NCBI RefSeq assembly: GCF_038039215.1
Contig: NZ_JBBPCL010000001.1
Location: forward strand, 3,534,001 to 3,598,000
Direction of reading: 5' to 3'
DNA from: Pseudonocardia sp. T1-2H
GTDB lineage: Bacteria > Actinomycetota > Actinomycetes > Mycobacteriales > Pseudonocardiaceae
Length of the DNA: 64,000 nt
Positions 1-64,000 of this stretch are shown here, piece after piece (position 1 is the first letter of the stretch; the number at the start of each line of letters is the position of its first letter). The position numbers were made by a program, and so were the translations under genes. The notes under the pieces were generated by a model, which worked only from the letters and a program-made list of their open reading frames with translations, ran no database searches and was not told the DNA's origin.

Positions 1-968
1 ACCTCGGACGCGACGACGGCCCGACCGCACGCCATCGCCTCCAGCGGCACCATGCCGAACGGCTCGTACCAGGGTGCGCACACGACGGCGTCCGCGGAGC
101 GGAGCAGCGCGGGCACGTCCGCCCGCGCCACCGCACCGAGGAACCGCACCCGGGAGGCGACGCCGGCCCGCTCGGCGACCTCGTGCAGCCGCCGCAGGTC
201 CGGGTCCGCGGCCGGATCCTGCCCGGCGGGCGGGCCGCCCGCGACGAGCAGCTCGGCCTCGGGCACCCGGGCGAGCGCCTCGATCACCTCGTCGACCCCC
301 TTGCGGCGCACCAGCCGGCCGATCGTGACCAGCCGGGGCCGCTGCGTCCGGGGCAGGGCAGGGCCCTGCGGGGTGAACAGGTCGAGGTCGACGCCACAGG
401 GCACCACGGAGATCCGCTGCCGCGGGGTGCCCATCCGGGTCAGCTCCAGCAGCTCGTCCTCGCAGGTCGCGATGACCCGGTCCGCGCGGCGGGCGACGAC
501 CTGCTCGGCGGTGATGCGGCCCTGCGGGCTGGTGTCGTCCCCGCCCTGGTGCCGCTGCTTGACGAGGCCGAGGGCGTGGAACGTCTGGACGAGCGGGACG
601 TCCGGGGCCCGGACGGCGGCCGTCGCGGCCAGGCCGGACATCCAGAAGTGCGCGTGCACGATGTCCGGCGGCTCGGCCGCCCAGAGCCGCGCCAGCTCGT
701 CGGCCAGCGCGGGGACGTGCGCGACGAGCTCGTCCTTCGGGATGGCCGTCGGCGGGCCCGCGGTGACGTGCCGGACAGTGACACCCGGGCACAGCGGGAC
801 GGTCTCGGGCAGGTCGGCGGAGTCCCGGCGGGTCAGCACGGTCACCTCGTGACCGTCCGCGGCGAGGGCCCGGCTGAGCTCGCGCACGTGGACGTTCTGG
901 CCGCCCGAGTCGGGCCCTCCGGGAGCGGCGAGCGGGCTCGCGTGTTCGGACACCATGGCGATGCGCAC
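1..968 (-). CDS. GT4-family glycosyltransferase (C-terminus beyond window)
   Basis: Retaining GT-B glycosyltransferase predicted to move a sugar from a nucleotide donor to a glycan or lipid acceptor in the cytoplasm. The 322 visible residues open with [14 protein letters not shown] and the loop [13 protein letters not shown], as in the MshA branch. The donor domain begins at [15 protein letters not shown], and [14 protein letters not shown] (the E-x7-E motif) lies next to the window edge, so most of the protein is present. GTG at 968 was preferred to ATG at 956 because it restores the first beta strand. Six bases separate it from the upstream gene, so it is the last visible gene of the operon that starts at 3678. 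MshA itself is possible, but the neighbours favour a cluster-specific transferase. Confidence 0.85.
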
Positions 969-974
969 GATCGA

Positions 975-2078
975 TCAACTCCCTGCGGTCGTGATGGTCC
1001 CTGCGAGAGGGATGATCGGGGCCGGCCGCGGGGTCACGGCCGGTCCCGGGTCGGTGGCGGGCGGGCCGGCGCGCGCCGGCCCGCCGCGCGCGGAGCGGGC
1101 CGCCCGGGCCAGGACGTCCTCCCAGTCGCCGAGGAACCGGCCGAGCCCGAAGCGGGCCAGGGCGGCGGCGCGCGCCGCCCCTCCGGCGGCGGCCGCGGCG
1201 GCGGGATCCGTGGTGAACCTGCGCAGGCCCGCCCGCAGCCGGGCCAGGTCGGTGGAGCGCACTCCGGCCTCCGGCGGCACGGCCTCGAGCGCCTCGGTCG
1301 TGCCGAGCACGACGACGGGCATCCCGAGCATCATCGCCTCGATCAGCGAGAGGCCGAGCGAGGTCCAGCGCGCGGTGTGCAGGTAGACGCGGTGCCGGGC
1401 GAGCTCGTCGTGCATCCGGCGCTGGGGCAGGTCCCCGCCGCTGCGCACCCGGGCGGCGGTCCCCGGGTCCACCCCGAGGCCGGTCCGCAGGTACTCGCCG
1501 AGGCCGTCCGTACCGATCCCGTAGACGTCGATCGGGGCCGCGGCGGCGAGGCCCGGCAGCAGGTCGGTGCCGGTGACGCGGCCCCGCCGGACCGGCTCGT
1601 TGATCACTACGGCCGCGGCCGCGAGCTCCCCGACGGGGCGCTGCCCGGGGTCGATCACCCCGTGTTCGACGACGGTCGTCGCGGTCGAGCCGGCGTCCCA
1701 CATGAGCGCGTTGAAGTGGGTGACGTGCACGAGCAGGACGTCGTCCCGGTCGGCCGTCGGATGCCGGCTGGTCGCGGCGTGCTCGCGGGGGGTGTTGTGC
1801 TCCAGGTAGATCGCGGGCACGTCGCGGCCCGGGACCCGGCCGAGCCAGCGCTCGGCGAGCTCGAACTCCTCGGGCCGCTGCAGGACGACGACGTCCACGT
1901 CGGCCGGGCGCAGCTCCTCCGGCGAGACCTCGACCGCGTTCGCCGGCCAGTCCCACGCGGCGGGCCGTCCGCCGCCCCACGGGCCGCGCTCGGGCAGCGT
2001 GGGCAGCAGGTAGCGGTGCGGGCCCTGGACGAACGCGGTCGTCCACGAGCCGTGCACGTGCCAGATCAGGATGTTCAT
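975..2078 (-). CDS. Glycosyltransferase, GT4-like
   Basis: 367-residue predicted cytoplasmic glycosyltransferase. It starts MNILIWHVHGSW and carries LEHNTPREH in the acceptor domain. The donor-domain motif LSLIEAMMLGMPVVVLG fits the E-x7-E region of GT4 enzymes. The C-terminus is an Ala/Pro-rich tail. The ATG at 2078 overlaps the stop of the upstream GT9 gene (ATGA) and has a strong ribosome site, AGGAGG, eight bases before it, so translation is coupled within the operon. The substrate cannot be read from sequence. The GT9 and GmhB neighbours suggest it adds a sugar to a heptose-containing glycan (inference). Confidence 0.8.
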   Translation of the reverse strand: MNILIWHVHGSWTTAFVQGPHRYLLPTLPERGPWGGGRPAAWDWPANAVEVSPEELRPADVDVVVLQRPEEFELAERWLGRVPGRDVPAIYLEHNTPREHAATSRHPTADRDDVLLVHVTHFNALMWDAGSTATTVVEHGVIDPGQRPVGELAAAAVVINEPVRRGRVTGTDLLPGLAAAAPIDVYGIGTDGLGEYLRTGLGVDPGTAARVRSGGDLPQRRMHDELARHRVYLHTARWTSLGLSLIEAMMLGMPVVVLGTTEALEAVPPEAGVRSTDLARLRAGLRRFTTDPAAAAAAGGAARAAALARFGLGRFLGDWEDVLARAARSARGGPARAGPPATDPGPAVTPRPAPIIPLAGTITTAGS

Positions 2079-3115
2079 GCGGGCACCTCCTGTGCGCGGA
2101 GCACATCGGTGATCAGCAGCTCGACGGCCTCGACGGCCGCGGCGGGATCGACGCCCGCCAGACAGGGATGGCCGGGGACCGGGCACTCCCGGGCCCGGGA
2201 GTCCCGGCAGGGGGCGTGCTGCTCGCCCAGCAGCACGTGCGACACGGCGTAGGGGCGCCAGCGCACCGCCGGGACGACCGGGGCGAACAGGGAGACGACC
2301 GGGGTGCCGACCGCCGCGGCGAGGTGCGCCGCGGCCGTGTTCCCGACGACGACCGCCGACGCGCGGGAGAGGACGCCGCCCAGCTCGGCGAGCGAGGTCC
2401 GGCCGCCGAGATCGGTGCCGTGGCGGCCCGCGACCTTCGCCGTCAACGCCCGCTCGTCCGGGCCGCCGGTCACGACGACCCGGTGCCCGGCCGCGGCGAG
2501 CAGCTCGACGGCGCGGGCGCAGTGCCCGGCGGGCCAGCGCCGCGCGCCCACCGCGGCGCCCGGGTGCACGACGACGTACGGCGCCGCGGGGAGCAGGTGC
2601 GAGACGTCGGGTGACGGCAGGACGGCCGGCCGCCCGTCGTCCCCGGCGGGCGCGGGGAACCCCGCCGCGGCCGCGATCGCCCGCATCCGCTCGGGCTCGG
2701 GCTGGTCCTCGTCGAGGGTCTCGCCGGGCCGCAGCCGGACGTCGAGCAACGCGCCGGCGTGGTCGACCGAGGCGCCGCTGATCCGCGGCACCCCCGCCAG
2801 GCGCAGCAGCAACGCCAGGGGCAGCGGCGACTGGTGGAAGGACGTCAGGATCACGGCCTCGTCGAAGCCCCGGGCGGCGAGGTCGGCGACCAGGCCGGCG
2901 GTCTCCGCGGCGTCCACCGGCGGCGGGTCGGCGATCACCCAGGGGCACGCCCAGCGGAGGACCTCGCCCACCCCGGGCAGCAGCCGGCCCGCGGGGGCAC
3001 CCGCCGGGCCGCACAGGAGCGTGACGTCCGCCCGGGCGGCGACGGCCCGGACCGCGGGCCCGGCGAGCAGCACGTCACCGGCGCCGTCGAGGCGCACGAC
3101 CAGGGCGCGCGTCAT
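2075..3115 (-). CDS. Heptosyltransferase-type glycosyltransferase (GT9)
   Basis: 346 residues of the GT9 family, which transfers heptose from ADP-heptose in Gram-negative LPS synthesis. N-terminal MTRALVVRLDGAGDVLLAGP is the classic GT9 opening. The donor domain shows VVVHPGAAVGARRWP and later GNTAAAHLAAAVGTPVVSLF, which binds the nucleotide. A Cys-rich C-terminal patch (CRDSRARECPVPGHPC) is seen in many actinobacterial homologues. The start at 3115 forms an ATGA overlap with gmhB, giving a coupled phosphatase-transferase pair. In a Gram-positive host the acceptor is not lipid A; a cell-wall or secondary glycan is likely (inference). Confidence 0.9.
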   Translation of the reverse strand: MTRALVVRLDGAGDVLLAGPAVRAVAARADVTLLCGPAGAPAGRLLPGVGEVLRWACPWVIADPPPVDAAETAGLVADLAARGFDEAVILTSFHQSPLPLALLLRLAGVPRISGASVDHAGALLDVRLRPGETLDEDQPEPERMRAIAAAAGFPAPAGDDGRPAVLPSPDVSHLLPAAPYVVVHPGAAVGARRWPAGHCARAVELLAAAGHRVVVTGGPDERALTAKVAGRHGTDLGGRTSLAELGGVLSRASAVVVGNTAAAHLAAAVGTPVVSLFAPVVPAVRWRPYAVSHVLLGEQHAPCRDSRARECPVPGHPCLAGVDPAAAVEAVELLITDVLRAQEVPA

Positions 3116-3678
3116 GCCGCGCGTCCCGGGCCGGTCCCCCGCAGTTCCGCGCCGAGGAGGAAACGCACCGCCCCGACCAGGTCCCGTCGCACGACGGGCG
3201 CCGCCCGGATCTCCTCGGCCCGGGTCACGGCCGTCGGGACCAGCACGGACGCCGCGCCGGCGGCCGCCGCCGCCTCGACGTCCGAGCCGATGTCCCCGAC
3301 GAACGCGAGCCGCTCGGGGGCGATCCCCAGCTCGGCGGCGGCGTCCAGCAGCATCCCGGGGGCGGGCTTGCGGCAGGCGCAGCCCTCCTCGGGGGCGTGC
3401 GGGCAGACCCGCCACACCCGGAACGGGCCGAGCAGCCGGTCGACCTCGCGGTTGACCGCCGCGGCCGCCTCGGACGTGATGAGGCCGCGGCCGATACCGG
3501 ACTGGTTGGTGACGACACCGGTGGGTACGCCCGCGTCGCGCAGGAGGGCGAGGGCGGCCCGGGCAGCGGGCACGGGGCGGACCAGCCGGGGGTCCGCGCA
3601 GTACGGGACGTCGACGACGAGGGTGCCGTCCCGATCGAACAGCACGGCCTCCGGGACGTGCCGAGCGGTGGTTCGCAT
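3112..3678 (-). CDS. gmhB: D-glycero-D-manno-heptose 1,7-bisphosphate 7-phosphatase
   Basis: 188-residue HAD-superfamily phosphatase of the GmhB/histidinol-phosphatase group. It removes the C7 phosphate of heptose 1,7-bisphosphate during ADP- or GDP-heptose synthesis. Motif I is VLFDRDGTLVVD near residue 13 (both catalytic Asp present), motif II is VVTNQSGIGRG, and the zinc loop is CPHAPEEGCACRKP. Motif IV is FVGDIGSDVEAA. Length is normal for GmhB. It is the first gene of the tightly overlapping operon running to base 1. A 91-base leader with a 19-bp-period direct repeat precedes it. Confidence 0.93.
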   Translation of the reverse strand: MRTTARHVPEAVLFDRDGTLVVDVPYCADPRLVRPVPAARAALALLRDAGVPTGVVTNQSGIGRGLITSEAAAAVNREVDRLLGPFRVWRVCPHAPEEGCACRKPAPGMLLDAAAELGIAPERLAFVGDIGSDVEAAAAAGAASVLVPTAVTRAEEIRAAPVVRRDLVGAVRFLLGAELRGTGPGRAA

Positions 3679-3725
3679 GCCGGAAAAGTGGCCACCGAGG
3701 ATCGAGCTAAACGCTCTTGCCCTAA

Positions 3726-3757
3726 CTGCTACTCTCCGCCACCACTACTACTCTCCG
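3726..3757 (-). promoter_or_regulatory. Direct repeat in front of the gmhB operon
   Basis: CTGCTACTCTCCG (3726-3738) and CTACTACTCTCCG (3745-3757) are 12 of 13 identical and offset by 19 bp, about two helical turns. They lie 48-79 bases upstream of the gmhB start, in the only sizeable leader of that operon, so a protein-binding site is plausible. No known operator consensus was recognised. Confidence 0.4.
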
Positions 3758-3769
3758 TATTCGGGCTGG

Positions 3770-4204
3770 TCAGTCCTCCCGCGCGCGACGGGTCGCCCGG
3801 TCGTTGGCCTTACGGATCTCCTCCACCAGCTCGTCCTTCGTCCGCCTCGTGGGCGCCTTCACGTCGAGCCGTTTCGCCACCTCCACCAGGTGTTTCTTGG
3901 ACGCGTTGGCGTCCACACCGGCCGCCGTCGACCCGCCCGGGTCCCCGGAGTCCGGGGTGGAGCGGGCGGCCCGCTCGTCCGACGGGCCGTACTCCTCCTT
4001 GGGCTCCCAGTGGTCGCCGACCTTCTCGTGCGTGTGCTTCAGCGCCGCGTAGGCCGTCTGCTGGGCGCGCCGGCCGCTGCCGTAGCTCTCCTCCGCGGAC
4101 TCCAGGGTCTTCTTGTAGGTCCGGACCGCCTTGTCGTCGGAGCGGGCGACCGTCGAGGGGACGTCGTCGCGCATCTTCTCGGCCTCGTCCTTCTTGCCTG
4201 CCAT
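3770..4204 (-). CDS. ChaB-family protein with C-terminal Rho_N/SAP-like domain
   Basis: 144-residue, strongly charged cytoplasmic protein. Residues about 12-70 (DDVPSTVARSDDKAVRTYKK onward) match the ChaB fold, a small helical domain originally linked to cation-transport regulation. An acidic Pro/Gly linker leads to a C-terminal KKHLVEVAKRLDVKAPTRRT, which resembles the Rho N-terminal/SAP-like nucleic-acid-binding helices also found at the end of Ku in this window. The ribosome site GAAGGAGG precedes ATG 4204. A loose SigB-like match (GCGT, 16 bp, GGGTAC at 4265-4240) overlaps the terminator of the preceding operon, fitting a stress role. The exact function is unknown. Confidence 0.75.
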   Translation of the reverse strand: MAGKKDEAEKMRDDVPSTVARSDDKAVRTYKKTLESAEESYGSGRRAQQTAYAALKHTHEKVGDHWEPKEEYGPSDERAARSTPDSGDPGGSTAAGVDANASKKHLVEVAKRLDVKAPTRRTKDELVEEIRKANDRATRRARED

Positions 4205-4230
4205 CGTCGGCCTCCTTCTCGAGGGTCGGG

Positions 4231-4260
4231 CCTCGCCGGGTACCCGTTCACCCGGCGAGG
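4231..4260 (-). terminator. Stem-loop terminator after the GT9/GT4 operon
   Basis: CCTCGCCGGGT (4231-4241) and ACCCGGCGAGG (4250-4260) form a perfect 11-bp stem with an 8-base loop spanning the stop codon of the GT9 gene at 4248. There is no T-tract, as is common in high-GC actinomycetes. It separates the glycosyltransferase pair from the ChaB gene. Confidence 0.7.
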
Positions 4261-5234
4261 GACGCCCGCAGCACGGAGTCCGGGGAGAGGTCCGCCATGC
4301 ACGCGGGGCCGTCCGCGGCCAGCGGGCACCGGGCCTCCCACCAGCAGACCTGCTCGGTGATGGCCGTGGGACGCCGGTGCGGGCAGCCCGGCAACCCCTG
4401 CAGGTCGACGGCCGCGGGGCCCAGCCCGTAGCGGGCGGCGGCGGTCGGCCCGAACAGCCCGACCGTCCGCGCCCCGACGGCCGCGGCCACCCGGACCGGG
4501 CCGGTGTCCGGCCCGACGACCGTCCCGCCCCGGTCCCCCACCGCGGCGAACAGTGCGGCGAGGCCTCGCAGGCCGGTCGGCGGCAGGGGACGCGCGAGCT
4601 CCTCGGCCCAGGGCCCCGGCGCCGGGTCCCCGGTGACGACGAGCGGGGGCGTGCCGCGGTCCGCCAGCCCCCGGGCGAGCGTCGCCCAGTGCGGCCAGTG
4701 CTTGACCGCCATCCCCGCGCCCGGCACCAGCACCACGGGGCGGCCCGGGCCCGCGTGGTCGGCCAGCATCGCCGCCCCCCGGGCGCGCTCGGCCGGGGTG
4801 AGGTGGATCGACGGCGGCACTTCGACGGCGTCGACGAGGCCCTCGGCGGCGAGGATCCGCAGGTAGCGGTGGCTGACCTGCTCGTCGGGCGGCGGGTTCC
4901 GCCAGAGGTTCGTGACGCTGCGGACGCCGCGGGACCCGATCTCCTCGGGGATGCCGCTGTGCCGGGTGGTGCTCACGACGAGCGCCGGGCGGCGGCGGTC
5001 GAGCTCGGCGGCCACGGCGGCCCGCTCGTCGCCCTTCTCCGCCCGGACCACCTCGGTGACGGCCGGATCGGACTCGACGAGCACGTCGCCGGGAGCGTGG
5101 GTGAGCACCCGCAGCGCGGCGCCGGGGTTCCGCCGGGCCAGAGCGTGGATCACCGGCAGCACCATCACCAGGTCCCCCAGCCCCCCGAGCAGGTCGACGA
5201 CCAGGATGTCCGGATACCGCGTGCCGTCACGCAT
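4248..5234 (-). CDS. Heptosyltransferase-type glycosyltransferase (GT9)
   Basis: 328-residue GT9 enzyme starting MRDGTRYPDILVVDLLGGLG. The GGLGDLVMVLPVIHAL opening, VVLVPGAGMAVKHWPHWA and GTVVGPDTGPVRVAAAVGAR are the expected acceptor- and donor-domain motifs. ATG 5234 was chosen over an upstream in-frame ATG because it overlaps the preceding GT4 gene by only eight bases. Cys residues in the tail (CPHRRP, CWWEARCPLAADGPAC) may bind metal or be structural. With the GT4 gene it forms a two-gene operon ending at the hairpin at 4231-4260. Its acceptor is unknown. Confidence 0.87.
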   Translation of the reverse strand: MRDGTRYPDILVVDLLGGLGDLVMVLPVIHALARRNPGAALRVLTHAPGDVLVESDPAVTEVVRAEKGDERAAVAAELDRRRPALVVSTTRHSGIPEEIGSRGVRSVTNLWRNPPPDEQVSHRYLRILAAEGLVDAVEVPPSIHLTPAERARGAAMLADHAGPGRPVVLVPGAGMAVKHWPHWATLARGLADRGTPPLVVTGDPAPGPWAEELARPLPPTGLRGLAALFAAVGDRGGTVVGPDTGPVRVAAAVGARTVGLFGPTAAARYGLGPAAVDLQGLPGCPHRRPTAITEQVCWWEARCPLAADGPACMADLSPDSVLRASLAG

Positions 5235-6378
5235 GCGCGGGCTCCCCGCGGACACCCAGCACCCGGGCGTAGAGCTCGCGGTGCCGCTCGGCGATCCGGG
5301 GCCAGGTCCGCTCGGCGCCGAGGGCGGCGCCCGCGGCGGCGACCCGCCGCCGCAGGGCCGGGTCGTCGAGCAGCCGGACGAGGGCGTCCCGCAGGACCTC
5401 GGGGTCCCGGACCCGCGGGGCCACGACGACGGTCCGGCCGTCGACCAGCTCCGGATCGGGGGGATCGGCCGGCGTGACGATCGTCGGCAGGCCGTGCGCG
5501 AACGCCGAGAGCAACGCGCCGCTCTTCGTCGTCGCGCCGGCGGCGAAGGGGAACGCGGTGAGGTCGGAGGCGTGCAGGGCCGCGGACACCTCCTCGGCCG
5601 GGAGCTGCCCGGTGATCGAGACGTGGTCCGCGACCCCGCACGTCCGCGTCCACGCGGTGAGCTCGTCGCGGAACGCGCGGGCCTCCCCTTCCGGCAGCGC
5701 GAGCGAGGTGAACCCGCCGAGAACGAGCAGGTGCAGCCGGCGCCGCCCGGCCGCGCGCAGCCCCGCGACCGCCTCGATCAGGTAGCGCAGGCCCTTCACC
5801 GGGTGCACGAACCCGAAGAACGCGATGACCTCGGCGTCCTCCGGGACCCCGAGCCGGCGCCGGACCGCCTCCCGCGGCTGCGTCCGCCCGAGATCCGGCA
5901 CGTTGGGCGCCAGCGGGACGAGCGCCGCCTCGACGCCGAGCCGCTCCCGCAGCGTCGCCGCGTGCCCGGCGTTCGTGGTCACCGCCGCGGCGCCGGCGGG
6001 GGCGAGGCGCCAGGTCTCCCGGTCGAACCGCCCGGTCCGCTCCAGCGCGCGCCACACCGCGTCCGGGACCCGCGGCGGCGCGGCCCACCAGCCGTACTCG
6101 TGCAGCGTCGTCACCACCGGGGCACCCACCAGGTCCGGCAGCAGCCCCGGCCAGGGCGAGAACCCGAACGCCGACGGCGCGAACTGCACGTGCACCACGT
6201 CCGGGCGCAGCTCCCGGATCCGGCGGGCCGCCCGGAGCACGCCGCGCGCGGACCCGTCGACCGGCACCTGCTCGACGCGCGTCCCCTCCCCTGCGAGGGC
6301 GCCGACGAGGTGCCGCGTGTAGTCGGCGACGCCGTCGCGTCCCGGGTCCGCCCCGCCCTGAACCATCGTGATCAGCAC
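5227..6378 (-). CDS. GT4-family glycosyltransferase
   Basis: 383-residue GT4 enzyme. GTG 6378 gives VLITMVQGGADPGRDGVADY, a normal GT4 start; no open frame further upstream adds a recognisable strand. Motifs are VVHVQFAPSAFGFSP and TLHEYGWWA in the acceptor half, then FFGFVHPVKGLRYLIEAV at the donor domain. SGALLSAFAHGLPTIVTP sits where the E-x7-E motif belongs, but the first Glu is replaced (TTKSGALLS), as in several actinobacterial homologues. It is divergent from the GT9 gene at 6450, and a SigB-like GTTT-N14-GGGGAA sequence lies on this strand in the shared 71-base promoter region. Confidence 0.82.
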   Translation of the reverse strand: MLITMVQGGADPGRDGVADYTRHLVGALAGEGTRVEQVPVDGSARGVLRAARRIRELRPDVVHVQFAPSAFGFSPWPGLLPDLVGAPVVTTLHEYGWWAAPPRVPDAVWRALERTGRFDRETWRLAPAGAAAVTTNAGHAATLRERLGVEAALVPLAPNVPDLGRTQPREAVRRRLGVPEDAEVIAFFGFVHPVKGLRYLIEAVAGLRAAGRRRLHLLVLGGFTSLALPEGEARAFRDELTAWTRTCGVADHVSITGQLPAEEVSAALHASDLTAFPFAAGATTKSGALLSAFAHGLPTIVTPADPPDPELVDGRTVVVAPRVRDPEVLRDALVRLLDDPALRRRVAAAGAALGAERTWPRIAERHRELYARVLGVRGEPAHA

Positions 6379-6414
6379 GGAAGGACCGTTCCCCCGCAGT
6401 ACCGGGCGAAACCG

Positions 6415-6439
6415 GTTCGGCCGCGCCGTGCCGGGGTAT
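6415..6439 (+). promoter_or_regulatory. SigB/SigF-like promoter for the divergent GT9 gene
   Basis: GTTC (6415-6418), 15 bases, then GGGTAT (6434-6439). This matches the actinobacterial stress-sigma consensus GTTT-N14-16-GGGTAT at nine of ten positions. The GTG start follows at 6450, so the message would be nearly leaderless. Confidence 0.55.
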
Positions 6440-6449
6440 CGACCGCACC

Positions 6450-7694
6450 GTGACCGATCTGGATCGAGGGACCGACGACCCCTTCGAGCATCCGGCGGCG
6501 CTCGCCGGGCCGCCGATCGGCTGGCCCGGCCTGCGCCGGCTGCTGGTGGTGCGGCCGGACAACCTGGGGGACGTGCTGCTCGCCGGCCCCGCGCTCGCCG
6601 CGCTGCGGGCCGCGGCGCCGGACGCCCGGATTCACCTGCTGGCCTCACCGGGCGGCGCGGCTGCGGCGTCGCTGCTCCCCGAGGTCGACGACGTGGTCGT
6701 CGCGCGGGTGTCGTGGCAGCGGATCGCGCCGGCGCCGGGGCCGCCCGACCCCGGGCTGGCCGACGAGCTGGCCGCACGGCGCTACGACGCCGCCGTCGTG
6801 CTGACCTCGTTCTCCCAGTCCCCCTGGCCCGCCGGCTACGTCTGCCAGCTCGCCGGCATCCCGGTCCGGGCCGGGACGTCGAAGGAGTTCGGCGGGGCCG
6901 CCCTGACCCACTGGGTGCCGGCGCCGCACGATGACCTGCACCAGGTCGACCGCGCGCTCCACGTGCTCGACCGGCTCGGGGTGCCGCCGGGCGAGGCGAC
7001 CCTGCACGCCCACGTCGCGCCCGCGGCCCGCGAGGCCGCCGAGCGGGCGCTGCGGGCCACCGGCGGGGATCCGGGCCGCCCGCACGCCGTGCTCCTGCCG
7101 GGGGCGTCGTGCCCGTCGCGGCGCTACCCGCCGGCGGGCTTCCGGGCCGCGGTCCGGGAGCTGACCGGCGCGGGCCTGCCCGTCGCCGTCTGCGGCTCCG
7201 GCTCGGAGCGGGACCTGGTGCACGAGGTGGCGGACGGGATCCCGGGCGCGGTCGCGCTGGCCGGCGAGCTCGACGTGCCGGGCCTCGCCGCGCTCCTCGG
7301 CGGGGCCGCGGTCGTGGTCGCCAACAACAGCGGCGGGATGCACCTGGCGGACGCGGTGGGCACACCGGTGGTGGTGCTGTTCGCGGGGACCGAGCTGGTC
7401 GAGCAGTACCGGCCGCGGTCCGTCCCGGCCCGGGTCCTCGGGATGCCGACGGCGTGCACGCCCTGCCGCCAGTTCACCTGCCGCTACCAGCACGAGTGCC
7501 TCGACGTCGACCCGGCCGAGATCGCGCGCGCCGCCCTCGACCTCAGGGGGCGGGCCGGCTCCCGGGGACCTGGCGGCGTCCCCGGGAGCGCTGCGTCACG
7601 CCGACCCCGGCTCCGTCATCTTCTTGTGCGCCTTCGCCTTGAGCGAGTCCGGCAGCACGTTGTTCGCGACGCCCTGGGCCTTCGTCCTCAGTGA
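6450..7694 (+). CDS. Heptosyltransferase-type glycosyltransferase (GT9)
   Basis: 414-residue GT9 protein. After a 27-residue lead it shows GLRRLLVVRPDNLGDVLLAG, then VLLPGASCPSRRYPPAGF and VVANNSGGMHLADAVGTPVV. The Cys-rich segment CTPCRQFTCRYQHECLD resembles that of the 2075-3115 enzyme. The domain ends near LDVDPAEIARAALDL; the last 50 or so residues are basic and overlap the 3' end of the opposing SDR remnant, so they may be run-on caused by decay of the original stop. It is transcribed away from the other six glycan genes and has its own stress-type promoter. Confidence 0.83.
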   Translation: MTDLDRGTDDPFEHPAALAGPPIGWPGLRRLLVVRPDNLGDVLLAGPALAALRAAAPDARIHLLASPGGAAAASLLPEVDDVVVARVSWQRIAPAPGPPDPGLADELAARRYDAAVVLTSFSQSPWPAGYVCQLAGIPVRAGTSKEFGGAALTHWVPAPHDDLHQVDRALHVLDRLGVPPGEATLHAHVAPAAREAAERALRATGGDPGRPHAVLLPGASCPSRRYPPAGFRAAVRELTGAGLPVAVCGSGSERDLVHEVADGIPGAVALAGELDVPGLAALLGGAAVVVANNSGGMHLADAVGTPVVVLFAGTELVEQYRPRSVPARVLGMPTACTPCRQFTCRYQHECLDVDPAEIARAALDLRGRAGSRGPGGVPGSAASRRPRLRHLLVRLRLERVRQHVVRDALGLRPQ

Positions 7695-7982
7695 CCCCGC
7701 GACGACCTTCTCGTCGCCGTCGAGCAGGGCCTTCATCCCCTGTTCCGCGACCTGCGCCGGGTCGTCCTTCTCGGACGCCCCGATCTTGGTGTCGTCCATG
7801 TCGGCGCGGACCGACGCGACGTCGACGCCGGAGGCCCGCAGGTCGGCGACCGCGGCGTCGAGCCGGTCGTCCTCGGCCGTGACGACCAGGTCGACGCCAC
7901 GCGCGGCCAGGTTGCGGGCGAGCTCGAGTCCGATCCCGCTGGAGGCCCCGGTGACGAGGGCGAGAGGTGTCGTGTCCGTCAT
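7596..7982 (-). pseudogene. Short-chain dehydrogenase with large in-frame internal deletion
   Basis: 128 residues where the SDR family has about 260. The N-terminal cofactor site is intact (LALVTGASSGIGLELARN) and runs to VASVRAD. It then jumps directly to MDDTKIGASEKDDPAQVAEQ, which belongs near residue 190 of full-length homologues, and continues to a normal C-terminus. The NAG strand and the catalytic Ser-Tyr-x3-Lys are missing, so it cannot be a dehydrogenase. The frame is open throughout. In homologues both sides of the gap contain Arg-Ala-Asp, so deletion between short repeats is likely (inference). A residual NAD(P)-binding role cannot be excluded. Confidence 0.8.
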
Positions 7983-8049
7983 GCCGGGACGCCTACCCAC
8001 CCGATGCGACCTGAGCGCGGTGCTGGGCCGATCGGTTGGTTGCAGCAGA

Positions 8050-8068
8050 AACCGGAACGGATCCGGTT
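8050..8068. promoter_or_regulatory. Inverted repeat over the -35 region of the stress cassette
   Basis: AACCGGA (8050-8056) and TCCGGTT (8062-8068) are a perfect 7-bp inverted repeat with a 5-base spacer. Its right arm runs into the -35 element of the SigB-like promoter, the usual position for an operator. The binding protein is unknown. Confidence 0.4.
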
Positions 8069-8089
8069 GCCCGCCGCGCCCACGGGTAT
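8066..8089 (+). promoter_or_regulatory. SigB/SigF-like promoter of the DUF3618/holin-X cassette
   Basis: GTTG (8066-8069), 14 bases, then a perfect GGGTAT (8084-8089). This is close to the consensus of the stress sigma factor family encoded at 43217-44047. The first start codon, with its AGGAGC ribosome site, lies 50 bases downstream. Confidence 0.6.
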
Positions 8090-8138
8090 GGCCGCGCTGA
8101 GCCGAACGGCTACCGGAAACGACGACAGGAGCAGTTCT

Positions 8139-9064
8139 ATGACCCAGCCCAGAAGCGGACATCCGCCGGCCTTCCCCGCCGAGAACCCCACGGATCCGTC
8201 GATGCCCCAGGTCGCACGCGACGAGGCGGGCGCGGTCGGACAGACCGCCGCCGACGCCGGCCGCCAGGTCGCCGAGACCGCGGCCGACCAGGCGGCGCAG
8301 GTCGCCGAGGAGGCCCGCCGCCAGGCCGGGGACCTGTTCGCCCAGGCCCGTGAGCAGGCCGTCGAACAGGCCCGCAACGGCCAGCACAAAGCGAGTGAGA
8401 GCCTGCGTAGCCTCGCCTCGGAGCTGCACCAGATGGCCGAGGGCGGGGACCGGTCCGGTCCCGCGGCCGACCTCGCGGAGCAGGCCGCCAAGCGGGTCGA
8501 CGAGGCCGCCCGCTGGCTGGACAACCGCGAGCCCGGCGATCTGGTGGAGGAGTTCCGCGGGCTGGCCCGGCGCCGTCCCGGGGCGTTCCTGCTCGGCGCG
8601 GCCGCGGCCGGCCTGCTGGTGGGCCGGCTGACCCGGGGTGCGATCGACGCCAACCGCGACACCGGCTCGTCCGGGTATCCGGAGCCTCCCGGACCGGTGC
8701 GCGCCCCGCGGCCGGGGCCGGCCGTCGTCCCGCCGCCCCCACCGATGCCCCCGCCGATGCCCTACGACGACCCGCGGGGCGGTGCCCTGCCGCCGGCGGG
8801 GCCGCTCGACCCGCCCGTGGCCCCTCCCGTCAGCCGACCCGTCGCCCCACCCGTCGTCCCGCCCGTCCCCCGAACCCGGTGTCCCCGGTCCCGCCCGGCT
8901 CCGTGCCCCCGGGCGCGCAGTGGTCGGAGCCCGGGCAGCCGACCGAGCCGGGGCGACCGCCCGCGGACGCCCCGCGCCACGAGGCGACCACCGTCGGTGA
9001 GTATGTCGAGGAGCTCGAGCGCCGGGCAGGACCCGAGCAGCCGTACCCGGGTGATCGGCGATGA
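8139..9064 (+). CDS. Membrane-anchored coiled-coil protein, frameshifted at a C5 run
   Basis: First gene of a three-gene stress cassette; function unknown. Residues about 25-125 are Ala/Gln/Glu-rich heptads (apolipoprotein-like coiled coil), residues 148-166 form a membrane segment (GAFLLGAAAAGLLVG), and a Pro-rich region follows. At 8867-8871 (TCCCCCG) the frame is lost. With one extra C it continues through VSPVPPGSVPPGAQW to a charged end, VGEYVEELERRAG, and a TGA at 9062-9064 that overlaps the ATG of the next gene. That ATGA coupling shows the corrected frame (about 308 residues) is the real one. Either a sequencing or assembly error or true slippage could explain the shift. Confidence 0.75.
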
Positions 9065-9528
9065 CCGTGCCGACGCCTCCCTCCGGCGCTCATGCGGCCG
9101 ACCCGGCCCGGCGCGCCGCAGCACCCGTGGGTCCCGCGGCGGACGCCGCCTCGGTGGGTGACCTGCTGGGGAACGTGACCCGGGACCTGTCGACCCTGAT
9201 GCGCCAGGAGCTCGCCCTCGCCCAGGCCGAGCTCAAACAGGAGGCCACCAAGACCGGCAAGGCCGCCGGAGCCTTCGGCGGCGCCGGCTTCGCCGCCTGG
9301 TTCCTCGTCCTGTTCCTGTCCCTGGCCCTGTGGGCCGGTCTGTCCAACCTCATGCACCCCGGCTGGGCCGCCCTCATCGTCGCCGCGATCTGGGCCGTCA
9401 TCGCCGGGATCCTCTACACCACCGGCCGCGCCAAGTTCCGCGAGGTCCACCCCAAACCCGAACGCACCGTCGACACGCTCGGCCAGGTTCCCGACGCCCT
9501 CAAGGGCAACCGAGGAGGCACCCCGTGA
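9061..9528 (+). CDS. Actinobacterial holin-X (phage holin family) membrane protein
   Basis: 155 residues matching the actinobacterial Holin-X family. Despite the name, these are chromosomal two-helix membrane proteins and not phage lysis proteins. Residues about 37-66 (LGNVTRDLSTLMRQELALAQ onward) are an amphipathic helix. Two membrane segments follow at about 79-100 (GFAAWFLVLFLSLALWAGL) and 108-124 (AALIVAAIWAVIAGIL). The C-terminus is cytoplasmic and basic. ATGA and GTGA overlaps join it to both neighbours, so the three products are probably made in fixed ratio. A role in envelope stress is inferred from the promoter. Confidence 0.88.
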   Translation: MTVPTPPSGAHAADPARRAAAPVGPAADAASVGDLLGNVTRDLSTLMRQELALAQAELKQEATKTGKAAGAFGGAGFAAWFLVLFLSLALWAGLSNLMHPGWAALIVAAIWAVIAGILYTTGRAKFREVHPKPERTVDTLGQVPDALKGNRGGTP

Positions 9529-10253
9529 CCACCCCCGACGATCCCGACCAGATCCGCCGCGACATCGAACGCACCCAGGCCGACCTCAGCAGCGACGTCA
9601 ACGCCTTCGCCGACAAGGTCAGCCCCGGCCGCATCGTCGAACGCCGGGTCGACCGCGCCAAGGCCACGGTCGGCCGGGTCAAGGACACCATCATGGGCAG
9701 CGACCCCCGGGCCTCGGCCCAGCACACCGGCCGCCACGTCGCCGACGCCGTCACCGGCACCGCCTCCACCGCGGCGGGCACCGTGTCCGACGTGGCCTCC
9801 ACAGCGGCGGGCACCGTGTCCGACGTGGCCTCCACAGCGGCGGGCACCGTGTCCGACGTGGCCTCCACCGCCGCGCAGACCGTGCAGGAGGCTCCGCGCG
9901 TCGTGCGCCGCCAAGCCCGGGGCAACCCCCTCGCGGCCGGGCTCATCGCCTTCGGCGCCGGCTGGCTGATCTCCTCCCTGCTCCCGGCCACCCGCCGCGA
10001 ACAGGAACTCGCCGAACAGGTCAAGGACCACGCCGGGGAGCTGACCCAGCCCCTCGCCGACGCCGCCGAACAAGCCCTCGGACAGGTCAGGGGCAACCTG
10101 ACCGAACCCGTCCAACAGGCCGTCGACCAGGTCAGGTCCACCGCCACCGAGGCCGGCCAGACCGTCGCCGAGGAAAGCCGCTCCGCGGTCGAACAGGTCA
10201 AGGAGCAGGCCACCGACTCCGCCGGCACGATCAAGCAGAACTCGCCTGGATGA
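9525..10253 (+). CDS. DUF3618 domain protein with 11-residue repeats
   Basis: 242 residues. The N-terminal DUF3618 motif is IRRDIERTQADLSSDVNAFA. The middle has three tandem copies of ASTAAGTVSDV, an 11-residue period that suits a right-handed amphipathic helix lying on a membrane. One membrane segment follows (NPLAAGLIAFGAGWLISSLL, about residues 134-153), then a long Gln/Glu/Ala coiled coil. GTG 9525 overlaps the holin-X stop. DUF3618 proteins are common in actinomycetes and their function is not established; this operon suggests a membrane-shielding complex (inference). Confidence 0.88.
   Translation: MTTPDDPDQIRRDIERTQADLSSDVNAFADKVSPGRIVERRVDRAKATVGRVKDTIMGSDPRASAQHTGRHVADAVTGTASTAAGTVSDVASTAAGTVSDVASTAAGTVSDVASTAAQTVQEAPRVVRRQARGNPLAAGLIAFGAGWLISSLLPATRREQELAEQVKDHAGELTQPLADAAEQALGQVRGNLTEPVQQAVDQVRSTATEAGQTVAEESRSAVEQVKEQATDSAGTIKQNSPG
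9762..9860 (+). repeat. Three tandem 33-bp repeats inside the DUF3618 gene
   Basis: Units at 9762-9794, 9795-9827 and 9828-9860. Units 2 and 3 are identical, unit 1 differs in two bases, and a degraded fourth copy follows. Each unit encodes 11 residues, so gain or loss of copies keeps the frame. Confidence 0.95.
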
Positions 10254-10264
10254 CGGGTCCGGCC

Positions 10265-10299
10265 GGGCCCGGTCACCGACCACCGTGGTGACCGGGCCC
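10265..10299 (+). terminator. Perfect 13-bp stem-loop after the DUF3618 cassette
   Basis: GGGCCCGGTCACC (10265-10277) pairs with GGTGACCGGGCCC (10287-10299) across a 9-base loop. It lies 12 bases after the DUF3618 stop and probably ends that operon. It also contains the GTG at 10285 assigned to the next gene, so it could instead hide that start. Confidence 0.65.
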
Positions 10300-10992
10300 C
10301 GGCCGGTCGTCGCCGTGCCGGGGCTCGGCCTGTCCGCCGAGATCCCGCAGCGGCTGTTCCGCGCGCTCGCCACGGCCGGGCCGACGGCGGCCGTCGAGCT
10401 GCCCGGGTTCGGGTTGCCCGCGCCGCGCGGCCTGGCGATCGGTATGGCCGCCCAGGTGGACCGCCTGCTCGACGTACTGCGGGGCCGGGGTCCCGGCGAT
10501 CCGGTGGTCCTGCTCGGTCATTCGGCGAGCTGCCAGCTCGTCGCGGAGGTCGCGGCGCGGGAGCCGGAGCGGGTCGCCGGCCTCGTGCTCGTCGGCCCGA
10601 CCACGGATCCGCGCGGGTCGACCTGGCCCGGTCTCGCCGCCCGGTGGGTGCGGACCGCCGCACACGAGCGGCCGGGGCAGATCCCGCGGCTCGTGCGGGA
10701 CTACCGGACCACCGGGCCGGTGGCGATGGTGCGCACGCTCGACGCCTTCCGCCGGTGCCGCATCGAGGACTCGCTCGGCTCGGTCCGCTGTCCCGTGCTG
10801 GTGCTGCGCGGGCTCCACGACCGCATCGCCCCGGCGGACTGGACCGTCGCCCTGGCGCGCCTGCCTCCCGACGGTTCGGCGGTCACCGTGTCCGCCGGCG
10901 GGCACATGGTCCTGTCGACGCACCCCGGGCTGGTCGCCGCCGAGGTCTCGGCCTTCCTGGCCCGGCGGGCGGGCGTGTCAGAGGGGCGGTAG
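10285..10992 (+). CDS. Alpha/beta-hydrolase
   Basis: 235-residue alpha/beta-hydrolase. Visible features are the oxyanion region VPGLGLS, the nucleophile elbow LLGHSASCQ (Ser about residue 76), the acid in LRGLHDRIAP and the catalytic His in SAGGHMVLSTHPG. All triad positions are present. The substrate is unknown; the short cap suggests a small ester or lactone. The start is uncertain: GTG 10285 lies in the loop of a strong hairpin, and GTG 10288 or 10312 would also keep the domain. Its last 15 bases overlap the end of ligD on the other strand. Confidence 0.8.
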   Translation: MVTGPRPVVAVPGLGLSAEIPQRLFRALATAGPTAAVELPGFGLPAPRGLAIGMAAQVDRLLDVLRGRGPGDPVVLLGHSASCQLVAEVAAREPERVAGLVLVGPTTDPRGSTWPGLAARWVRTAAHERPGQIPRLVRDYRTTGPVAMVRTLDAFRRCRIEDSLGSVRCPVLVLRGLHDRIAPADWTVALARLPPDGSAVTVSAGGHMVLSTHPGLVAAEVSAFLARRAGVSEGR

Positions 10993-12990
10993 CCGCTGCG
11001 GCCTGCCTCGCAGCGGCGCGAGCGGGTCGCCCGCGTCGCGCAGCCGCGCGGGCGCCGTCCGCAGGGTCCACCGGTCCGGTCGCAGGTCCGGGTCGTCGAG
11101 CTCGGCCCAGGTGATCGGCATCGACACCGGCGCTCCGGGCCGCGGTCGCGGGCTGAACGGCGCGACGAGGGTCTTGTTGATCGCGTTCTGCGTGTAGTCC
11201 AGCCGCGCCAGACCCTGCCGGCGGTCCGTGTACCACTCCCAGGACACCAGCTCCGGCACGATCCGGCCGACGGCTCGGGACAGCTTCTCCACCCAGCCGC
11301 GGGTGTCCGCGAAGGTGTACCCCGGCTCCACCGGCACCCAGATCTGGATCCCCCGCTGACCGGTCACCTTCGGCGCCGCGTCGACGTCCAGGTGCTCCAG
11401 CGCCGTGCGGAAGAGCCGGGCCAGGACCAGGACGTCGTCGAACCGGTTCCGCGGCCCGGGATCGATGTCGATCAGCGCCCAGGTGGGCTGCCGCACGTCC
11501 GGCAGCGCCGAGGTCCACGGGTGCAGTTCGACGGCGCCGTGGTTCGCCGTCCACACGAGCGCTGCCGTGCTGTCGACGACGGCGTAGACCTGCGACTCCC
11601 CCGGCCCCGCGTCCTGGTTGCGCCAGCGCCGCAGCCACTCCGGGGCGTGCCCCGGGACCTCCTTCTGCCAGAAGCCCGGGCGGTCGACGCCGTCCGGGTA
11701 GCGGTGCAGGTTCACGGGCCGGTCCGCGAGGTACGGCAGCGCGTACGGGGCGACGACCGCCTGATAGCGGATCAGCTCGCGCTTGGTCACCGGCGGTTCG
11801 CCGTCCCGGCCGGGGAGCAGGACCTTGTCCAGGTTCGTCAGCGCGACGTCCCGGCCGGCGATCCGCCAGCTGCCCTTGTGGTCGAGGGCGTCGAGGGCGA
11901 CCAGCTCGTCGTCGGTGGCGGCGCGGTCGGGGCGCTCGGGCTCCGCGGCGGGTGGGGTCCGGTCCCGGGCCTCCGCGGCGGCCCCGGCGCGTGCCCGCGT
12001 GACAGGGGGCGGAGCGGCACCCGGCGGGAAGGCGATCCGGATCTCCTCGGGGTCCCGGTCCGGGCGCAGCCCGCGCCACACGGCGTGCCGCAGCCGGCCG
12101 TCGCGGGTCAGCGTCCGGTACTCGACCTCACCGACGAGCCGCGGCTCGACCCACCGGGCGTGCCGGGCGTGTTCCCGCGGCACCGTCTCGTCGAACGGGC
12201 TGTCCTTGCGGCGCAACGGCTCCAGCCGCTCCAGGAGCGCGTGCAGCATCTCCTCGGTGAAGCCGGTGCCGACGTGGCCGAGGAACCGCAGGAGGCCCTC
12301 GTCGTCCCGGGCCCCGATCAGCAGCGACCCGAGCGTCGACGTCCGCCGGCCCTCCCCGGGGCTCCACCCGCCCAGCACGACCTCCTGGGTGGTCAGCAGC
12401 GCCGTCTTGGTCCACACCGGGGAGCGCCGCCCCGGCTCGTAGGGGGCGTTGCGGCGCTTCGCCACGATCCCCTCCAGGCCGTGGCCCCGGGCGATCTCCA
12501 GCAGCTGCGCGCCGGTCAGGTCGGTGGACGTGGGCGGCACGGACACCAGCGGCGCGGCCTCCAGCCCCAGCTCCGCGAGCCGGGCCCGGCGAACGTCGTA
12601 CGGCTCGTGCAGCAGCGAGCGCCCACCCTCGACCAGGAGGTCGAACAGGTACAGCGAGACCGGGACGTCCGCGATCAGCCGCTCGGACGGCGTGCGGACG
12701 TGCATGCGCTGCTGCAACAACCCGAAGTCCGGGCGCCCCGCCGCGTCCGCGGCGACGATCTCGCCGTCGAGCAGCAACGGCCGGTCGCTGCGCAGGCTCG
12801 CGACGAGCTCCGGGTAGCCCGCGGTGACGTCGTTGCCGTTGCGGCTGGTGAACCGCACCGCGTCCCCGGAGACGGCGACGACGGCGCGGACCCCGTCCCA
12901 CTTGAACTCGAACGCCCAGCCCTCGCCCATCGGCGGCGGGCCGGCGACGGCCAGCATCGGGCGGACGGGCTCGGGCAGCGGCTCCCCCAT
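10978..12990 (-). CDS. ligD: ATP-dependent DNA ligase LigD (ligase-polymerase)
   Basis: 670-residue NHEJ enzyme. The ligase domain comes first: nucleotidyl Lys30 in EFKWDGVRA, LLLDGEIVA, then EGIVAKRR and PVWTKTA. The OB domain follows (LGSLLIGARDDEGLL, GHVGTGF). After an acidic/Pro linker near residue 360 comes the primase-polymerase domain, with LTNLDKVLLPG, the catalytic WALIDIDPG (Asp-x-Asp) and DYTQNAINKTL. No phosphoesterase domain is present, unlike mycobacterial LigD. ATG 12990 has the ribosome site GGGAGGTG. It would work with the Ku gene at 35070-36083 to seal double-strand breaks. Confidence 0.95.
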   Translation of the reverse strand: MGEPLPEPVRPMLAVAGPPPMGEGWAFEFKWDGVRAVVAVSGDAVRFTSRNGNDVTAGYPELVASLRSDRPLLLDGEIVAADAAGRPDFGLLQQRMHVRTPSERLIADVPVSLYLFDLLVEGGRSLLHEPYDVRRARLAELGLEAAPLVSVPPTSTDLTGAQLLEIARGHGLEGIVAKRRNAPYEPGRRSPVWTKTALLTTQEVVLGGWSPGEGRRTSTLGSLLIGARDDEGLLRFLGHVGTGFTEEMLHALLERLEPLRRKDSPFDETVPREHARHARWVEPRLVGEVEYRTLTRDGRLRHAVWRGLRPDRDPEEIRIAFPPGAAPPPVTRARAGAAAEARDRTPPAAEPERPDRAATDDELVALDALDHKGSWRIAGRDVALTNLDKVLLPGRDGEPPVTKRELIRYQAVVAPYALPYLADRPVNLHRYPDGVDRPGFWQKEVPGHAPEWLRRWRNQDAGPGESQVYAVVDSTAALVWTANHGAVELHPWTSALPDVRQPTWALIDIDPGPRNRFDDVLVLARLFRTALEHLDVDAAPKVTGQRGIQIWVPVEPGYTFADTRGWVEKLSRAVGRIVPELVSWEWYTDRRQGLARLDYTQNAINKTLVAPFSPRPRPGAPVSMPITWAELDDPDLRPDRWTLRTAPARLRDAGDPLAPLRGRPQRLPPL

Positions 12991-13202
12991 GTCGCACCTC
13001 CCCGGCTCGGTCGACCCGGCTCGGTCGTCCCCCGCCCGGTCTACCCCGGTCCACGCGCGACCGCACGCCGTCCGATCCGCACGTTCGGGTACAGACTGGA
13101 CTCTCGGACCGTCCCGCGGCCGGCGACACCCGTCCTGTGCAGGGCGACCACTGTGGATCCGTTGGCGTCGCAGCGGTGGGCGAGCACGGGGCCCGCCACA
13201 GC

Positions 13203-13332
13203 CCGTAGAAGTCGGCGATGTCGTAGCCGTCGTCGCGGTCCGGGGTCGGGTAGAAGGCATCAGCCACAGGCACGTGACGCCCAGCCGGTCGAGGTGGTCG
13301 TTCTTCCACCACGGGTCCGAGGTCCGGGTGAG
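13203..13332 (-). pseudogene. Remnant of an alpha-amylase/trehalose synthase gene
   Basis: Between ligD and the LLM gene, this strand encodes TRTSDPWWKN, then HLDRLGVTCLWLMP, then after a one-base shift FYPTPDRDDGYDIADFYG. These are consecutive N-terminal blocks of GH13 trehalose synthase-like proteins, but about 25-30 residues between the first two blocks are missing and the rest of the gene is gone. The missing base falls in ATGCC(C)TTCTAC. No promoter or start remains. The other 200 bases of this gap (12991-13202) hold only ligD leader sequence and nothing further recognised. Confidence 0.75.
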
Positions 13333-13334
13333 CC

Positions 13335-14300
13335 TCAAGCCGCGGCCCGCAGCTGGGGCAGGACCTTCGAACCGAAGGCGCCGATGAACGCGTCCTGTTC
13401 CTGACCCACGTGGTGCAGCGCGATCTCGTCGAAGCCCAGCTCGGCGAACTGCGCGAGCCACGCGGTGTGGCGGCCGAGGTCGCTCGAGATCTGCACGGAC
13501 CCGCGGACCTGCTCGATCGGGACGTACTCCGACACGGCGTCGAAGGTCGCGGCGGTGTCGATGTCCGAGCAGGCGGGGGGCGGGAAGACGTTGCTGCGCC
13601 ACTGCTCGAGCGCGATCGTCTCGGCCGCCTCCTCGTCGGGCGCCCAGCTGAGGTGGACCTGAAGGTGCAGCCGCCCGCGCCCGCCCGCGTCGCGGTAGGC
13701 GTCGATCATCGCGCGCAGGTGCGCGGGCGGGGCGTTGACGGTGATCAGCCCGTCCGCCCACTCGGCACACCGGCGTGCGGTCGGCACGCTCACCGCGGCC
13801 CCGAGGAGCGGCGGCGGCTCCTCCGGCCGCGTCCACACCCGGGCCCGGTCGACCCGGACGAGGCCGTCGTGGCTGACCTCCTCGCCGCGCAGGAGGGCCC
13901 GGATCACGTCGACGCACTCGCGCAGCCGGGCGTTCCGGACGGTCTTGCGCGGCCAGCGGTCCCCGGTGATGTGCTCGTTGCACGCCTCGCCCGTCCCGAG
14001 GGCCGCCCAGAACCGGCCCGGGTACATCGCGCCGAGCGTGCCGATCGCCTGGGCGACGATCGCCGGGTGGTAGCGCTGGCCGGGCGCGGTGACCACGCCG
14101 AACGGCAGCGAGGTCGCCTGCAGGGCGGCGCCCAGCCAGGACCACGCGAACGCGGACTGCCCCTGCCGCGCACTCCACGGCGAGAAGTGGTCCGACGACA
14201 TCGCGGCCTCGAACCCGGCCTGCTCCGCCCGCCGGGCGGCCGCCAGCAGCGCGGTCGGGGGTATCTGCTCGTGCGACGCGTGCCAGCCGTAGGCGGTCAT
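13335..14300 (-). CDS. LLM-class flavin-dependent oxidoreductase (TIGR03885-like)
   Basis: 321-residue TIM-barrel flavoprotein of the luciferase-like family. MTAYGWHASHEQIPPTALL and the SSDHFSPWSARQGQSAF motif match the subgroup described as non-F420 LLM oxidoreductases; cofactor choice (FMN or F420) cannot be settled by eye. GVVTAPGQRYHPAIVAQAIG and FWAALGTGEACNEHITG are core barrel motifs, and RGEEVSHDGLVRVDRARVW follows. It is monocistronic as far as can be seen. It is related to the broken LLM gene at 41158-41791 but belongs to a different subgroup. Confidence 0.85.
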   Translation of the reverse strand: MTAYGWHASHEQIPPTALLAAARRAEQAGFEAAMSSDHFSPWSARQGQSAFAWSWLGAALQATSLPFGVVTAPGQRYHPAIVAQAIGTLGAMYPGRFWAALGTGEACNEHITGDRWPRKTVRNARLRECVDVIRALLRGEEVSHDGLVRVDRARVWTRPEEPPPLLGAAVSVPTARRCAEWADGLITVNAPPAHLRAMIDAYRDAGGRGRLHLQVHLSWAPDEEAAETIALEQWRSNVFPPPACSDIDTAATFDAVSEYVPIEQVRGSVQISSDLGRHTAWLAQFAELGFDEIALHHVGQEQDAFIGAFGSKVLPQLRAAA

Positions 14301-14423
14301 TTCCGGCGGTACCCGCTGAGGGGCCGGTGACACCCCGATCGAGGATTGAGCGGGACCCCGGCGGGGAACGTCCGACCGGATCCGGACAGGAATCCCCCGA
14401 AACCTACCTTTCGAACGGAACAA

Positions 14424-15680
14424 GTGGACGTCCTCGACCTGACCTACGCCCTCGTCGGTCTCGGCGCCCTGATGGCGGCCCTGCTGCCGCGCCTGCTGGC
14501 GGACCGGCCGCTCTCGATGCCGATCGTGTTCCTGGGCCTCGGCCTCGCCGTCTTCGCGGTGTTCCCGGACCTGCCGGACCCCGACCCGCTGGCCCATCCG
14601 GCCGCGGCGGAGCACCTCACGGAGATCGGCGTGATCGTCGCGCTGATGGGCGCCGGGCTGAAGCTCGACCGGCCGCTCGGCCCGCGCTCCTGGTCCTCGA
14701 CGTGGCGGCTGCTCGGCATCGCGATGCCGCTCACCATCGCGGCGGCGGCGCTGCTCGGCTGGTGGTGGGCCGGCCTCGTGCCGGCGGCCGCCCTGTTGCT
14801 CGGCTCGTCCCTCGCCCCGACGGACCCGGTGCTCGCCTCGGACGTGCAGGTCGGCGAACCGGGCGGGCACGCCGACGGCGAGGACGAGGTCCGCTTCGCG
14901 TTGACGTCGGAGGCCGGGCTGAACGACGCCCTGGCCTTCCCGTTCGTCTACGCGGCGATCGCCATGGCCGCCGCCGGGACGGGCCTCGCCGGGTGGCTCG
15001 GGGAGTGGGCCCTGCAGGATGTGCTGCTCAAGCTCGCGGGCGGGGTCGTCGGCGGGATCGTGGTCGGCCGCGCGCTCGGCGCGCTGTTCTTCCGCAGCCG
15101 CTCGGAGAAGTGGCACCTCGCCTCGCACGCCGAGGGGTTCGTGGCCCTCGCGGCCACGTTCCTGGCCTACGGACTGACCGAGGTGGCCGGCGGCTACGGC
15201 TTCCTGGCGGTGTTCCTCTGCGCGCGCAGCCTCCGCGCCACCGAGCGGAGCCACGAGTACCACCAGGTCCTGCACGACTTCGTCGAGCAGATCGAGCGGC
15301 TGCTCACCGTGCTGCTGCTCGTGCTCTTCGGCGGGGCCGTGGCCCGCGGCCTGCTCGGCGCGCTGACCTGGCAGGCCGTGGCCGTCGCGGCCGCCGTCGT
15401 CCTGGTCGTGCGGCCGCTGTGCACGTGGCTCGCGCTCGTCGGCGGCCACGGATCCCGCGGCGACCGGACGGCGATCGCCGCCTTCGGCATCCGCGGGATC
15501 GGCACCTTCTACTACCTGGCGTACGCCACGAGCCAAGCCGCGTTCCCCGGCGCCGACGAGGTGTGGGCGACCGCGGCGCTGGTGGTGATCGTGTCCGTCG
15601 TCGCGCACGGAATCGCGGCCGGGCCGATCATGAACCGGCTCGACCGGCGCCGGCGGGCGGACCTCGCGGTAGATCCGTAG
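14424..15680 (+). CDS. Cation:proton antiporter (CPA1/NhaP type)
   Basis: About 418 residues with 11-13 predicted membrane helices. The core motif SSLAPTDPVLASDVQVG contains the Asp pair region of CPA1 exchangers, followed by FALTSEAGLNDALAFPFVY, the second conserved ND site. FGIRGIGTFYYLAYA is the usual late-helix motif. It exchanges Na+ or K+ for H+ across the cytoplasmic membrane. GTG 14424 (VDVLDLTYALVGLG) was chosen because it begins directly at the first helix; an in-frame GTG at 14346 would add 26 poorly conserved residues. No long cytoplasmic regulatory domain is present. Confidence 0.85.
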   Translation: MDVLDLTYALVGLGALMAALLPRLLADRPLSMPIVFLGLGLAVFAVFPDLPDPDPLAHPAAAEHLTEIGVIVALMGAGLKLDRPLGPRSWSSTWRLLGIAMPLTIAAAALLGWWWAGLVPAAALLLGSSLAPTDPVLASDVQVGEPGGHADGEDEVRFALTSEAGLNDALAFPFVYAAIAMAAAGTGLAGWLGEWALQDVLLKLAGGVVGGIVVGRALGALFFRSRSEKWHLASHAEGFVALAATFLAYGLTEVAGGYGFLAVFLCARSLRATERSHEYHQVLHDFVEQIERLLTVLLLVLFGGAVARGLLGALTWQAVAVAAAVVLVVRPLCTWLALVGGHGSRGDRTAIAAFGIRGIGTFYYLAYATSQAAFPGADEVWATAALVVIVSVVAHGIAAGPIMNRLDRRRRADLAVDP

Positions 15681-15740
15681 GTCCGGCCACCCCGGCCCGG
15701 GGAGGACGGTCGTCGAGGAGCGGATCACGCCGGGCCTGCT

Positions 15741-15746
15741 TAGGCT
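15741..15746 (+). promoter_or_regulatory. -10 element TAGGCT, leaderless start
   Basis: TAGGCT ends six bases before the GTG at 15753, where transcription would begin at the start codon. No clear ribosome site or -35 box is present. Leaderless messages are common in actinomycetes. Confidence 0.4.
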
Positions 15747-15752
15747 CGTCCG

Positions 15753-17335
15753 GTGGTCGACGAACTGCGCAGCCGGGCTGCTCCCCTGCGGATGCGGCCG
15801 AGACGACTGGTGACGGCCGATCCGGCGCTCCCCCGCGACGTGCCGTCCGGCACCGAGGCCGTCGTCGTCGGGGCGGGGGTCGCGGGCGTCAGCGCCGCCG
15901 TCGTGCTCGCCGAGCGCGGCGTCCGGGTCACGCTGCTGGAGGCCGCGCCGACGCTGGGCGGGCGCCTCGGGGCGTGGCCGCACACCCTGCCCGACGGCAC
16001 GGAACAGGTCGTCGAGCACGGGTTCCACGCGTTCTTCCGGCACTACTACACCTGGCGGTCGGTGCTCCGCCGGATCGACCCCGAGCTGGGCTTCCTGGCC
16101 CCTGTCGGCGGCTACCCCGTCGTCTCGCGGCACTGGCCGGCCGAGGACCTGACCGGGCTGCCGTCGGCGCCCCCGCTGAACCTGCTGGCCCTGCTGGCGC
16201 GCTCCCCCAGCCTCGGGCTGCGCGATCTCTCGGGCGCGGACTCAGCGGCCGGGCTCGGGCTGCTCAGCTACGACCGGGCCACGACCACCGCTCAGTTCGA
16301 CGACGTCACCGCGGCGGAGTTCCTCGCCCGGATGGGCGTGTCCGAACGGGCGCGGCAGATGCTCTTCGAGGCGTTCGCGCGCTCGTTCTTCTGCAACCAG
16401 GCCGAGCTCTCGGCCGCCGAGCTGGTCGCGATGTTCCACTACTACTTCCTCGGCAACCCGGAGGGCATCGGGTTCGACGCACCGGTCACGGACTACCTGA
16501 CCTGTCTCTGGGACCCGTTCAGCCGCCTGCTCGAGAAGCACGGCGCGGTGGTCCGGACGGGCGCCCGGGTGGAGCGCCTCGAGCCGGACGGCCACGGCTG
16601 GCGACTCGAGCTGGGCGGCGAGGCACTCACCACCCGCAACGTGGTCCTCGCCCTCGATCCGGGCGCGCTCTCGGCGCTGCTGGCCGCCTCCCCCGGGCCG
16701 CGGCGACGGCGCCCCGGCTGGCCGCGCAGTGCGCGTCGCTGCGGGTGGCGCCCCCGTTCGCCGTCACCCGGCTCTGGCTGGACCGCGACGTCGCGCCGGA
16801 GCGCGCGACGTTCAGCGCGGTGAGCGGGGAGGCGACGCTGGACTCGATCACGGTCTACTCCCGGCTGGAGAGCCCGTCGGCCGAGTGGGCGGCTCGGACC
16901 GGCGGGTCCGTCGTCGAGCTGCACTCGTACTCCTGCGGGGCGCCCGACGCGACGTCGGCCACCGCCCGGATGCGCGCCGAGCTCGCCGCGCTCTGGCCGG
17001 AGACCGCCGACGCCGGCGTCGTCCACCTTCAGGAACGGCAGGAGGCGACCGCACCGGCCTTCCCGCCCGGCGGGGCGGGCAGCCGGCCCGGGGTGCGGAC
17101 GGACGCGCGCGGCGTGCGCATCGCCGGGGACTTCGTGGAGCTGCCCTACCTGGCCGGGCTCATGGAGCGGGCGTCGATGTCCGGGGTGCTCGCCGCCAAC
17201 GACGTCCTGGCCGAGGCGGGTGCCCGGCCCGAGGAGATCCTGGGCGTGCCGCAGCGCGGGCTGTTCGCCGGGCTGCCGGTCACGCCGCGGCCGGACGGTC
17301 CCGGGCTGCGGATCGCCCGTCGAGCACGAGGGTGA
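15753..17335 (+). CDS. CrtU-like FAD-dependent carotenoid desaturase/methylase, frameshifted at a C5 run
   Basis: Flavin amine-oxidase-fold protein, about 527 residues once one base is restored. The N-terminal dinucleotide site is AVVVGAGVAGVSAAVVLAE and the FAD motif is GGRLGAWP. EHGFHAFFRHYYTWRS is the signature of isorenieratene-synthase (CrtU)-type enzymes, which convert beta- or gamma-carotene end groups into aromatic rings. The frame breaks at 16690-16694 (TCCCCCG, about residue 313). With one added C it runs on through LAAQCASLRVAPPFAVTRLW to TGA 17333-17335. The last 56 bases overlap the opposing YihY gene. Assembly error is the simplest cause; otherwise the enzyme is dead. Confidence 0.75.
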
Positions 17336-18134
17336 GCCGGTAGCCGACGAGCACCAGCACGTGCACCAGGTAGAGCCACAGGGCGAGCGCGGCCACCGCG
17401 CCGAAGACCGGCAGCCCGCCGAACGGCAGTGACCACTCGACCGGGATCGCGAGGAACAGCAGGAAGCCCTGCAGGAACCCGGCGAGGAAGGACCCGGTCC
17501 CGAAGCCGCCCCACAGCAGCGCCCGCAGGCCGACCCGCCCCGCCGCGACGAGCCGGTACACCAGCACGAGCGCCATCGACACCCCGATCCACACGACGTG
17601 GAACGCGAGCAGGACGCCGAGCAGCAGGCTCCCGCCGCCCGCGGCGTAGAGGGGAGCGGCGACGGGCGCGGACGCCAGCACGGCGAGCACGAGGAGCGGG
17701 GCGAGGGCGACGACGGGAAGCACCCCGAGCCGCCCCCGCCAGCCGGTGAGCCGCTCGGAGCGGCGCGGCGAGAGCTGCAGGAACGCCCGCCGCAGCCCCT
17801 CCCCGTAGAGGCTGGCGGGGAACAGCACCACGATGGTCTGCAGCCAGGACAGGTTCAGCGCCGTCGCCGTCAGCGTGCGGAGGGCGTCCGGCGTGCCGTG
17901 CCCGCCCGGCAGCCCGCCGATCGCCGTCTCCATCCCGACGGCGACGGCGTCGGGGCCGATCAGGGCCGCGGCGACCCGCAGCCCGATCAGGGTGATCGGG
18001 ACGACGCCGAGCAGCGCGAAGAAGGACGCCCCGCCCGCCCAGAGCGCCACGTCGCTGACCGGAAAGGAGCGGCCCAGCTCGCGGAGCACCCGGCGGGGCG
18101 ACCGCGTCGGGTCGCCTCCGTCCTGTCCGGTCAC
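17280..18134 (-). CDS. YihY/BrkB-family membrane protein
   Basis: 284-residue integral membrane protein of the YihY (virulence factor BrkB) family, with about six predicted helices. These include ALWAGGASFFALLGVVPITL, the conserved first-helix motif, then QTIVVLFPASLYGEGLRRAF, LLLGVLLAFHVVWIGVSMAL and GAVAALALWLYLVHVLVLVG. The biochemical function of the family is not settled (it was once misassigned as RNase BN); it may be an exporter or envelope factor. The gene starts 13 bases beyond the stop of its neighbour at 18148, so the two genes may be co-transcribed. Confidence 0.85.
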   Translation of the reverse strand: MTGQDGGDPTRSPRRVLRELGRSFPVSDVALWAGGASFFALLGVVPITLIGLRVAAALIGPDAVAVGMETAIGGLPGGHGTPDALRTLTATALNLSWLQTIVVLFPASLYGEGLRRAFLQLSPRRSERLTGWRGRLGVLPVVALAPLLVLAVLASAPVAAPLYAAGGGSLLLGVLLAFHVVWIGVSMALVLVYRLVAAGRVGLRALLWGGFGTGSFLAGFLQGFLLFLAIPVEWSLPFGGLPVFGAVAALALWLYLVHVLVLVGYRLTLVLDGRSAARDRPAAA

Positions 18135-18147
18135 GGCCGCGAGCGCG

Positions 18148-18591
18148 TCAGCTGAGGGCCCCGATCAGCCGGCCCGGCTCGGCGAGGATGCCCGGCAGCG
18201 CCTGGCTCGGCCGCTGCTGCTCGCCGTGCACCGCGTTGACGGCGACCAGCGCCGCGGTCAGGGCCGGGTTCACCCACTGGGCCACCTTGAGCTGCTGCTG
18301 GGTCGCCGCGACCTCCGGCGGCGTGTCCGTGGCGGGCTCGGTCCCGCCCTCGACGGGCCCGTCACCGGCCCCGTCGAGCTTCTTGCCCAGCACCCCGGTG
18401 TAGGCGGTGGCGCCGAGCGCGGCGGCGGTCAGGCCCGTCTTGAGGACGCTCGTCACGCCCACCCCGCGCTGCGTCGCCACCCGGCCCTTGTTCGCCAGCA
18501 GCAGGCCGGCCGACCCGGCCAGGTGGGCGCCGAACCAGGCGGCCAGGCCCAGGTCGTTCAGGCTGCGGATGATGGTGTTTCGGCCCGGCAT
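18148..18591 (-). CDS. Conserved actinobacterial membrane protein, function unknown
   Basis: 147 residues: MPGRNTIIRSLNDLGLAAWF, a first hydrophobic stretch at about 14-35 (GLAAWFGAHLAGSAGLLLAN), a second at about 48-68 (VLKTGLTAAALGATAYTGVL), an acidic linker (GPVEGGTEPATDTPP) and a third short hydrophobic helix (NPALTAALVAVNAV). I recognise the pattern from actinomycete genomes but know no assigned role. It sits directly upstream of the YihY gene on the same strand. ATG 18591 follows AGAGGAACCCC, a moderate ribosome site. Confidence 0.7.
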   Translation of the reverse strand: MPGRNTIIRSLNDLGLAAWFGAHLAGSAGLLLANKGRVATQRGVGVTSVLKTGLTAAALGATAYTGVLGKKLDGAGDGPVEGGTEPATDTPPEVAATQQQLKVAQWVNPALTAALVAVNAVHGEQQRPSQALPGILAEPGRLIGALS

Positions 18592-18651
18592 GGGGTTCCT
18601 CTCGTGACAGGTGGTGCTCGGTGCCCCGGGGATAGCCGTCCCCCGCCGTGA

Positions 18652-19098
18652 TCACACCCGATCCGGCCGAACCTTTTCCACACGGGTGCCGAGCTCGGCG
18701 ATACCCGCGTGCCCGTCCAGCTCGGCGACGGCCTCCTCGACCGACGGGAAGGTGCTGAACTCGGTGAGCACCTGCCGGACCCGGACGGGCAGCAGCGTCA
18801 GCCGGCCCCCGCAGCCCGTGAGGTGGACGCCGATCCCGGCCCGGGCCGCGGTGTGCCGGACGTGCCGGAGCGTCTCGACGGCCCCGGGCCCGAAGTGCCC
18901 GACCCCGGCCAGGTCGACCAGCAGGTGGCCGACGGTGTGCCGCGCGACGCCGACGACCCCCAGCACCTGCAGCTGCAGGTCCGCCAGCCGCACCAGCCGC
19001 GCAGCCGCCTCGACCCCCAGCGCGCCGGCCACCCTGATCAGGCGGAACCCCGCCGACGGCGTCTCGACGGCGAGCTGGACCCGGTCGGGAGTACGCAT
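18652..19098 (-). CDS. STAS-domain protein (anti-sigma-factor antagonist type)
   Basis: 148-residue single STAS domain. Beta strands are VQLAVETPSAGFRLIRVAGAL, then HLLVDLAGVGHFGPGAVETL, then GIGVHLTGCGG. Anti-anti-sigma factors bind and release anti-sigma kinases in partner-switch control of SigB-type sigma factors. In this protein the loop that normally carries the phosphorylated Ser (DSSG-like) reads GHFGPGA, so it should not be phosphorylatable. That suggests a constitutive antagonist or a STAS sensor module. The start ATG 19098 has a perfect AGGAGG ribosome site. Its partner kinase is not in the window. Confidence 0.85.
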   Translation of the reverse strand: MRTPDRVQLAVETPSAGFRLIRVAGALGVEAAARLVRLADLQLQVLGVVGVARHTVGHLLVDLAGVGHFGPGAVETLRHVRHTAARAGIGVHLTGCGGRLTLLPVRVRQVLTEFSTFPSVEEAVAELDGHAGIAELGTRVEKVRPDRV

Positions 19099-19261
19099 GA
19101 GGACCTCCTGGACTCGCGGCGGGCCGCACCACCCGCACCGTCGGGAGGAGACCCACTGGGAGGGCGCTCTACACCCCGGGTGTCGAAGGAGCGGCGAGCG
19201 GGAACCAGGTCCGGGAGAGAGCCGGGGCGCAGGCCGTCGGCCGCCAGGAGAGGACGCCCAG

Positions 19262-19381
19262 GTGAGACTGCTGCAGACCACCGGCCGCAGACCGGACCGC
19301 AGATCGACGAGGAACGTCGTGCTCGACCGCGCCACCCGCGGCGTCGGCGGCACCGTGGCGCTCCTGCGCGCCCGGCGCTGA
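19262..19381 (+). CDS. Small basic protein, 39 residues (tentative)
   Basis: GTG 19262 follows AGGAGAGG with an 8-base gap and opens 39 residues (VRLLQTTGRRPDRRSTRNVV onward) with ten Arg. The TGA at 19379-19381 lies three bases before the GTG of the CDP-alcohol phosphatidyltransferase, which itself lacks a clear ribosome site; this suggests coupled translation. No family was recognised. The rest of the gap 19099-19261 holds only the leader of the divergent STAS gene. Confidence 0.4.
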   Translation: MRLLQTTGRRPDRRSTRNVVLDRATRGVGGTVALLRARR

Positions 19382-19384
19382 GCC

Positions 19385-20146
19385 GTGCCGGGGACGGGCC
19401 GCGGCGACGGGCTGCGGGGCTGGGCCGAGCTGCACGGGGACCTGACCCCGGGCGGCCCCGCGCGCGGCTGGATCCGTCTCGTCCAGGGGCTCGCGGCCGC
19501 CGGGCCGGTGTCCCGGGTGCCGCCGGACGTCCTGTCGCTGCTCGGGGTCCTCGTCGCCGCGGGGGCGTGGCCCGTCGCGGCCGCCGGGGGCAGGTGGCCG
19601 CTGCTCGCGGCCACACTCGTGGTCGTCAGCGGGATCCTCGACGGGCTCGACGGCGCGGTCGCGCTGCGCACCGGCACGGCGCGCCCGCTCGGCGCGGTGG
19701 TGGACGCGGCCGCGGACCGGGTCGGGGACCTGTTGCTCGTCGGGGTCCTCGGCGCGCTCGGGGCCCCGCTGCCGCTGTGCGCCGGGATCGCCGCCCTGGT
19801 GATGCTGCACGAGTACGTGCGGGCCCGAGCCCAGTCCGTCGGCATGCCCGGCGTCGGCGCGGTCACGGTGGCCGAGCGGCCGACGCGGGTGATCGTCGTG
19901 GCGGTCGCGGCGCTCGGCACGGGCACGTTCCCCGCGGGGACGCCGTGGACCGGCTGGGGCTGGGCCGCGGTCTGCGCGGTCCTGTGGGCCGCGCTGGCCG
20001 CGGTGGGGCTCACGCAGCTGGTCGTGGCCGTGGCGCGGACCGTGCCGCCCCGCTTCGGTCCGGGTCGCGATGGTCAGGGTCGCGATGGTCGGGGTCCCGG
20101 TGGGCCGGGTCGTCTCGACCCGAAGGGTGGCGGGCCGGGCCGATGA
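19385..20146 (+). CDS. CDP-alcohol phosphatidyltransferase family protein
   Basis: 253-residue membrane enzyme that transfers a phosphatidyl group from a CDP-activated lipid to an alcohol. The catalytic signature is DGLDGAVALRTGTARPLG followed by VVDAAADR. All four metal-binding Asp are present, but the canonical DGxxAR Arg is displaced (GAVALR), as in an actinobacterial subgroup with no settled substrate. Six helices are predicted. The Gly/Arg-rich last 45 residues (FGPGRDGQGRDGRGP) overlap 137 bases of the opposing carotenoid gene and include its 15-bp repeats. It is probably translated together with the 39-residue gene just upstream. Confidence 0.85.
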   Translation: MPGTGRGDGLRGWAELHGDLTPGGPARGWIRLVQGLAAAGPVSRVPPDVLSLLGVLVAAGAWPVAAAGGRWPLLAATLVVVSGILDGLDGAVALRTGTARPLGAVVDAAADRVGDLLLVGVLGALGAPLPLCAGIAALVMLHEYVRARAQSVGMPGVGAVTVAERPTRVIVVAVAALGTGTFPAGTPWTGWGWAAVCAVLWAALAAVGLTQLVVAVARTVPPRFGPGRDGQGRDGRGPGGPGRLDPKGGGPGR

Positions 20147-21605
20147 GGCCGGCCACGATCCCCGCGGACAGCAGCACCAGCGGGAGCCCGCCCCCGGGGT
20201 GCGCCGAGCCGCCGACCAGGTAGAGGCCGTCGACCGGCGCGCGGTTGGCGGGGCGGAGCATCGCCGCCCGCGCGCCGTGCGAGGCCGTCCCGTAGATCGC
20301 GCCGCCGGGGGCGCCGGTGTCCCGCTCGAGGTCCGCGGGGGTGCGGATCTCCCGCCACCGCAGCCGGCCCCGGACGTCCTCCCCCCGCGTGGCCAGCGTC
20401 GCGAGGACGTGGTCCGCGTACCGCTCGCGGAGCCCGGCCACGTCCCAGTCCACGCCCCTGCCGGGATCGTGCGGCGGGGCGTTGACCAACACGAACCAGC
20501 CCTCCGACGCGTCGTCGGGGCGGAGCGCGGGGTCGTCCGGGGCGTGCACGTAGATCGTCGGGTCGGCGACGGGGGCAGGCCGCCGGCCCAGGGTCGCGTC
20601 GAACTCGGCGTCGTGGTCCGCGGGGAACCAGACGCGGTGCGCGGGCCCGGGGACCCGGCCGTCGAGGGCGAGCAGCAGCACGAAACCCGCGAGCGAGCGC
20701 GGCGCCCGGCGCAGGGTCCGCCGCGGCCGTGCGGCCTCCGGCCCGGTCAGCAGGCGTTCGTAGAGGACGGAGGCGTCCGCGTTGCAGACCACGAGGTCCG
20801 CGCGCAGCGTGGTGCCGTCGGCGAGCCGCACCCCCGTCGCGCGCCCGCGTTCGGTGCGGACCTCGGCGACCTCCGAGCCGAGGTACACCTCGACGCCGAG
20901 GTCCCGGCAGCGCGCGAGCAGCGCGTCGCCCACCGTGCGGAGCCCGCCCCGCACGTACCACGCGCCGAAACGCTGCTCCACGTACGGCGTCACGGACAGG
21001 ACGGACGGGGTGCGCCGCGGATCGGAGCCGGAGTAGGTCGCGTACCGGTTGAACCAGGTGCGTAGCCGCGGGTCCGGCAGAGCGGCCCTGCCCAGCCCGG
21101 CGAGCGAGCGCCACGGGGCGACCTCCCGAAGGTCGCGGAGCCGGTGGGACAGCCGGAGCAGGTCCCGCGGCCCGTCGAACGGCCGGCGCAGCACGGTGTC
21201 GCCGACGAGGTCCCAGAGCCGGCCGGAGCGCCGGTACAACGCCTCCCACGCCGCCCCGGAGCCCGGCCCCAGCGCCGCGTCGAGGGCGGCCGGGACGTCC
21301 GCGGGGTCGTGCGGCATGTCCAGCCGCGTCCCGTCGGCGAACCGGTACGCGCAGATCGGGTCGACGGGCACGACGTCCAGCCCGGCCGGCCCGCCGGTGT
21401 CCGCGAAGAGCTCGTCGAGCACCTGCGGGAGGGTGAGCAGGGACGGGCCGGTGTCGAACGCGAAGCCGTCCCGCTCGTAGGTGCCGAGCTTGCCGCCGTG
21501 CGTCGCGGCGCGTTCGTGCAGCGCGACGGCGTGGCCCTGCGCCGCCAGCCGGGCCGCCACGGCGAGGCCGCCGACCCCGGCGCCGATCACGATCACCCGG
21601 CTCAC
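20010..21605 (-). CDS. Phytoene desaturase-family carotenoid oxidoreductase (CrtI/CrtD-like)
   Basis: 531-residue FAD enzyme. MSRVIVIGAGVGGLAVAARL is the dinucleotide fold, GGKLGTYERDGFAFDTGPS is the CrtI signature, and the C-terminal GLYLVGGSAHPGGGLPLVLL is the conserved FAD-binding end. The enzyme acts on membrane-bound carotenoids, as phytoene desaturase, or as a CrtD-type 3',4'-desaturase if it works with the CruF hydratase nearby. The last 30 residues contain HRDPD repeats encoded by 15-bp DNA repeats and are probably dispensable. The GT2 gene ends 13 bases upstream, so the two are one operon. Confidence 0.88.
   Translation of the reverse strand: MSRVIVIGAGVGGLAVAARLAAQGHAVALHERAATHGGKLGTYERDGFAFDTGPSLLTLPQVLDELFADTGGPAGLDVVPVDPICAYRFADGTRLDMPHDPADVPAALDAALGPGSGAAWEALYRRSGRLWDLVGDTVLRRPFDGPRDLLRLSHRLRDLREVAPWRSLAGLGRAALPDPRLRTWFNRYATYSGSDPRRTPSVLSVTPYVEQRFGAWYVRGGLRTVGDALLARCRDLGVEVYLGSEVAEVRTERGRATGVRLADGTTLRADLVVCNADASVLYERLLTGPEAARPRRTLRRAPRSLAGFVLLLALDGRVPGPAHRVWFPADHDAEFDATLGRRPAPVADPTIYVHAPDDPALRPDDASEGWFVLVNAPPHDPGRGVDWDVAGLRERYADHVLATLATRGEDVRGRLRWREIRTPADLERDTGAPGGAIYGTASHGARAAMLRPANRAPVDGLYLVGGSAHPGGGLPLVLLSAGIVAGLIGPARHPSGRDDPAHRDPDHRDPDHRDPDRSGAARSAPRPRPAA
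20062..20106. repeat. 15-bp tandem repeats coding on both strands
   Basis: GGGTCGCGATGGTCA (20062-20076) and GGGTCGCGATGGTCG (20077-20091), plus a degenerate third unit to 20106. They encode GRDGQGRDG on the plus strand and HRDPD repeats on the minus strand, at the ends of two convergent overlapping genes. Confidence 0.85.
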
Positions 21606-21618
21606 CGGTCCGCCCTCC

Positions 21619-22740
21619 TCACAGGGCGCGGCCCTTCCAGGTCAGCGTGCCCGCGTGCCGCCCGGCCCAGGACGACGCGAGCAGGCCCAGCAGCGTCAGG
21701 ACCGAGGCCGGGTGCGCGGCCGCGTCCGGCCAGACCCGTCCCCCGGTGCGGCGCGCCGCGAGCACCCGGCCGACGATACCGGCGGCGTACCCGAGCAGCC
21801 CGGCCCGGGACCCGCGCAGCGCGGCCAGCGCCGGGACGACGTAGACCAGCGCCAGCAGCGCTGCCACGGCGGCCGACGCACCGGGACCGCCGAACGCCCG
21901 CCACAGGGACTTCCGGTACCCGGCGGCCAGCTCGGCCCAGCCGTCGTACATCCGGCAGGTGGCGATGCGGGAGCCGTCCGCGACGCCCGTCCGCCCGCCC
22001 GCCCGGCGGACGGCCCGAGCGAGCGCGATGTCGTCCAGGACCTCCCCGGCGACGGCCACGAACCCGCCGGCGGTGGCGAGCGCGCCGGAGTCGACCAGGA
22101 GGAACTGGCCGTTGGCCGCAACCAGCGAGGGCCGCCGGGACCGCTCGGCCACCCCCAGCGGCAGGCTCACCAGCCACGACCAGGCCAGGAGCGGCTGCAC
22201 CAGGCGGGTGGCCGGGCCGTCGGCGAGCTGGCGGGGCCACGGGCAGAGCAGCGCGAACCCGCCGTCGCGCAGGACCGCCACCGCGGCGGCGACGGCGTGC
22301 GGCGCGAGCACGACGTCCGCGTCGACGAACACCAGCACCCGCCCGGTCGCCGCGGCGGCGAGCTGCGCGCACGCGTGCGGTTTGCCCAGGACGCCCGCGG
22401 GCGGCGGCGTGCCCCGCAGGACTCGCAGGCGGGGATCGGCCCCGGCGACGTGCTCGACCAGCGCGGGCGTGCCGTCCGTGGAGCCGTCGTCGAGGACGAG
22501 CAGCTCCAGGTCCGGCACGCCCGTCTGGGCGAGGAGCGAGCGGACGGTCGGCGCGATCCGGTGCGCCTCGTCGCGGGCGGGGACGAGCACGGAGACGCGT
22601 TCCCGCACGGGCGGCGGCTCGGCCGGAGGGACCCGGAGGCGGCGGAGGTTGAACAGTTCGTGGAGGGTTCCGGCCACGGCGAGGCCGGCCCCGGCCCGCA
22701 CCGCGCGGCGCACGGTCCGGGCCGTCCACGACTCGATCAT
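21619..22740 (-). CDS. GT2 glycosyltransferase of a carotenoid locus (CruG/CrtQ-like)
   Basis: 373-residue membrane-associated GT2 enzyme. An N-terminal hydrophobic helix precedes the GT-A domain: RVSVLVPARDEAHRIAPTV, ELLVLDDGSTDGTPALVEH, the DxD motif VFVDADVVLAPHA, and EVLDDIALARAVRRAG. Two or three C-terminal helices follow. CruG-type enzymes glycosylate hydroxylated carotenoids made by CruF, whose gene is divergently transcribed next door, so this assignment rests partly on context. The minus-strand TAGTAT at 22754-22749 ends eight bases before ATG 22740, suggesting a leaderless message. Confidence 0.8.
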   Translation of the reverse strand: MIESWTARTVRRAVRAGAGLAVAGTLHELFNLRRLRVPPAEPPPVRERVSVLVPARDEAHRIAPTVRSLLAQTGVPDLELLVLDDGSTDGTPALVEHVAGADPRLRVLRGTPPPAGVLGKPHACAQLAAAATGRVLVFVDADVVLAPHAVAAAVAVLRDGGFALLCPWPRQLADGPATRLVQPLLAWSWLVSLPLGVAERSRRPSLVAANGQFLLVDSGALATAGGFVAVAGEVLDDIALARAVRRAGGRTGVADGSRIATCRMYDGWAELAAGYRKSLWRAFGGPGASAAVAALLALVYVVPALAALRGSRAGLLGYAAGIVGRVLAARRTGGRVWPDAAAHPASVLTLLGLLASSWAGRHAGTLTWKGRAL

Positions 22741-22814
22741 CGCCGCAGATACTAGGCCGGAACGGCGCCGGCGGCGCGGCGGGGACGATCGCGCCGAACC
22801 TGGGCCACAAGGGG

Positions 22815-22839
22815 GTTTTGGCGCGCCCCGGGCGGGGAT
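22815..22839 (+). promoter_or_regulatory. Possible SigB-like promoter for cruF
   Basis: GTTT (22815-22818), 15 bases, GGGGAT (22834-22839): one mismatch in the -10 half. It lies about 50 bases before the preferred cruF start. The match is moderate. Confidence 0.35.
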
Positions 22840-22887
22840 CTCGCGATGTGCCGGGTCACCGGGTACGCCGCGCCGAAGGGTTCCGCC

Positions 22888-23760
22888 ATGCTCCGTAGCT
22901 CCCCCGCCCTGCGCCGCGGGCGCCTCGACCGGACGGCGTGGATGCTGGTCGCCGCGGCGGTGCTGACCCAGATCCTGTACCCGCTGACCCCGCAGACGCT
23001 GCTCGTCGTGCCGACCGTGGTGTCCGTGGTGATCTTCGCGGCGGCGTCGCTCACCGACGCCGCCCGCCGGCACGGAGCCCGCGGCGCCGTCGTCCTGCTC
23101 GTCGTGGCCGGGGGCGGCGGGCTCGCCGCGGAGGCCATGGGCGTGGCCACCGGCCTCCCGTTCGGCGCCTACGCCTACACCGGCAGCCTCGGGGCGGAGC
23201 TGTTCGACGTCCCGGTGATCGTGCCACTGGCGTGGATCATGATGGCCTGGCCGGCGCTCGTCGTGGGCCGGTCGCTGGTGGCGTCGTCGCCGGTCGCGGT
23301 CGCCGCGGTCGGCGGGGTCGCGCTCGCGGCCTGGGACGTCTTCCTCGACCCGCAGATGGTCGACGCCGGGCACTGGCGGTGGACGCACCCGTCGCCCTCG
23401 CTGCCGCTCGTCCCGGGCATCCCGCTGAGCAACTACGCCGGCTGGCTGGTGGTGTCCGTCCTGATGATCGCCGCGCTGGACCGGCTGCTCGGGCGGCGCC
23501 GGGCCGGTGCGCCCCCGTCCGGTCCGGCGGCGGCGCTGTACCTGTGGGTGTACGCCTCGTCCGTCCTCGCCCACCTCGCGTTCTTCGGGCTGCCCGGATC
23601 CGCGCTGGCGGGAGGCGTCCTGATGGGGCTCGTGGCCGTGCCGTTCGCCCGCGTGGTGTGGCGTGCCGCGGTCCCGTCCGGCCTCGCGGCCCCGGCCCCG
23701 CCCCGGGCGGAGTCCGCTCTCCGGGCCGTCCGCGGCTCCGACGACCGGCGGCCTCGCTGA
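22888..23760 (+). CDS. cruF: Carotenoid biosynthesis protein CruF-like (carotenoid 1,2-hydratase)
   Basis: 290-residue integral membrane protein of the CruF/DUF422 family, which hydrates the psi end group of acyclic or monocyclic carotenoids. About seven helices are predicted. Conserved motifs include GLPFGAYAYTGSLGAELFDV, VPLAWIMMAWPALVVGR, AAWDVFLDPQMVDAGHWRW and GIPLSNYAGWLVVS, rich in the acidic and His residues expected of the active site. ATG 22888 was preferred over an in-frame ATG at 22846 because GAAGGG lies just upstream. With the adjacent GT2 and CrtI/CrtD-like genes it predicts a glycosylated 1'-hydroxy carotenoid. Confidence 0.85.
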   Translation: MLRSSPALRRGRLDRTAWMLVAAAVLTQILYPLTPQTLLVVPTVVSVVIFAAASLTDAARRHGARGAVVLLVVAGGGGLAAEAMGVATGLPFGAYAYTGSLGAELFDVPVIVPLAWIMMAWPALVVGRSLVASSPVAVAAVGGVALAAWDVFLDPQMVDAGHWRWTHPSPSLPLVPGIPLSNYAGWLVVSVLMIAALDRLLGRRRAGAPPSGPAAALYLWVYASSVLAHLAFFGLPGSALAGGVLMGLVAVPFARVVWRAAVPSGLAAPAPPRAESALRAVRGSDDRRPR

Positions 23761-23764
23761 CGCG

Positions 23765-24103
23765 CTACCGGGGCTCCGCCGCACGGCGCCGCCGGACCAC
23801 CACCGCCACGACGATCGCGACCACGGCCGCCGCGACCGCGGCGCGGACGGCGCCGGCGGCCCCGGCCTTCCGCCCGGCGGTGCGGAGCCGGGCCGGGACG
23901 TCGAGCCGCGAGGAGAGCTCGTCGAGGGTCTCGCCGAGGTCCTCGCGGACCTGCTCGATCTCCTGCACGCGGTCGTCCTCCATGCGCTCGACCTCGCGCT
24001 CCACCTCGGCCCGGAGCTCCTTCGACGTCGTCTCCGTCCCGTCGACGACCGGACGGTCCGGGGACAGGCCGCCCGGCTCCTCGTTCTCCGCGTGCGTGCT
24101 CAT
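23765..24103 (-). CDS. DUF3618-like single-pass membrane protein
   Basis: 112 residues. An acidic N-terminus leads to a helical segment with VREDLGETLDELSSRLDVPA, the DUF3618 motif. It ends in one membrane helix (AVRAAVAAAVVAIVVAVVV) with a basic stop-transfer tail, RRRRAAEPR. It resembles a reduced version of the 9525-10253 protein, without repeats or a C-terminal coiled coil. It is convergent with cruF (4 bases apart). The ribosome site is GAGAGGAACGCC. Function unknown; membrane stress is a guess from the family. Confidence 0.8.
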   Translation of the reverse strand: MSTHAENEEPGGLSPDRPVVDGTETTSKELRAEVEREVERMEDDRVQEIEQVREDLGETLDELSSRLDVPARLRTAGRKAGAAGAVRAAVAAAVVAIVVAVVVRRRRAAEPR

Positions 24104-24196
24104 GCTGGCGTTCCTCTCGACGGGCCGGACCGGGCGTGTGCCGCGGGATGACCGTTTTCCGTTCCGGTCAACCCTCCGGGTCCGACCGTCCCCGCC

Positions 24197-25780
24197 TCAC
24201 CAGCGGTTGCGGCGCCGGTCCCGCCACGACCGCCCGTCCGGGTCGTAGACGAGGCGGTAGACGGGTGCGGCCCACAGCTTCGTGTGCAGCGGCAGGTGCT
24301 CCGGCCGGTGCGGGCGCAGCCGTCCCGGGGGCCGCGGCCCGGCCCGCCCCGCATCGTGCCAGGCGTCGAGCGCGGAGGCCGCGGACTCGAAGGCCGCCAC
24401 GGCGCCGTCCGGGTCGAGCAGGTCGGCGTCGTCGCCGGGGCCGCGGTCGAGGTGGTGGCGCATCAGCTCGAGGCGCAGGTCCCGGGCGAAGCGGCGGGCC
24501 CCGTCGCCGAGGCCGCCGGGATCGGCCGGGCCGCGCCCGTCCGGCCGCTCGTCCAGCACCGCGGCGGTCAGCTCGCTGTCGTGGCTCCAGGAGCGGCGGT
24601 TGAGGTTGGCGCTGCCGACGGCTGCCCACACGTCGTCCATCACGGCGACCTTCGCGTGTGCGTACACCGGCGTGCCGCAGTGGTTCTCCAGGTCGAACAC
24701 GTGCAGCCGGTCCGCGGCCGCCCGGCGGCAGACCTCGAGCGCCTCGAGCCGGCCGACCTGGTTCGGCGGCAGTGCCAGCCGGCCGTCGACGTCCGGATGC
24801 CGCGGGACGACGACCACGATGTGCAGCTCCGGGCTCCGCTGCAGCGCCGCGGCGAGCAGGCGGGCGATGTGCGGGGACCACATGTACTGGTCCTGCAGGT
24901 AGATCAGCCGCCGGGCCCGCCGCAGGGCCTTGGCGTAACCCCGGGCCACGGACCGCTCGCCGTCGGGCGCGAACGGGTAGCCGGGCCGGGTCGACGGGTA
25001 GGTGCGCAGCACCTGCACGGACATCTCCCCCACGGGTGCCGGGTCCGGTCCCTGGTCCGGGAGCGGATCGGCCACCATGTCCGCCCCGTCGAGCGCGTCG
25101 CGGATCCGGGCGAGGGGTGAGTACAGGTCGAGCGGCCGCGGATCGTTCCACCGCTCCCGGAACACCGCGTCGAACATCCCGACGGCGGGGCCGTGCACCT
25201 CGAGCTGGACGTCGTGCCACGGCGGGTGCTCGCCGTACACCGCCGCCATCGGCAGGCTCTGCGGGTCCCCGGCGTGCGTCGCGTCGTCCCGGCGCGAGTG
25301 GCACAGGTCGATGCCGCCGACGAACACCACGTCGCGGGCGGGATCGCCGGGGCGGCGCAGCACGACCAGCTTCTGGTGGTGCGAGCCCGCCAGGCGCACG
25401 CGCTGGTCCAGCAACACCTCGCCGCCGGCCTCGCGGACCTCGTCGCCGAGCCGGCGGTTCTCCTTCTCGCTGTAGGCCAGCTCGTCGGAGTGGGAGCGCC
25501 ACATCAGCCCCTTGACGAGGACCCCGCGGCGGGCCGCGTCCCCGAACAGCTCGGCGACCGCGGGGCCGTCGGGGGTCAGCAGCTCGTCGGCGTCGCCGCG
25601 CCAGTCGGTGAAGAACAGCTGGTCCCCGGGCCCCAGCTCGGGGACCTCCTCGGCGAGCCGGGCGAAGTACGTCGCGCCGTCGACGAGGGGCCGGACGTCG
25701 TTCCCGGCACACCAGGCGGGCAGTTCGCAGGCCGGGTTGTCCCGTTCCCGCATCGTCAGGAACCACTGGTCGAGGTCCAC
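24197..25780 (-). CDS. Phospholipase D-like / cardiolipin synthase-family protein
   Basis: About 527 residues with two HKD half-sites: SHHQKLVVLRRPGD near residue 135 and YAHAKVAVMDDVWAAVGSAN near residue 390, the latter followed by LNRRSWSHDSE. The two sites form one active centre that cleaves or transfers phosphodiesters. The HKD sites, YLQDQYMWSPHIARLL and the lack of an N-terminal membrane helix favour soluble PLD over classical cardiolipin synthase. GTG 25780 (VDLDQWFLTMRERD) was preferred because GAGAGGTG lies five bases upstream; GTG 25786 or ATG 25810 are alternatives. No co-transcribed neighbour is evident. Confidence 0.85.
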   Translation of the reverse strand: MDLDQWFLTMRERDNPACELPAWCAGNDVRPLVDGATYFARLAEEVPELGPGDQLFFTDWRGDADELLTPDGPAVAELFGDAARRGVLVKGLMWRSHSDELAYSEKENRRLGDEVREAGGEVLLDQRVRLAGSHHQKLVVLRRPGDPARDVVFVGGIDLCHSRRDDATHAGDPQSLPMAAVYGEHPPWHDVQLEVHGPAVGMFDAVFRERWNDPRPLDLYSPLARIRDALDGADMVADPLPDQGPDPAPVGEMSVQVLRTYPSTRPGYPFAPDGERSVARGYAKALRRARRLIYLQDQYMWSPHIARLLAAALQRSPELHIVVVVPRHPDVDGRLALPPNQVGRLEALEVCRRAAADRLHVFDLENHCGTPVYAHAKVAVMDDVWAAVGSANLNRRSWSHDSELTAAVLDERPDGRGPADPGGLGDGARRFARDLRLELMRHHLDRGPGDDADLLDPDGAVAAFESAASALDAWHDAGRAGPRPPGRLRPHRPEHLPLHTKLWAAPVYRLVYDPDGRSWRDRRRNRW

Positions 25781-25933
25781 GCTCACCTCTCGGGCCGGGC
25801 GGTGCGGCACTGTCCGATCACGAGCCGCGGAGGCGGACGCTACCGACGGAAGCGGCGATTCGCTCGATGCCGCGTCAGGGGCTGACGGGGCCGCCGGGTC
25901 GCCCGGCCGCGCCGCCCGTGATCTGCTCTCGGC

Positions 25934-26719
25934 GTGCGTGTCGCGACCGTGAACATCGCGTCCGGCCGAGACCGCCGCGGCCGGTCGGCCGACGCCGCCG
26001 GGCTCGCCGCGGCCGTCGCGGGCCTCACCGTGGACGTGCTGTCCGTACAGGAGCTGGACATCGGGCAGCCCCGGTCACACGTCGACCAGCCCGCGGTGCT
26101 GGCCGCGGCGTTCGGGGCGTCGGCCTGGCGGGACGTGGCGACGGTCGCCGGGACGCCCGACCCGTCCGCGTCCTGGCGCCCGCTCGTACCCCCGACGCTG
26201 CGGGGTCCGGACGACGACCGATCGGGCCCGCGCTATGGGATCGGGCTCTTCTGCCGGCGCCCGGTCCGGCGCTGGCACGTGCTCGGGCTCCCGCCCGGCC
26301 GGGCGAGGCTGCCGGTTCCGGGCCCGCGCACGCAGGAGCCGCGCGTGGTGTGGTTCCCGGACGAGCCGAGGGCCGCCGTCGCCGCGGAGCTGGACGGTCT
26401 GACCGTCGTCGGCACCCACCTGTCGTTCGCTCCGCACACCGCGATCGCGCAGCTGCGCCGGGTGCGGGCCTGGGCGGCGCGGTTGCCGGGGCCGGTCCTG
26501 CTCGCCGGGGACCTCAACCTCGCGGGCCCGCCGGCCGCGCTCGTGGCGAGGGGATCGCGGCTGGTCCGGGGGCCGACGTTCCCCGCCGACCGGCCTCGGC
26601 TGCAGGTCGACCACCTGCTGGCGCTGGGCCGGCTCAGCGGGCGCGACCCGGAGATCCGCGCACTCGCGATCGGTGATCACCGCGCTGTGGCGGTCACCGT
26701 GCAGCGACGCGGGTCCTGA
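25934..26719 (+). CDS. Endonuclease/exonuclease/phosphatase-family protein
   Basis: 261-residue metal-dependent phosphodiesterase of the EEP (DNase I-like) fold. All motifs are visible: VATVNIASG (Asn), VLSVQELDIGQ (Glu, metal), VVGTHLSF (His), LLAGDLNLAG (Asp/Asn), LQVDHLLAL (Asp-His) and IGDHRAVAV (terminal Asp-His). The catalytic set is complete. Substrates of the family range from DNA ends to phospholipids and inositol phosphates, so the target cannot be named. Divergent from the PLD-like gene; a shared role in phospholipid turnover is possible but not shown. Confidence 0.85.
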   Translation: MRVATVNIASGRDRRGRSADAAGLAAAVAGLTVDVLSVQELDIGQPRSHVDQPAVLAAAFGASAWRDVATVAGTPDPSASWRPLVPPTLRGPDDDRSGPRYGIGLFCRRPVRRWHVLGLPPGRARLPVPGPRTQEPRVVWFPDEPRAAVAAELDGLTVVGTHLSFAPHTAIAQLRRVRAWAARLPGPVLLAGDLNLAGPPAALVARGSRLVRGPTFPADRPRLQVDHLLALGRLSGRDPEIRALAIGDHRAVAVTVQRRGS

Positions 26720-26740
26720 CCCGGCCTAGCCGGAATGGGC

Positions 26741-26949
26741 TCAGTAGAGCACCGGCGGCGCGGGCTCCCAGCCCCGGCCCGCCTCCGCCATGTGCAGCGG
26801 CCGGTCGCACCCGAAGCGGGCGTGGGTCCGCTCCCAGCCGCGGGCCAGGGCCGGGTGGCAGACGGTGACACCCGCGCCGCACTTCTCGCACTCCCCCGCC
26901 CACTCCACCGCGACGAGACCGGACGGGTACCGCTGTTCCTGCTGCCTCA
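26741..26949 (-). CDS. Small Cys-rich (zinc-ribbon-like) protein
   Basis: 68 residues from ATG 26949. ECEKCGAGVTVCHPALARGW gives a CxxC followed by CH, and FGCDRPLHM adds further Cys and His, enough to bind one zinc ion. No signal peptide. Family not recognised; small proteins of this type occur across actinomycetes. An in-frame GTG at 26959 would add three residues. It is convergent with the EEP gene. Confidence 0.6.
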
Positions 26950-27147
26950 TTCCGCACACTCCCGAGCCGGGTCGCCCGGCCCGACGATCGCTCTGCGGTC
27001 GTCGTCCTCGAGCCGGGACGCACCGGTCCCACCGGGGGTGCCCGCCCCCGGCACGCTCAATCGGGCCGATCGGGTGAATCCGGACGCCGGACGCGGACGG
27101 GTCCGTCCGAGATGTGCCGTGGTCCGCCCGTTCGTAGGGTTCGGGAC

Positions 27148-27546
27148 ATGGAGCCCGACGAGGAGACCCTGGCGTTCGCGCACCGGATGTTCGAGCTCGC
27201 CCGCGACGGCGGCACCGAGGAGCTCGCCGCGAACGTCGACGCGGGGCTTCCGGTGAACCTGACCAACCACAAGGGCGACACCCTGCTGATCCTCGCGGCC
27301 TACCACGGCCACCCGGAGACCGTGGCGGCGTTGCTGGCCCGCGGCGCCGACCCGGCCCGGGTCAACGACCGCGGGCAGACCGCGCTGGGGGCGGCAACGT
27401 TCCGCCGCACCCGCGACTCCGTGGTCGCGCTGCTCGCGGCCGGCGCGGACCCGGCGGCGGGCGGGCAGTCCGCGCTGGCCGTCGCGCAGTTCTTCGACCT
27501 GCCGGAGATGGCGGAGCTGCTGCGCGGTGGCCCGGCGGCCGAGTGA
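27148..27546 (+). CDS. Ankyrin-repeat protein
   Basis: 132 residues with about three ankyrin repeats: NHKGDTLLILAAYHGHPETV, NDRGQTALGAATFRRTRDSV and a degenerate third repeat (GGQSALAVAQFFDLPEM). The preceding helix FAHRMFELARDGGTEEL is a capping repeat. It binds a protein partner, probably the catalase encoded 88 bases downstream: AnkB of Pseudomonas aeruginosa similarly sits beside katB and supports catalase activity. TAGGGT at 27135-27140 ends seven bases before ATG 27148, so the message may be leaderless. Confidence 0.9.
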   Translation: MEPDEETLAFAHRMFELARDGGTEELAANVDAGLPVNLTNHKGDTLLILAAYHGHPETVAALLARGADPARVNDRGQTALGAATFRRTRDSVVALLAAGADPAAGGQSALAVAQFFDLPEMAELLRGGPAAE

Positions 27547-27549
27547 TCC

Positions 27550-27575
27550 GTTTCGGATGGGGAACGGCCGGGCAC
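27550..27575 (+). promoter_or_regulatory. Possible SigB-like promoter for katE
   Basis: GTTT (27550-27553), 16 bases, GGGCAC (27570-27575): perfect -35, with two differences from GGGTAT in the -10. It lies between the ankyrin gene and the catalase, with the start codon 58 bases downstream. katE-type catalases are commonly stress-sigma controlled. Confidence 0.4.
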
Positions 27576-27633
27576 GTCCCGGGTGCCAGCGTCGATCAAC
27601 CGGCGTCCACAGCATCTACGACGAGGCAGGCCG

Positions 27634-29745
27634 ATGCCCCCCACTCGCAAGCCCGACCAGACCGCCCCCGCCCCCGTCAGCCCGACCGGTGTCGAGATGC
27701 CGCTCCCCGACGGAGCCCCCGACCCGCGTGCCCAGGCCGGTGACGTCCTGACCTCCCCGCAGGGCGTCCGGATCCCGGACACCGACCACTCGCTCAAAGC
27801 GGGTCCGCGGGGCCCGGTCCTGCTCGAGGACTTCCATCTCCGCGAGAAGATCAGCCACTTCGACCACGAGCGGATCCCGGAACGGGTCGTGCACGCCCGC
27901 GGCGCGGGCGCCCACGGCACGTTCACCAGCTACGGAACGGCGGGGAACATCACCCGCGCGGCGGTGCTGGCCGAGAAGGGCCTCGAGACCCCGGTCTTCG
28001 TCCGGTTCTCGACCGTGCTCGGCTCCCGGGGCTCGGCGGACACGGTCCGCGACACCCGTGGCTTCGCCGTGAAGTTCTACACGAAGGAGGGGAACTGGGA
28101 CCTCGTCGGCAACAACATCCCGGTCTTCTTCATCCAGGACGCGATCAAGTTCCCGGACATCATCCACGCCGGCAAGCCCAGTCCCACCCGCGAGATCCCG
28201 CAGGCCCAGTCCGCGCACGACGGCTTCTGGGACTTCGTCAGCCTGCACACCGAAGCCACCCACCACACGCTGTGGAACATGAGCGACCGTGGCATCCCGC
28301 GGAGCTACCGCACGATGGAGGGCTTCGGGGTCCACACGTTCCGTCTGGTCAACGCCGACCGGGAGACGACCCTGGTCAAGTTCCACTGGAAGCCGGTCCT
28401 GGGCGTGCACAGCCTGACCTGGGAGGAGGCGCAGATCGCCGCGGGTGTCGATCCGGACTTCCACCGTCGCGACCTCGCCGACGCCATCGAGGCGGGCGCC
28501 TTCCCCGAGTGGGAGCTGGGCGTGCAGATCTTCCCGGACACCGAGGAGGAGACCTACGAGGGCATCGACCTCCTCGACCCGACGAAGATCGTCCCCGAGG
28601 AGATGGTCCCGGTCCAGCCGATCGGGAAGCTGGTGCTGAACGCCAACCCGCAGAACTACTTCGCGGAGACCGAGCAGATCGCCTTCTGCACCGGACACGT
28701 GGTGCCGGGGATCGAGTTCACCAACGACCCCCTGCTGCAGGGCCGCAACTTCTCCTACCTGGACACCCAGCTCACCCGCCTCGGCGGCCCGAACTGGCCG
28801 CAGATCCCGATCAACCGGCCGCACGTCGCCGTCAACGACAACCACCGCGACGGCTTCATGCAGCAGGGCGTCCCGGTCGGCGAGGCGCCCTACCTGCCCA
28901 ACTCGATCGACGACGGCAGCCCGCAGCCGGCCGACTTCGAGCACGGCGGGTACGTCAACGTGCCGCGGCAGGTCGAGGGTGAGGTCGCCCGCGGGGTCCC
29001 GTCGTCCTTCGACGACCACTTCAGCCAGCCTGCGATGTTCTACGCGAGCCTGTCCGACGTCGAGAAGACGCACACCATCGAGGCCTACACCTTCGAGCTC
29101 GGAAAGGTCTACGAGCAGGAGATCAAGGAGCGCACGCTCGGCATCCTCGCGAAGATCGACTCGGATCTCTGCGAGAAGGTCGCCGCCGGGCTCGGCCTGC
29201 CCGTGCCGGACGGCAAGCCGGTCGAGCACCTGCCCCCGTCCCCGGCACTGGCCCAGGTCAAACCCGACTCGTTCCCAATCGCCGGGCGTCAGGTGGGCGT
29301 CGTCGCCGGGCCGGACGCGGACCTTGCCGGCATCGCGGCGCTGCGGAGCGCACTGGAGGACGAGGGCGCGCAGGTCAAGGTGATCGCCCCGCACGGCGGG
29401 ACGCTCGGCAAGGGAAAGAACCAGCAGGTCGTCGAGCGGACGGTCGTCACCGCCCGGTCCATCGAGTTCGACGCCGTGGTCGTCGCGGACGGCGCCCCGA
29501 AGGACTCCGACATCAAGTCGGTGGTACTCCTTCAGGAGGCGTACCGGCAGCTCAAGCCGTTCGCCGCGTGGGGCGACGGCGCGGAGGTCCTGACCTCGGC
29601 CGGCATCGACGTCGACGGGCCCGGGGTCCTGACCGGAAAGACCGCGGATTCCCTTGCGAAGGACCTCGTGGCGGCGCTCGGCCGCCACCGGGTGTGGGAG
29701 CGCGAGGAGCTGGTCACGGCCTCGGCCGTGCCGCCCGCCTCCTGA
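27634..29745 (+). CDS. katE: Large-subunit (clade 2, HPII-type) heme catalase
   Basis: 703-residue monofunctional catalase that converts hydrogen peroxide to water and oxygen in the cytoplasm. The catalytic His lies in [14 protein letters not shown], the distal Asn in [20 protein letters not shown], and the heme-ligand Tyr in [16 protein letters not shown]. The C-terminal 150 residues form the flavodoxin-like domain of large catalases ([20 protein letters not shown] onward). Length is normal for the clade. ATG 27634 has GAGGCAGG upstream. A perfect 19-bp hairpin ends the transcription unit. The upstream ankyrin gene is the likely partner. Confidence 0.97.
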
Positions 29746-29757
29746 GCCTCCCCCGAC

Positions 29758-29798
29758 ACGACGCGGCCGGCGGGACATCGTCCCGCCGGCCGCGTCGT
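29758..29798 (+). terminator. Perfect 19-bp hairpin terminator after katE
   Basis: ACGACGCGGCCGGCGGGAC (29758-29776) pairs with its exact complement at 29780-29798 across a 3-base loop, 13 bases after the catalase stop. The following 197 bases up to the alcohol dehydrogenase gene hold no recognisable gene. Confidence 0.9.
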
Positions 29799-29995
29799 GG
29801 GTGGTGCCGGAGTCAGCTCGCGATGGCGACCGCGCGGTGCTCGTCGGGCACGCAGTGGGGTCTCCATGATCTCGGCCGGGTCCTCGAGCGGCTGCAGCCG
29901 GCGTTCGAGCCGCCGCGGCCCGCCGCACGGTTTGCCGGGCGGGTGATCGAGGAACGTGACGACCGACCCGGATCCCCTGACGAGGAGTGCTCCCG

Positions 29996-31180
29996 ATGCG
30001 CGCAGTGACCTGGCACGGCAAACGCGACGTCCGCGTGGACACCGTCCCCGACCCGACCATCCAGGACCCGACGGACGTGATAGTCCGGATCACCTCGACC
30101 GGGATCTGCGGCTCCGACCTGCACCTCTACGAGGTCCTCGGGCCCTTCCTCGACGAGGGCGACATCCTCGGCCACGAGCCGATGGGCGTCGTCGAGGAGG
30201 TCGGCGCCGGGGTGACCGAGCTCCGCGCGGGCGACCGCGTGGTGATCCCGTTCAACGTCTCCTGCGGCACCTGCTTCATGTGCTCGGCCGGCCTGCACTC
30301 CCAGTGCGAGACCACCCAGGTCCGCGAGCAGGGCACGGGCGCCGCGCTGTTCGGCTACACCAAGCTCTACGGCCAGGTCCCGGGTGGGCAGGCCGAGTAC
30401 CTGCGGGTCCCGTTCGGCAACACGCTGCCGATCAAGGTGCCGGACGGCCCGCCGGACGACCGCTTCGTCTACCTCTCCGACGTCCTGCCCACGGCCTGGC
30501 AGGCGGTGGCCTACGCCGACGTCGCGCCCGGCGGCAGCCTCGTCGTCCTGGGACTGGGGCCGATCGGGGACATGGCCACCCGGATCGCGAAGCACCGCGG
30601 TGTCGAGCAGGTCATCGGGGTGGACCTCGTCCCGGCCCGGCTGGACCGGGCCCGCAAGCACGGCGTGCAGGTCGTCGACCTGCGCGAGCACGGCAAGGAC
30701 CTCGGCGAGGTCGTGCGGGAGCTGACCGGCGGGCGCGGCGCGGACGCGGTGATCGACGCCGTCGGGATGGAGGCGCACGGCTCGCCGATGGGGAAGATCG
30801 CGCACCAGCTCGTCGGCTACCTGCCCGACGCCGTCGCGGCGCCGCTGATGAAGACCGCCGGGACGGACCGGCTGGCGGCGCTGTACTCGGCGATCGACCT
30901 GGTCCGGCGCGGTGGCACGATCTCGCTGTCCGGCGTCTACGGCGGCACCGCGGACCCGCTGCCGATGCTCACGATGTTCGACAAGCAGATCCAGCTGCGG
31001 ATGGGCCAGGCGAACGTGCTCCGCTGGGTGCCGGACATCCTGCCGCTGCTCGACGACGCCGACGTGCTGGGGACGCAGGACTTCGCGACGCACCGGCTGC
31101 CGCTCGCCGCGGCCCCGCAGGCCTACGCGACGTTCCAGAAGAAGGAGGACGGGATGGTCAAGGTGCTGCTGCAGCCGTGA
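29996..31180 (+). CDS. Zinc-dependent alcohol dehydrogenase, FdhA/threonine-dehydrogenase-like
   Basis: 394-residue MDR-family dehydrogenase. The catalytic zinc site is ITSTGICGSDLHLYE with GHEPMGVVEEVG. The structural-zinc lobe is CGTCFMCSAGLHSQCET, with four Cys. The Rossmann motif is VVLGLGPIGDMATRIA, followed by VDLVPARLDRARKHG, which suggests NAD. The extended middle (PMGKIAHQLVGYLPDAVAAP) fits the glutathione-independent formaldehyde dehydrogenase-like group. The true substrate is unknown. ATG 29996 has GAGGAG nine bases upstream. Monocistronic. Confidence 0.9.
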   Translation: MRAVTWHGKRDVRVDTVPDPTIQDPTDVIVRITSTGICGSDLHLYEVLGPFLDEGDILGHEPMGVVEEVGAGVTELRAGDRVVIPFNVSCGTCFMCSAGLHSQCETTQVREQGTGAALFGYTKLYGQVPGGQAEYLRVPFGNTLPIKVPDGPPDDRFVYLSDVLPTAWQAVAYADVAPGGSLVVLGLGPIGDMATRIAKHRGVEQVIGVDLVPARLDRARKHGVQVVDLREHGKDLGEVVRELTGGRGADAVIDAVGMEAHGSPMGKIAHQLVGYLPDAVAAPLMKTAGTDRLAALYSAIDLVRRGGTISLSGVYGGTADPLPMLTMFDKQIQLRMGQANVLRWVPDILPLLDDADVLGTQDFATHRLPLAAAPQAYATFQKKEDGMVKVLLQP

Positions 31181-31219
31181 GCGGGGATTGAACGCCCGCC
31201 CCGGGGGCAATAGGCCTGC

Positions 31220-31405
31220 ATGAGCGAGAACACCGAGAAGCGCGACGACGACGAGGGCCTGGTCGCGGAGGCGCTGCGGGAGTCCACCGTCACCGGCGCG
31301 CCGGAGGAGACGAACGACGAGATCCCGCCGGAGCCGCAGGCGACGGCGTTCCCCGGGGCCGGCCCCGAGGGACGCGACGACGAGCGGAAGAGGGAGCGCG
31401 ACTGA
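31220..31405 (+). CDS. Small acidic hydrophilic protein
   Basis: 61 residues, highly charged and probably disordered (MSENTEKRDDDEGLVAEAL; ends ERKRERD). No domain recognised. It starts 39 bases after the alcohol dehydrogenase and has no obvious ribosome site. TTGAAC-N17-TAGGCC (31188-31216) lies just upstream but ends only three bases from the ATG, so it is not a convincing promoter. Similar short acidic proteins occur at 32507 and 33570. Confidence 0.5.
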   Translation: MSENTEKRDDDEGLVAEALRESTVTGAPEETNDEIPPEPQATAFPGAGPEGRDDERKRERD

Positions 31406-31456
31406 GATCGCGTACCCGGGCCGGTAGACGATCACCGGTCCGGGTACGTGCCCCGC

Positions 31457-32499
31457 ATGGCGACCCCGAACACGAGCACCCGACCCGTACCCACCGAGGC
31501 GGCCCGCGCCACCGCCACCGACACCGCCCGCGTGCTCACCCTCGCGCTGGCCCCGATCGTCGCGTAGGGCGTCATCGCACGACGACGCCGCGTGGGCGCC
31601 CTGGCCGGGAAGCTGGACACCGACGGGCGGGGGGTCGCGGTGCTGCAGGACCTCCGGGACCGTTACGGCCCCGGTCCGGTTGCGCATCCCCGGCCGCCCC
31701 GCGGCGCTCGTCCTGGATCCCGGGCACGTGCGGCGGACCCTCACCGAATCGCTGGACCCGTTCGCCCCGGACAGCTGGGAGAAGCGCGGCGCGCTGCGGC
31801 ACCTCCAGCCGCACGGCGTGCTGATCTCGCGCGGCTCCCTGCGGGCCGAGCGCCGGGTGTTCGACGAGGCCGTGCTCGACACCGGGAAGCCGCTGCACGA
31901 GCAGGCCGGCGCGATGACGCGGGTCGTGCACGGCGAGGCCTCCTGGCTCGGCTCGGTCGCCGCCGGTGACGGGGCCCTGACCTGGGACACCTTCATCCCC
32001 GCCTGGTGGCGCACGGTGCGCCGGATCGTGCTCGGCGACGGCGCCCGCGAGGACCACCGGCTGACCGACGACCCCACCCACCTGCGCAACAGGGCCAACT
32101 GGTCCGGCCTCGTCCCGCAGCAGAAGGCCCGGCGGGACCGCTTCCGCAACGCCGTCCGCACCCATCTCGACCGGGCCGAGCCCGGTAGCCTCGCCGCGAT
32201 GACGGCCCGGAACCCGGCCGACAGCCGCACCGACCCGGTCGACCAGGTCCGCCGACCGCTTCCACCCGGAATGGTGGCTGGACGGCAGCGCGCGGGAGGA
32301 CTGGTCCCTGGTGCCGTTCAGCGCGGGACCGGCGGCTTGCCCGGGACGCGAGCTCGTCCTGTTCACCGCGAGCACGTTCCTCGCGGTGCTGCTCCGGGAC
32401 CTGGACCCGGCGCCGCCCGCCGAGCTGTCGGGCGGTGAGCCGCTGCCGAAGGGCCTGGACCCGTTCGTCCTGCGGTTCCCGGTCCGGGCGATTCGCTGA
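31457..32499 (+). pseudogene. Decayed cytochrome P450 gene
   Basis: Three pieces of one P450 can be followed. Piece 1 (31457-31675) starts MATPNTSTRPVPTEAARATA, meets an in-frame TAG at 31565-31567 and resumes with RRRRVGALAGKLDTDGRG and DLRDRYGPG. A one-base insertion near 31675 leads to piece 2 (to about 32250): RIPGRPAALVLDPGHVRRTL, KRGALRHLQPHGVLISRG, RNRANWSGLVPQQKARRD. About 130 residues including the I helix and the ExxR motif are then missing. Piece 3 resumes out of frame at DRFHPEWWLDG with the heme loop FSAGPAACPGRELVLF. No functional enzyme can be made. Confidence 0.88.
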
Positions 32500-32506
32500 G
32501 CGAGGG

Positions 32507-32710
32507 TCAGTTCCCGGCGCGCGCCTCGGCGCCGGTCTCCCCCGCGTAGCCCTCGTCGTCCCCGGCGACCCGCCCGACGTACTCTTCGTTCGGTGCCGTG
32601 CCGGTGGTGCTGGCGCCCTCGGCGTCCTCCTGGTCACCCGGCTCGCCGCCGGTGTCCCGGGCCGCCGCCACACCCTCGTCGTCGGCCACGTCGTCCTCCG
32701 AGCGCTTCAT
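32507..32710 (-). CDS. Small acidic protein
   Basis: 67 residues rich in Asp, Glu, Gly and Ala (MKRSEDDVADDEGVAAARDT; ends YAGETGAEARAGN). It is probably disordered and cytoplasmic. I recall similar short sequences in Pseudonocardiaceae but know no role. GTGT-N16-GGGTAG on this strand (32745-32720) is a loose SigB-like match ten bases before ATG 32710. It is convergent with the P450 remnant. Confidence 0.55.
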   Translation of the reverse strand: MKRSEDDVADDEGVAAARDTGGEPGDQEDAEGASTTGTAPNEEYVGRVAGDDEGYAGETGAEARAGN

Positions 32711-32789
32711 GCGGCCGGGCTACCCGCCGTGTCGCCGACCGACACCTTCCCGGGACGCCGAACGGCCGTCACGGGGGCATCCTGGGGCG

Positions 32790-33752
32790 GTGGCCCTCCC
32801 CGAGCCGGTGACCGTCGAGCCGCCCGCCCTCCCGCACCCCCACCTGATACGGCAGAGCTGGCGCGACGTCGCGTTCCTGCACTGGGCTGTCGAGCCCGCC
32901 TCGGTGGTGCGGTTCCTCCCGCCCGGGGTGCGGCCGGACGTCCTCGACGGCCGGACCTACGTCGGGCTGATCCCGTTCCGGATGGTCCGGGCCGGCTTGG
33001 CGCTCGGGCCGGCGGTGCCCTGGGCGGGGACGTTCCTCGAGACCAACGTCCGGCTCTACTCGGTCGACGACACCGGGCGCCGCGGGATCGTCTTCCTCAG
33101 CCTGGACGCCGACCGGGCCCTCGTGGTGGCGGGCGCGCGGGCGGTGTTCGGGCTGCCGTACCGCTGGGCCCGAATGGGCTTCCGCGCCGCGGGCGACGAG
33201 CGGGCCTACACGACCCGGCTGCGCCGGGGCGGGGTGCGCAGCCGGGTCGCGGTCCGGGTCGGCGCCCCGACGGCCGGCGGCCCGCTCGAGCACTTCCTCA
33301 CCGCACGCTGGGGCCTGCACGTGGCACGCGGCGGCCGGACCCGGTACGTCCCGAACGCGCACCCGCCGTGGCCGCTGCGCACGGCCGAGCTCCTCGACCT
33401 CGACGACGGCCTCGTCGCCGCCGCGGGGCTGGGCGATCTCGCCCGCCGCCCACCCGACCACGTCGCGTTCAGCGACGGGGTCGGGGTCCGCTTCGGACTG
33501 CCGGTACCGGCCACGACGCCACGCGGCGGAGACCGGATCAGCCGGCGGCGAAGCGGGTACGGGACCGTCATGGGCAACCGAGACAGCAACCAGAGCTCCG
33601 TCCGGACCGACGAGCAGATCGCCTCCCCGAAGGGTTCCGAGGTCACCGAGGACGAGGCCGGCGGCGACGAGCCGATGGCCGAGGTCCCGGGGGGCCCGCA
33701 GGTCGACGTCCCGGCGGCGCAGGGCCGCGTCCCCGAGGACGACGACCGGTGA
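32790..33752 (+). CDS. DUF2071 (YqjF-like) protein, reading through into an acidic tail
   Basis: 320 residues. Residues about 15-240 match DUF2071, an acetoacetate-decarboxylase-like beta-barrel of unknown reaction: LIRQSWRDVAFLHWAVEPAS, PDVLDGRTYVGLIPFRM, ETNVRLYSVDDTGRRGIVFL, YRWARMGFRAAGDERAY and HFLTARWGLHVARGGRTRYV. The domain ends near VRFGLPVPATTP. No stop codon separates it from the 60-residue hydrophilic sequence starting at Met 33570, which looks like an independent small protein, so the original stop may have been lost. GTG 32790 or 32808 could be the start. Confidence 0.75.
   Translation: MALPEPVTVEPPALPHPHLIRQSWRDVAFLHWAVEPASVVRFLPPGVRPDVLDGRTYVGLIPFRMVRAGLALGPAVPWAGTFLETNVRLYSVDDTGRRGIVFLSLDADRALVVAGARAVFGLPYRWARMGFRAAGDERAYTTRLRRGGVRSRVAVRVGAPTAGGPLEHFLTARWGLHVARGGRTRYVPNAHPPWPLRTAELLDLDDGLVAAAGLGDLARRPPDHVAFSDGVGVRFGLPVPATTPRGGDRISRRRSGYGTVMGNRDSNQSSVRTDEQIASPKGSEVTEDEAGGDEPMAEVPGGPQVDVPAAQGRVPEDDDR
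33535..33560 (+). promoter_or_regulatory. SigB-like promoter match inside the 3' end of the DUF2071 gene
   Basis: GGAT (33535-33538), 16 bases, GGGTAC (33555-33560). This fits the loose form GNNT-N14-16-GGGTAY. It lies nine bases before the ATG at 33570 and would let the small acidic protein be made alone. Confidence 0.4.
33570..33752 (+). CDS. Small hydrophilic acidic protein (nested, same frame as DUF2071)
   Basis: 60 residues from ATG 33570: MGNRDSNQSSVRTDEQIASP, then acidic to the end (VPEDDDR). It is in the same frame as the DUF2071 gene but has its own promoter-like element and no similarity to the DUF2071 fold. It is either an independent stress protein or a true C-terminal extension. 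Function unknown. Confidence 0.45.
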   Translation: MGNRDSNQSSVRTDEQIASPKGSEVTEDEAGGDEPMAEVPGGPQVDVPAAQGRVPEDDDR

Positions 33753-34110
33753 CCGCCGGGGGTTCGGGTCCGGACGCACCTGCCACCCGGGCAGTTCGCG
33801 AACTGCGGCGCCGACAGGACCGTTCGGAGCAGTTCGTAGGGGTCCGGCATTGCGCCGTTCGCCGTGCACGACAATTCCCCTGAGCGTTTCTTCCGGCCTC
33901 CTCGACCGTTGGAAGGAACAGGAGCCGCGACGGTGACGCCGCCGCGATTCCGGGCGTCCGTGATGTCCTCCCGTGGGGTTGTGGGACCCGCCCGGGTGCG
34001 GAACGCGAACCGATCGGCCCGCCTGCCGGTAGGGAGCGCAGGTGGGCCGGTCGGCGCCCCGCCCGGGCCCGCTCCGGGCATGAACCGGGCCGCAGCGGGC
34101 ACTCCGCACC
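33753..34110 (+). other. Intergenic region, no gene found
   Basis: 358 bases between the DUF2071 locus and the SDR gene. Frames on both strands give only low-complexity Arg/Pro/Gly translations. A lower-GC patch at 33840-33920 with TTGGAAGGAACAGGAG may mark the SDR promoter or leader. No hairpin, repeat or RNA gene was seen. Confidence 0.5.
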
Positions 34111-35073
34111 ATGACCGATCCGATCCACCGTTCCCCCCGACCGGTCGCGCTGGTCACCGGCGCCAGCCGCGGACTGGGCTTCCTGATCGCCCGCGAGCTC
34201 GCCGACCGCGGCCACGACCTCGTCATCTGTGCCCGCTCGGCGGACGGCCTCGCCGACGCCGCGGCGGACCTGCGCCGGCACGGCGGCGCCGTCGAGACCG
34301 TCGCGGCGGACGTCGGGGTGAAGGAGCAGGCCGAAGGCGTCGTGGCCGCCGCGCGGGAGCGGTTCGGGCGGCTGGACGTCCTGGTCACCAACGCCGGGAT
34401 CATCCAGGTGGGTCCCGCCGAGGAGTTCGGGGCCCGGGACTACGCCGAGATCATGGACGCCGTCTTCTGGGGTGCCCTGCACCCGACGCTCGCGGCGATG
34501 CCGCTGCTGCGCGAGTCCCGGGGACGCATCCTGGCGATCACCTCGGTCGGCGGGAAGCTGCCCGCACCGCACCTGCTGCCCTACACCGCGGCGAAGCACG
34601 CGCAGGTCGGGTTCGCCGAGGGGCTCCGCGTCGAGGCGGCCGGACAGGGCGTGACGGTGACCGTCGGCGTCCCCGGGCTGATGCGCACCGGGTCCACCCG
34701 CAATGCGCTGTTCGCCGGGGACCGCGCGCGCGAGCGGCAGTGGTTCACCGCCGCGGCGAGCGTGCCCGTCCTGTCCATGGACGCCGAACGCGCCGCCCGC
34801 CGGCTGGTCGAGGCGGCGCTGCGCGGCCGGCCGGAGATCATCCTCACCCCCCTGGCGAAGCTCGGGGTCCGCTTCCACGCGCTCGCGCCGTCGACCTCGC
34901 TCCGGGTCGTCTCCCTCGTCGCCCGGCTGCTCCCGGGCCCCTCAGGGTCCGGAGAGCCGGTGCCGGGGCACGCCACCGGCCGCCAGCCCGGCTGGTTCGA
35001 CCGGCTGACCGGGCGGGACCGGCGTGCCGCCAAGCGCTGGCACGAGCTGGACGACCAGGTCCCCAGTCCCTAG
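34111..35073 (+). CDS. Short-chain dehydrogenase/reductase
   Basis: 320-residue NAD(P)-dependent SDR. Cofactor site VALVTGASRGLGFLIAREL, VLVTNAGIIQ (NAG), catalytic Ser in LAITSVGGKLPAPH and YTAAKHAQ (Tyr-x3-Lys) are all present. The C-terminus is about 60 residues longer than the classical 250 and basic, as in membrane-associated actinobacterial SDRs. Substrate unknown. Unlike the SDR at 7596-7982 it is intact. Its stop overlaps the stop of ku on the other strand by four bases. Confidence 0.9.
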   Translation: MTDPIHRSPRPVALVTGASRGLGFLIARELADRGHDLVICARSADGLADAAADLRRHGGAVETVAADVGVKEQAEGVVAAARERFGRLDVLVTNAGIIQVGPAEEFGARDYAEIMDAVFWGALHPTLAAMPLLRESRGRILAITSVGGKLPAPHLLPYTAAKHAQVGFAEGLRVEAAGQGVTVTVGVPGLMRTGSTRNALFAGDRARERQWFTAAASVPVLSMDAERAARRLVEAALRGRPEIILTPLAKLGVRFHALAPSTSLRVVSLVARLLPGPSGSGEPVPGHATGRQPGWFDRLTGRDRRAAKRWHELDDQVPSP

Positions 35074-36083
35074 GAGGCCTCCCGGACGGCGTCCGCGAGC
35101 TGCTCCTTCGACATCGACGAGCGGCCGCTGACGTCGAGCTCGCGGGCCCGCTCGAGGAGCTCGGACTTCGTCGCGGACCTGAGGTCCTTCTCCTCCGCCC
35201 GCTCCTTGCCGGCCTTCTCCCCGCTCTTCTTCTCCTTCCCGGCCTTCCGCGAGCCGGTCCGTTTCTCCGCGCCGGCCCGCTCCGCGCCGGATCCACCCTT
35301 CCCGCGGGCCGCCTCCACGCTGCGCTGCAGCGCGGCGAGCAGGTCCGTCATGTCCGTCGGGTCCGGCGGCTCCGCCTCGCTGACGATCTCCCGGCCCTCG
35401 CGCTTGTCCTCGATCAGCTTCTCGACGCGCTCGCGGTAGGAGTCGCGGTACTGCTCCGGCTTCCACGGCCCGCTCATCGCGTCGATCAGCCGCATCGCCA
35501 TCGCGAGCTCCTTGTCGTCCTTGCGCACCTCACGCGGGGACGGCAGATCCAGCATCTCGTGCGGGTCGCGGATCTCGTCCGGGAAGTAGAGCGTCTGCAG
35601 CGCGAGGACGTCCCGGTCCGGCCGGATCGCGGCCAGGTACTCCTTGCCGCGCATCACGAACGTGCCGATCGCGGCCCGGTTGCTGTCCGACAGGGCCTGC
35701 AGCAGCAGCGCGTAGGGCCGGTGGTACTCCTCGCCGGTGGGCGCGAGCCAATAGGTGCGCTGGTAGTAGATCGGGTCGATCTCGTCGAGGTCGACGAACT
35801 CCGAGATCTCCAGGTTCCGGGACCGTCCTGGGGCGATGGCCTCGAGCTCGTCCGGTTCGACGACGACGTACTTGCCGTCCCCGACGTCCGCGCCCTTGAC
35901 GATGTCGCCGTACTCGACCTCGTCACCGGTCCGTTCGTTGACGCGCAGGTTGCGCACCCGGTCCGTGGTGCCGCGCTCGAACTGGTGGAAATGAACGGTG
36001 TGGTCCTCGGTCGCGCTGTACACGCCCACCGGGATCGACACCAGCCCGAAGCTGATCGAGCCCGCCCAGATCGCCCTGGCCAT
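35070..36083 (-). CDS. ku: Non-homologous end-joining protein Ku with SAP-like tail
   Basis: 337 residues. The Ku core (1-260) starts MARAIWAGSISFGLVSIPVG and includes YYQRTYWLAPTGEEYHRPYA, TFVMRGKEYLAAIRPDRDVL and WKPEQYRDSYRERVEKLIED. It forms a homodimeric ring on broken DNA ends and recruits LigD (10978-12990). A Lys/Glu-rich linker (AEKRTGSRKAGKEKKSGEK) leads to a C-terminal SAP/Rho_N-like domain: LRSATKSELLERARELDVSG, then MSKEQLADAVREAS. Such tails are known in some actinobacterial Ku proteins and may help DNA binding or threading. Confidence 0.96.
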   Translation of the reverse strand: MARAIWAGSISFGLVSIPVGVYSATEDHTVHFHQFERGTTDRVRNLRVNERTGDEVEYGDIVKGADVGDGKYVVVEPDELEAIAPGRSRNLEISEFVDLDEIDPIYYQRTYWLAPTGEEYHRPYALLLQALSDSNRAAIGTFVMRGKEYLAAIRPDRDVLALQTLYFPDEIRDPHEMLDLPSPREVRKDDKELAMAMRLIDAMSGPWKPEQYRDSYRERVEKLIEDKREGREIVSEAEPPDPTDMTDLLAALQRSVEAARGKGGSGAERAGAEKRTGSRKAGKEKKSGEKAGKERAEEKDLRSATKSELLERARELDVSGRSSMSKEQLADAVREAS

Positions 36084-36584
36084 CGTCCCTCGCCTCCACC
36101 GACGCCGTCCTGGACCGGGCTACCCACATCGGGGTGCCGCTGCACCCGGGACCGGTCGCCACACTCCGCCGCAAGGGTGAGCCCCGCCGCGCCGGCGCTC
36201 ATCGATGATCTCCGTTACGAGGAGGAATTCCGGACATTCGCGGCCCCTATTCGACGCGTGTAGCCTTTTCTGTGTAGACACCCCCGTCGCCGTGCCGCAA
36301 CCGGTGCCCGGCACGGAGCGGGGCGGAAAAGCGGCCGCGACATTTCGGCAGGCCGCTGATCACGTCGAACGGGAATGCGCGATTCGCGTGCCCGAATCGA
36401 CGTCTGCGGTGGAACCGCACACGATCAGGTCGCGTCGGTCGGTGAACGCCCCCCTTCCGACCGGCGCGGCCTCCCCGGCTCTCCCGGTTCGGAGGTGGTC
36501 TCGGTACGGGCTCCCCCGTTCCGTCCCGGTGCGACCCTCGCGGATCGGCGAGCGCAGGGCCGCGGATCCCGACACCATGTCCGG
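36084..36584. other. Divergent intergenic region, no gene found
   Basis: 501 bases between ku (minus) and the WcbI-like gene (plus). The centre (36200-36300) is clearly richer in A and T, with CTCCGTTACGAGGAGGAATT and CGTGTAGCCTTTTCTGTGTA. It probably holds both promoters, but I could not place convincing -35/-10 pairs. Open frames here give no recognisable protein. Confidence 0.5.
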
Positions 36585-37481
36585 ATGGATCCGGGGCGTC
36601 GAGCGCACTACGCGGACTTCTACGACCCCGCCGACGGGTCGGTCGCGCTGGTGCACGGCGACTGCCAGGCCGAGTCCCTGCGGGTCGTGCTCGCCGGGTC
36701 GCCGACCTTCCCCCACCGCACCGTCCGGATGCCGCCGGTGCACGAGCTCACGGCGGCCGACCTGCCGGCCCTGCACGCCCTGCTCGTCCGGACGCGGCTG
36801 CTGGCGAGCCAGCCCGTGCGCGACGACCACCGCGACCTGCCGCTGGGCACGCGCCAGCTCGCCGCCCTGCTGCCGGCGGACGCGCAGGTGCTGCGCTGGC
36901 CGGTGATCCACTACGCGGGTCTGCATCCGTGGTCCGCGATCGTGCGGCACCCGGCGGGCCGCTCGCTCGTCCCGCCCGTCGTGCCGTACCACGACCTGCG
37001 CACCCTGGCGGTGGCCGCGGGGCGCCCTGCCCCCAAGGAACCGGCGGAAGGGGCGGCGCTGCGCGAGGCGACCGCGCTGTCGGTCTCGCAGCTGGCGCAC
37101 CGCGAGCGCTGCGATGCCGACGTCGGGGTGTCCGACCTGCTCGTCGGGCTCGGGGCCGCGGCGGCGCACACGCTCGACCATCCCGGTAACCCGGTACTCG
37201 TCGCGCTCGCCCGGCGGATCCAGGAGGCCGCGGGCTACCCGGCCGACGCCCCGGATCCCGGCCGGCCCCTGCTCGGCGGGATCCGGTCGCCCCTGACGGC
37301 GCCGGTCCTCGCCGCGCTCGACCTGGACGCCCCGGAACGTCCGTACTGGACCGTCGACGGCCGGACCCTCGACGAGGAGGCCGTCCGCGAGGCGCAGCTC
37401 CGCTGGTACCGCGAGCACCCCGTCTGGATCGCCGCGGGCCTGGCCCGGCACGCGGACGCCCTGCGCGTCCTGGGCCTCTGA
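36585..37481 (+). CDS. WcbI-like polysaccharide-biosynthesis protein
   Basis: 298 residues. The N-terminal ALVHGDCQAESLRVVL matches the G(N/D)CQA motif of the WcbI family, linked to capsule biosynthesis in Burkholderia as a putative acetyltransferase. IHYAGLHPWSAIV and PPVVPYHDLRTLAVAAGR follow in the same order as in the family, and a helical C-terminal region completes it. ATG 36585 was chosen just before the conserved segment. A link with the glycan genes at 1-7.7 kb is possible but not shown. Confidence 0.65.
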   Translation: MDPGRRAHYADFYDPADGSVALVHGDCQAESLRVVLAGSPTFPHRTVRMPPVHELTAADLPALHALLVRTRLLASQPVRDDHRDLPLGTRQLAALLPADAQVLRWPVIHYAGLHPWSAIVRHPAGRSLVPPVVPYHDLRTLAVAAGRPAPKEPAEGAALREATALSVSQLAHRERCDADVGVSDLLVGLGAAAAHTLDHPGNPVLVALARRIQEAAGYPADAPDPGRPLLGGIRSPLTAPVLAALDLDAPERPYWTVDGRTLDEEAVREAQLRWYREHPVWIAAGLARHADALRVLGL

Positions 37482-37489
37482 CCAACCGG

Positions 37490-38149
37490 TCAGGTCCCGG
37501 CCAGGTCCGTCCGGTCCAGCTGCTCGCGGAGCTCCGGGAGGGAGTCGAAGACCTCCTTGGCGCCGGACTCCTCCAGCTCCTCCACCGAGAACCCGCCGGT
37601 CCGGATCGCGTACCCGGGGAACCCGGCGCGCCCCGCGGCCTCGAAGTCCCACACCGAGTCCCCGACCACGACGGCGGACCGCCCGCCGACCTTCTCCAGC
37701 GCGACGACGAGCAGGTCCGGCGCCGGCTTCGTCTGCTCGACGTCCTCGCTCGTCGTCCAGGCCTCGCACAGCTCCCGGCCGCCGAAGAGGTCCAGGTAGG
37801 CGTCCACGTGGTCCGGTTTCCCGGAGCTGGCCAGGACCACCGTGAACCCGCGCTCCCGGACGTCCGTCAGCAGCTCCCGCACGCCCTCGAACGGCTGGAC
37901 CTCCTTCAGCAGCGGCTGGAACTCCTCGGCCCACGCCGCGCGGAGGCCGTCGCCGTGCTCCTCCTCCACCCGCTCCCCCGCGACGGCCGCGACGAGCTGG
38001 TCCCCGCCCATCCCGATCGCCCGGTGCAGCCGCCAGACGGGCAGCGTCACGTCGTAGCGGCGGAAGGCGCGGAACCAGGCCAGCGCGTGGTGGTAGTTCG
38101 TGTCGACGAGGGTGCCGTCGACGTCGAAGATCGCCGTGTCCGCGGCCAT
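37490..38149 (-). CDS. HAD-family phosphatase
   Basis: 219-residue haloacid dehalogenase-fold hydrolase. Motif I is AIFDVDGTLVDTNYHHALA (nucleophile Asp and acid Asp), motif II is VVLASSGKPDHV, the Lys is in EQTKPAPDLL, and motif IV is AVVVGDSVWDFEAA. The helical cap between motifs I and II fits phosphoglycolate phosphatase or beta-phosphoglucomutase relatives. Its ATG overlaps the stop of the pyruvate oxidase gene (TGATG), so the two are translated as a pair and it may act on a metabolite of that pathway. Confidence 0.9.
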   Translation of the reverse strand: MAADTAIFDVDGTLVDTNYHHALAWFRAFRRYDVTLPVWRLHRAIGMGGDQLVAAVAGERVEEEHGDGLRAAWAEEFQPLLKEVQPFEGVRELLTDVRERGFTVVLASSGKPDHVDAYLDLFGGRELCEAWTTSEDVEQTKPAPDLLVVALEKVGGRSAVVVGDSVWDFEAAGRAGFPGYAIRTGGFSVEELEESGAKEVFDSLPELREQLDRTDLAGT

Positions 38150-39879
38150 CAGGAGCCTCCCGCCGAATTGACGGTCTCGGTGAGCTTGGCGACGGCGAAG
38201 CCCCACGCCTGGGAGACGGATGTCTTGGGCGGCACCGAGATCTCCTCCGGGTTCGTGACGACGTCGAGCAGCACCGGGCCGTCGTGGGCGAGGGCCTCCC
38301 GCACGGCGTCGTCGAGCTCGTCCGCCTTCTCCACGCGGACGCCGTGCAGCCCGCACGCCCGGCCGACGGCCGCGAGGTCGGGATTCTTCAGGACGGTGCC
38401 GTGCTCCGGCAGCCCCGCCTGCTCCTGCTCGAGCTTCACCATGCCGAGGCGCGAGTTGTCGAACACCACCAGTTTCACCGGCAGGTCGTACGCCACCGCG
38501 GTGAGGATGTCGCCCAGCAGCATCGTGAGCCCGCCGTCGCCGCAGAACGCGACGACCTGCCGGTTCCGGTCCAGCGCGGCCGCGCCGAGGGCCTGCGGCA
38601 TCGCATTCGCCATCGAGCCCAGGTTGTAGGAGCCCAACAGGCGTCGGGTGCCGGACATCGTCACGAACCGGGAGAGCCAGACCGTTGCCATGCCGGTGTC
38701 CGAGGTGATCACGGCGTCGTCCGCCATGTGCCGGTCCAGGCTCGCGGCCAGCTGCTCGGGACGGATGGCGTGGTCCGGGTTGTCGAAGATCCGCCGGATC
38801 CGGCCCAGCTTCTCGTGGTCGTAGTTGGGGTCCGTGAGGTGGGACTGCCGCTCAGTCCACCTCTCCCAGTGGCCGCGACAGGAGTCCAGGTGCTTGCGGT
38901 CCCGGTCCTTCCTGCCCAGCACCGGCCGCAGCGCCGTGAGCGTCGCGCCCGAGTCCCCGACCAGCCCCAGGTCGACGTGCGTGCGGCGGCCGATGTGCTC
39001 GCCGTGCGCGTCGATCTGGACGACCGTCTTCCCCTCCGGGTACCACTCGCGGTAGGGGAAGTCCGTACCGACCATGAGGAGCAGGTCGCAGTCGTCGAAC
39101 GCCTGCTGGGCGGCCGGGTTGCCGATCAGCCCGGACTGCCCGACCTGATAGGGGTTCTCCCGCTCCAGGCCCTCCTTGGCCTTCAGCGTGAGGACCATCG
39201 GGGCCGCCAGGGCCTCCGCCGTCGCGAGGACCTCGTCCCGCGCCTCCCGGGCGCCCTGTCCGACGAGCAGGGTCACCCGGTCCGCGGCGTCGATCAGGTC
39301 GGCCGCCCGGCGCAGGAGCTCCGGGGCCGGCGCGGTCGCCGGGTGGTGCTCGACGAAGTGCGGCAGCCCCCCGTCCGGCACCTCCTGCTCGCCGATGTCC
39401 CCGGGCAGGGTCAGCACCGCGACGCCGCGCTGCTGGTTGGCCGAGTTCACGGCCATCTCCAGCAGGTAGGGCAGCTGCTCGGGGCTGGTGATGGTGCGCG
39501 AGAAGACCGCCACGTCGCTGAAGAGTTGGTCGTTGTCGACCTCCTGGAAGTAGTTGCTGCCCACCTCGGCGAGCGGGACCTGCCCGCAGATCGCCAGGAC
39601 GGGCGCGTGCGACTTCTTCGCGTCGTAGAGGCCGTTGAGGAGATGGACCGAGCCGGGGCCGACGGTCCCCATGCAGACGCCGAGGGTGCCGGTGAGCTGC
39701 GCCTGCGCCCCCGCGGCGAACGCGCCCACCTCCTCGTGCCGCACACCCACCCACTCCATGCGGTCCTCGGTGCGGATCGCGTTCGTGACGGGGTTCAGGG
39801 CGTCGCCGACCACGCCCCACACGGTGCGCACACCGTGCTCGGCGAGGGCGGTGACGAGCGTCGAGGCGACTGTCGCCAT
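38149..39879 (-). CDS. poxB: Thiamine-diphosphate enzyme, pyruvate oxidase/dehydrogenase (quinone) type
   Basis: 576-residue ThDP enzyme with PYR, central and PP domains. The ThDP-activating Glu is in VRHEEVGAFAAGAQAQLTG, and the cofactor motif is VVAFCGDGGLTMLLGDILTA with VKLVVFDNSRLGM. PoxB decarboxylates pyruvate to acetate and CO2, passing electrons to the membrane quinone. The C-terminus (KTSVSQAWGFAVAKLTETV) resembles the lipid-binding end of PoxB. A near-consensus SigB-like promoter precedes it; E. coli poxB is likewise stress-sigma controlled. Acetolactate synthase-type activity is the main alternative. Confidence 0.88.
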   Translation of the reverse strand: MATVASTLVTALAEHGVRTVWGVVGDALNPVTNAIRTEDRMEWVGVRHEEVGAFAAGAQAQLTGTLGVCMGTVGPGSVHLLNGLYDAKKSHAPVLAICGQVPLAEVGSNYFQEVDNDQLFSDVAVFSRTITSPEQLPYLLEMAVNSANQQRGVAVLTLPGDIGEQEVPDGGLPHFVEHHPATAPAPELLRRAADLIDAADRVTLLVGQGAREARDEVLATAEALAAPMVLTLKAKEGLERENPYQVGQSGLIGNPAAQQAFDDCDLLLMVGTDFPYREWYPEGKTVVQIDAHGEHIGRRTHVDLGLVGDSGATLTALRPVLGRKDRDRKHLDSCRGHWERWTERQSHLTDPNYDHEKLGRIRRIFDNPDHAIRPEQLAASLDRHMADDAVITSDTGMATVWLSRFVTMSGTRRLLGSYNLGSMANAMPQALGAAALDRNRQVVAFCGDGGLTMLLGDILTAVAYDLPVKLVVFDNSRLGMVKLEQEQAGLPEHGTVLKNPDLAAVGRACGLHGVRVEKADELDDAVREALAHDGPVLLDVVTNPEEISVPPKTSVSQAWGFAVAKLTETVNSAGGS

Positions 39880-39994
39880 GGGGCTCCTCCAGCTGCGTCG
39901 GGGTCTGCGGTCGCCACCGCCTACCCGGCGGCCCTTCTCGCTATGCACCGGTACCGGGAGGCACGCCGCTCCCGGTCCGCGGCCCCGGGAGGGG

Positions 39995-40018
39995 TTACCC
40001 CGAAGGCCGGGGGGAACC
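39995..40018 (-). promoter_or_regulatory. SigB-like promoter of the poxB-HAD operon
   Basis: On this strand GGTT (40018-40015), 14 bases, GGGTAA (40000-39995). It lies about 115 bases before the start codon. A second GGGTAG lies closer to the gene without a good -35. Confidence 0.5.
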
Positions 40019-40045
40019 CCGAGCGAATCCGATCGGAGGTGGCCG

Positions 40046-41064
40046 GTGGCGCTCGCCCCGCGGGAAGTGTTGTGCCCGAAGCGGATGCACCATGGACCGT
40101 GCGGCGGGGTCCGGGACGACCTGGCCTGCGAGATCGTGCCGGCCCGATGCCCGTTCACCGCGCGGGACGCGGCGGTGCCCTGGGCCGGTCCCGATGCCCC
40201 CGATCGTCCCGAACCCCCGCTGCTCACCCTCGCCGCGGCCCGCCCGGTCGTCCTCACGGACCTGACGGTCCCGCCCTTCGACGAGAGGGGCCTCACCGCG
40301 GTCGTCCGGGCCCTCGCGGGCTCCTGCGACGGGCTGCTGGTCGGTGAGCACCAGGGCCGGCCGGACTTCCCCCGTCCCTGATGACGGCGCTCGTCCGGGA
40401 GGCGGGTGGCGCTGCGTGGATCACGCTGACCTGTCGGGACCGCAACCGCGTCGTCCTGGAGCAGGAGCTGGCCGGGCTCGTCACCGCCCGCGCCGCCGGG
40501 GTGCTGTGCGCGACCGGCGACGGCCGGGCGCCCGGCGTGCGGCCGGAGGTCACCCAGGTGTTCGACGTCGACGGCACCCAGCTCGCCGCGATGGCCGCCG
40601 CGGCGGGCCTGCCGGTCGCCGTTCCGGAGGCCCCCGAGGCCCCGCCCCAGCGGCTGCGCCCGGGCCGGTTGCGGGAGAAGCAACGCGCCGGGGCACAGTT
40701 CGCGATCCTCAACCACGTGAGCTCCACCACCCGCATGGCGAACTTCCTGGCCGCCGCCCGCGCGGCAGGGGTCACGATCCCGCTGCTGGCGGGGGTCGCG
40801 GTCTACACCGACGCGCACTCCGCGGCGGTGCTGCAGCACTTCCCCGGCCTGCATCTCGACGACGAGCGGGTCGCCGCCGTCCTCGGGGCGCCGGACCCGG
40901 TGGCGGCCGGGATCGCGGAGGCGGTCGCGGAGGCCCGCGGGCTCCTGGCGCTCGACGGCGTCGTCGGCGTGAACCTGTCCGGGCTCGGCAGCTCGCACGG
41001 CCCGGCCGCGGGCGCCGAGATCAAGGCCGCGGTGGGCGACGAGCTGATCAGAGGGCCGGCATGA
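40046..41064 (+). CDS. Methylenetetrahydrofolate reductase with N-terminal Cys domain, split at a C5 run
   Basis: Reads as one 339-residue protein if a C is added at 40369-40373 (TCCCCCG). N-terminal CPKRMHHGPCGGV and ACEIVPARC form the Cys-rich MTHFR-associated domain, and SCDGLLVGEHQGRPDF leads to the break. Downstream, TALVREAGGAAWITLTCRDR, GVLCATGDGRAPGVRPEVTQ and FAILNHVSSTTRMANFLAAA are MTHFR barrel motifs. The enzyme reduces methylene-THF for methionine synthesis. As written, the first frame stops at TGA 40379-40381, which overlaps ATG 40381 (TGATG), so a coupled two-chain version is conceivable. GTG 40046 has GGAGGTGG upstream. Confidence 0.75.
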
Positions 41065-41157
41065 CGGCCGGGGCGCAGCGGGCTATCTCCGCGGAGCTAG
41101 TACCCGCCGTCGCCCGCTGACCGGAATTCCGGGCGGGGCAGCGGGTACGGCCTCCCC

Positions 41158-41791
41158 GTGGCGAGCATCGGCTACTTCCTGTCCTGTGAGCAGTACGGCC
41201 CCAAGGAGCTGCATGCTGGAGGAGGCCGTGGAGGTCATCCGGCTGCTGCACCGCGGCGAGCAGGTCAGCCACAACGGCGACTACTACGTGGTGCAGGAGG
41301 CGCGGATCTACACCCGCCCCGAGCAGCCCGTCCCGATCTACGTCTCCGGGTTCGGTCCGCAGGCCACCCGGTTCGCCGGCCGGATCGGCGACGGCTACTG
41401 CACCGTCGTGCCGGACGCCGACCTCGTCCGGACCTTCCGCGAGTCCGGCGGCGGGGACAAGCCGGTCCAGGCGGGGCTGAAGGTCTGCTGGGACGCCGAC
41501 CGCGAGGCCGCGCTGGACCGCGCCCACCGCCTGTGGGCCAACGACCTGCTGCCCGGCCAGCTCGCGCAGACCCTCCCCCGGCCGCAGGACTTCGCGGCCG
41601 CGATGACCCTGGTGCCCCGCGAGCAGGTCGCGGAGGCGATCGTCTGCGGCGACGACCCGCAGGCGCACCTCGCCCGGGTGCAGGCCTACGTGGACGCGGG
41701 CGTGGACGAGGTCTACGTGCAGCAGGTCGGCGAGGACCACGAGGGCTTCTTCCGAGGCTGGTCGGAGCAGGTCCTCCCGAAGCTGCGCTGA
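41158..41791 (+). pseudogene. Broken F420-type LLM oxidoreductase with internal deletion
   Basis: GTG 41158 starts VASIGYFLSCEQYGPKEL, the N-terminus of a TIGR03557-like F420-dependent LLM enzyme. Within a few bases, in another frame, MLEEAVEVIRLLHRGEQVSH follows, which belongs about 110-120 residues further on. From there to LPKLR the C-terminal half is intact (IYTRPEQPVPIYVSGFGPQA, VQAYVDAGVDEVYVQQVG). The lost part carries most of the substrate and cofactor barrel, and the junction near 41211 is out of frame. A fragment could still be translated from 41213 but would lack the active site. Confidence 0.85.
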
Positions 41792-41796
41792 TCCGA

Positions 41797-41856
41797 ACCT
41801 GCACCGGACCGACCTGCACCGGGCCGACCTGCACCGGGCCTACCTGCACTGGGCCG
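41797..41856 (+). repeat. Four tandem 15-bp repeats
   Basis: ACCTGCACCGGACCG (41797), ACCTGCACCGGGCCG (41812), ACCTGCACCGGGCCT (41827) and ACCTGCACTGGGCCG (41842), each one or two bases from the consensus. They fill most of the gap between the LLM remnant and the flavoprotein gene and are followed by a GGGTAC (41867-41872) ten bases before the ATG. Confidence 0.9.
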
Positions 41857-41881
41857 CGCCCATCCTGGGTACCCGACCGCC

Positions 41882-43090
41882 ATGACGACTTCCGACGAGC
41901 AGCAGGCCGACCTCACCGGACGCGTCCCGGAGCACGCGGACCTGCTGGTCGTCGGCGGCGGGCCCGCCGCGCTCGCCGCCGCGACCGGCTACCGCGACCA
42001 CGGGGGCGAGGGCACGGTCGTCCTCGTCTCGGACGACGACACCCTGCCCTACTTCCGGCCGCCCCTGTCGAAGGACTACCTGCGCGGCGATACGGAGGAG
42101 GCCGACCTCCTGATCGAGCCGGGGTCGGCCTACGAGGACGCGGACATCGAGGCCCGGTTGAACGTCATGGTCACGGCGCTCGACGCGGGCGAGCGGACGG
42201 CCGTGCTCTCCGACGGCGCCCGGCTGACCTACGAGAACTGCGTGCTGGCGACCGGTGCCGCGCCGAAGCCGCTGCCGGTCCCGGGGGCGGACGATCCCCG
42301 CGTCGCCTACCTGCGGACCCTGGACAGTGCCCGCAGGCTGCGCGAGGCGGCGGAGAGAGCGCGCTCGGCGGTCGTCGTGGGATCGGGGTTCATCGGGTGC
42401 GAGGCCGCGGCGTCCCTGGCCCGGCGCGGCCTGGACGTCACGGTCGTCAGCACCGAAAAGCTCCCGCAGCAGGCGCGCCTCGGCCCGGACGTCGGCGAAC
42501 GGATCGCCGGCTGGCTCGCCGACGAGGGGGTGACCCTCGTCGGCGGCGCCGAGGTCGAGGCGATCGAGGACGCGCAGCTGGTCCGGATCTCGGGCGGGGA
42601 ACCGGTCCGCAGGGACCTCGTGCTCGTCGCGGCCGGGATCGACCCGCAGTCGACCCTCGCCGCCGCGACCGAGGCGGAGATCGAGAACGATCGGGTCGTC
42701 GTCGACGAGCACATGCGCAGCAGCGTTGCGGGCCTGTTCGCCGCGGGCGACGTGGCGTACGCCCGCAACGGGCTCGCGGGCCGGCACCTCGTCGTCGAGC
42801 ACTGGGGCGACGCGGACACGATGGGCGGCATCGCGGGGGCGACCGCCGCCGGGGCCGACGCGTCGTGGGCGCAGGCCCCGGGCTTCTGGTCGGTCGTGGG
42901 CGATCACACGGTGAAGTACGCCGCCTGGGGCGACGGTTTCGACGACGTCGAGTTCGTCGACCACGGGAACGGCGCGTTCACCGCCTGGTACTCCGCCGAC
43001 GGCGTGCTCGTCGGTGTCCTGACCCACGAGGCGGACGACGACTACGAGCGCGGATCGAAGCTGGTCGAGGAGGGTGCGTCCGTCTGTTGA
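41882..43090 (+). CDS. FAD-dependent pyridine nucleotide-disulfide-type reductase (ferredoxin-reductase-like)
   Basis: 402-residue flavoprotein with two dinucleotide folds: DLLVVGGGPAALAAATGYRD for FAD and SAVVVGSGFIGCEAAASLAR for NAD(P)H. YFRPPLSKDYLRG and GLFAAGDVAYARNG (FAD phosphate) match the rubredoxin/ferredoxin reductase (BphA4-like) family, and the C-terminal HTVKYAAWGDGFDDVEFVD replaces a dimer domain. No redox Cys pair is present. It could supply electrons to a P450 or oxygenase, but no ferredoxin gene is adjacent. ATG 41882 lies just after the 15-bp repeats. Confidence 0.85.
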   Translation: MTTSDEQQADLTGRVPEHADLLVVGGGPAALAAATGYRDHGGEGTVVLVSDDDTLPYFRPPLSKDYLRGDTEEADLLIEPGSAYEDADIEARLNVMVTALDAGERTAVLSDGARLTYENCVLATGAAPKPLPVPGADDPRVAYLRTLDSARRLREAAERARSAVVVGSGFIGCEAAASLARRGLDVTVVSTEKLPQQARLGPDVGERIAGWLADEGVTLVGGAEVEAIEDAQLVRISGGEPVRRDLVLVAAGIDPQSTLAAATEAEIENDRVVVDEHMRSSVAGLFAAGDVAYARNGLAGRHLVVEHWGDADTMGGIAGATAAGADASWAQAPGFWSVVGDHTVKYAAWGDGFDDVEFVDHGNGAFTAWYSADGVLVGVLTHEADDDYERGSKLVEEGASVC

Positions 43091-43216
43091 GCGACGGCGT
43101 GCCTCGCCGACCTGCGCGCTGCGGCGCGCAGCGGTAGCGTCGTGCACGGCCCCGGGGTTCCCGGGTCGCCGTGGGTGCAGCCAGTCGCCCTTCCCTGTAC
43201 GTCTCCTGGGAGGGTC

Positions 43217-44047
43217 ATGTCCGCACCGAACCTGGTTCCCAGCGCTGCCCCCACGTCCACCGAACCGAACCCCGCCATTCGGCCGGACAGCGAGTACGCG
43301 GACCAGATGCCGCGCCTGCGCAGGTACGCGGCGCTCCACGAGGGGGACCCGCGACGGGCGGGATTGCGCGAGGAGCTGATCCTCGCCTTCCTGCCTGTCG
43401 TGGAGAACCTGGCCAAACGGCACGGCGCGGGCTATCCGGCGGCGAACGAGGACCTCGTGCAGGTCGGCACGATCGGCCTGATCAACGCCGTCGACCGCTG
43501 GGACCCGGACCGCGCCCAGGGCGACTTCCTCGGCTACCTCATCCCGTGCGTCCGGGGCGAGATCCTGCGCTACTTCCGGGACCGCACCTGGTCCACCCGG
43601 GTCCCGCGGCGGCTCAAGGAGCTCAGCATCGCGCTCACCCGCGCCACCGGCCCGCTGTCCCAGTCCCTCGGCCGCGCGCCCCGGCCCAGTGAGCTGGCCG
43701 AGCACCTCAAGGCGGACGTCAGCGAGATCATCGACGCGCTCGGCGCCAAGAACAGCCACCACGCCGGGCCGCTGGATGCCAGCGACCCCGAGACGGACTC
43801 CTCGCTCGCGGACCGCCTCGGCGAGCTCGACGGGGAGCTGGAGACCGTGGAGTACCGGCACGCGCTGCGGCCGCTGCTGGCCCAGCTACCCGACCGCGAG
43901 CGGACGATCCTGCTGCTGCGGTTCTTCGGCGAGATGACGCAGACGCAGATCGCGGACCGCATCGGGATCTCCCAGATGCACGTCTCCCGGCTGCTCAGCC
44001 GAACCCTCGAGCAGCTCCGCCAGGGCCTCGTCGAATCCGAGGCCTGA
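43217..44047 (+). CDS. SigB/SigF/SigG-family RNA polymerase sigma factor
   Basis: 276-residue sigma-70 group 3 factor. Region 2: NLAKRHGAGYPAANEDLVQV, GTIGLINAVDRWDP, FLGYLIPCVRGEILRYFRDR and TWSTRVPRRLKEL. Region 3: QSLGRAPRPSELAEHLKADV. Region 4 helix-turn-helix: MTQTQIADRIGISQMHVSRL. The group reads GTTT-N14-16-GGGTAT promoters, and several candidates lie in this window (6415, 8066, 39995). No anti-sigma gene is adjacent; control by partner switching is expected from the family. ATG 43217 has the ribosome site GGGAGGG. A loose self-like promoter (GGGT-N14-GGGTGC) lies at 43155-43178. Confidence 0.95.
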   Translation: MSAPNLVPSAAPTSTEPNPAIRPDSEYADQMPRLRRYAALHEGDPRRAGLREELILAFLPVVENLAKRHGAGYPAANEDLVQVGTIGLINAVDRWDPDRAQGDFLGYLIPCVRGEILRYFRDRTWSTRVPRRLKELSIALTRATGPLSQSLGRAPRPSELAEHLKADVSEIIDALGAKNSHHAGPLDASDPETDSSLADRLGELDGELETVEYRHALRPLLAQLPDRERTILLLRFFGEMTQTQIADRIGISQMHVSRLLSRTLEQLRQGLVESEA

Positions 44048-44048
44048 T

Positions 44049-44087
44049 CCGGCGCGCCGGCCCCGGGATCCGGGACCGGCGCGCCGG
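44049..44087. terminator. Bidirectional terminator between sigma factor and actP
   Basis: CCGGCGCGCCGG at 44049-44060 and again at 44076-44087, with inner CCCGG/CCGGG arms, folds into a long hairpin. It fills the space between the two convergent genes, two bases from the sigma factor stop and 11 from the actP stop. Confidence 0.85.
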
Positions 44088-44098
44088 GGTACAGCGGG

Positions 44099-45745
44099 TC
44101 AGTGGTGGGACACCCCCTCCACACCCGCCCCGGTCAGCGAGCGCACCTCCATCTCCGCGAACTTGCCCTCGTCCGCGCGCTCCTTCGACAGCACTGTGCC
44201 GAGGTAGCCGAGCAGGAACGACAGCGGGATCGAGACCAGGCCGGGGTTGTCCAGCGGGAACCAGTGGAAGTCCACGCCCTGCAGCATCGACGGGCTCCGG
44301 CCCGTCGCCGCGTCCACCGGCTTGCCCGAGACCACCGGCGAGAAGATGATCAGGATCAGGGTGATCCCGAGACCGCCGTAGATGCTCCACAGCGCGCCCT
44401 GGGTGTTGAACCGCTTCCAGAACAGCGAGTAGAGGATCGTCGGCAGGTTCGCCGAGGCCGCGACCGCGAACGCCAGCGCCACGAGGAACGCGATGTTCTG
44501 GCCGTTGGCCAGGATGCCGCCGAGGATGGCGACGATCCCGATGACCACCGCGGTCCGCCGGGCCACCTTGACCTCGGTCTGCTGCTCGTCCTGGACGTGG
44601 CCGTGCTTGATCACGTTGATGTAGATGTCGTGCGCGAACGACGCCGACGCCGTGATCGTCAGGCCCGCGACGACCGCGAGGATGGTCGCGAACGCGACGG
44701 CCGCGATCAGGCCCAGCAGCACCGTGCCGCCCAGCTCGTAGGCCAGCAGCGGGGCGGCGGAGTTGGCCGCGCCGGGCGCCTTCTTGATCGCGTCCGGCCC
44801 CACCAGCGCACCCGCGCCGTAGCCCAGCACCAGCGTGAACAGGTAGAACAGGCCGATCAGCCAGATCGCCCAGACCACCGAGCGGCGGGCCTCCTTGGCC
44901 GTGGGCACGGTGTAGAAGCGCATCAGGATGTGCGGCAGGCCCGCCGTCCCGAGCACGAGGGCGAGGCCGAGCGAGACGAAGTCCAGCTTCGTCAGCCCGG
45001 ACTTGCCGTACTGGGCGCCGGGGCTGAGCAGCTTCTCCCCCGTCGCGCCCGCGCGCTCGACCGCGCTGCCCAACAGCGAGGAGAGGTTGAACTTGAACAG
45101 GGTGAGCACCCAGACCGTCATGACGGCGGCCCCGATGATCAGCAGCACCGCCTTGATGATCTGCACCCAGGTCGTGCCGCGCATGCCGCCGATCAGCACG
45201 TAGGCGATCATCAGCGCGCCGACGATCGCGATGACGACCGACTGGCCGGCCTTGCTCTTGATGTCCAACAGCAGCGCCACGAGGCCACCGGCGCCGGCCA
45301 TCTGCGCGAGCAGGTAGAAGAACGACACGGCCAGCGTCGACGTGGCGGCCGCGGCGCGGACGGGACGCTGCCGCATCCGGAAGGCCAGGACGTCGCCCAT
45401 CGTGTACTTGCCGGTGTTGCGCAGCAGCTCCGCGACCAGCAGGAGCGCCACGAGCCAGGCGACGAGGAAGCCGATCGAGTACAGGAAGCCGTCGTAGCCG
45501 TAGAGCGCGATCGCCCCGGCGATGCCGAGGAAGGAGGCGGCGGACAGGTAGTCGCCGGAGATCGCGATGCCGTTCTGCGGACCGGTGAACCCGCCGCCCG
45601 CGGTGTAGAAGTCCGACGCGCCGCTGCTGGCCTTCTTGCTGACCGCGATGACGATGCCGAGCGTGATGACGACGAACGCGCCGAAGATGCTGATGTTCAG
45701 GATCGGGCTGCTGCCCTCGACCCCCGGGGTCTGCGCGAGGATCAT
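44099..45745 (-). CDS. actP: Cation/acetate symporter (SSS family, ActP-like)
   Basis: 548-residue sodium/solute symporter with about 13 membrane helices. Family signatures are DFYTAGGGFTGPQNGIAISG, DYLSAASFLGIAGAIALYGY, GLPHILMRFYTVPTAKEAR and FATILAVVAGLTITASASFA. ActP takes up acetate and other short carboxylates with Na+ or H+. Its ATG overlaps the stop of the DUF485 gene (ATGA), the conserved yjcH-actP arrangement. Three CCGTTCGTC boxes upstream of the DUF485 gene suggest LytTR control. The pyruvate oxidase gene about 4 kb away would produce acetate. Confidence 0.93.
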   Translation of the reverse strand: MILAQTPGVEGSSPILNISIFGAFVVITLGIVIAVSKKASSGASDFYTAGGGFTGPQNGIAISGDYLSAASFLGIAGAIALYGYDGFLYSIGFLVAWLVALLLVAELLRNTGKYTMGDVLAFRMRQRPVRAAAATSTLAVSFFYLLAQMAGAGGLVALLLDIKSKAGQSVVIAIVGALMIAYVLIGGMRGTTWVQIIKAVLLIIGAAVMTVWVLTLFKFNLSSLLGSAVERAGATGEKLLSPGAQYGKSGLTKLDFVSLGLALVLGTAGLPHILMRFYTVPTAKEARRSVVWAIWLIGLFYLFTLVLGYGAGALVGPDAIKKAPGAANSAAPLLAYELGGTVLLGLIAAVAFATILAVVAGLTITASASFAHDIYINVIKHGHVQDEQQTEVKVARRTAVVIGIVAILGGILANGQNIAFLVALAFAVAASANLPTILYSLFWKRFNTQGALWSIYGGLGITLILIIFSPVVSGKPVDAATGRSPSMLQGVDFHWFPLDNPGLVSIPLSFLLGYLGTVLSKERADEGKFAEMEVRSLTGAGVEGVSHH

Positions 45746-46107
45746 CGCTTCGTTCCCTCGATCTGCTCACGGATCGCGGTGGCCGCCGGGTCGAACTGCT
45801 TGTCGGCCCACTTCACGTACCAGGTCGTGATCGCGAACGTCGAGACGAACTGCAGCAGTCCGAAGACCAGGCCCACATTGATGTTGCCGACCAGCTTGAT
45901 CGCCATGAACGACGGCGCGTAGCTCGCCAGCAGGACGTAGAGCAGGTACCAGGCCAGGAACGCGGCGGTGAGCGGGAAGATGAACTTCCGGAGCCGGCTG
46001 CGCAGCTGCTGGAACTCCGGGCTCGCCTGGACCGTTGCCCAGTCGGGCGCCTCCGTCCGCGGGCCCGACGGCGGGCCGGACGGTGGCGGGGACTCGGTGG
46101 TGCTCAC
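45742..46107 (-). CDS. DUF485 membrane protein (YjcH-like)
   Basis: 121 residues with two membrane helices: FIFPLTAAFLAWYLLYVLLA and LVFGLLQFVSTFAITTWYVK, joined by SYAPSFMAIKLVGNINVG. DUF485 proteins are almost always encoded with ActP-type symporters and may be an accessory subunit. The N-terminus is Pro/Ser-rich and cytoplasmic. GTG 46107 was chosen because AGGAGG lies seven bases upstream. First gene of the acetate-uptake operon. Confidence 0.92.
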   Translation of the reverse strand: MSTTESPPPSGPPSGPRTEAPDWATVQASPEFQQLRSRLRKFIFPLTAAFLAWYLLYVLLASYAPSFMAIKLVGNINVGLVFGLLQFVSTFAITTWYVKWADKQFDPAATAIREQIEGTKR

Positions 46108-46202
46108 GTTGCCTCCTTGCACGTGTCGGATCACTCGCGGACCACAGGAAAGGCGCTCGGCGTCCGGGGCGGAAGTAAGCCACGACACACCGCACGGCCG
46201 GA

Positions 46203-46243
46203 CGACGAACGGCCGACGAACGGCCACGATTCACGACGAACGG
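46203..46243 (-). promoter_or_regulatory. Three LytTR/AlgR-type boxes upstream of DUF485-actP
   Basis: On the minus strand CCGTTCGTCG occurs three times, at 46243-46234, 46223-46214 and 46212-46203. The starts are 11 and 20 bp apart, about one and two helical turns. CCGTTCGTC is the published AlgR consensus, and LytTR regulators bind such direct repeats. The boxes lie 96-136 bases before the DUF485 start, a normal activator position. A LytTR regulator is encoded at 48315-49103. Confidence 0.7.
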
Positions 46244-46258
46244 TTACCCGGCCCACAA

Positions 46259-46310
46259 GGCAGGAAAGCCACCTTTCCGCCGAAATCTGGCGTGAACGTG
46301 CTTTCCTGCC
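46259..46310 (-). terminator. Inverted repeat after the symporter operon
   Basis: GGCAGGAAAGC (46259-46269) and GCTTTCCTGCC (46300-46310) pair perfectly across 30 bases, starting three bases after the symporter stop at 46313. A smaller alternative hairpin, GGAAAG-ccac-CTTTCC (46263-46278), shares the left arm. It is probably a terminator, though alternative pairing could also be regulatory. Confidence 0.6.
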
Positions 46311-46312
46311 GG

Positions 46313-47977
46313 TCAAGGGGTGCGCGTCTCGTCGAGGTGCAGGCGCAGCATGGTGGACTCCGCGCCCGGCGGCGCGTCGTCCGCCAGGGACACCAGGATC
46401 ATCGTCAGGAACGCCAGCGGCACGGACCACAGCGCGGGCTGGCCCAGCAGCAGCGCGGTCAGCCCCGGTTCCGGCCGCAGCAGCAGGCTCGCCCCCATCA
46501 CCCCGGCGGAGGAGAGCAGCCCCACGGTCATCCCGACGAACGCCCCGCGCGGCGTCAGCCGCCGCCACCAGATCCCGAGCACCAGCAGCGGGCAGAACGT
46601 CGACGCCGCGACGGCGAAGGCGGACGTGACGACCGCGCCCACGTCGATCCGGACGGCGAGCAGCGCGAGCGGCACGACCACGGCGGCCGCGACGATCGCG
46701 CTCACCCGCAGCCTGCGCAGCCCGCCGGGCAGCAGGTCGTGCGCCACCGCGCCGGCCAGCGCGAGGACGAGGCCCAGCGAGGTCGCGAGGAACGCCGCGA
46801 ACGCCCCCGCGGTGAGCAGCGCGGTGAAGACGGTGCCGGCCACGCCGCCGTCGACCCGGCTCGGCAGTGCGACGACCGCGGTGTCCGTCGCGCCGGAGAG
46901 GTACAGCTCCGGCAGCAGGATCCCGCCGAGCAGCCCGTACACGGCCGGGAACAGGTAGAACGTGCCGAGCAGGCCGACGGTGATCGCGGCCGTCCGGCGG
47001 GCGGCGCGGCCGTCCGGGTTGGTGTGGAAGCGGACGATGACATGGGGCAGGCCCATGGTGCCCAGCGCCGTCGCCACCAGCACCGACCAGGTGGCCAGCA
47101 GCGGGTGGCCGGACCCGTTGTCGAGCAGCGGGCGCTGCCACGGTTCGCTGCCCGGCAGCGCCACCCCGCGGATCTCCGGCACCCGTCCGCCCGCCGGGAA
47201 GATCCAGCGCCCGTCCTCCGGCGCGACGTGCTCGCCCGGGCCCAGCGTGCGCGGGACGCCGTCCGCCACGACCGTGATCGGCTCGCGGACCTCGAGCCGG
47301 GTGTCCAGCCGGAACTGGACCTCGGTGGCCGCCGGGAACCGGCTGTACTCGGCGGGGTGCAGCGCCTCCCGGCGGGTGTCCGCGCCCACGGCGAGCAGCA
47401 GCCAGACCGCCGGGACGATGAACAGGACGAGCTTGAGCACGAACTGGAAGGCCTGGACGTACGTCGCCGCGCGCATCCCGCCGAGCGCCAGGGTGATGGC
47501 CACGGACGCCCCGGCCACGACGACGCCGACCCAGTACGGCGTGCCGCCCACGACCGTCAGCACCTGCCCCGCCGCCGTGAACTGCGGGACCAGGTAGAGC
47601 CCGGCGATCACCAGCACCACCAGCGCGCTGAACCGGCGCAGCCGTGGCGAGCCCAGCCGGGCCTCGGCGAAGTCCGGGACGGTCAGTGCGCCCGTCCGGC
47701 GCATCGGCGCGGCGACCAGCACGAGCATCAGCAGGTACCCCGCGGTGAACCCGACCGGGTACCAGAGCGCGCCCACCCCGTTCTTGACGACGAGCCCCGC
47801 GACCCCGAGGAACGACGCCGCGGACAGGTACTCGCCGGAGACGGCCGCGGCGTTGAGGGTGGGCGAGATGCGCCGGGACGCGACGAGGAAGTCCGAGGTG
47901 GTGCGCAGGGTGGCGATCCCACGGGCCCCGATCAGCAGCGTCGCCAGGATGACAGGGAGGGCGGCGAGGGCGATCAC
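46313..47977 (-). CDS. Sodium/solute symporter (SSS family), monocarboxylate type
   Basis: 554-residue symporter related to ActP: DFLVASRRISPTLNAAAVSG, EYLSAASFLGVAGLVVKNGV, GLPHVIVRFHTNPDGRAARR and FAAFLATSLGLVLALAGAVA. It differs from the 44099 gene by a long extracytoplasmic insert near residues 225-295 (LDTRLEVREPITVVADGVPR region). Likely substrates are acetate, pyruvate or similar acids. GTG 47977 forms a GTGA overlap with the small membrane gene. Its operon also holds the histidine kinase and LytTR regulator, so expression probably responds to the transported acid. Confidence 0.9.
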   Translation of the reverse strand: MIALAALPVILATLLIGARGIATLRTTSDFLVASRRISPTLNAAAVSGEYLSAASFLGVAGLVVKNGVGALWYPVGFTAGYLLMLVLVAAPMRRTGALTVPDFAEARLGSPRLRRFSALVVLVIAGLYLVPQFTAAGQVLTVVGGTPYWVGVVVAGASVAITLALGGMRAATYVQAFQFVLKLVLFIVPAVWLLLAVGADTRREALHPAEYSRFPAATEVQFRLDTRLEVREPITVVADGVPRTLGPGEHVAPEDGRWIFPAGGRVPEIRGVALPGSEPWQRPLLDNGSGHPLLATWSVLVATALGTMGLPHVIVRFHTNPDGRAARRTAAITVGLLGTFYLFPAVYGLLGGILLPELYLSGATDTAVVALPSRVDGGVAGTVFTALLTAGAFAAFLATSLGLVLALAGAVAHDLLPGGLRRLRVSAIVAAAVVVPLALLAVRIDVGAVVTSAFAVAASTFCPLLVLGIWWRRLTPRGAFVGMTVGLLSSAGVMGASLLLRPEPGLTALLLGQPALWSVPLAFLTMILVSLADDAPPGAESTMLRLHLDETRTP

Positions 47978-48318
47978 CGTTCGGTCTGCTCCGCCCGCCG
48001 CAGCTGCCACCACGCCAGGAGGGCGAGGAACGGGTACGGCAGCACCGCCACCGCGAGCCACGCCACCGGCACGTCCGCGACACGGAGCGCGAGCAGCACC
48101 GAAGTGAGGTGCAGCAGCGCGGGAAGCCCCACCAGCAGCGCCGCCCCGCCGGTCAGGGAGAAGGCGGCCCAGCGGAGCTGCGTGCGCCGGATCCGCTCGG
48201 CCCGCGCGCGCTCGGACTCGGTGAGCCGCGGCGGCGGCACCGCGATCCCGCCCCGGCGGGCCGTCAGCACGACGGCGGTCTGCGGGCTCGTCACGGTGAC
48301 CCGGCGCTGGCGGCTCAC
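47974..48318 (-). CDS. Small two-helix membrane protein, symporter partner
   Basis: 114 residues with two membrane helices (AAFSLTGGAALLVGLPALLH; VPVAWLAVAVLPYPFLALLA) after a basic cytoplasmic N-terminus, ending AWWQLRRAEQTER. Topology and position before an SSS symporter resemble DUF485, but the sequence is not clearly that family. GTGA overlaps join it to the LytTR gene upstream and the symporter downstream. It is probably an accessory subunit (inference). Confidence 0.75.
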   Translation of the reverse strand: MSRQRRVTVTSPQTAVVLTARRGGIAVPPPRLTESERARAERIRRTQLRWAAFSLTGGAALLVGLPALLHLTSVLLALRVADVPVAWLAVAVLPYPFLALLAWWQLRRAEQTER

Positions 48319-49103
48319 CGGGCCGCCCCGCCGAGCTCGCCGCGGGTGGCCGCCTCCAGGAGCAGGTCCCGCAGCTGACGGGCGTGCCGGCGGCTCACCG
48401 GGACGTCCCCGGCGTCGGTGTGCGCGAGCAGGCCGCCGCCGGAGTCGCTGCGCAACTCCTGCACGGCCCGGACGGCGAGCAGGAACCCGCGGTGCACCCG
48501 CACGTACCCGACCCCGCCCCAGTGCTCCTCGAGCCGGGAGATCGGGATGCGGACGAGATGCGCGTCGTCCCGGGTGTGCAGCCGCACGTAGTCCCCGTTG
48601 GCCTCGGCGAACCGGACGTCGTCCCGGCGCACCCAGCGGGTCCGCCCGGCGAGCTCGACGGGCACGGCCGCCAGCTCGTCGAGGGCGGGCGTCTCGGGCT
48701 CCGCGCCCCCGGCGGCGGGGGCCGCGACCCGGCGCACCCGGCCCAGCGCCGCGTCCAGGCGCTCGGCCGAGACGGGTTTGAGCAGGTAGTCCAGCGCGCC
48801 GACGCCGTACGCGGACACGGCGTGCTCCTCGAACGCCGTGACGAAGACGATCTCGGGCGGATCAGTCATCCGCGCCAGCAGCGAGGCCAACTCGAGGCCG
48901 TCCATGCCCGGCATCGAGATGTCCAGGAACACCGCGTCCAGCCGCTCCGTACCCTGCAGGATCCGCAGCGCGGACACCGCGTCCCCCGCCCGGAGGACCT
49001 CGCGGACGCACGGGGCCGCGGCCAGCAGCCGGCACAGCTCGTCGAGGGCGGGGGCGACGTCGTCGACGGCCAGCACGCGCAACCTCACGGCAGCGGGGTT
49101 CAC
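48315..49103 (-). CDS. LytTR-family response regulator
   Basis: 262 residues. The receiver domain (8-125) has the acidic pair in VLAVDDVAP, phosphoacceptor Asp61 in LDAVFLDISMPGMDG, and DYLLKPVSAERLD with the conserved Lys. The DNA-binding LytTR domain (about 155-258) shows VRFAEANGDYVRLHTRDDAH, GYVRVHRGFLLAVRAV and VPVSRRHARQLRDLL. It receives phosphate from the kinase encoded upstream. GTG 49103 lies four bases after GGAGG, which is itself the end of the last 39-bp repeat. Likely targets are the boxes at 46203-46243. Confidence 0.93.
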   Translation of the reverse strand: MNPAAVRLRVLAVDDVAPALDELCRLLAAAPCVREVLRAGDAVSALRILQGTERLDAVFLDISMPGMDGLELASLLARMTDPPEIVFVTAFEEHAVSAYGVGALDYLLKPVSAERLDAALGRVRRVAAPAAGGAEPETPALDELAAVPVELAGRTRWVRRDDVRFAEANGDYVRLHTRDDAHLVRIPISRLEEHWGGVGYVRVHRGFLLAVRAVQELRSDSGGGLLAHTDAGDVPVSRRHARQLRDLLLEAATRGELGGAAR

Positions 49104-49255
49104 GGCGCCTCCGCGGGGAGGAGCACATCGGCGGTGTTCGACGGCGCCTCCGCGGGACGGAACACGTCGGCGGTGTTCGACGGCGCCTCCGCGGGACGGA
49201 ACACGTCGGCGGTGTTCGACGGCGCCTCCGCGGGACGGAACACGTCGGCGCTCAT
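49100..49255 (-). CDS. 51-residue peptide of 13-residue repeats, coupled between kinase and regulator
   Basis: ATG 49255 overlaps the kinase stop (ATGA) and the TGA at 49102-49100 overlaps the regulator GTG (GTGA). The product is MSADVFRPAEAP, then SNTADVFRPAEAP twice, then SNTADVLLPAEAP. It has no membrane helix or signal peptide; it is acidic, Pro/Ala-rich and probably extended. Each 39-bp unit contains GGAGG and the last one serves as the regulator's ribosome site. The exact fit to both neighbours argues for real translation. Alternatively it is only a translational bridge created by repeat expansion. Not recognised from any family. Confidence 0.65.
   Translation of the reverse strand: MSADVFRPAEAPSNTADVFRPAEAPSNTADVFRPAEAPSNTADVLLPAEAP
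49103..49251 (-). repeat. Nearly four tandem 39-bp repeats
   Basis: Units at 49103-49141, 49142-49180 and 49181-49219, plus a partial unit from 49220. Units 2 and 3 are identical; unit 1 differs at about four positions. The unit length is a multiple of three, so copy-number change keeps the small frame and both overlaps. Confidence 0.97.
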
Positions 49256-50403
49256 GACGCGACGACCCCCGGCTGGAACCGCGGCACCCGCACGACGATC
49301 CGGGTCCCGGCTCCCTCGGCCGTCTCGATGACCAGGCCGTACTGCGGCCCGTAGACCGCGCGCAGCCGCCGGTCCACGTTCGCCAGCGCCAGGCCCGAGC
49401 CCGACCCGACGCCGGCCAGCACCGCGCGGGCGAGCTCGGGATCCATCCCCGGCCCGTCGTCCTCGACGGCGATCACGCAGTCCGTGCCCTGGGCCTCGCC
49501 GCTGACCTGCACCGATCCTCCGCCCTCGACCCGTTCGACGCCGTGCTGCACCGCGTTCTCCACCAGCGGCTGCAGCGCCAGGAACGGCACGGCCACCGGC
49601 AACACCTCCGGCGCGATCCGCACCTGCACCCGCAGCCGGTCCCCGAGCACGGCCCGGGCCAGCGCGAGGTAGGCCTCGATCGCGAGGAACTCCCCGGCGA
49701 CGGTCGTGTACTCACCGCGCCGTGCGAGATTGTGCCGGGTGTACTCCGCGAAGTCCCCGATGAGGTCTCGCGCCCGGTCGGGGTCCGAGCCGACGAACGC
49801 ACCGATCGTCGTCAGCGCGTTGTAGACGAAGTGTGGGGAGATCTCCGCGCGCAGGGCGCGCAGCTCCGCGGCCTCGGCCGCCCCGGCCGACGACTCGAGC
49901 CGCCCGCGGACCAGCGCCTCCCCCACCCACCTCGCGGCCTGCCGCGCGGCGGCTGCCCGGACGTCCCCGACGACGACGAGCACGCCGGCCAGCTCGTCCC
50001 TGACCTGCAGTGGGAGCGCGAGGACGCGCCCTGCCCGGCCTGCCCGGTGCCCGTCGCGGCGGACGTGCGCGACGAGCTCGGCGGCGTCCTCGGCCGGGCG
50101 TCCGGACCAGACCGGCGGGTCCCGGAGATCGGCGAGGCCCACGGCGTCCGCCTCCAGCAGGCCACGCAGCCGCCGCGCCGCGGACACCGCGCGGTCCCCG
50201 CGGAGCCCGTCGCGCAGGTCCTCGGCGACCCTGCCGCCGACGGCGAGGACCGCCATCGCCTCGTCCGCCCCGCTGCGGCCGCGCCGTGCGCCGAACCAGC
50301 CGCGACGACGGCGGGGTGCGGTGGTGTCCTCGAGCCGGGCCGGGTCCTCCGCGGCGACGACCGGTGAGCCGGCGGTGGGGGATCCGGCGGCGTCGGCGAT
50401 CAC
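49252..50403 (-). CDS. LytS/YehU-type sensor histidine kinase (soluble, GAF-like)
   Basis: 383 residues. No membrane helix was found. A GAF-like sensor region spans about 60-165 (GLLEADAVGLADLRDPPVWS, LALPLQVRDELAGVLVVVGD). The His_kinase domain has phosphoacceptor His191 in LRAEISPHFVYNALTTI, the N box LQPLVENAVQHGVERV and the G box IAVEDDGPGMDPELA. This family pairs with LytTR regulators and, in E. coli BtsS/YpdA, senses pyruvate. First gene of the five-gene operon; TAGGGT (50415-50410) ends six bases before GTG 50403, suggesting a leaderless message. Confidence 0.93.
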   Translation of the reverse strand: MIADAAGSPTAGSPVVAAEDPARLEDTTAPRRRRGWFGARRGRSGADEAMAVLAVGGRVAEDLRDGLRGDRAVSAARRLRGLLEADAVGLADLRDPPVWSGRPAEDAAELVAHVRRDGHRAGRAGRVLALPLQVRDELAGVLVVVGDVRAAAARQAARWVGEALVRGRLESSAGAAEAAELRALRAEISPHFVYNALTTIGAFVGSDPDRARDLIGDFAEYTRHNLARRGEYTTVAGEFLAIEAYLALARAVLGDRLRVQVRIAPEVLPVAVPFLALQPLVENAVQHGVERVEGGGSVQVSGEAQGTDCVIAVEDDGPGMDPELARAVLAGVGSGSGLALANVDRRLRAVYGPQYGLVIETAEGAGTRIVVRVPRFQPGVVAS

Positions 50404-50446
50404 GGGACAACCCTAGGGATGTGCGGGATCCACCGAAACCGGGAAC

Positions 50447-50935
50447 ATGGTCCCGGTGACCCGATTCTCGACGACCAACGAGTCCGAGGCCGTCGTGGCG
50501 GCCGACCGCAGCAAGATCTGGGCGGTGCTCACCGATCCGGTGCTCCTGCCGAAGCTGACCCCGCTGCTGCGGAGCATCGACGCCGACGGCGACATCTGGC
50601 GCTGGCACATGATGCGCCTCGCCGTGCTCGGCGTCGGCATCACGCCGACGTTCACCGAGCGGATGCGGTTCGACGAGGGACGGCGGATCGACTACACGCA
50701 CGAGCCGCCGCCCGGCGTCTCCGAGTTCACCGGCGCCGAGGGCTGGTACTCCCTTGCCGACGCGCCGGGCGGGACGCGCCTGGGGATCAGCCTGACGCTG
50801 CACGTCGAGCTGCCGCTGTCCCGGCTCCTCACCCCGGCGGTGCAGGCCGTCATGAACGCGACGCTGCAGCGCACCGGGGACCGGTTCACCGCCAACCTGC
50901 TGCGGCACCTCGGGGCCGAGGAGGTCGTCGGCTGA
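50447..50935 (+). CDS. SRPBCC-family (START-like) protein
   Basis: 162 residues with the helix-grip fold: FSTTNESEAVVAADRSKIWA, the usual VLTDPVLLPKLTPLLRSID segment, ERMRFDEGRRIDYTHEPPP and GGTRLGISLTLHVELPLS. SRPBCC proteins bind hydrophobic ligands or act as polyketide cyclases. It is divergent from the kinase gene by 43 bases and followed by the P450 gene on the same strand, so it may help handle that enzyme's substrate. GTG 50456 is an alternative start. Confidence 0.8.
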   Translation: MVPVTRFSTTNESEAVVAADRSKIWAVLTDPVLLPKLTPLLRSIDADGDIWRWHMMRLAVLGVGITPTFTERMRFDEGRRIDYTHEPPPGVSEFTGAEGWYSLADAPGGTRLGISLTLHVELPLSRLLTPAVQAVMNATLQRTGDRFTANLLRHLGAEEVVG

Positions 50936-51024
50936 CCTTTCAGCGCCCTCTCAGGCTCGGCACAGCCCCCGCCGTCGACTTGTGGGTTGACTGTGGGTAG
51001 GCGCATCCGACGCAGGGAGGGCAC

Positions 51025-52215
51025 ATGGCCGAGACGGCCGTACTACCGATCCACATGCGGCGCGACGAGTTCGATCCCGCACCGGAGCTGGGCGAGGTGC
51101 GCGACGGCGAGGGCCTGCGCCACATCGAGACGCCGTTCGGGCCCGCCTGGATGGTGACCCGCTACGCGGACATCCGCGAGGTCCTCGGCGACGCCGGGCG
51201 GTTCAGCAATGCCCGGCGCCTGATGTTCCGTCCGCCCGGCGGACCAGAGCTGACCGACGAGGAGATCGCCCGGCTGCGGGCCGGCAACCTGCTCGCGTTC
51301 GACCCGCCGGAGCACACCCGGCTGCGGAAGCTGCTCTCGCGGGAGTTCACGCTCCGCCGGATGCGCCGGCTCGAGCCCCGGATCCAGGAGATCGTCGACG
51401 AGCACCTCGACGCCATGGAGCGCACGGGGCCGCCGGCGGACCTGGTCGCGGACTTCGCGCTACCGGTGCCGTCGCTGGTCATCTGCGAGCTTCTCGGCGT
51501 CCCCTACTCCGACCGCGAGGGATTCCAGCGCCGCACGAGCCGGCTGCTCGACATCTCCCTCCCGACGGAGGAGCGGATGACGGTCCAGCGCGAGTCCCGG
51601 GACTACATGGCCGAGCTCGTCGCGCGGGTCCGGGCCGACCCGGACGACGCGTTGCTGGGGATGCTGGTCCGCGAGCACGGCGACGAGCTGACCACCGACG
51701 AGCTGATCGGGATCGCCGGGCTGCTGCTGATCGCCGGGCACGAGACGACGTCGAACATGCTCGGTCTCGGCACGCTCGCGCTGCTCCGCCACCCGGATCA
51801 GCTGGCCCTCGTGCGGGACGACCCGGCCGCGGTCGGCCCGGCCGTCGAGGAGCTGCTGCGCTGGCTGTCCATCGTCCACTCGGGGACCACCAAGACCACG
51901 ACCACCGAGGTCGAGATCGCCGGCCACACCCTCCCCGCGGGGGAGACGGTGCTGTGCGCGCTGCCCGCCGGGAACCGGGACGCGGCGCTGGTCGAGGATC
52001 CGGACCGGCTCGACGTCAGGCGCGGCGCGATCGGGCATCTCGCGTTCGGCCACGGCGTCCACCACTGCCTCGGCGCCCCGCTGGCGCGGATGGAGATGCA
52101 GGTCGCGTTCCCGGCGCTGCTGCGACGGTTCCCGGGCCTCGCGGTGGCCGACGAGGCGCGCTTCCGGTCGTTCCACGCCATCTACGGCATGGAGACCCTG
52201 CCCGTGACCTGGTGA
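51025..52215 (+). CDS. Cytochrome P450 (intact)
   Basis: 396-residue soluble bacterial P450. The I helix is GLLLIAGHETTSNMLGLGTL (oxygen-activating Glu-Thr), the ExxR motif is VEELLRWLS, and the heme loop is HLAFGHGVHHCLGAPLARME with the Cys ligand. Length and motifs fit CYP105/CYP107-like oxygenases of actinomycetes. It needs a ferredoxin and reductase; no ferredoxin is nearby, and the flavoprotein at 41882 is a candidate reductase only by type. ATG 51025 has GGGAGGG. A 16-bp hairpin follows the gene. Confidence 0.95.
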   Translation: MAETAVLPIHMRRDEFDPAPELGEVRDGEGLRHIETPFGPAWMVTRYADIREVLGDAGRFSNARRLMFRPPGGPELTDEEIARLRAGNLLAFDPPEHTRLRKLLSREFTLRRMRRLEPRIQEIVDEHLDAMERTGPPADLVADFALPVPSLVICELLGVPYSDREGFQRRTSRLLDISLPTEERMTVQRESRDYMAELVARVRADPDDALLGMLVREHGDELTTDELIGIAGLLLIAGHETTSNMLGLGTLALLRHPDQLALVRDDPAAVGPAVEELLRWLSIVHSGTTKTTTTEVEIAGHTLPAGETVLCALPAGNRDAALVEDPDRLDVRRGAIGHLAFGHGVHHCLGAPLARMEMQVAFPALLRRFPGLAVADEARFRSFHAIYGMETLPVTW

Positions 52216-52237
52216 CCGCGGCTCCCCGACACGGACA

Positions 52238-52273
52238 CGGCCGGACCGGACGCAGAGGCGTCCGGTCCGGCCG
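52238..52273. terminator. Perfect 16-bp bidirectional terminator
   Basis: CGGCCGGACCGGACGC (52238-52253) pairs exactly with 52258-52273 across a 4-base loop. It separates the convergent P450 and alcohol dehydrogenase genes. Confidence 0.9.
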
Positions 52274-52296
52274 AGGCGGTGCGAGGTGAGCGGTGC

Positions 52297-53409
52297 CTAG
52301 TGCTCGTGCACCATCACGCCGCGGATGTTCTTGCCGTTGAGCAGGTCGTCGTAGCCCTCGTTGACCTGCTCGAGGGTGTAGGTCCTGGTGATCAGCTCGT
52401 CGAGCTTGAGGTCACCGGACTGGTACAGCCCGAGGATCTTCGGGATGTCGACGGTCGGGTTGCAGTCGCCGAACAGGGCGCCCTTCACGGTCTTGCGGAA
52501 CAGCGTCATGATCGAGCCGGGCAGCTGGACGTTGGCGATGTCCAGCCGGTTCAGGCCGGTCAGGACGACCGTGCCGCCCTTGCCGGTCGCGTTGAACGCG
52601 CCCGTCACGATGGGCTCGTCGACGATGCCGGCGGTGACGATGGACTTGTCAGCGCCGTTGCCGTTGGTCATCGCCCGGGCGAGGTCACCGGCCTCCTCGA
52701 TGCTGGCGACGGCGTGCGTGGCGCCGAGCTCCATCGCCTTCTCCCGCTTGTTCTGCAGCGGGTCGACGGCGATGAGGTTCTTCGCACCGGCGAAACGAGC
52801 GCCCTGCACGGCGTTGATGCCGATGCCGCCGACGCCGGAGACGATCACGGTCTCGCCCGGCTGGACGTCCGCGGCGTTGACCGCCGAGCCCCAGCCGGTC
52901 GGGACGCCGCAGCCGACGAGCACGGCCTTGTCCAGCGGCAGGTCGTCGTCGACCTTCACGACGGAGTTCTGGTGGATCGTGCCGTACTGGCTGAACGTGC
53001 CCAGCATGCACATGGCGCCGTACTCGCCCCTGGGGCCGGTGAGCGGGAAGCGCGGGCCGGGCAGGTAGCCCTCGAGGATCGTGGCGCCCATGTCGCAGAT
53101 GGACTGCCGACCGGTGGCGCACCACCGGCAGACGCCACAGTTCGGGATGAACGAGCAGACGACGTGGTCACCGGCCTTGACCCGGGTGACTCCCTCGCCG
53201 ACCTCCTCGATGATCCCGGCGCCCTCGTGGCCCAGCACCATCGGCAGCCGGGCCTCCATGTCGCCGTGGGAGATGTGCACGTCGGAGTGGCACAGGCCCG
53301 CGTAGGTGTAGCGGATGAGCACCTCTCCGGCCTTGGGGCCGTCGAGCTCCAGCTCCTCGATCTCGATCGGCTTGCCGGTCTCGTAGACGACTGCGGCCTT
53401 GGTCTTCAC
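52297..53409 (-). CDS. NDMA-dependent alcohol dehydrogenase type
   Basis: 370-residue zinc MDR dehydrogenase. Catalytic zinc: YTYAGLCHSDVHISHGD and LGHEGAGIIEEVG. Structural zinc: CGVCRWCATGRQSICD. Rossmann: VIVSGVGGIGINAVQGARFA. The C-terminus (YTLEQVNEGYDDLLNGKNIR) and overall sequence match the actinobacterial nicotinoprotein-type dehydrogenases assayed with NDMA, in which NAD stays bound. It oxidises primary alcohols. GTG 53409 has GAGGAG upstream. It probably has its own promoter in the 98-base gap before the permease stop. Confidence 0.9.
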   Translation of the reverse strand: MKTKAAVVYETGKPIEIEELELDGPKAGEVLIRYTYAGLCHSDVHISHGDMEARLPMVLGHEGAGIIEEVGEGVTRVKAGDHVVCSFIPNCGVCRWCATGRQSICDMGATILEGYLPGPRFPLTGPRGEYGAMCMLGTFSQYGTIHQNSVVKVDDDLPLDKAVLVGCGVPTGWGSAVNAADVQPGETVIVSGVGGIGINAVQGARFAGAKNLIAVDPLQNKREKAMELGATHAVASIEEAGDLARAMTNGNGADKSIVTAGIVDEPIVTGAFNATGKGGTVVLTGLNRLDIANVQLPGSIMTLFRKTVKGALFGDCNPTVDIPKILGLYQSGDLKLDELITRTYTLEQVNEGYDDLLNGKNIRGVMVHEH

Positions 53410-53507
53410 GAATGTGACTCCTCGTCGTTGTGGAGTGGACACGCTGTCCGGGTGGACGCCAGGCCGGCGCGGGCGGGGGCACCCCCACGGGCCGACGGAT
53501 CACTCGA

Positions 53508-54914
53508 CTATGGCGCGTCGCGTCGCGTAGTGACTGTCGCATACGTGGACACTTCCCGCGAGGATTGGCGCCGGGTGACCACGACGCCCACGATTACCAC
53601 CGCCACGGCGATCACCGCGGTCATCATCAGGTCGAACCGGGAGCCCTGCCGCAGCGCCATGTAGACCAGCATCAACGGGATCACGACGATCACCGCCCAG
53701 GTCAGGACGGGGTAGGCCCACATCCGGACCGGCATCGCGCTGCCGGCCTCGTCGAGCTTGCGCCGCAGCCGCAGCTGCGACACCGCGATCACCAGGTAGA
53801 CGAGCAGGGCGACCGCGCCGGACGTCGCGAGCAGCGTCGTGAACACCGCCTCCGGGAAGACGTAGTTCGCGATCACCGCGAGGAACCCGACGATCGTCGA
53901 CGCGAGCACCGCGATCCGCGGCACCCCTTCCCGGGTGGTGTGCATGACGGCGGCCGGCGCCTGGCCGCGGCGACCGAGCGAGTAGATCATCCGCGACGCC
54001 GTGTAGAGCGCCGAGTTGAGGCAGCTCGCGACCGCGACCAGCACCACGATGTCCACGATCGCCTTCGCCCCGGGGATGCCGATGGCGTCGAGCGCGGACT
54101 GGTAGGAGCCGTTCTCGGCGAGCCCCGGGCTGTTCCACGGCACCAGCGCGACGACGAGCAGGATCGACGCCAGGTAGAACACCGAGATCCGCCAGATCAC
54201 CGAGCGGGTCGCCTTGCCGATCTTCTCCGCGGGGTTCTCGGACTCGGCCGCCGCGATCGTCACGATCTCGGTGCCCATGAAGCTGAACATCGTGACGAGC
54301 ACGGCGGCGATCACGGCGCCGAAGCCGTGGGGCAGGAAGCCGCCCTGGTCGTAGAGCCGGGAGACCCCGCTGACGTCGCTGCCGGGCAGGACGCCGAGCA
54401 CCGCCAGCACGCCGATCACGATGAACGCGACGATCGCGACCACCTTGAGCAGCGCGAACCAGAACTCGAACTCGCCGTAGTTCGCGACGCTGAACAGGTT
54501 GGTCACCGTGAGCAGGACCGTGATGATCAACGCCCAGGTCCATTGCGGGACCGAGGTGACCCAGGAGTTCAGGATCGTCGCGGCCGCCGTCGCCTCGACG
54601 GGGATCACCAGCACCCAGAACCACCAGTACAACCAGCCGACGCTGAACCCGGCCCACGGGCCGATGGCCCGGTCCGCGTACGTGGAGAACGAGCCCGAGT
54701 CCGGCGTCGCCGCCGCCATCTCGCCCAGCATCCGCATCACCAGGATCACGAGCAGCCCCGCGAACGCGTAGGCGATGATCACGCCCGGCCCCGCCGAGGC
54801 GATCGCGGTGCCGGAGCCGACGAACAGCCCTGCCCCGATCACCCCCGCGATACTGATCATGGTGACGTGCCGGTTCTTCAGCCCGGAGCTGAGCGCGGTT
54901 CCCGCCTCTGCCAT
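53508..54914 (-). CDS. Amino-acid permease (APC family, GABA-permease-like)
   Basis: 468 residues with 12 membrane helices. LKNRHVTMISIAGVIGAGLF is the helix-1 substrate motif, with VGSGTAIASAGPGVIIAYAF following. GEMAAATPDSGSFSTYADRA, FSFMGTEIVTIAAAESENPA and the helix-8 region SALYTASRMIYSLGRRGQAP are also family motifs. It imports an amino acid or GABA with protons. ATG 54914 has GAGGGACC upstream. Nothing close by hints at the substrate. Confidence 0.9.
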   Translation of the reverse strand: MAEAGTALSSGLKNRHVTMISIAGVIGAGLFVGSGTAIASAGPGVIIAYAFAGLLVILVMRMLGEMAAATPDSGSFSTYADRAIGPWAGFSVGWLYWWFWVLVIPVEATAAATILNSWVTSVPQWTWALIITVLLTVTNLFSVANYGEFEFWFALLKVVAIVAFIVIGVLAVLGVLPGSDVSGVSRLYDQGGFLPHGFGAVIAAVLVTMFSFMGTEIVTIAAAESENPAEKIGKATRSVIWRISVFYLASILLVVALVPWNSPGLAENGSYQSALDAIGIPGAKAIVDIVVLVAVASCLNSALYTASRMIYSLGRRGQAPAAVMHTTREGVPRIAVLASTIVGFLAVIANYVFPEAVFTTLLATSGAVALLVYLVIAVSQLRLRRKLDEAGSAMPVRMWAYPVLTWAVIVVIPLMLVYMALRQGSRFDLMMTAVIAVAVVIVGVVVTRRQSSREVSTYATVTTRRDAP

Positions 54915-55006
54915 GTGTGGTCCCTCTTCCGTCGGCGCCTGACCCGGATCGCGGGTGCGACGCATCGTCACACCGTCGGGCCACGGCCGCAGCCGGGGGG
55001 CGCCGG

Positions 55007-55702
55007 TCAGGACACGGGTGTCCCGACTGTCCGCCGAGCCCGGTCGGCGCGGCGGACGTAGGGCGCGACCGGGCTGAACCGCAGGGCCGAGGGCAGGGCC
55101 CGCACCAGCGCGCGATCGCCACTCACCCGGACCCGCCCGTCCCGCCGCGCCGCGGCGAGCGGCACGCGCCCCTCCCACACCTGGTAGAGCACCGACAGCG
55201 AGGACTCGATCACGACGTCCACGTCGAACCCGGGATCGGTGAAGCACAGCGAGACGTCGTGGTGCTCGGTGACGAGCCAGTAGCGCACCCGCTGCCCGTC
55301 CGGCACGAGCACGTTGATCACGACCCGGGGCCGGCCGAACGCGGCGGCGTCGATCCCGCCCCGCATCCACCACATCAGGACCGTCGAGTCGAGCTCGTCG
55401 GCGCGCGGCTCGCCGAACGCCCACTGCGCGCCCCACTCGGCCAGCCCGAACACCACCGGACGGAGCCCCTCGCAGGCCTCGGTCGGGACGTACTCGCCGT
55501 CCCGGTGCACCACCAGCCCGTCCCGTTCGAGCTGGTCCAGCCGCTTGGACAGCAGCCCGCGGGAGAGCCGGGGCAGGCCGCGAGCGAGCTCGTTGAACCG
55601 GGTGACCCCGACCAGCAGGTCACGGATGATCAGCAGGGTCCAGCGGTCCCCCAGCACCTCGAGGGAGCGGGTGATCGGACAGTACTGCCCGTAGCGCGCC
55701 AT
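55007..55702 (-). CDS. HxlR-family transcriptional regulator
   Basis: 231 residues. Residues 1-95 are the HxlR winged helix: YGQYCPITRSLEVLGDRWTL (the conserved Cys at residue 8 is often redox-active), LLIIRDLLVGVTRFNELARG, and LSRGLLSKRLDQLERDGLVV. An SCP2-like C-terminal domain follows (VLMWWMRGGIDAAAF, SLSVLYQVWEGRVPLAAARR), which may bind a hydrophobic ligand. It is divergent from the acyl-CoA dehydrogenase gene; a GTTC-N7-GAAC repeat in the shared 70-base region is a likely operator. Confidence 0.92.
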   Translation of the reverse strand: MARYGQYCPITRSLEVLGDRWTLLIIRDLLVGVTRFNELARGLPRLSRGLLSKRLDQLERDGLVVHRDGEYVPTEACEGLRPVVFGLAEWGAQWAFGEPRADELDSTVLMWWMRGGIDAAAFGRPRVVINVLVPDGQRVRYWLVTEHHDVSLCFTDPGFDVDVVIESSLSVLYQVWEGRVPLAAARRDGRVRVSGDRALVRALPSALRFSPVAPYVRRADRARRTVGTPVS

Positions 55703-55721
55703 CCGGACGATGGTGCTCCTG

Positions 55722-55736
55722 GTTCAGAAGCAGAAC
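55722..55736. promoter_or_regulatory. Inverted repeat between hxlR-type and acyl-CoA dehydrogenase genes
   Basis: GTTC (55722-55725) and GAAC (55733-55736) with a 7-base spacer, centred in the 70-base divergent promoter region. HxlR dimers bind short inverted repeats in such positions. TAGCGT at 55760-55765 may be the -10 of the acyl-CoA dehydrogenase gene. Confidence 0.45.
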
Positions 55737-55772
55737 TATCCGGCGAACAGGGTCATTCCTAGCGTCGACGGC

Positions 55773-56897
55773 ATGACGCTCACACCGGAGATGACCACGT
55801 CCACCGGCGGGATCACGGCCGACGAGGCCGTCGCCCTCGCCACGACCGTCGGCCGGGCCGCCGCGCCCCACGAGGCCGCGCACGACCGGGACGGCACGTT
55901 CGTCACCGAGGCCTACGCCGCGATGGGGGAACACGGGTACCTTCGCCTGCCGGTCCCGGTCGAGCTCGGCGGGCTCGGCGCCGGGATGCGGGAGGTGGTG
56001 CTCGCCCAGCGGGAGCTCGCGCGCTGGTCCGGCTCCGCCGCCCTGGCCTCGACCATGCACCTCTACCTCACGTTCGTGCAGTGCTGGCGCCGACGACGTG
56101 GCGCGCCGGACGCCGAGGGGGTACTGCGCAAGGTGGCCGGGGAAGGCCTGGTGATGGCGACGAGCGGCGGCTCGGACTGGGTCTGCCCGACGACCGTGGC
56201 GACCGAGGTGGAGGGCGGGTTCCGGTTCCGCGGCCGGAAGGAGTTCTGCACCCAGTCCCCGGTCGCGGGCGTCCTCTCGACGTCGGCGACGCTCGGCGAG
56301 CCCGGCCCCGACGCCGTCGTGCTGCACGCCGGGGTGCCGCTGTCCGCGCCGGGGGTCACGCTCGTCGAGACCTGGGACACCCTCGGCATGCGAGGGACGG
56401 CGAGCCACAGCCTCGTGTTCGACGACGTGTTCGTGCCCGCCGAGAAGGTCGTCGGCCGGCGGCCTTACGGGGTGCTGGCGGGACCGCTGCTCGTCGCGGC
56501 GATCCACTTCGCGCCGCTCTGCGGCGCCGTCTACCTCGGGGTGGCCGACGGGGCCTGCGCCGAGGCGGCCCGGGTGCTGGCGGGCCGCGGGGCCGGCGGC
56601 TCTCGCCAGCTGGGCGAGATGCGCGCCCGGTTGCGCGTCGCCTGGTGGGCCCTGCACGCCTCGGTGGACGAGATCGGCCCGGATCCCGCGGCCGACGACA
56701 CCGCACTGGCCACCGTCATGACGGCCAAGCGGCACGCCGTGCTCGAGGCCAGGGCCGTCGTCGACATCGCGCTGGAGGCCGTCGGCGGGGCGGCCTTCTT
56801 CCGCACGTCGCCCCTGGAGCGGGCCTACCGGGACGTCCGGGGCGGCCCGTTCCACCCGCTCACCCCGGAGGCCACCCTGGCCCTCCTCGACCGCTGA
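55773..56897 (+). CDS. Acyl-CoA dehydrogenase family protein
   Basis: 374-residue FAD enzyme with the three-domain acyl-CoA dehydrogenase fold: VTEAYAAMGEHGYLRLPVPV, EVVLAQRELARWSGSAALAS, VMATSGGSDWVCPTTVATEV (FAD-binding loop) and TWDTLGMRGTASHSLVFDDV. The C-terminal helices contain AVVDIALEAVGGAAFFRTSP. The usual catalytic Glu cannot be placed with confidence, so it may be a monooxygenase-type relative (DszC-like) and not a beta-oxidation enzyme. ATG 55773 was chosen; TAGCGT lies seven bases upstream. Probably controlled by the adjacent HxlR regulator. Confidence 0.85.
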   Translation: MTLTPEMTTSTGGITADEAVALATTVGRAAAPHEAAHDRDGTFVTEAYAAMGEHGYLRLPVPVELGGLGAGMREVVLAQRELARWSGSAALASTMHLYLTFVQCWRRRRGAPDAEGVLRKVAGEGLVMATSGGSDWVCPTTVATEVEGGFRFRGRKEFCTQSPVAGVLSTSATLGEPGPDAVVLHAGVPLSAPGVTLVETWDTLGMRGTASHSLVFDDVFVPAEKVVGRRPYGVLAGPLLVAAIHFAPLCGAVYLGVADGACAEAARVLAGRGAGGSRQLGEMRARLRVAWWALHASVDEIGPDPAADDTALATVMTAKRHAVLEARAVVDIALEAVGGAAFFRTSPLERAYRDVRGGPFHPLTPEATLALLDR

Positions 56898-56911
56898 CCC
56901 CGCCATCGACG

Positions 56912-56960
56912 CACGAGCGGCGCTCTCGCTCAGACCTGGTGAGCGGAAGCGCCGTTCGTG
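56912..56960. terminator. Bidirectional nested hairpin terminator
   Basis: Outer arms CACGAGCGGCGCT (56912-56924) and AGCGCCGTTCGTG (56948-56960) match at 12 of 13 positions. Inner arms CGCTCA (56927-56932) and TGAGCG (56940-56945) are perfect. It lies between the convergent acyl-CoA dehydrogenase and ABC exporter genes. Confidence 0.85.
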
Positions 56961-56973
56961 AAGGCACCAGGAG

Positions 56974-58971
56974 CTACTCCGGGTCCGCGACCGCTCCGGC
57001 GAACTGGGCGTCGTACAGGGCGTGGTACGCCCCCCGCGCGGCCAGCAGCTCCTCGTGCGTGCCCTGCTCCACGATCCGCCCGGACTCCATGACCAGGATC
57101 AGGTCCGCGTCCCGGATCGTGGAGAGCCGGTGGGCGATCACGAAGCTGGTGCGGTCCGTGCGCAGGGCGGCCATCGCCCGCTGCACCAGCACCTCGGTGC
57201 GGGTGTCGACGGAGCTGGTGGCCTCGTCGAGGATCAGCAGCGACGGATCGGCGAGGAACGCCCGCGCGATCGTGATCAGCTGCTTCTCCCCCGCGCTGAC
57301 GTTGCTGCCCTCCTCGTCGATCACGGTGTCGTAGCCGTCCGGGAGGCTGCGGACGAACCGGTCCACGTACGTCGCCTTCGCCGCGGCGAGGAGCTGCTCC
57401 TCGGTGGCGTCCGGGTTGCCGTAGGCGATGTTGTCCCGGATGGTGCCGCCGAAGAGCCAGGTGTCCTGCAGGACCATCCCGATGCCGGAGCGCAGGTCCC
57501 GCCGGGTCATGGCCGCGATGTCCACGCCGTCGAGGGTGATCCGGCCGGAGTCCAGCTCGTAGAACCGCAGGATCAGGTTGACCAGGGTGGTCTTGCCGGC
57601 CCCCGTCGGGCCGACGATGGCGACGGTCTGGCCCGGCTCCGCGACGAGCGACAGGTCGTCGATCAGCGAGGTGTCCGGCAGGTACCGGAACGAGACGTGC
57701 TCGAACGCCACCCGCCCGCGGCGCTCGGTCCGCACCTGCGGTGCGGCCGGATCCGGGCGCTGCTCCTCGGCGTCCAGCAGCTCGAACACCCGCTCCGCGG
57801 ACGCGACGCCGGACTGCAGCAGGTTCGCCATCGACGCCGCCTGGGTCAGCGGCTGGGTGAACTGGCGCGAGTACTGGATGAACGCCTGGACGTCGCCCAG
57901 GCTCATCGAGCCCGACGCCACCCGCAGCCCGCCGATCACCGCGACCAGCACGTAGTTCAGGTTCCCGATGAACATCATCGACGGCATGATCGTCCCGGAG
58001 ATGAACTGGGCGCGGAAGCTCGCCTCGAACAGCTTCTCGTTCTTCTCCGTGAAGCTCTGCTCCACCTCCGAGCGCCGGCCGAACACCCGCACCAGCTCGT
58101 GCCCGGTGAAGGCCTCCTCGATGTGCCCGTTCAGCGCGCCGGTGTTGCGCCACTGCGCCACGAACTGCTTCTGCGAGCGCTTCGCGATGGCCCGGGTCAG
58201 CCCCACCGACACCGGGATCGTGATCAGGGCGATCAGCGACAGCAACGGCGAGACCACGAACATCATCGCCAGCACGCCGACGACCGTGAGCACGGACGTG
58301 AGCAGCTGGCTCATCGTCTGCTGCAGGCTCTGTGAGACGTTGTCGATGTCGTTGGTGACGCGGCTGAGCACCTCGCCGCGCTGCTGGCCGTCGAAGTAGC
58401 GCAGCGGCAGCCGGTTGATCTTGTCCTCGACGTCCCGGCGCATCGTGAAGATCGTCCGCTGCACGATGCCGTTGAGCAGGTAGCCCTGCAGGTAGCCGAA
58501 CACCGCGGCGCCGAGGTAGATCGCCATCACGCCGAGCAGCACCAGGCCGAGGGCGCGGAAGTCGATCCCCACCCCCGGGACCACGTGCTGCGCCTCGATC
58601 ACGTTGGCGACGGTCTCGTTGCCGGATGCCCGCGCCCCGGCGGCGGCCTGCTCCGCGGTGAGCCCGGCCGGGAGCTGCCGGCCGATGACGCCGGCGAAGA
58701 TCAGGTCCGTCGCCCGGCCGAGGATCTTCGGGCCGACCACGTTGAGCGCCACGCTGACGACGCCGAGGACGATCACGAGGAGCACGCCGAGCCGCTCCGG
58801 CGCGAGCCGGCCGGCGAGCCGCTTCGCCGAGGGACCGAAGGTCGACGCCTTCTCCGCCGGCTGCCCGGCGCCGGCCCACGGCGGTCCCCCGCCGCGGCGG
58901 GCGTTCGCCATGCCGCGGGCGGCCTGGACGGTGTCCGCGTCCTGCCGGGGCTTTCCGGTGGCGGTGCTCAC
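56974..58971 (-). CDS. ABC exporter subunit (membrane + ATPase), canonical ATPase site
   Basis: 665 residues. A long cytoplasmic N-terminus (about 60 residues) precedes six membrane helices with PLRYFDGQQRGEVLSRVTND, the intracellular coupling motif. The ATPase domain has Walker A VGPTGAGKTTLVNLI, signature NVSAGEKQL (degenerate), Walker B LLILDEATSSVD with the catalytic Glu, and IAHRLSTIRDAD. GTG 58971 overlaps its partner's stop (GTGA). This is the active half of a TM287/288- or LmrCD-like heterodimer that expels drugs or lipids. The extracytoplasmic insert after the second helix (ASGNETVANVIEAQHVVPGV) is unusually long. Confidence 0.93.
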   Translation of the reverse strand: MSTATGKPRQDADTVQAARGMANARRGGGPPWAGAGQPAEKASTFGPSAKRLAGRLAPERLGVLLVIVLGVVSVALNVVGPKILGRATDLIFAGVIGRQLPAGLTAEQAAAGARASGNETVANVIEAQHVVPGVGIDFRALGLVLLGVMAIYLGAAVFGYLQGYLLNGIVQRTIFTMRRDVEDKINRLPLRYFDGQQRGEVLSRVTNDIDNVSQSLQQTMSQLLTSVLTVVGVLAMMFVVSPLLSLIALITIPVSVGLTRAIAKRSQKQFVAQWRNTGALNGHIEEAFTGHELVRVFGRRSEVEQSFTEKNEKLFEASFRAQFISGTIMPSMMFIGNLNYVLVAVIGGLRVASGSMSLGDVQAFIQYSRQFTQPLTQAASMANLLQSGVASAERVFELLDAEEQRPDPAAPQVRTERRGRVAFEHVSFRYLPDTSLIDDLSLVAEPGQTVAIVGPTGAGKTTLVNLILRFYELDSGRITLDGVDIAAMTRRDLRSGIGMVLQDTWLFGGTIRDNIAYGNPDATEEQLLAAAKATYVDRFVRSLPDGYDTVIDEEGSNVSAGEKQLITIARAFLADPSLLILDEATSSVDTRTEVLVQRAMAALRTDRTSFVIAHRLSTIRDADLILVMESGRIVEQGTHEELLAARGAYHALYDAQFAGAVADPE

Positions 58972-60701
58972 GCGGCGGCCTCCGCACCGAGCTGGGACTC
59001 GACGATCTCGACGTAGGTCGGGCAGGTCTCGAGCAGCTGCTCGTGCCGCCCGATGCCGACGACCGCCCCGTCGTCGAGCACGACGATCTGGTCCGCGTCC
59101 CGGATGGTCGACACCCGCTGGGCGACGATCACCACCGTCGCGTCCGCGGTGACCGGCCGCAGCGCCGCCCGGAGCCGGGCGTCCGTGGTCAGGTCGAGCG
59201 CGGAGAACGAGTCGTCGAACAGGTAGATCTCGGGGTCGCGGACCAGGGCCCGAGCGATGGCCAGGCGCTGCCGCTGACCGCCCGAGACGTTCGTGCCGCC
59301 CTGGGAGATCGGCGAGTCGAGGCCTTGCTCCCTGGCGCGCACGAACTCCTCGCCCTGGGCGATCCGCAGCGCGGCCCACAGCTCGTCGTCGGTCGCGTCC
59401 GGGTTGCCGTAGCGCAGGTTGCTCGCGACGGTCCCGGAGAACAGGTAGGGCCGCTGCGGGACGAGGCCGATCCGCCGCCAGAGCTCCTCGGGTTCGAGCT
59501 CCCGGACGTCGACGCCGTCGACGGAGACGGAGCCGCCGGTGGCGTCGAACAGCCGGGGCACCATCGAGACCAGCGTGGTCTTGCCCGCTCCGGTGCTGCC
59601 GATGATCGCCGTGGTCTGCCCGGGCAGTGCCGTGAGGCTGACGTCGCGCAGGACGGGTGCGGCCGCGCCGGGGTACCGGAAGGTGGCGTGGTCGAAGACG
59701 AGCCGGCCCTCCCGGCTGCGTGGCGTGACGGGGGCGGACGGCGGCGACACGGACGACTCGGTGTCCAGGACCTCGGCGATCCGCTCCGCGCAGACCGCGG
59801 CGCGCGGGATCATGATCGCCATGAAGGTCGCCATCATGACCGCCATCAGGATCTGCAGCAGGTAGGCCAGGAACGCGGTGAGGGCCCCGATCTGCATCTG
59901 GCCCGCCTCGATGCGCGCCGCGCCGAACCACAGCACGGCCACACTGGACGCATTGAGCACGAGCATGACGATCGGGAAGATCAGCGCCTGCAGCCGCCCG
60001 GCGGCCGTCGCGACCTCGGTGACCTCGGTGTTCGCGACGCCGAAGCGCGCGGTCTCGACGGGCTCCCGGACGAAGGCGCGGACCACCCGGATCCCGGTGA
60101 TCTGCTCGCGCAGGATCCGGTTCACCGCGTCGATCCGGACCTGCATGAGCCGGAACTTCGGGACCATCCGTGCGATCACCAGGCCGATCGCGATCGCCAG
60201 CACCGGCACGCTCACCGCCACCAGCCAGGACAGCCCGATGTCCTCCTGCAGCGCCATGATCACGCCGCCGACGCACATGATCGGCGCGGCGACGAGCATC
60301 GTGGCGGACATCAGCACGAGCATCTGGACCTGCTGGACGTCGTTCGTGGTGCGGGTGATCAGCGACGGCGCGCCGAACCGGTTGACCTCACGCGCGGAGA
60401 ACTCGCCGACCCGGTGGAACACCGCGGCCCGGACGTCCCGGCCGAAGCCCATGCCCGTCCGGGAGCCGAAGTAGACGGCGACGATCGAGCAGAGGATCTG
60501 CACGAGCGTCACCAGCAGCATCCAGCCGCCGGTGCTCAGGATGTAACCGGTGTCCCCCTTGGCGATGCCCTGGTCGATGATGTCGGCGTTGAGGCTGGGC
60601 AGGTAGAGCGCGGCCATCGTCCCCACCAGCTGCAGGGCGACGACCGCCAGCAACGCTCGGGAGTAGGGCCGCAGGTACTCCCGCAGCAGGCGGATCAGCA
60701 T
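58968..60701 (-). CDS. ABC exporter subunit (membrane + ATPase), degenerate ATPase site
   Basis: 577 residues: six membrane helices (MLIRLLREYLRPYSRALLAV first), then the ATPase domain with Walker A IGSTGAGKTTLVSMV, intact signature NVSGGQRQRLAIARAL, and Walker B IYLFDDSFSALD, where Asp replaces the catalytic Glu. The latter is typical of the non-hydrolysing site in heterodimeric exporters; the intact signature completes the partner's active site. It overlaps the TetR remnant upstream by seven bases (ATGCTGA) and its partner downstream by four, so all three form one operon. Confidence 0.93.
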   Translation of the reverse strand: MLIRLLREYLRPYSRALLAVVALQLVGTMAALYLPSLNADIIDQGIAKGDTGYILSTGGWMLLVTLVQILCSIVAVYFGSRTGMGFGRDVRAAVFHRVGEFSAREVNRFGAPSLITRTTNDVQQVQMLVLMSATMLVAAPIMCVGGVIMALQEDIGLSWLVAVSVPVLAIAIGLVIARMVPKFRLMQVRIDAVNRILREQITGIRVVRAFVREPVETARFGVANTEVTEVATAAGRLQALIFPIVMLVLNASSVAVLWFGAARIEAGQMQIGALTAFLAYLLQILMAVMMATFMAIMIPRAAVCAERIAEVLDTESSVSPPSAPVTPRSREGRLVFDHATFRYPGAAAPVLRDVSLTALPGQTTAIIGSTGAGKTTLVSMVPRLFDATGGSVSVDGVDVRELEPEELWRRIGLVPQRPYLFSGTVASNLRYGNPDATDDELWAALRIAQGEEFVRAREQGLDSPISQGGTNVSGGQRQRLAIARALVRDPEIYLFDDSFSALDLTTDARLRAALRPVTADATVVIVAQRVSTIRDADQIVVLDDGAVVGIGRHEQLLETCPTYVEIVESQLGAEAAA

Positions 60702-61075
60702 GGGTGGACCTCGGTCGCGGTGTCGTCGGGGCGGTGACTGGGTTCGGGGGTGTCCGGTCCCACGAGGTCGACGACGGCGGCGCGGAACCGGTCGTTGAGC
60801 GCGGCCGGCGACGGGCGCCCGCACCCGGGGTGGTGCTCGTCCTCCGGGGGCGGGCCGTGGATGCCCATCGCGTGGAGCAGCCCCATCACGCCGCGCAACC
60901 GGGCGGCGAGGATCTCCACCGCGGCCTCGAGCCGCTCCCGGAGCGGGAGGGACCGGTCGATCCGTCGATCGCGCGCAGCGTGCTCGCGCGCCGCTCCTCC
61001 GGCGCCGTCCGGCCCGCGCGCTGCCTCCCGGTTGCCGCCGTCACGCGACGGGACGCTAGATGAGTGCGCGCTCAT
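60695..61075 (-). pseudogene. TetR-family regulator lacking its DNA-binding domain (in-frame deletion)
   Basis: 126 residues. The C-terminal part (PLRERLEAAVEILAARLRGV, then LLHAMGIHGPPPEDEH and RFRAAVVDLVGPDTPE) is the ligand-binding half of a TetR regulator of the type found beside ABC exporters. The first 35 residues (MSAHSSSVPSRDGGNREAAR onward) look like the usual disordered lead. The 45-50-residue helix-turn-helix that should follow is absent, and the frame remains open. It cannot bind DNA as a TetR repressor. An 18-bp palindrome still covers its start codon. Loss of repression would leave the exporter on, unless another regulator uses the site. Confidence 0.75.
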
Positions 61076-61076
61076 C
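61059..61076. promoter_or_regulatory. 18-bp palindrome over the TetR-remnant start (operator)
   Basis: GATGAGTGCGCGCTCATC is palindromic at 16 of 18 positions and spans the ATG at 61075. TetR autorepressors commonly bind such sites. It appears intact although the regulator downstream has lost its DNA-binding region. Confidence 0.6.
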
Positions 61077-61185
61077 AACAAACGATTTCCGCGCAGGGCG
61101 AATCCACACCGGACGTACCGGACGGCCCAGGGGCCGTCCCCCGTGTCGTGTCCACGGTGGAACGGCCCCTGTGCGGCCTCTCCGG

Positions 61186-62799
61186 TCAGCGCGTGAGCGT
61201 CAGCCCCTCGTACCCCCGCTCCGCGACCGCGTCGCAGGCGGCGAAGTAGTTGTTCGCCCCGCCGAACCACACGTTCACCACCGGCTTCTTCCCCGGGATG
61301 TTCGCGCCGGTGAACCAGGAGTGGACCTTCGCCCCCTGGGTCAGCAAGGTCCCGCTGACGACCTCCTGCACCTGCCGGTCCCAGTCCGCCTCGGCCTCGG
61401 CGGTCGCCTCGACGACCTCGACCCCGCTCTTGCGGGCGTGATCGAGGGCGTTGCCGATCCACTCGACGTTCTTCTCGATGCAGACCGGGATGTTGGCGAA
61501 CGGGCTGCCCGGGCCGCTGATCGTGAACAGGTTGGGGAAGTCGTGGACCGTGAGTCCGAGGTAGGTCGACGGGCCGTCCGCCCACTTCTCCTTGAGCGTG
61601 AGCCCGTCCCGGCCACGGATGTCGATGCTGGTCAGCGCCCCGGTGACCGCGTCGAAGCCGGTGGCCAGGATGAGCACGTCGAACTCGTAGGTGGCGTCCG
61701 CGGTGCGCAGCCCGGTCGGGGTGATCTCCTGGATCGGTGCCTTGCTGATGTCCACGAGCGACACCGTGTCCCGGTTGTAGGCCTCGTAGTAGTCGTGCCC
61801 GGCCGGAGGCCGCTTGCCCGCGTACGGGTAGCCCCGCGGCGAGAGCAGCTCGGCGGTCTCCGGGTCGTGCACGATCCCCCGGATCTTGGAGCGGATGAAC
61901 TCCGCTGCGGACTCGTTGGCCGCCTCGTCGAGGATGATGTCGTCGAAGGTCTCGAAGAGGAACCGGAAGCCGCCCGAGGCCCAGCCCTCCTCGTAGATCC
62001 GCTGCCGCTCCTCCTCGCTGAACTCCGCGGTCGGGCCGTGGCCCGGGTCGAAGGGCATGGCGAAGGAGTGGTTGCGGGCCTTGGCGAGGATCTCGTAGTG
62101 CCGGGCCTTGAGGTCCGCGATCTCGTCCGGCTCCATCGGCCGGTTCTGCGCCGGGACCACGTAGTTCGGTGTGCGCTGGAAGACCGTGAGCTGCGCGGCC
62201 TGCTCCGCGATGATCGGGATCGCCTGCACGCCGGTGGCACCGGTCCCGATGATCCCGACCCGCTTGCCGGTGAGATCGACGCCCTCGGCGGGCCACCGGC
62301 ACGTCAGGTAGGTGTCGCCGGCGAAGGAGTCCAGCCCCCGGAAGTCCGGGATGTGCGGGGCGGTGAGCAGGCCCAGGCCGGTGATCACGAACCGCGAGCG
62401 GACCCGCTCACCGGTGTCGGTGGCCACCTCCCAGGTGTTCGAGGACTCGTCGAACGTCGCCGAGGTGACCCGGGTGCCGAAGCGGATGTCCTTGCGGAGG
62501 TCGAACTTGTCCGCGACGAAGTCCAGGTAGCGCAGCATCTCCGGCTGTCCGGGGTAGCGCTCGGACCAGCTCCACTCCTCGACCAGCTCCTTGCTGAAGG
62601 AGAGGCAGTAGTAGTAGCACTCGCTGTCCGTGCGGGCGCCGGGGTAGCGGTTCCAGTACCAGGTGCCGCCGACGCCGTCACCGGCCTCGTAGACGCGCGC
62701 GTCGAACCCGGACTCGCGGACGCGGTGGAGCATGGCCAGGCCGGCGAACCCGGCGCCGATCACGACGACGTCGAGGTCGGTCTGCACAGCTGTGGACAT
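61186..62799 (-). CDS. Flavin-containing Baeyer-Villiger-type monooxygenase
   Basis: 537-residue class B flavoprotein monooxygenase. FAD fold DVVVIGAGFAGLAMLHRVRE, then GGTWYWNRYPGARTDSECYY, the ATG motif region GFDAVTGALTSIDIRG, and the NADPH fold VGIIGTGATGVQAIPIIAEQ are all typical of BVMOs such as phenylacetone or acetone monooxygenase. The fingerprint FxGxxxHxxxWP reads FAGDTYLTCRWP here, so the mechanistically important His is Leu. It turns ketones into esters, which the esterase encoded 26 bases upstream would cleave. Ribosome site AGAGGACACC before ATG 62799. Confidence 0.92.
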   Translation of the reverse strand: MSTAVQTDLDVVVIGAGFAGLAMLHRVRESGFDARVYEAGDGVGGTWYWNRYPGARTDSECYYYCLSFSKELVEEWSWSERYPGQPEMLRYLDFVADKFDLRKDIRFGTRVTSATFDESSNTWEVATDTGERVRSRFVITGLGLLTAPHIPDFRGLDSFAGDTYLTCRWPAEGVDLTGKRVGIIGTGATGVQAIPIIAEQAAQLTVFQRTPNYVVPAQNRPMEPDEIADLKARHYEILAKARNHSFAMPFDPGHGPTAEFSEEERQRIYEEGWASGGFRFLFETFDDIILDEAANESAAEFIRSKIRGIVHDPETAELLSPRGYPYAGKRPPAGHDYYEAYNRDTVSLVDISKAPIQEITPTGLRTADATYEFDVLILATGFDAVTGALTSIDIRGRDGLTLKEKWADGPSTYLGLTVHDFPNLFTISGPGSPFANIPVCIEKNVEWIGNALDHARKSGVEVVEATAEAEADWDRQVQEVVSGTLLTQGAKVHSWFTGANIPGKKPVVNVWFGGANNYFAACDAVAERGYEGLTLTR

Positions 62800-62825
62800 C
62801 GGTGTCCTCTCTGGAGGTGACGGGG

Positions 62826-63737
62826 TCAGGAAAGGCCGAGACGCGGGCGGACCCAGGCCGCCATCGCGGCGATCGTCGCGTCGGCCTCGGGCGCGCGGCC
62901 CGCGGAGAACGTGTAGACGTGCTGCATCTCGGGGACGATCTCGAGCGTCGCGTCCACCCCGGCGGTGCGGGCCTTCTCGTGGAAGCGCTCGGCGTTGTCC
63001 TGCAGGGTCTCGTGGCCGCCCGCGCAGGCGTACATGGGCGGCAGCCCGGTCGGGTCCGCGTAGAGCGGGTTGGCGTGCGGATGGGTCGGGTCGCCGCTCT
63101 CGCCCAGGAACATGCCCGCCATGCCCTCGAGGATCGGCCGGCTGACCAGGGCATCGGTGTGGGCGTTGCTCTCCAGGGTCTTGCCGAGGTGCTCCATGTC
63201 CAGCCAAGGGGACATCGGCAGGATCGCGGCCGGGAGCGGGTCGCCGTCGTCGCGGAGCTTGAGGACGGTGCTGATCGCGAGGTTGCCGCCGGCCGAGTCG
63301 CCGGTCGTCACGATGTGGCCGGGCTCGATGCCCTGGCCCAGCAGCCAGCGGTAGGCCGTGACGGCGTCCTCCAGCTGGGCCGGGAAGGGGTGCTCCGGGG
63401 CCAGCCGGTAGTCGAGCACCAGGGCGCGGGCGCCGACGGCCTTCGCCAGGTGCCCGGCCAGCTTGCGGTGCGTCGCGATCGAGCCGACGACGAAGCCGCC
63501 GCCGTGGGTGAACAGCAGCACCCGGTCGGCGGCCGCCTCCAGCGGGATGCACCAGAGGGCGGGGACGCCGCCGGCGTCGACCTCCTCGTACGTCACCCCG
63601 GTCGGCTCGGCCGTCGGCCGGTGCCACTCCTCGAAGAGATCCCGGAGGGTGGCCACGTCCATGTCGGGCGCGGCCGCCATGCGGTCGGCCCAGCTCTGAT
63701 AGATCGTCCGCAGCTCGTCGGACCCGGTGCTCGCCAT
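62826..63737 (-). CDS. Esterase/lipase of the hormone-sensitive lipase family
   Basis: 303-residue alpha/beta-hydrolase. Oxyanion hole LLFTHGGGFVVGSIATHRKL, nucleophile VTTGDSAGGNLAIS, acid in CAGGHETLQDNAERF and His in VPEMQHVYTFSAG are all present. It is the first gene of an operon with the BVMO, an order known from ketone-degradation loci such as acetone utilisation (acmA/acmB) in Gordonia. It would hydrolyse the ester made by the BVMO to acid plus alcohol. ATG 63737 was chosen; longer in-frame starts lie inside the operator region. Confidence 0.92.
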   Translation of the reverse strand: MASTGSDELRTIYQSWADRMAAAPDMDVATLRDLFEEWHRPTAEPTGVTYEEVDAGGVPALWCIPLEAAADRVLLFTHGGGFVVGSIATHRKLAGHLAKAVGARALVLDYRLAPEHPFPAQLEDAVTAYRWLLGQGIEPGHIVTTGDSAGGNLAISTVLKLRDDGDPLPAAILPMSPWLDMEHLGKTLESNAHTDALVSRPILEGMAGMFLGESGDPTHPHANPLYADPTGLPPMYACAGGHETLQDNAERFHEKARTAGVDATLEIVPEMQHVYTFSAGRAPEADATIAAMAAWVRPRLGLS

Positions 63738-63769
63738 GGGCGGAAGGATGGGTGCGGGGACCAGCGGAA

Positions 63770-63828
63770 ACTGTCCGACAACGCAACACCACACGAACGA
63801 CGTCAGGTCTGTAGCGTTCTGGGACAGT
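63770..63828. promoter_or_regulatory. Inverted repeat in the esterase-BVMO/regulator divergent region
   Basis: ACTGTCCGACAACGCA (63770-63785) and AGCGTTCTGGGACAGT (63813-63828) are inverted copies matching at 13 of 16 positions, with centres 43 bp apart (about four helical turns). The repeat starts 33 bases upstream of the esterase ATG and fits paired binding sites for the AcoR-like regulator encoded on the other side. Confidence 0.6.
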
Positions 63829-63892
63829 GAGACACCGGTCACGGTGATTCACTCGGTCCTCGGGGCTCGCAGCGACGCGGGGGTGGTACCGG

Positions 63893-64000
63893 ATGACGGT
63901 CGGCGAACGCGAGGGCGCGCTGCGGAACGCGCGTGAGACCTTCCTGTCCGAGGACGGCCGCACCGATCCGACGCTGCGGCCCGAGATCGTCTCCTCCTGG
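63893..64000 (+). CDS. AcoR-like GAF/Fis-type transcriptional regulator (N-terminus only)
   Basis: 36 residues before the window ends: MTVGEREGALRNARETFLSE, then RTDPTLRPEIVSSW. The LRPEI(V)xSW motif marks the N-terminus of AcoR/MimR/BmoR-like activators (GAF, often AAA+, Fis-type helix-turn-helix), which activate alcohol and ketone oxidation operons. It is divergent from the esterase-BVMO operon, as expected for its activator. The rest of the gene lies outside, so domain content is unproven. ATG 63893 has no strong ribosome site. Confidence 0.6.
   Translation, partial: MTVGEREGALRNARETFLSEDGRTDPTLRPEIVSSW

Follow-up and report, generated by a model that had tools for sequence, protein, structure and literature searches.

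REP and BIME elements, which are accompanied by RAYT transposases, are short imperfect palindromes scattered through genomes beside a conserved tetranucleotide, and Rickettsia palindromic elements are in-frame palindromic repeats that reading frames accommodate internally or at their ends. Mycobacterial interspersed repetitive units (MIRUs) were reportedly described by Supply et al. in 1997. A 2025 review presents MIRUs as small repeats, apparently mobile, whose insertion at a start codon places an internal ORF in -4 nt coupling with the gene (PMC12548453). Other articles give units of 46-101 bp at 41 M. tuberculosis loci, 12 of which are variable (PMC3914561), and a region between senX3 and regX3 that has promoter activity and holds two or three MIRUs of 77 bp (PMC4213456).

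The locus studied here lies in a window of 64,000 nucleotides (the whole stretch of DNA analysed) from Pseudonocardia sp. T1-2H, in which an array of repeat units separates a histidine kinase gene from a LytTR regulator gene. We read this array, with a probability of about 0.86, as a member of a dispersed family of mini-cistron repeats that settle mainly at operon stop/start overlaps and preserve coupling. Judged by the available passages, MIRUs resemble this family in being dispersed between operon genes (here 26 units at 17 sites of the genome that holds the window, G000) and in carrying a short ORF that overlaps the neighbouring stop and start at -4 nt (here RTGA stands on both sides at 68 of 99 sites, against 0.4% at random places in the same loci). 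They also vary in tandem copy number (here four units versus two at the window junction and three versus two at site L002, between species or strains), insert at start codons (here empty sites occur at murC, at a second junction compared between genomes G025 and G031, and at 28 of 30 junctions orthologous to that of the window) and have copies at a kinase-regulator junction, senX3-regX3 in mycobacteria and the LytTR pair here. An earlier note on this DNA had held that no component like it was described, which was wrong in kind: two of these articles describe MIRUs arranged in this way, a kinase-regulator junction included (PMC12548453, PMC4213456).

The differences are the unit length (38/39 bp versus 46-101 bp in PMC3914561), the host (Pseudonocardiaceae here, mycobacteria for MIRUs), and the 39-bp fused arrays and protein-end fusions found here, which the available MIRU passages do not mention. 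The repeat thus appears to work like a MIRU but is not assigned as one, since length and host set it apart and the two were compared by description. It resembles REP/BIME elements in being short and dispersed, with a possible imperfect palindrome beside a conserved tetranucleotide, but differs as a mini-cistron that is coding and coupled, and a search of its own genome gave no Y1 transposase. Like Rickettsia palindromic elements it is tolerated within or at the ends of reading frames, but its main place is the stop/start overlap between genes. Among the papers listed, titles and abstract openings of the openly accessible literature yielded no description of a repeat of this kind outside mycobacteria, which is weak evidence of absence; one article retrieved as MIRU literature (PMC3469384) matched only through the species name mirum and was discarded.

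Anatomy of the array at the kinase-regulator junction

The 51-codon micro-ORF comprises four 39-bp units and encodes a peptide of 51 residues composed of MSADVFRPAEAP, two copies of SNTADVFRPAEAP and SNTADVLLPAEAP; its start shares an ATGA with the kinase stop, and its stop shares a GTGA with the regulator start (Table 1). Every unit carries one GGAGG (CCTCC on the plus strand), those of the first three units lying at 49225-49229, 49186-49190 and 49147-49151. The earlier note had correctly given this frame with its coordinates and both four-base overlaps, had placed a GGAGG in each unit (present in four of four), and had proposed the last one as the ribosome site of the regulator, for which its position is well suited. 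No other tandem repeat in the window scores as high as this array (39 bp x 4.3, 92%, score 274; next best 207). Pfam recognises Response_reg and LytTR in the regulator, in addition to the two kinase domains, and the 51-aa micro-ORF had no match in Pfam or NCBIfam.

The final junction of the array reads GCGCC-GTGA-ACCCC and the inner junctions read GCGCC-GTCGA-ACACC. One added C (GTGA versus GTCGA) turns a stop/start into an open frame and 38 bp into 39 bp, a change that probably went from GTGA to GTCGA.

Table 1. Features of the kinase-regulator region in the window, with positions of the repeat units in the genome
Feature	Window position	Genome position	Strand	Basis
Sensor histidine kinase (His_kinase + HATPase_c)	49252..50403		-	Pfam + ORF
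51-codon fused micro-ORF, four repeat units	49100..49255		-	ORF + tandem repeat
Repeat unit 1, R1 match E 5.5e-10 in whole genome	49215..49250	G000:C1:3583215-3583250	-	
Repeat unit 2	49176..49211	G000:C1 3583176-3583211	-	R1 match
Repeat unit 3	49137..49172	G000:C1 3583137-3583172	-	R1 match
Repeat unit 4, match extends across regulator GTGA	49095..49133	3583095-3583133	-	R1 match
ATGA, kinase stop / micro-ORF start overlap	49252..49255		-	sequence
GTGA, micro-ORF stop / regulator start overlap	49100..49103		-	sequence
GGAGG of unit 4, Shine-Dalgarno-like, 4 nt before regulator GTG	49108..49112		-	
LytTR response regulator	48315..49103		-	Pfam
114-aa ORF, no Pfam match, 4-nt overlap with regulator	47974..48318		-	ORF
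Sodium:solute symporter family protein, downstream of pair	46313..48061		-	Pfam SSF; best NCBIfam match below cut-off

Downstream of the regulator follow, in order, the 114-aa ORF, the sodium:solute symporter, a DUF485 protein and an MctC-like ORF. The latter (44099-45745) scores 883 bits against NF058657, the NCBIfam model of the monocarboxylic acid transporter MctC (cut-off 670), and, like the DUF485 gene that precedes it, runs in the same direction as the kinase-regulator pair; these genes are a possible target operon. Elsewhere in the window a second tandem repeat (9762-9875, 33 bp x 3.5, 96%) lies in frame in an ORF at 9330-10253 on the plus strand as STAAGTVSDVA repeats, and by eye it is unrelated to the 39-bp unit.

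Distribution of the repeat and layout of its unit

The window array is one copy of a repeat family dispersed in its own genome and in relatives. R1, a sequence model of 39 positions, was built from 19 units of the own genome; these match it by construction, and the other seven of the 26 units recovered at E<1e-3 are independent finds. Outside the window array R1 gave 22 matches at this threshold. The array itself, used as query, found ten other places in the genome, and a pattern search with up to three mismatches gave nine matches, against none for the reversed-pattern control. Gene pairs flanking the copies look mutually unrelated. Two near-identical junctions about 8.6 kb apart (L044 and L046, G000:C1 2197621 and 2189063) match only the 3' half of the unit (e.g. 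CCCGCGGAGGCGCAGTCATGACC), and are perhaps a decayed copy within a duplicated stretch.

When 60 genomes were searched (the own genome and near relatives), 30 matched R1 at E<=1e-3, including 28 of the 36 from the genus (own included; the other eight had no match) and 2 of the 24 from other families of the order. Order-wide and phylum-wide runs used stricter filters, with which weak matches are lost. In the former, 24 of 397 genomes matched at E<=1e-4 (own included), 22 of them from the own family, and at least 353 had no match; in the latter, 4 of 396 matched, the own genome and three of the other 395 with one weak match each (L235-L237). These three lack RTGA flanks, look like chance coding matches and were rejected as signs of spread beyond the order. 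An exact-pattern scan across 84,980 species, each represented by a single genome, gave 39 stretches, all from Pseudonocardia, Amycolatopsis and Gandjariella, which belong to the Pseudonocardiaceae, or from unclassified actinobacterial assemblies (MAGs), with no mycobacterial record among them. A phage or plasmid vector was rejected because viral contigs held no exact-pattern match and plasmids and phages no match to the window array, and no transposase, source element or mobile carrier was found for the repeat.

For the unit itself, 110 loci yielded 169 units in 112 arrays, from which 13 arrays of identical context were dropped. The remaining 99 sites (150 units; 17 own-genome sites, 55 found with the model and 27 with the exact pattern) are not independent, since orthologous sites of sister species are counted separately. 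Their usual form, in the sites read, is a 38-bp mini-cistron (e.g. MTADVLPPTEAES and a stop) that overlaps the stop of the gene before it with its own start and the start of the gene after it with its own stop: RTGA, about 12 codons with the consensus core ADVL-x-PAEA, a GGAGG near the end, and RTGA again. RTGA was present upstream at 75 of the 99 sites and downstream at 76, compared with 3.5% and 5.7% at random places in the same loci. Flanking on both sides was seen at 12/17 own-genome, 39/55 model-found and 17/27 pattern-found sites, that is, at 51/72 when the latter are omitted.

At 31 of the 99 sites RTGA is missing on at least one side, and in some of these cases the unit extends a protein in frame. 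At L002 and L007 it is joined in frame to the beginning of the protein encoded downstream, and at L004 to the end of the one encoded upstream. At L014 no upstream gene is recognised, and the copy there resembles an upstream ORF that has a ribosome site of its own. In L113, L129 and L152, copies lacking RTGA are preceded by TCGAACACC, a linker identical to that inside the window array, and the copy in L113 can be read as the end of a frame, with SNTADVFPPSEAAS as its C-terminal tail.

Neighbouring units are spaced by 38 bp (30 pairs), 39 bp (20) or 30 bp (1), so that 50 of 51 pairs follow one of two forms. All 30 of the 38-bp pairs have RTGA between the units, and all 20 of the 39-bp pairs are open in frame, one of them with an out-of-frame RTGA; either form can thus bring a ribosome to the last RTGA. 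The longest arrays among the 99 sites have five units (L147 6253-6438, from Pseudonocardia oroxyli and also present in L128, and L115 1465-1647).

The first unit contains GGAGG at 95 of the 99 sites (68/72 without pattern-found sites), and where a downstream RTGA exists the distance from GGAGG to the next RTG is 7 nt (50 sites) or 4 nt (22 sites). Predicted pairing to the anti-Shine-Dalgarno (SD) sequence is stronger for the element than for the host's own site in 52 of 68 comparisons, equal in 1 and weaker in 15 (median -10.0 versus -7.5, p = 5e-7). At the window, the predicted values are -9.5 for the regulator site and -9.8 for the micro-ORF's own site, and the former is close to the median of -9.5 among 25 scored orthologues that lack the repeat. 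The element thus brings no predicted gain in SD strength here, a point against the reading that we favour.

Empty sites and copy number at corresponding junctions

Thirty orthologous kinase-regulator junctions, one per genome, were read from 59 genomes with a regulator match, those of L104 and L106 by eye. Units occur in two of them: the window junction of G000, with four, and that of its nearest relative G026 (regulator 97% identical), with two in the same frame. The other 28, which include G079 (89%), showed no units by reading and no R1 match at E<=0.01. The micro-ORF is therefore absent from most of the relatives read, in which the earlier note had suggested looking for it, and is in frame in the one other carrier. 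What it had said of coupling geometry held at both repeat numbers, the overlaps on both sides being retained with four units and with two. Taken as a whole, its interpretation is partly supported.

Filled and empty forms of one junction can be compared directly between murG and murC, where G025 reads ATGACC-unit-GTGACC and G031 reads GTGACC only, a clean 38-bp insertion. The 50 bp before and 26 bp after it are otherwise identical, and the MurC proteins are 96% identical; among 30 murC loci read, G025 alone had an R1 match. A second junction of the same two genomes has gained exactly 76 bp in G025, in an alignment that has a 12-bp gap elsewhere. Between G026 and the own genome (L202 versus L224), the net difference is 29 bp, not 38, and corresponds to a 32-base core between a stop and a start that are both present in the empty site; the sites compared thus place the ends of the putatively mobile unit only approximately. 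The murG-murC spacer of another species, G019 (L186), contains a short repeat of another kind, with about three copies of CGGAGCCAYAGTGC counted by eye, which is perhaps another element at the same landing place.

Copy number also changes at orthologous sites, between species or strains of uncertain relation and not within one named species. Beyond the window junction and L002 (three units, two in G026), L004 has two units versus one in L156, and L040 has one versus two in L140. Nine of the 12 sites fetched from G026 correspond to one of the 17 own-genome sites. For L006, a search of G026 and G079 hit copies of the repeat at other places, along with some short stretches unrelated to it, and yielded no empty site. 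The genes next to the copies in L108, from another genus, and L004 are apparently related (DNA identity of 71% across 1.4 kb), which may reflect an old insertion or one junction used repeatedly.

Origin of the array, competing readings and meaning

In the reading that we favour, the unit would insert mainly at stop/start overlaps inside operons. A ribosome arriving from the upstream gene would re-initiate on the unit's start, translate 12-13 codons and stop at the next RTGA. At the last RTGA it would re-initiate, the GGAGG of the unit now serving as the ribosome site of the downstream gene, and coupling would survive; as the unit has its own start, ribosome site and stop, it could be inserted without uncoupling the two genes. 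After insertion, units would multiply in tandem. In the lineage of the window, a one-base insertion probably removed the stop/start between units, which would have converted a chain of 38-bp mini-cistrons into a 39-bp in-frame array read as one ORF, and the fused array would then have changed in copy number (two versus four).

The 51-aa product could instead be a peptide of the signalling pair that binds the kinase or the regulator, as the earlier note had suggested. Its frame is translatable, with a fair predicted ribosome site, and is kept in G026, but the idea of a peptide specific to this pair does not agree with the presence of the same core between many other gene pairs, nor with its absence from 28 of 30 orthologous junctions. 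Mean positional entropy is even across codon positions 1/2/3 (0.41/0.37/0.39 over 99 sites, 0.40/0.40/0.43 over the 72 without pattern-found ones); no third-codon excess of variation appears in either set, and peptide selection is therefore not supported. No relative of the protein was detected at E<=0.001 among 756 candidates. Given the dispersal, the empty sites and the codon pattern, we discard this reading as very improbable. The units vary as two conserved blocks with a free middle of about six bases, which points to a conserved nucleotide element rather than a selected peptide, an indication that is not decisive as the copies may descend from few masters. A local minisatellite that arose once by slippage, with chance copies elsewhere, would account for the VNTR-like copy number, but is contradicted already by the dispersed copies, with matches outside the array in the own genome, in 28 of 36 genus genomes and none for the reversed pattern, and we give it next to no credence.

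The unit might also be a selected tuning cassette, in which copy number, SD strength, a hairpin or a promoter sets the regulator:kinase ratio. The predicted SD advantage over host sites agrees with this, as does a consensus hairpin, C-GCC-GA-CGY...GCG-GA-GGC-G, complete with all seven pairs in 62 of 81 distinct units, and promoter activity is reported for the MIRU-bearing senX3-regX3 region (PMC4213456). Against it, most relatives read do without the repeat. The hairpin folds only slightly better than shuffles (mean z -1.05), and compensatory changes were absent from the 19-unit alignment and limited to single cases among 103 distinct units. Sequestration of the SD by the hairpin was rejected, since the median pairing probability of GGAGG is 0.60 in the repeat and 0.60 at other GGAGG sites. 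We consider such a cassette unlikely; the hairpin is possibly a recognition feature. That feature and RTGA could serve as guides for a Y1 (RAYT/IS200-type) transposase moving a REP-like element, as 97 of 103 distinct units have the tetranucleotide beside a short imperfect hairpin with tandem GA/GA. The five Y1-positive genomes (G003, G008, G015, G020, G022) all carry the repeat, but so do 28 of 36 anyway; PF01797 was found in only 5 of 40 genus genomes and gave no match in G000 or G026, the most copy-rich of the sampled genus genomes. A Y1 enzyme was therefore rejected as the mover, and this origin appears quite improbable.

We thus return to a dispersed family of mini-cistron repeats. As a tentative proposal, to which we would give somewhat less than even odds, Pseudonocardiaceae may own a mobile mini-cistron family that is not derived from MIRUs and has converged on parasitising RTGA coupling, spreading by an undescribed route and supplying its host operons with stronger ribosome sites as well as a coupling spacer that can expand. 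The repeats of such layout that we found described are mycobacterial. If environmental actinobacteria, for which many genomes exist, harbour another family built alike, this would point to stop/start overlaps as places where tiny elements land quite generally. Filled and empty pairs (G025/G031) and copy-number pairs (G000/G026) allow the move and its cost to coupling to be studied, and the case cautions against taking repeat-built operon micro-ORFs for functional peptides.
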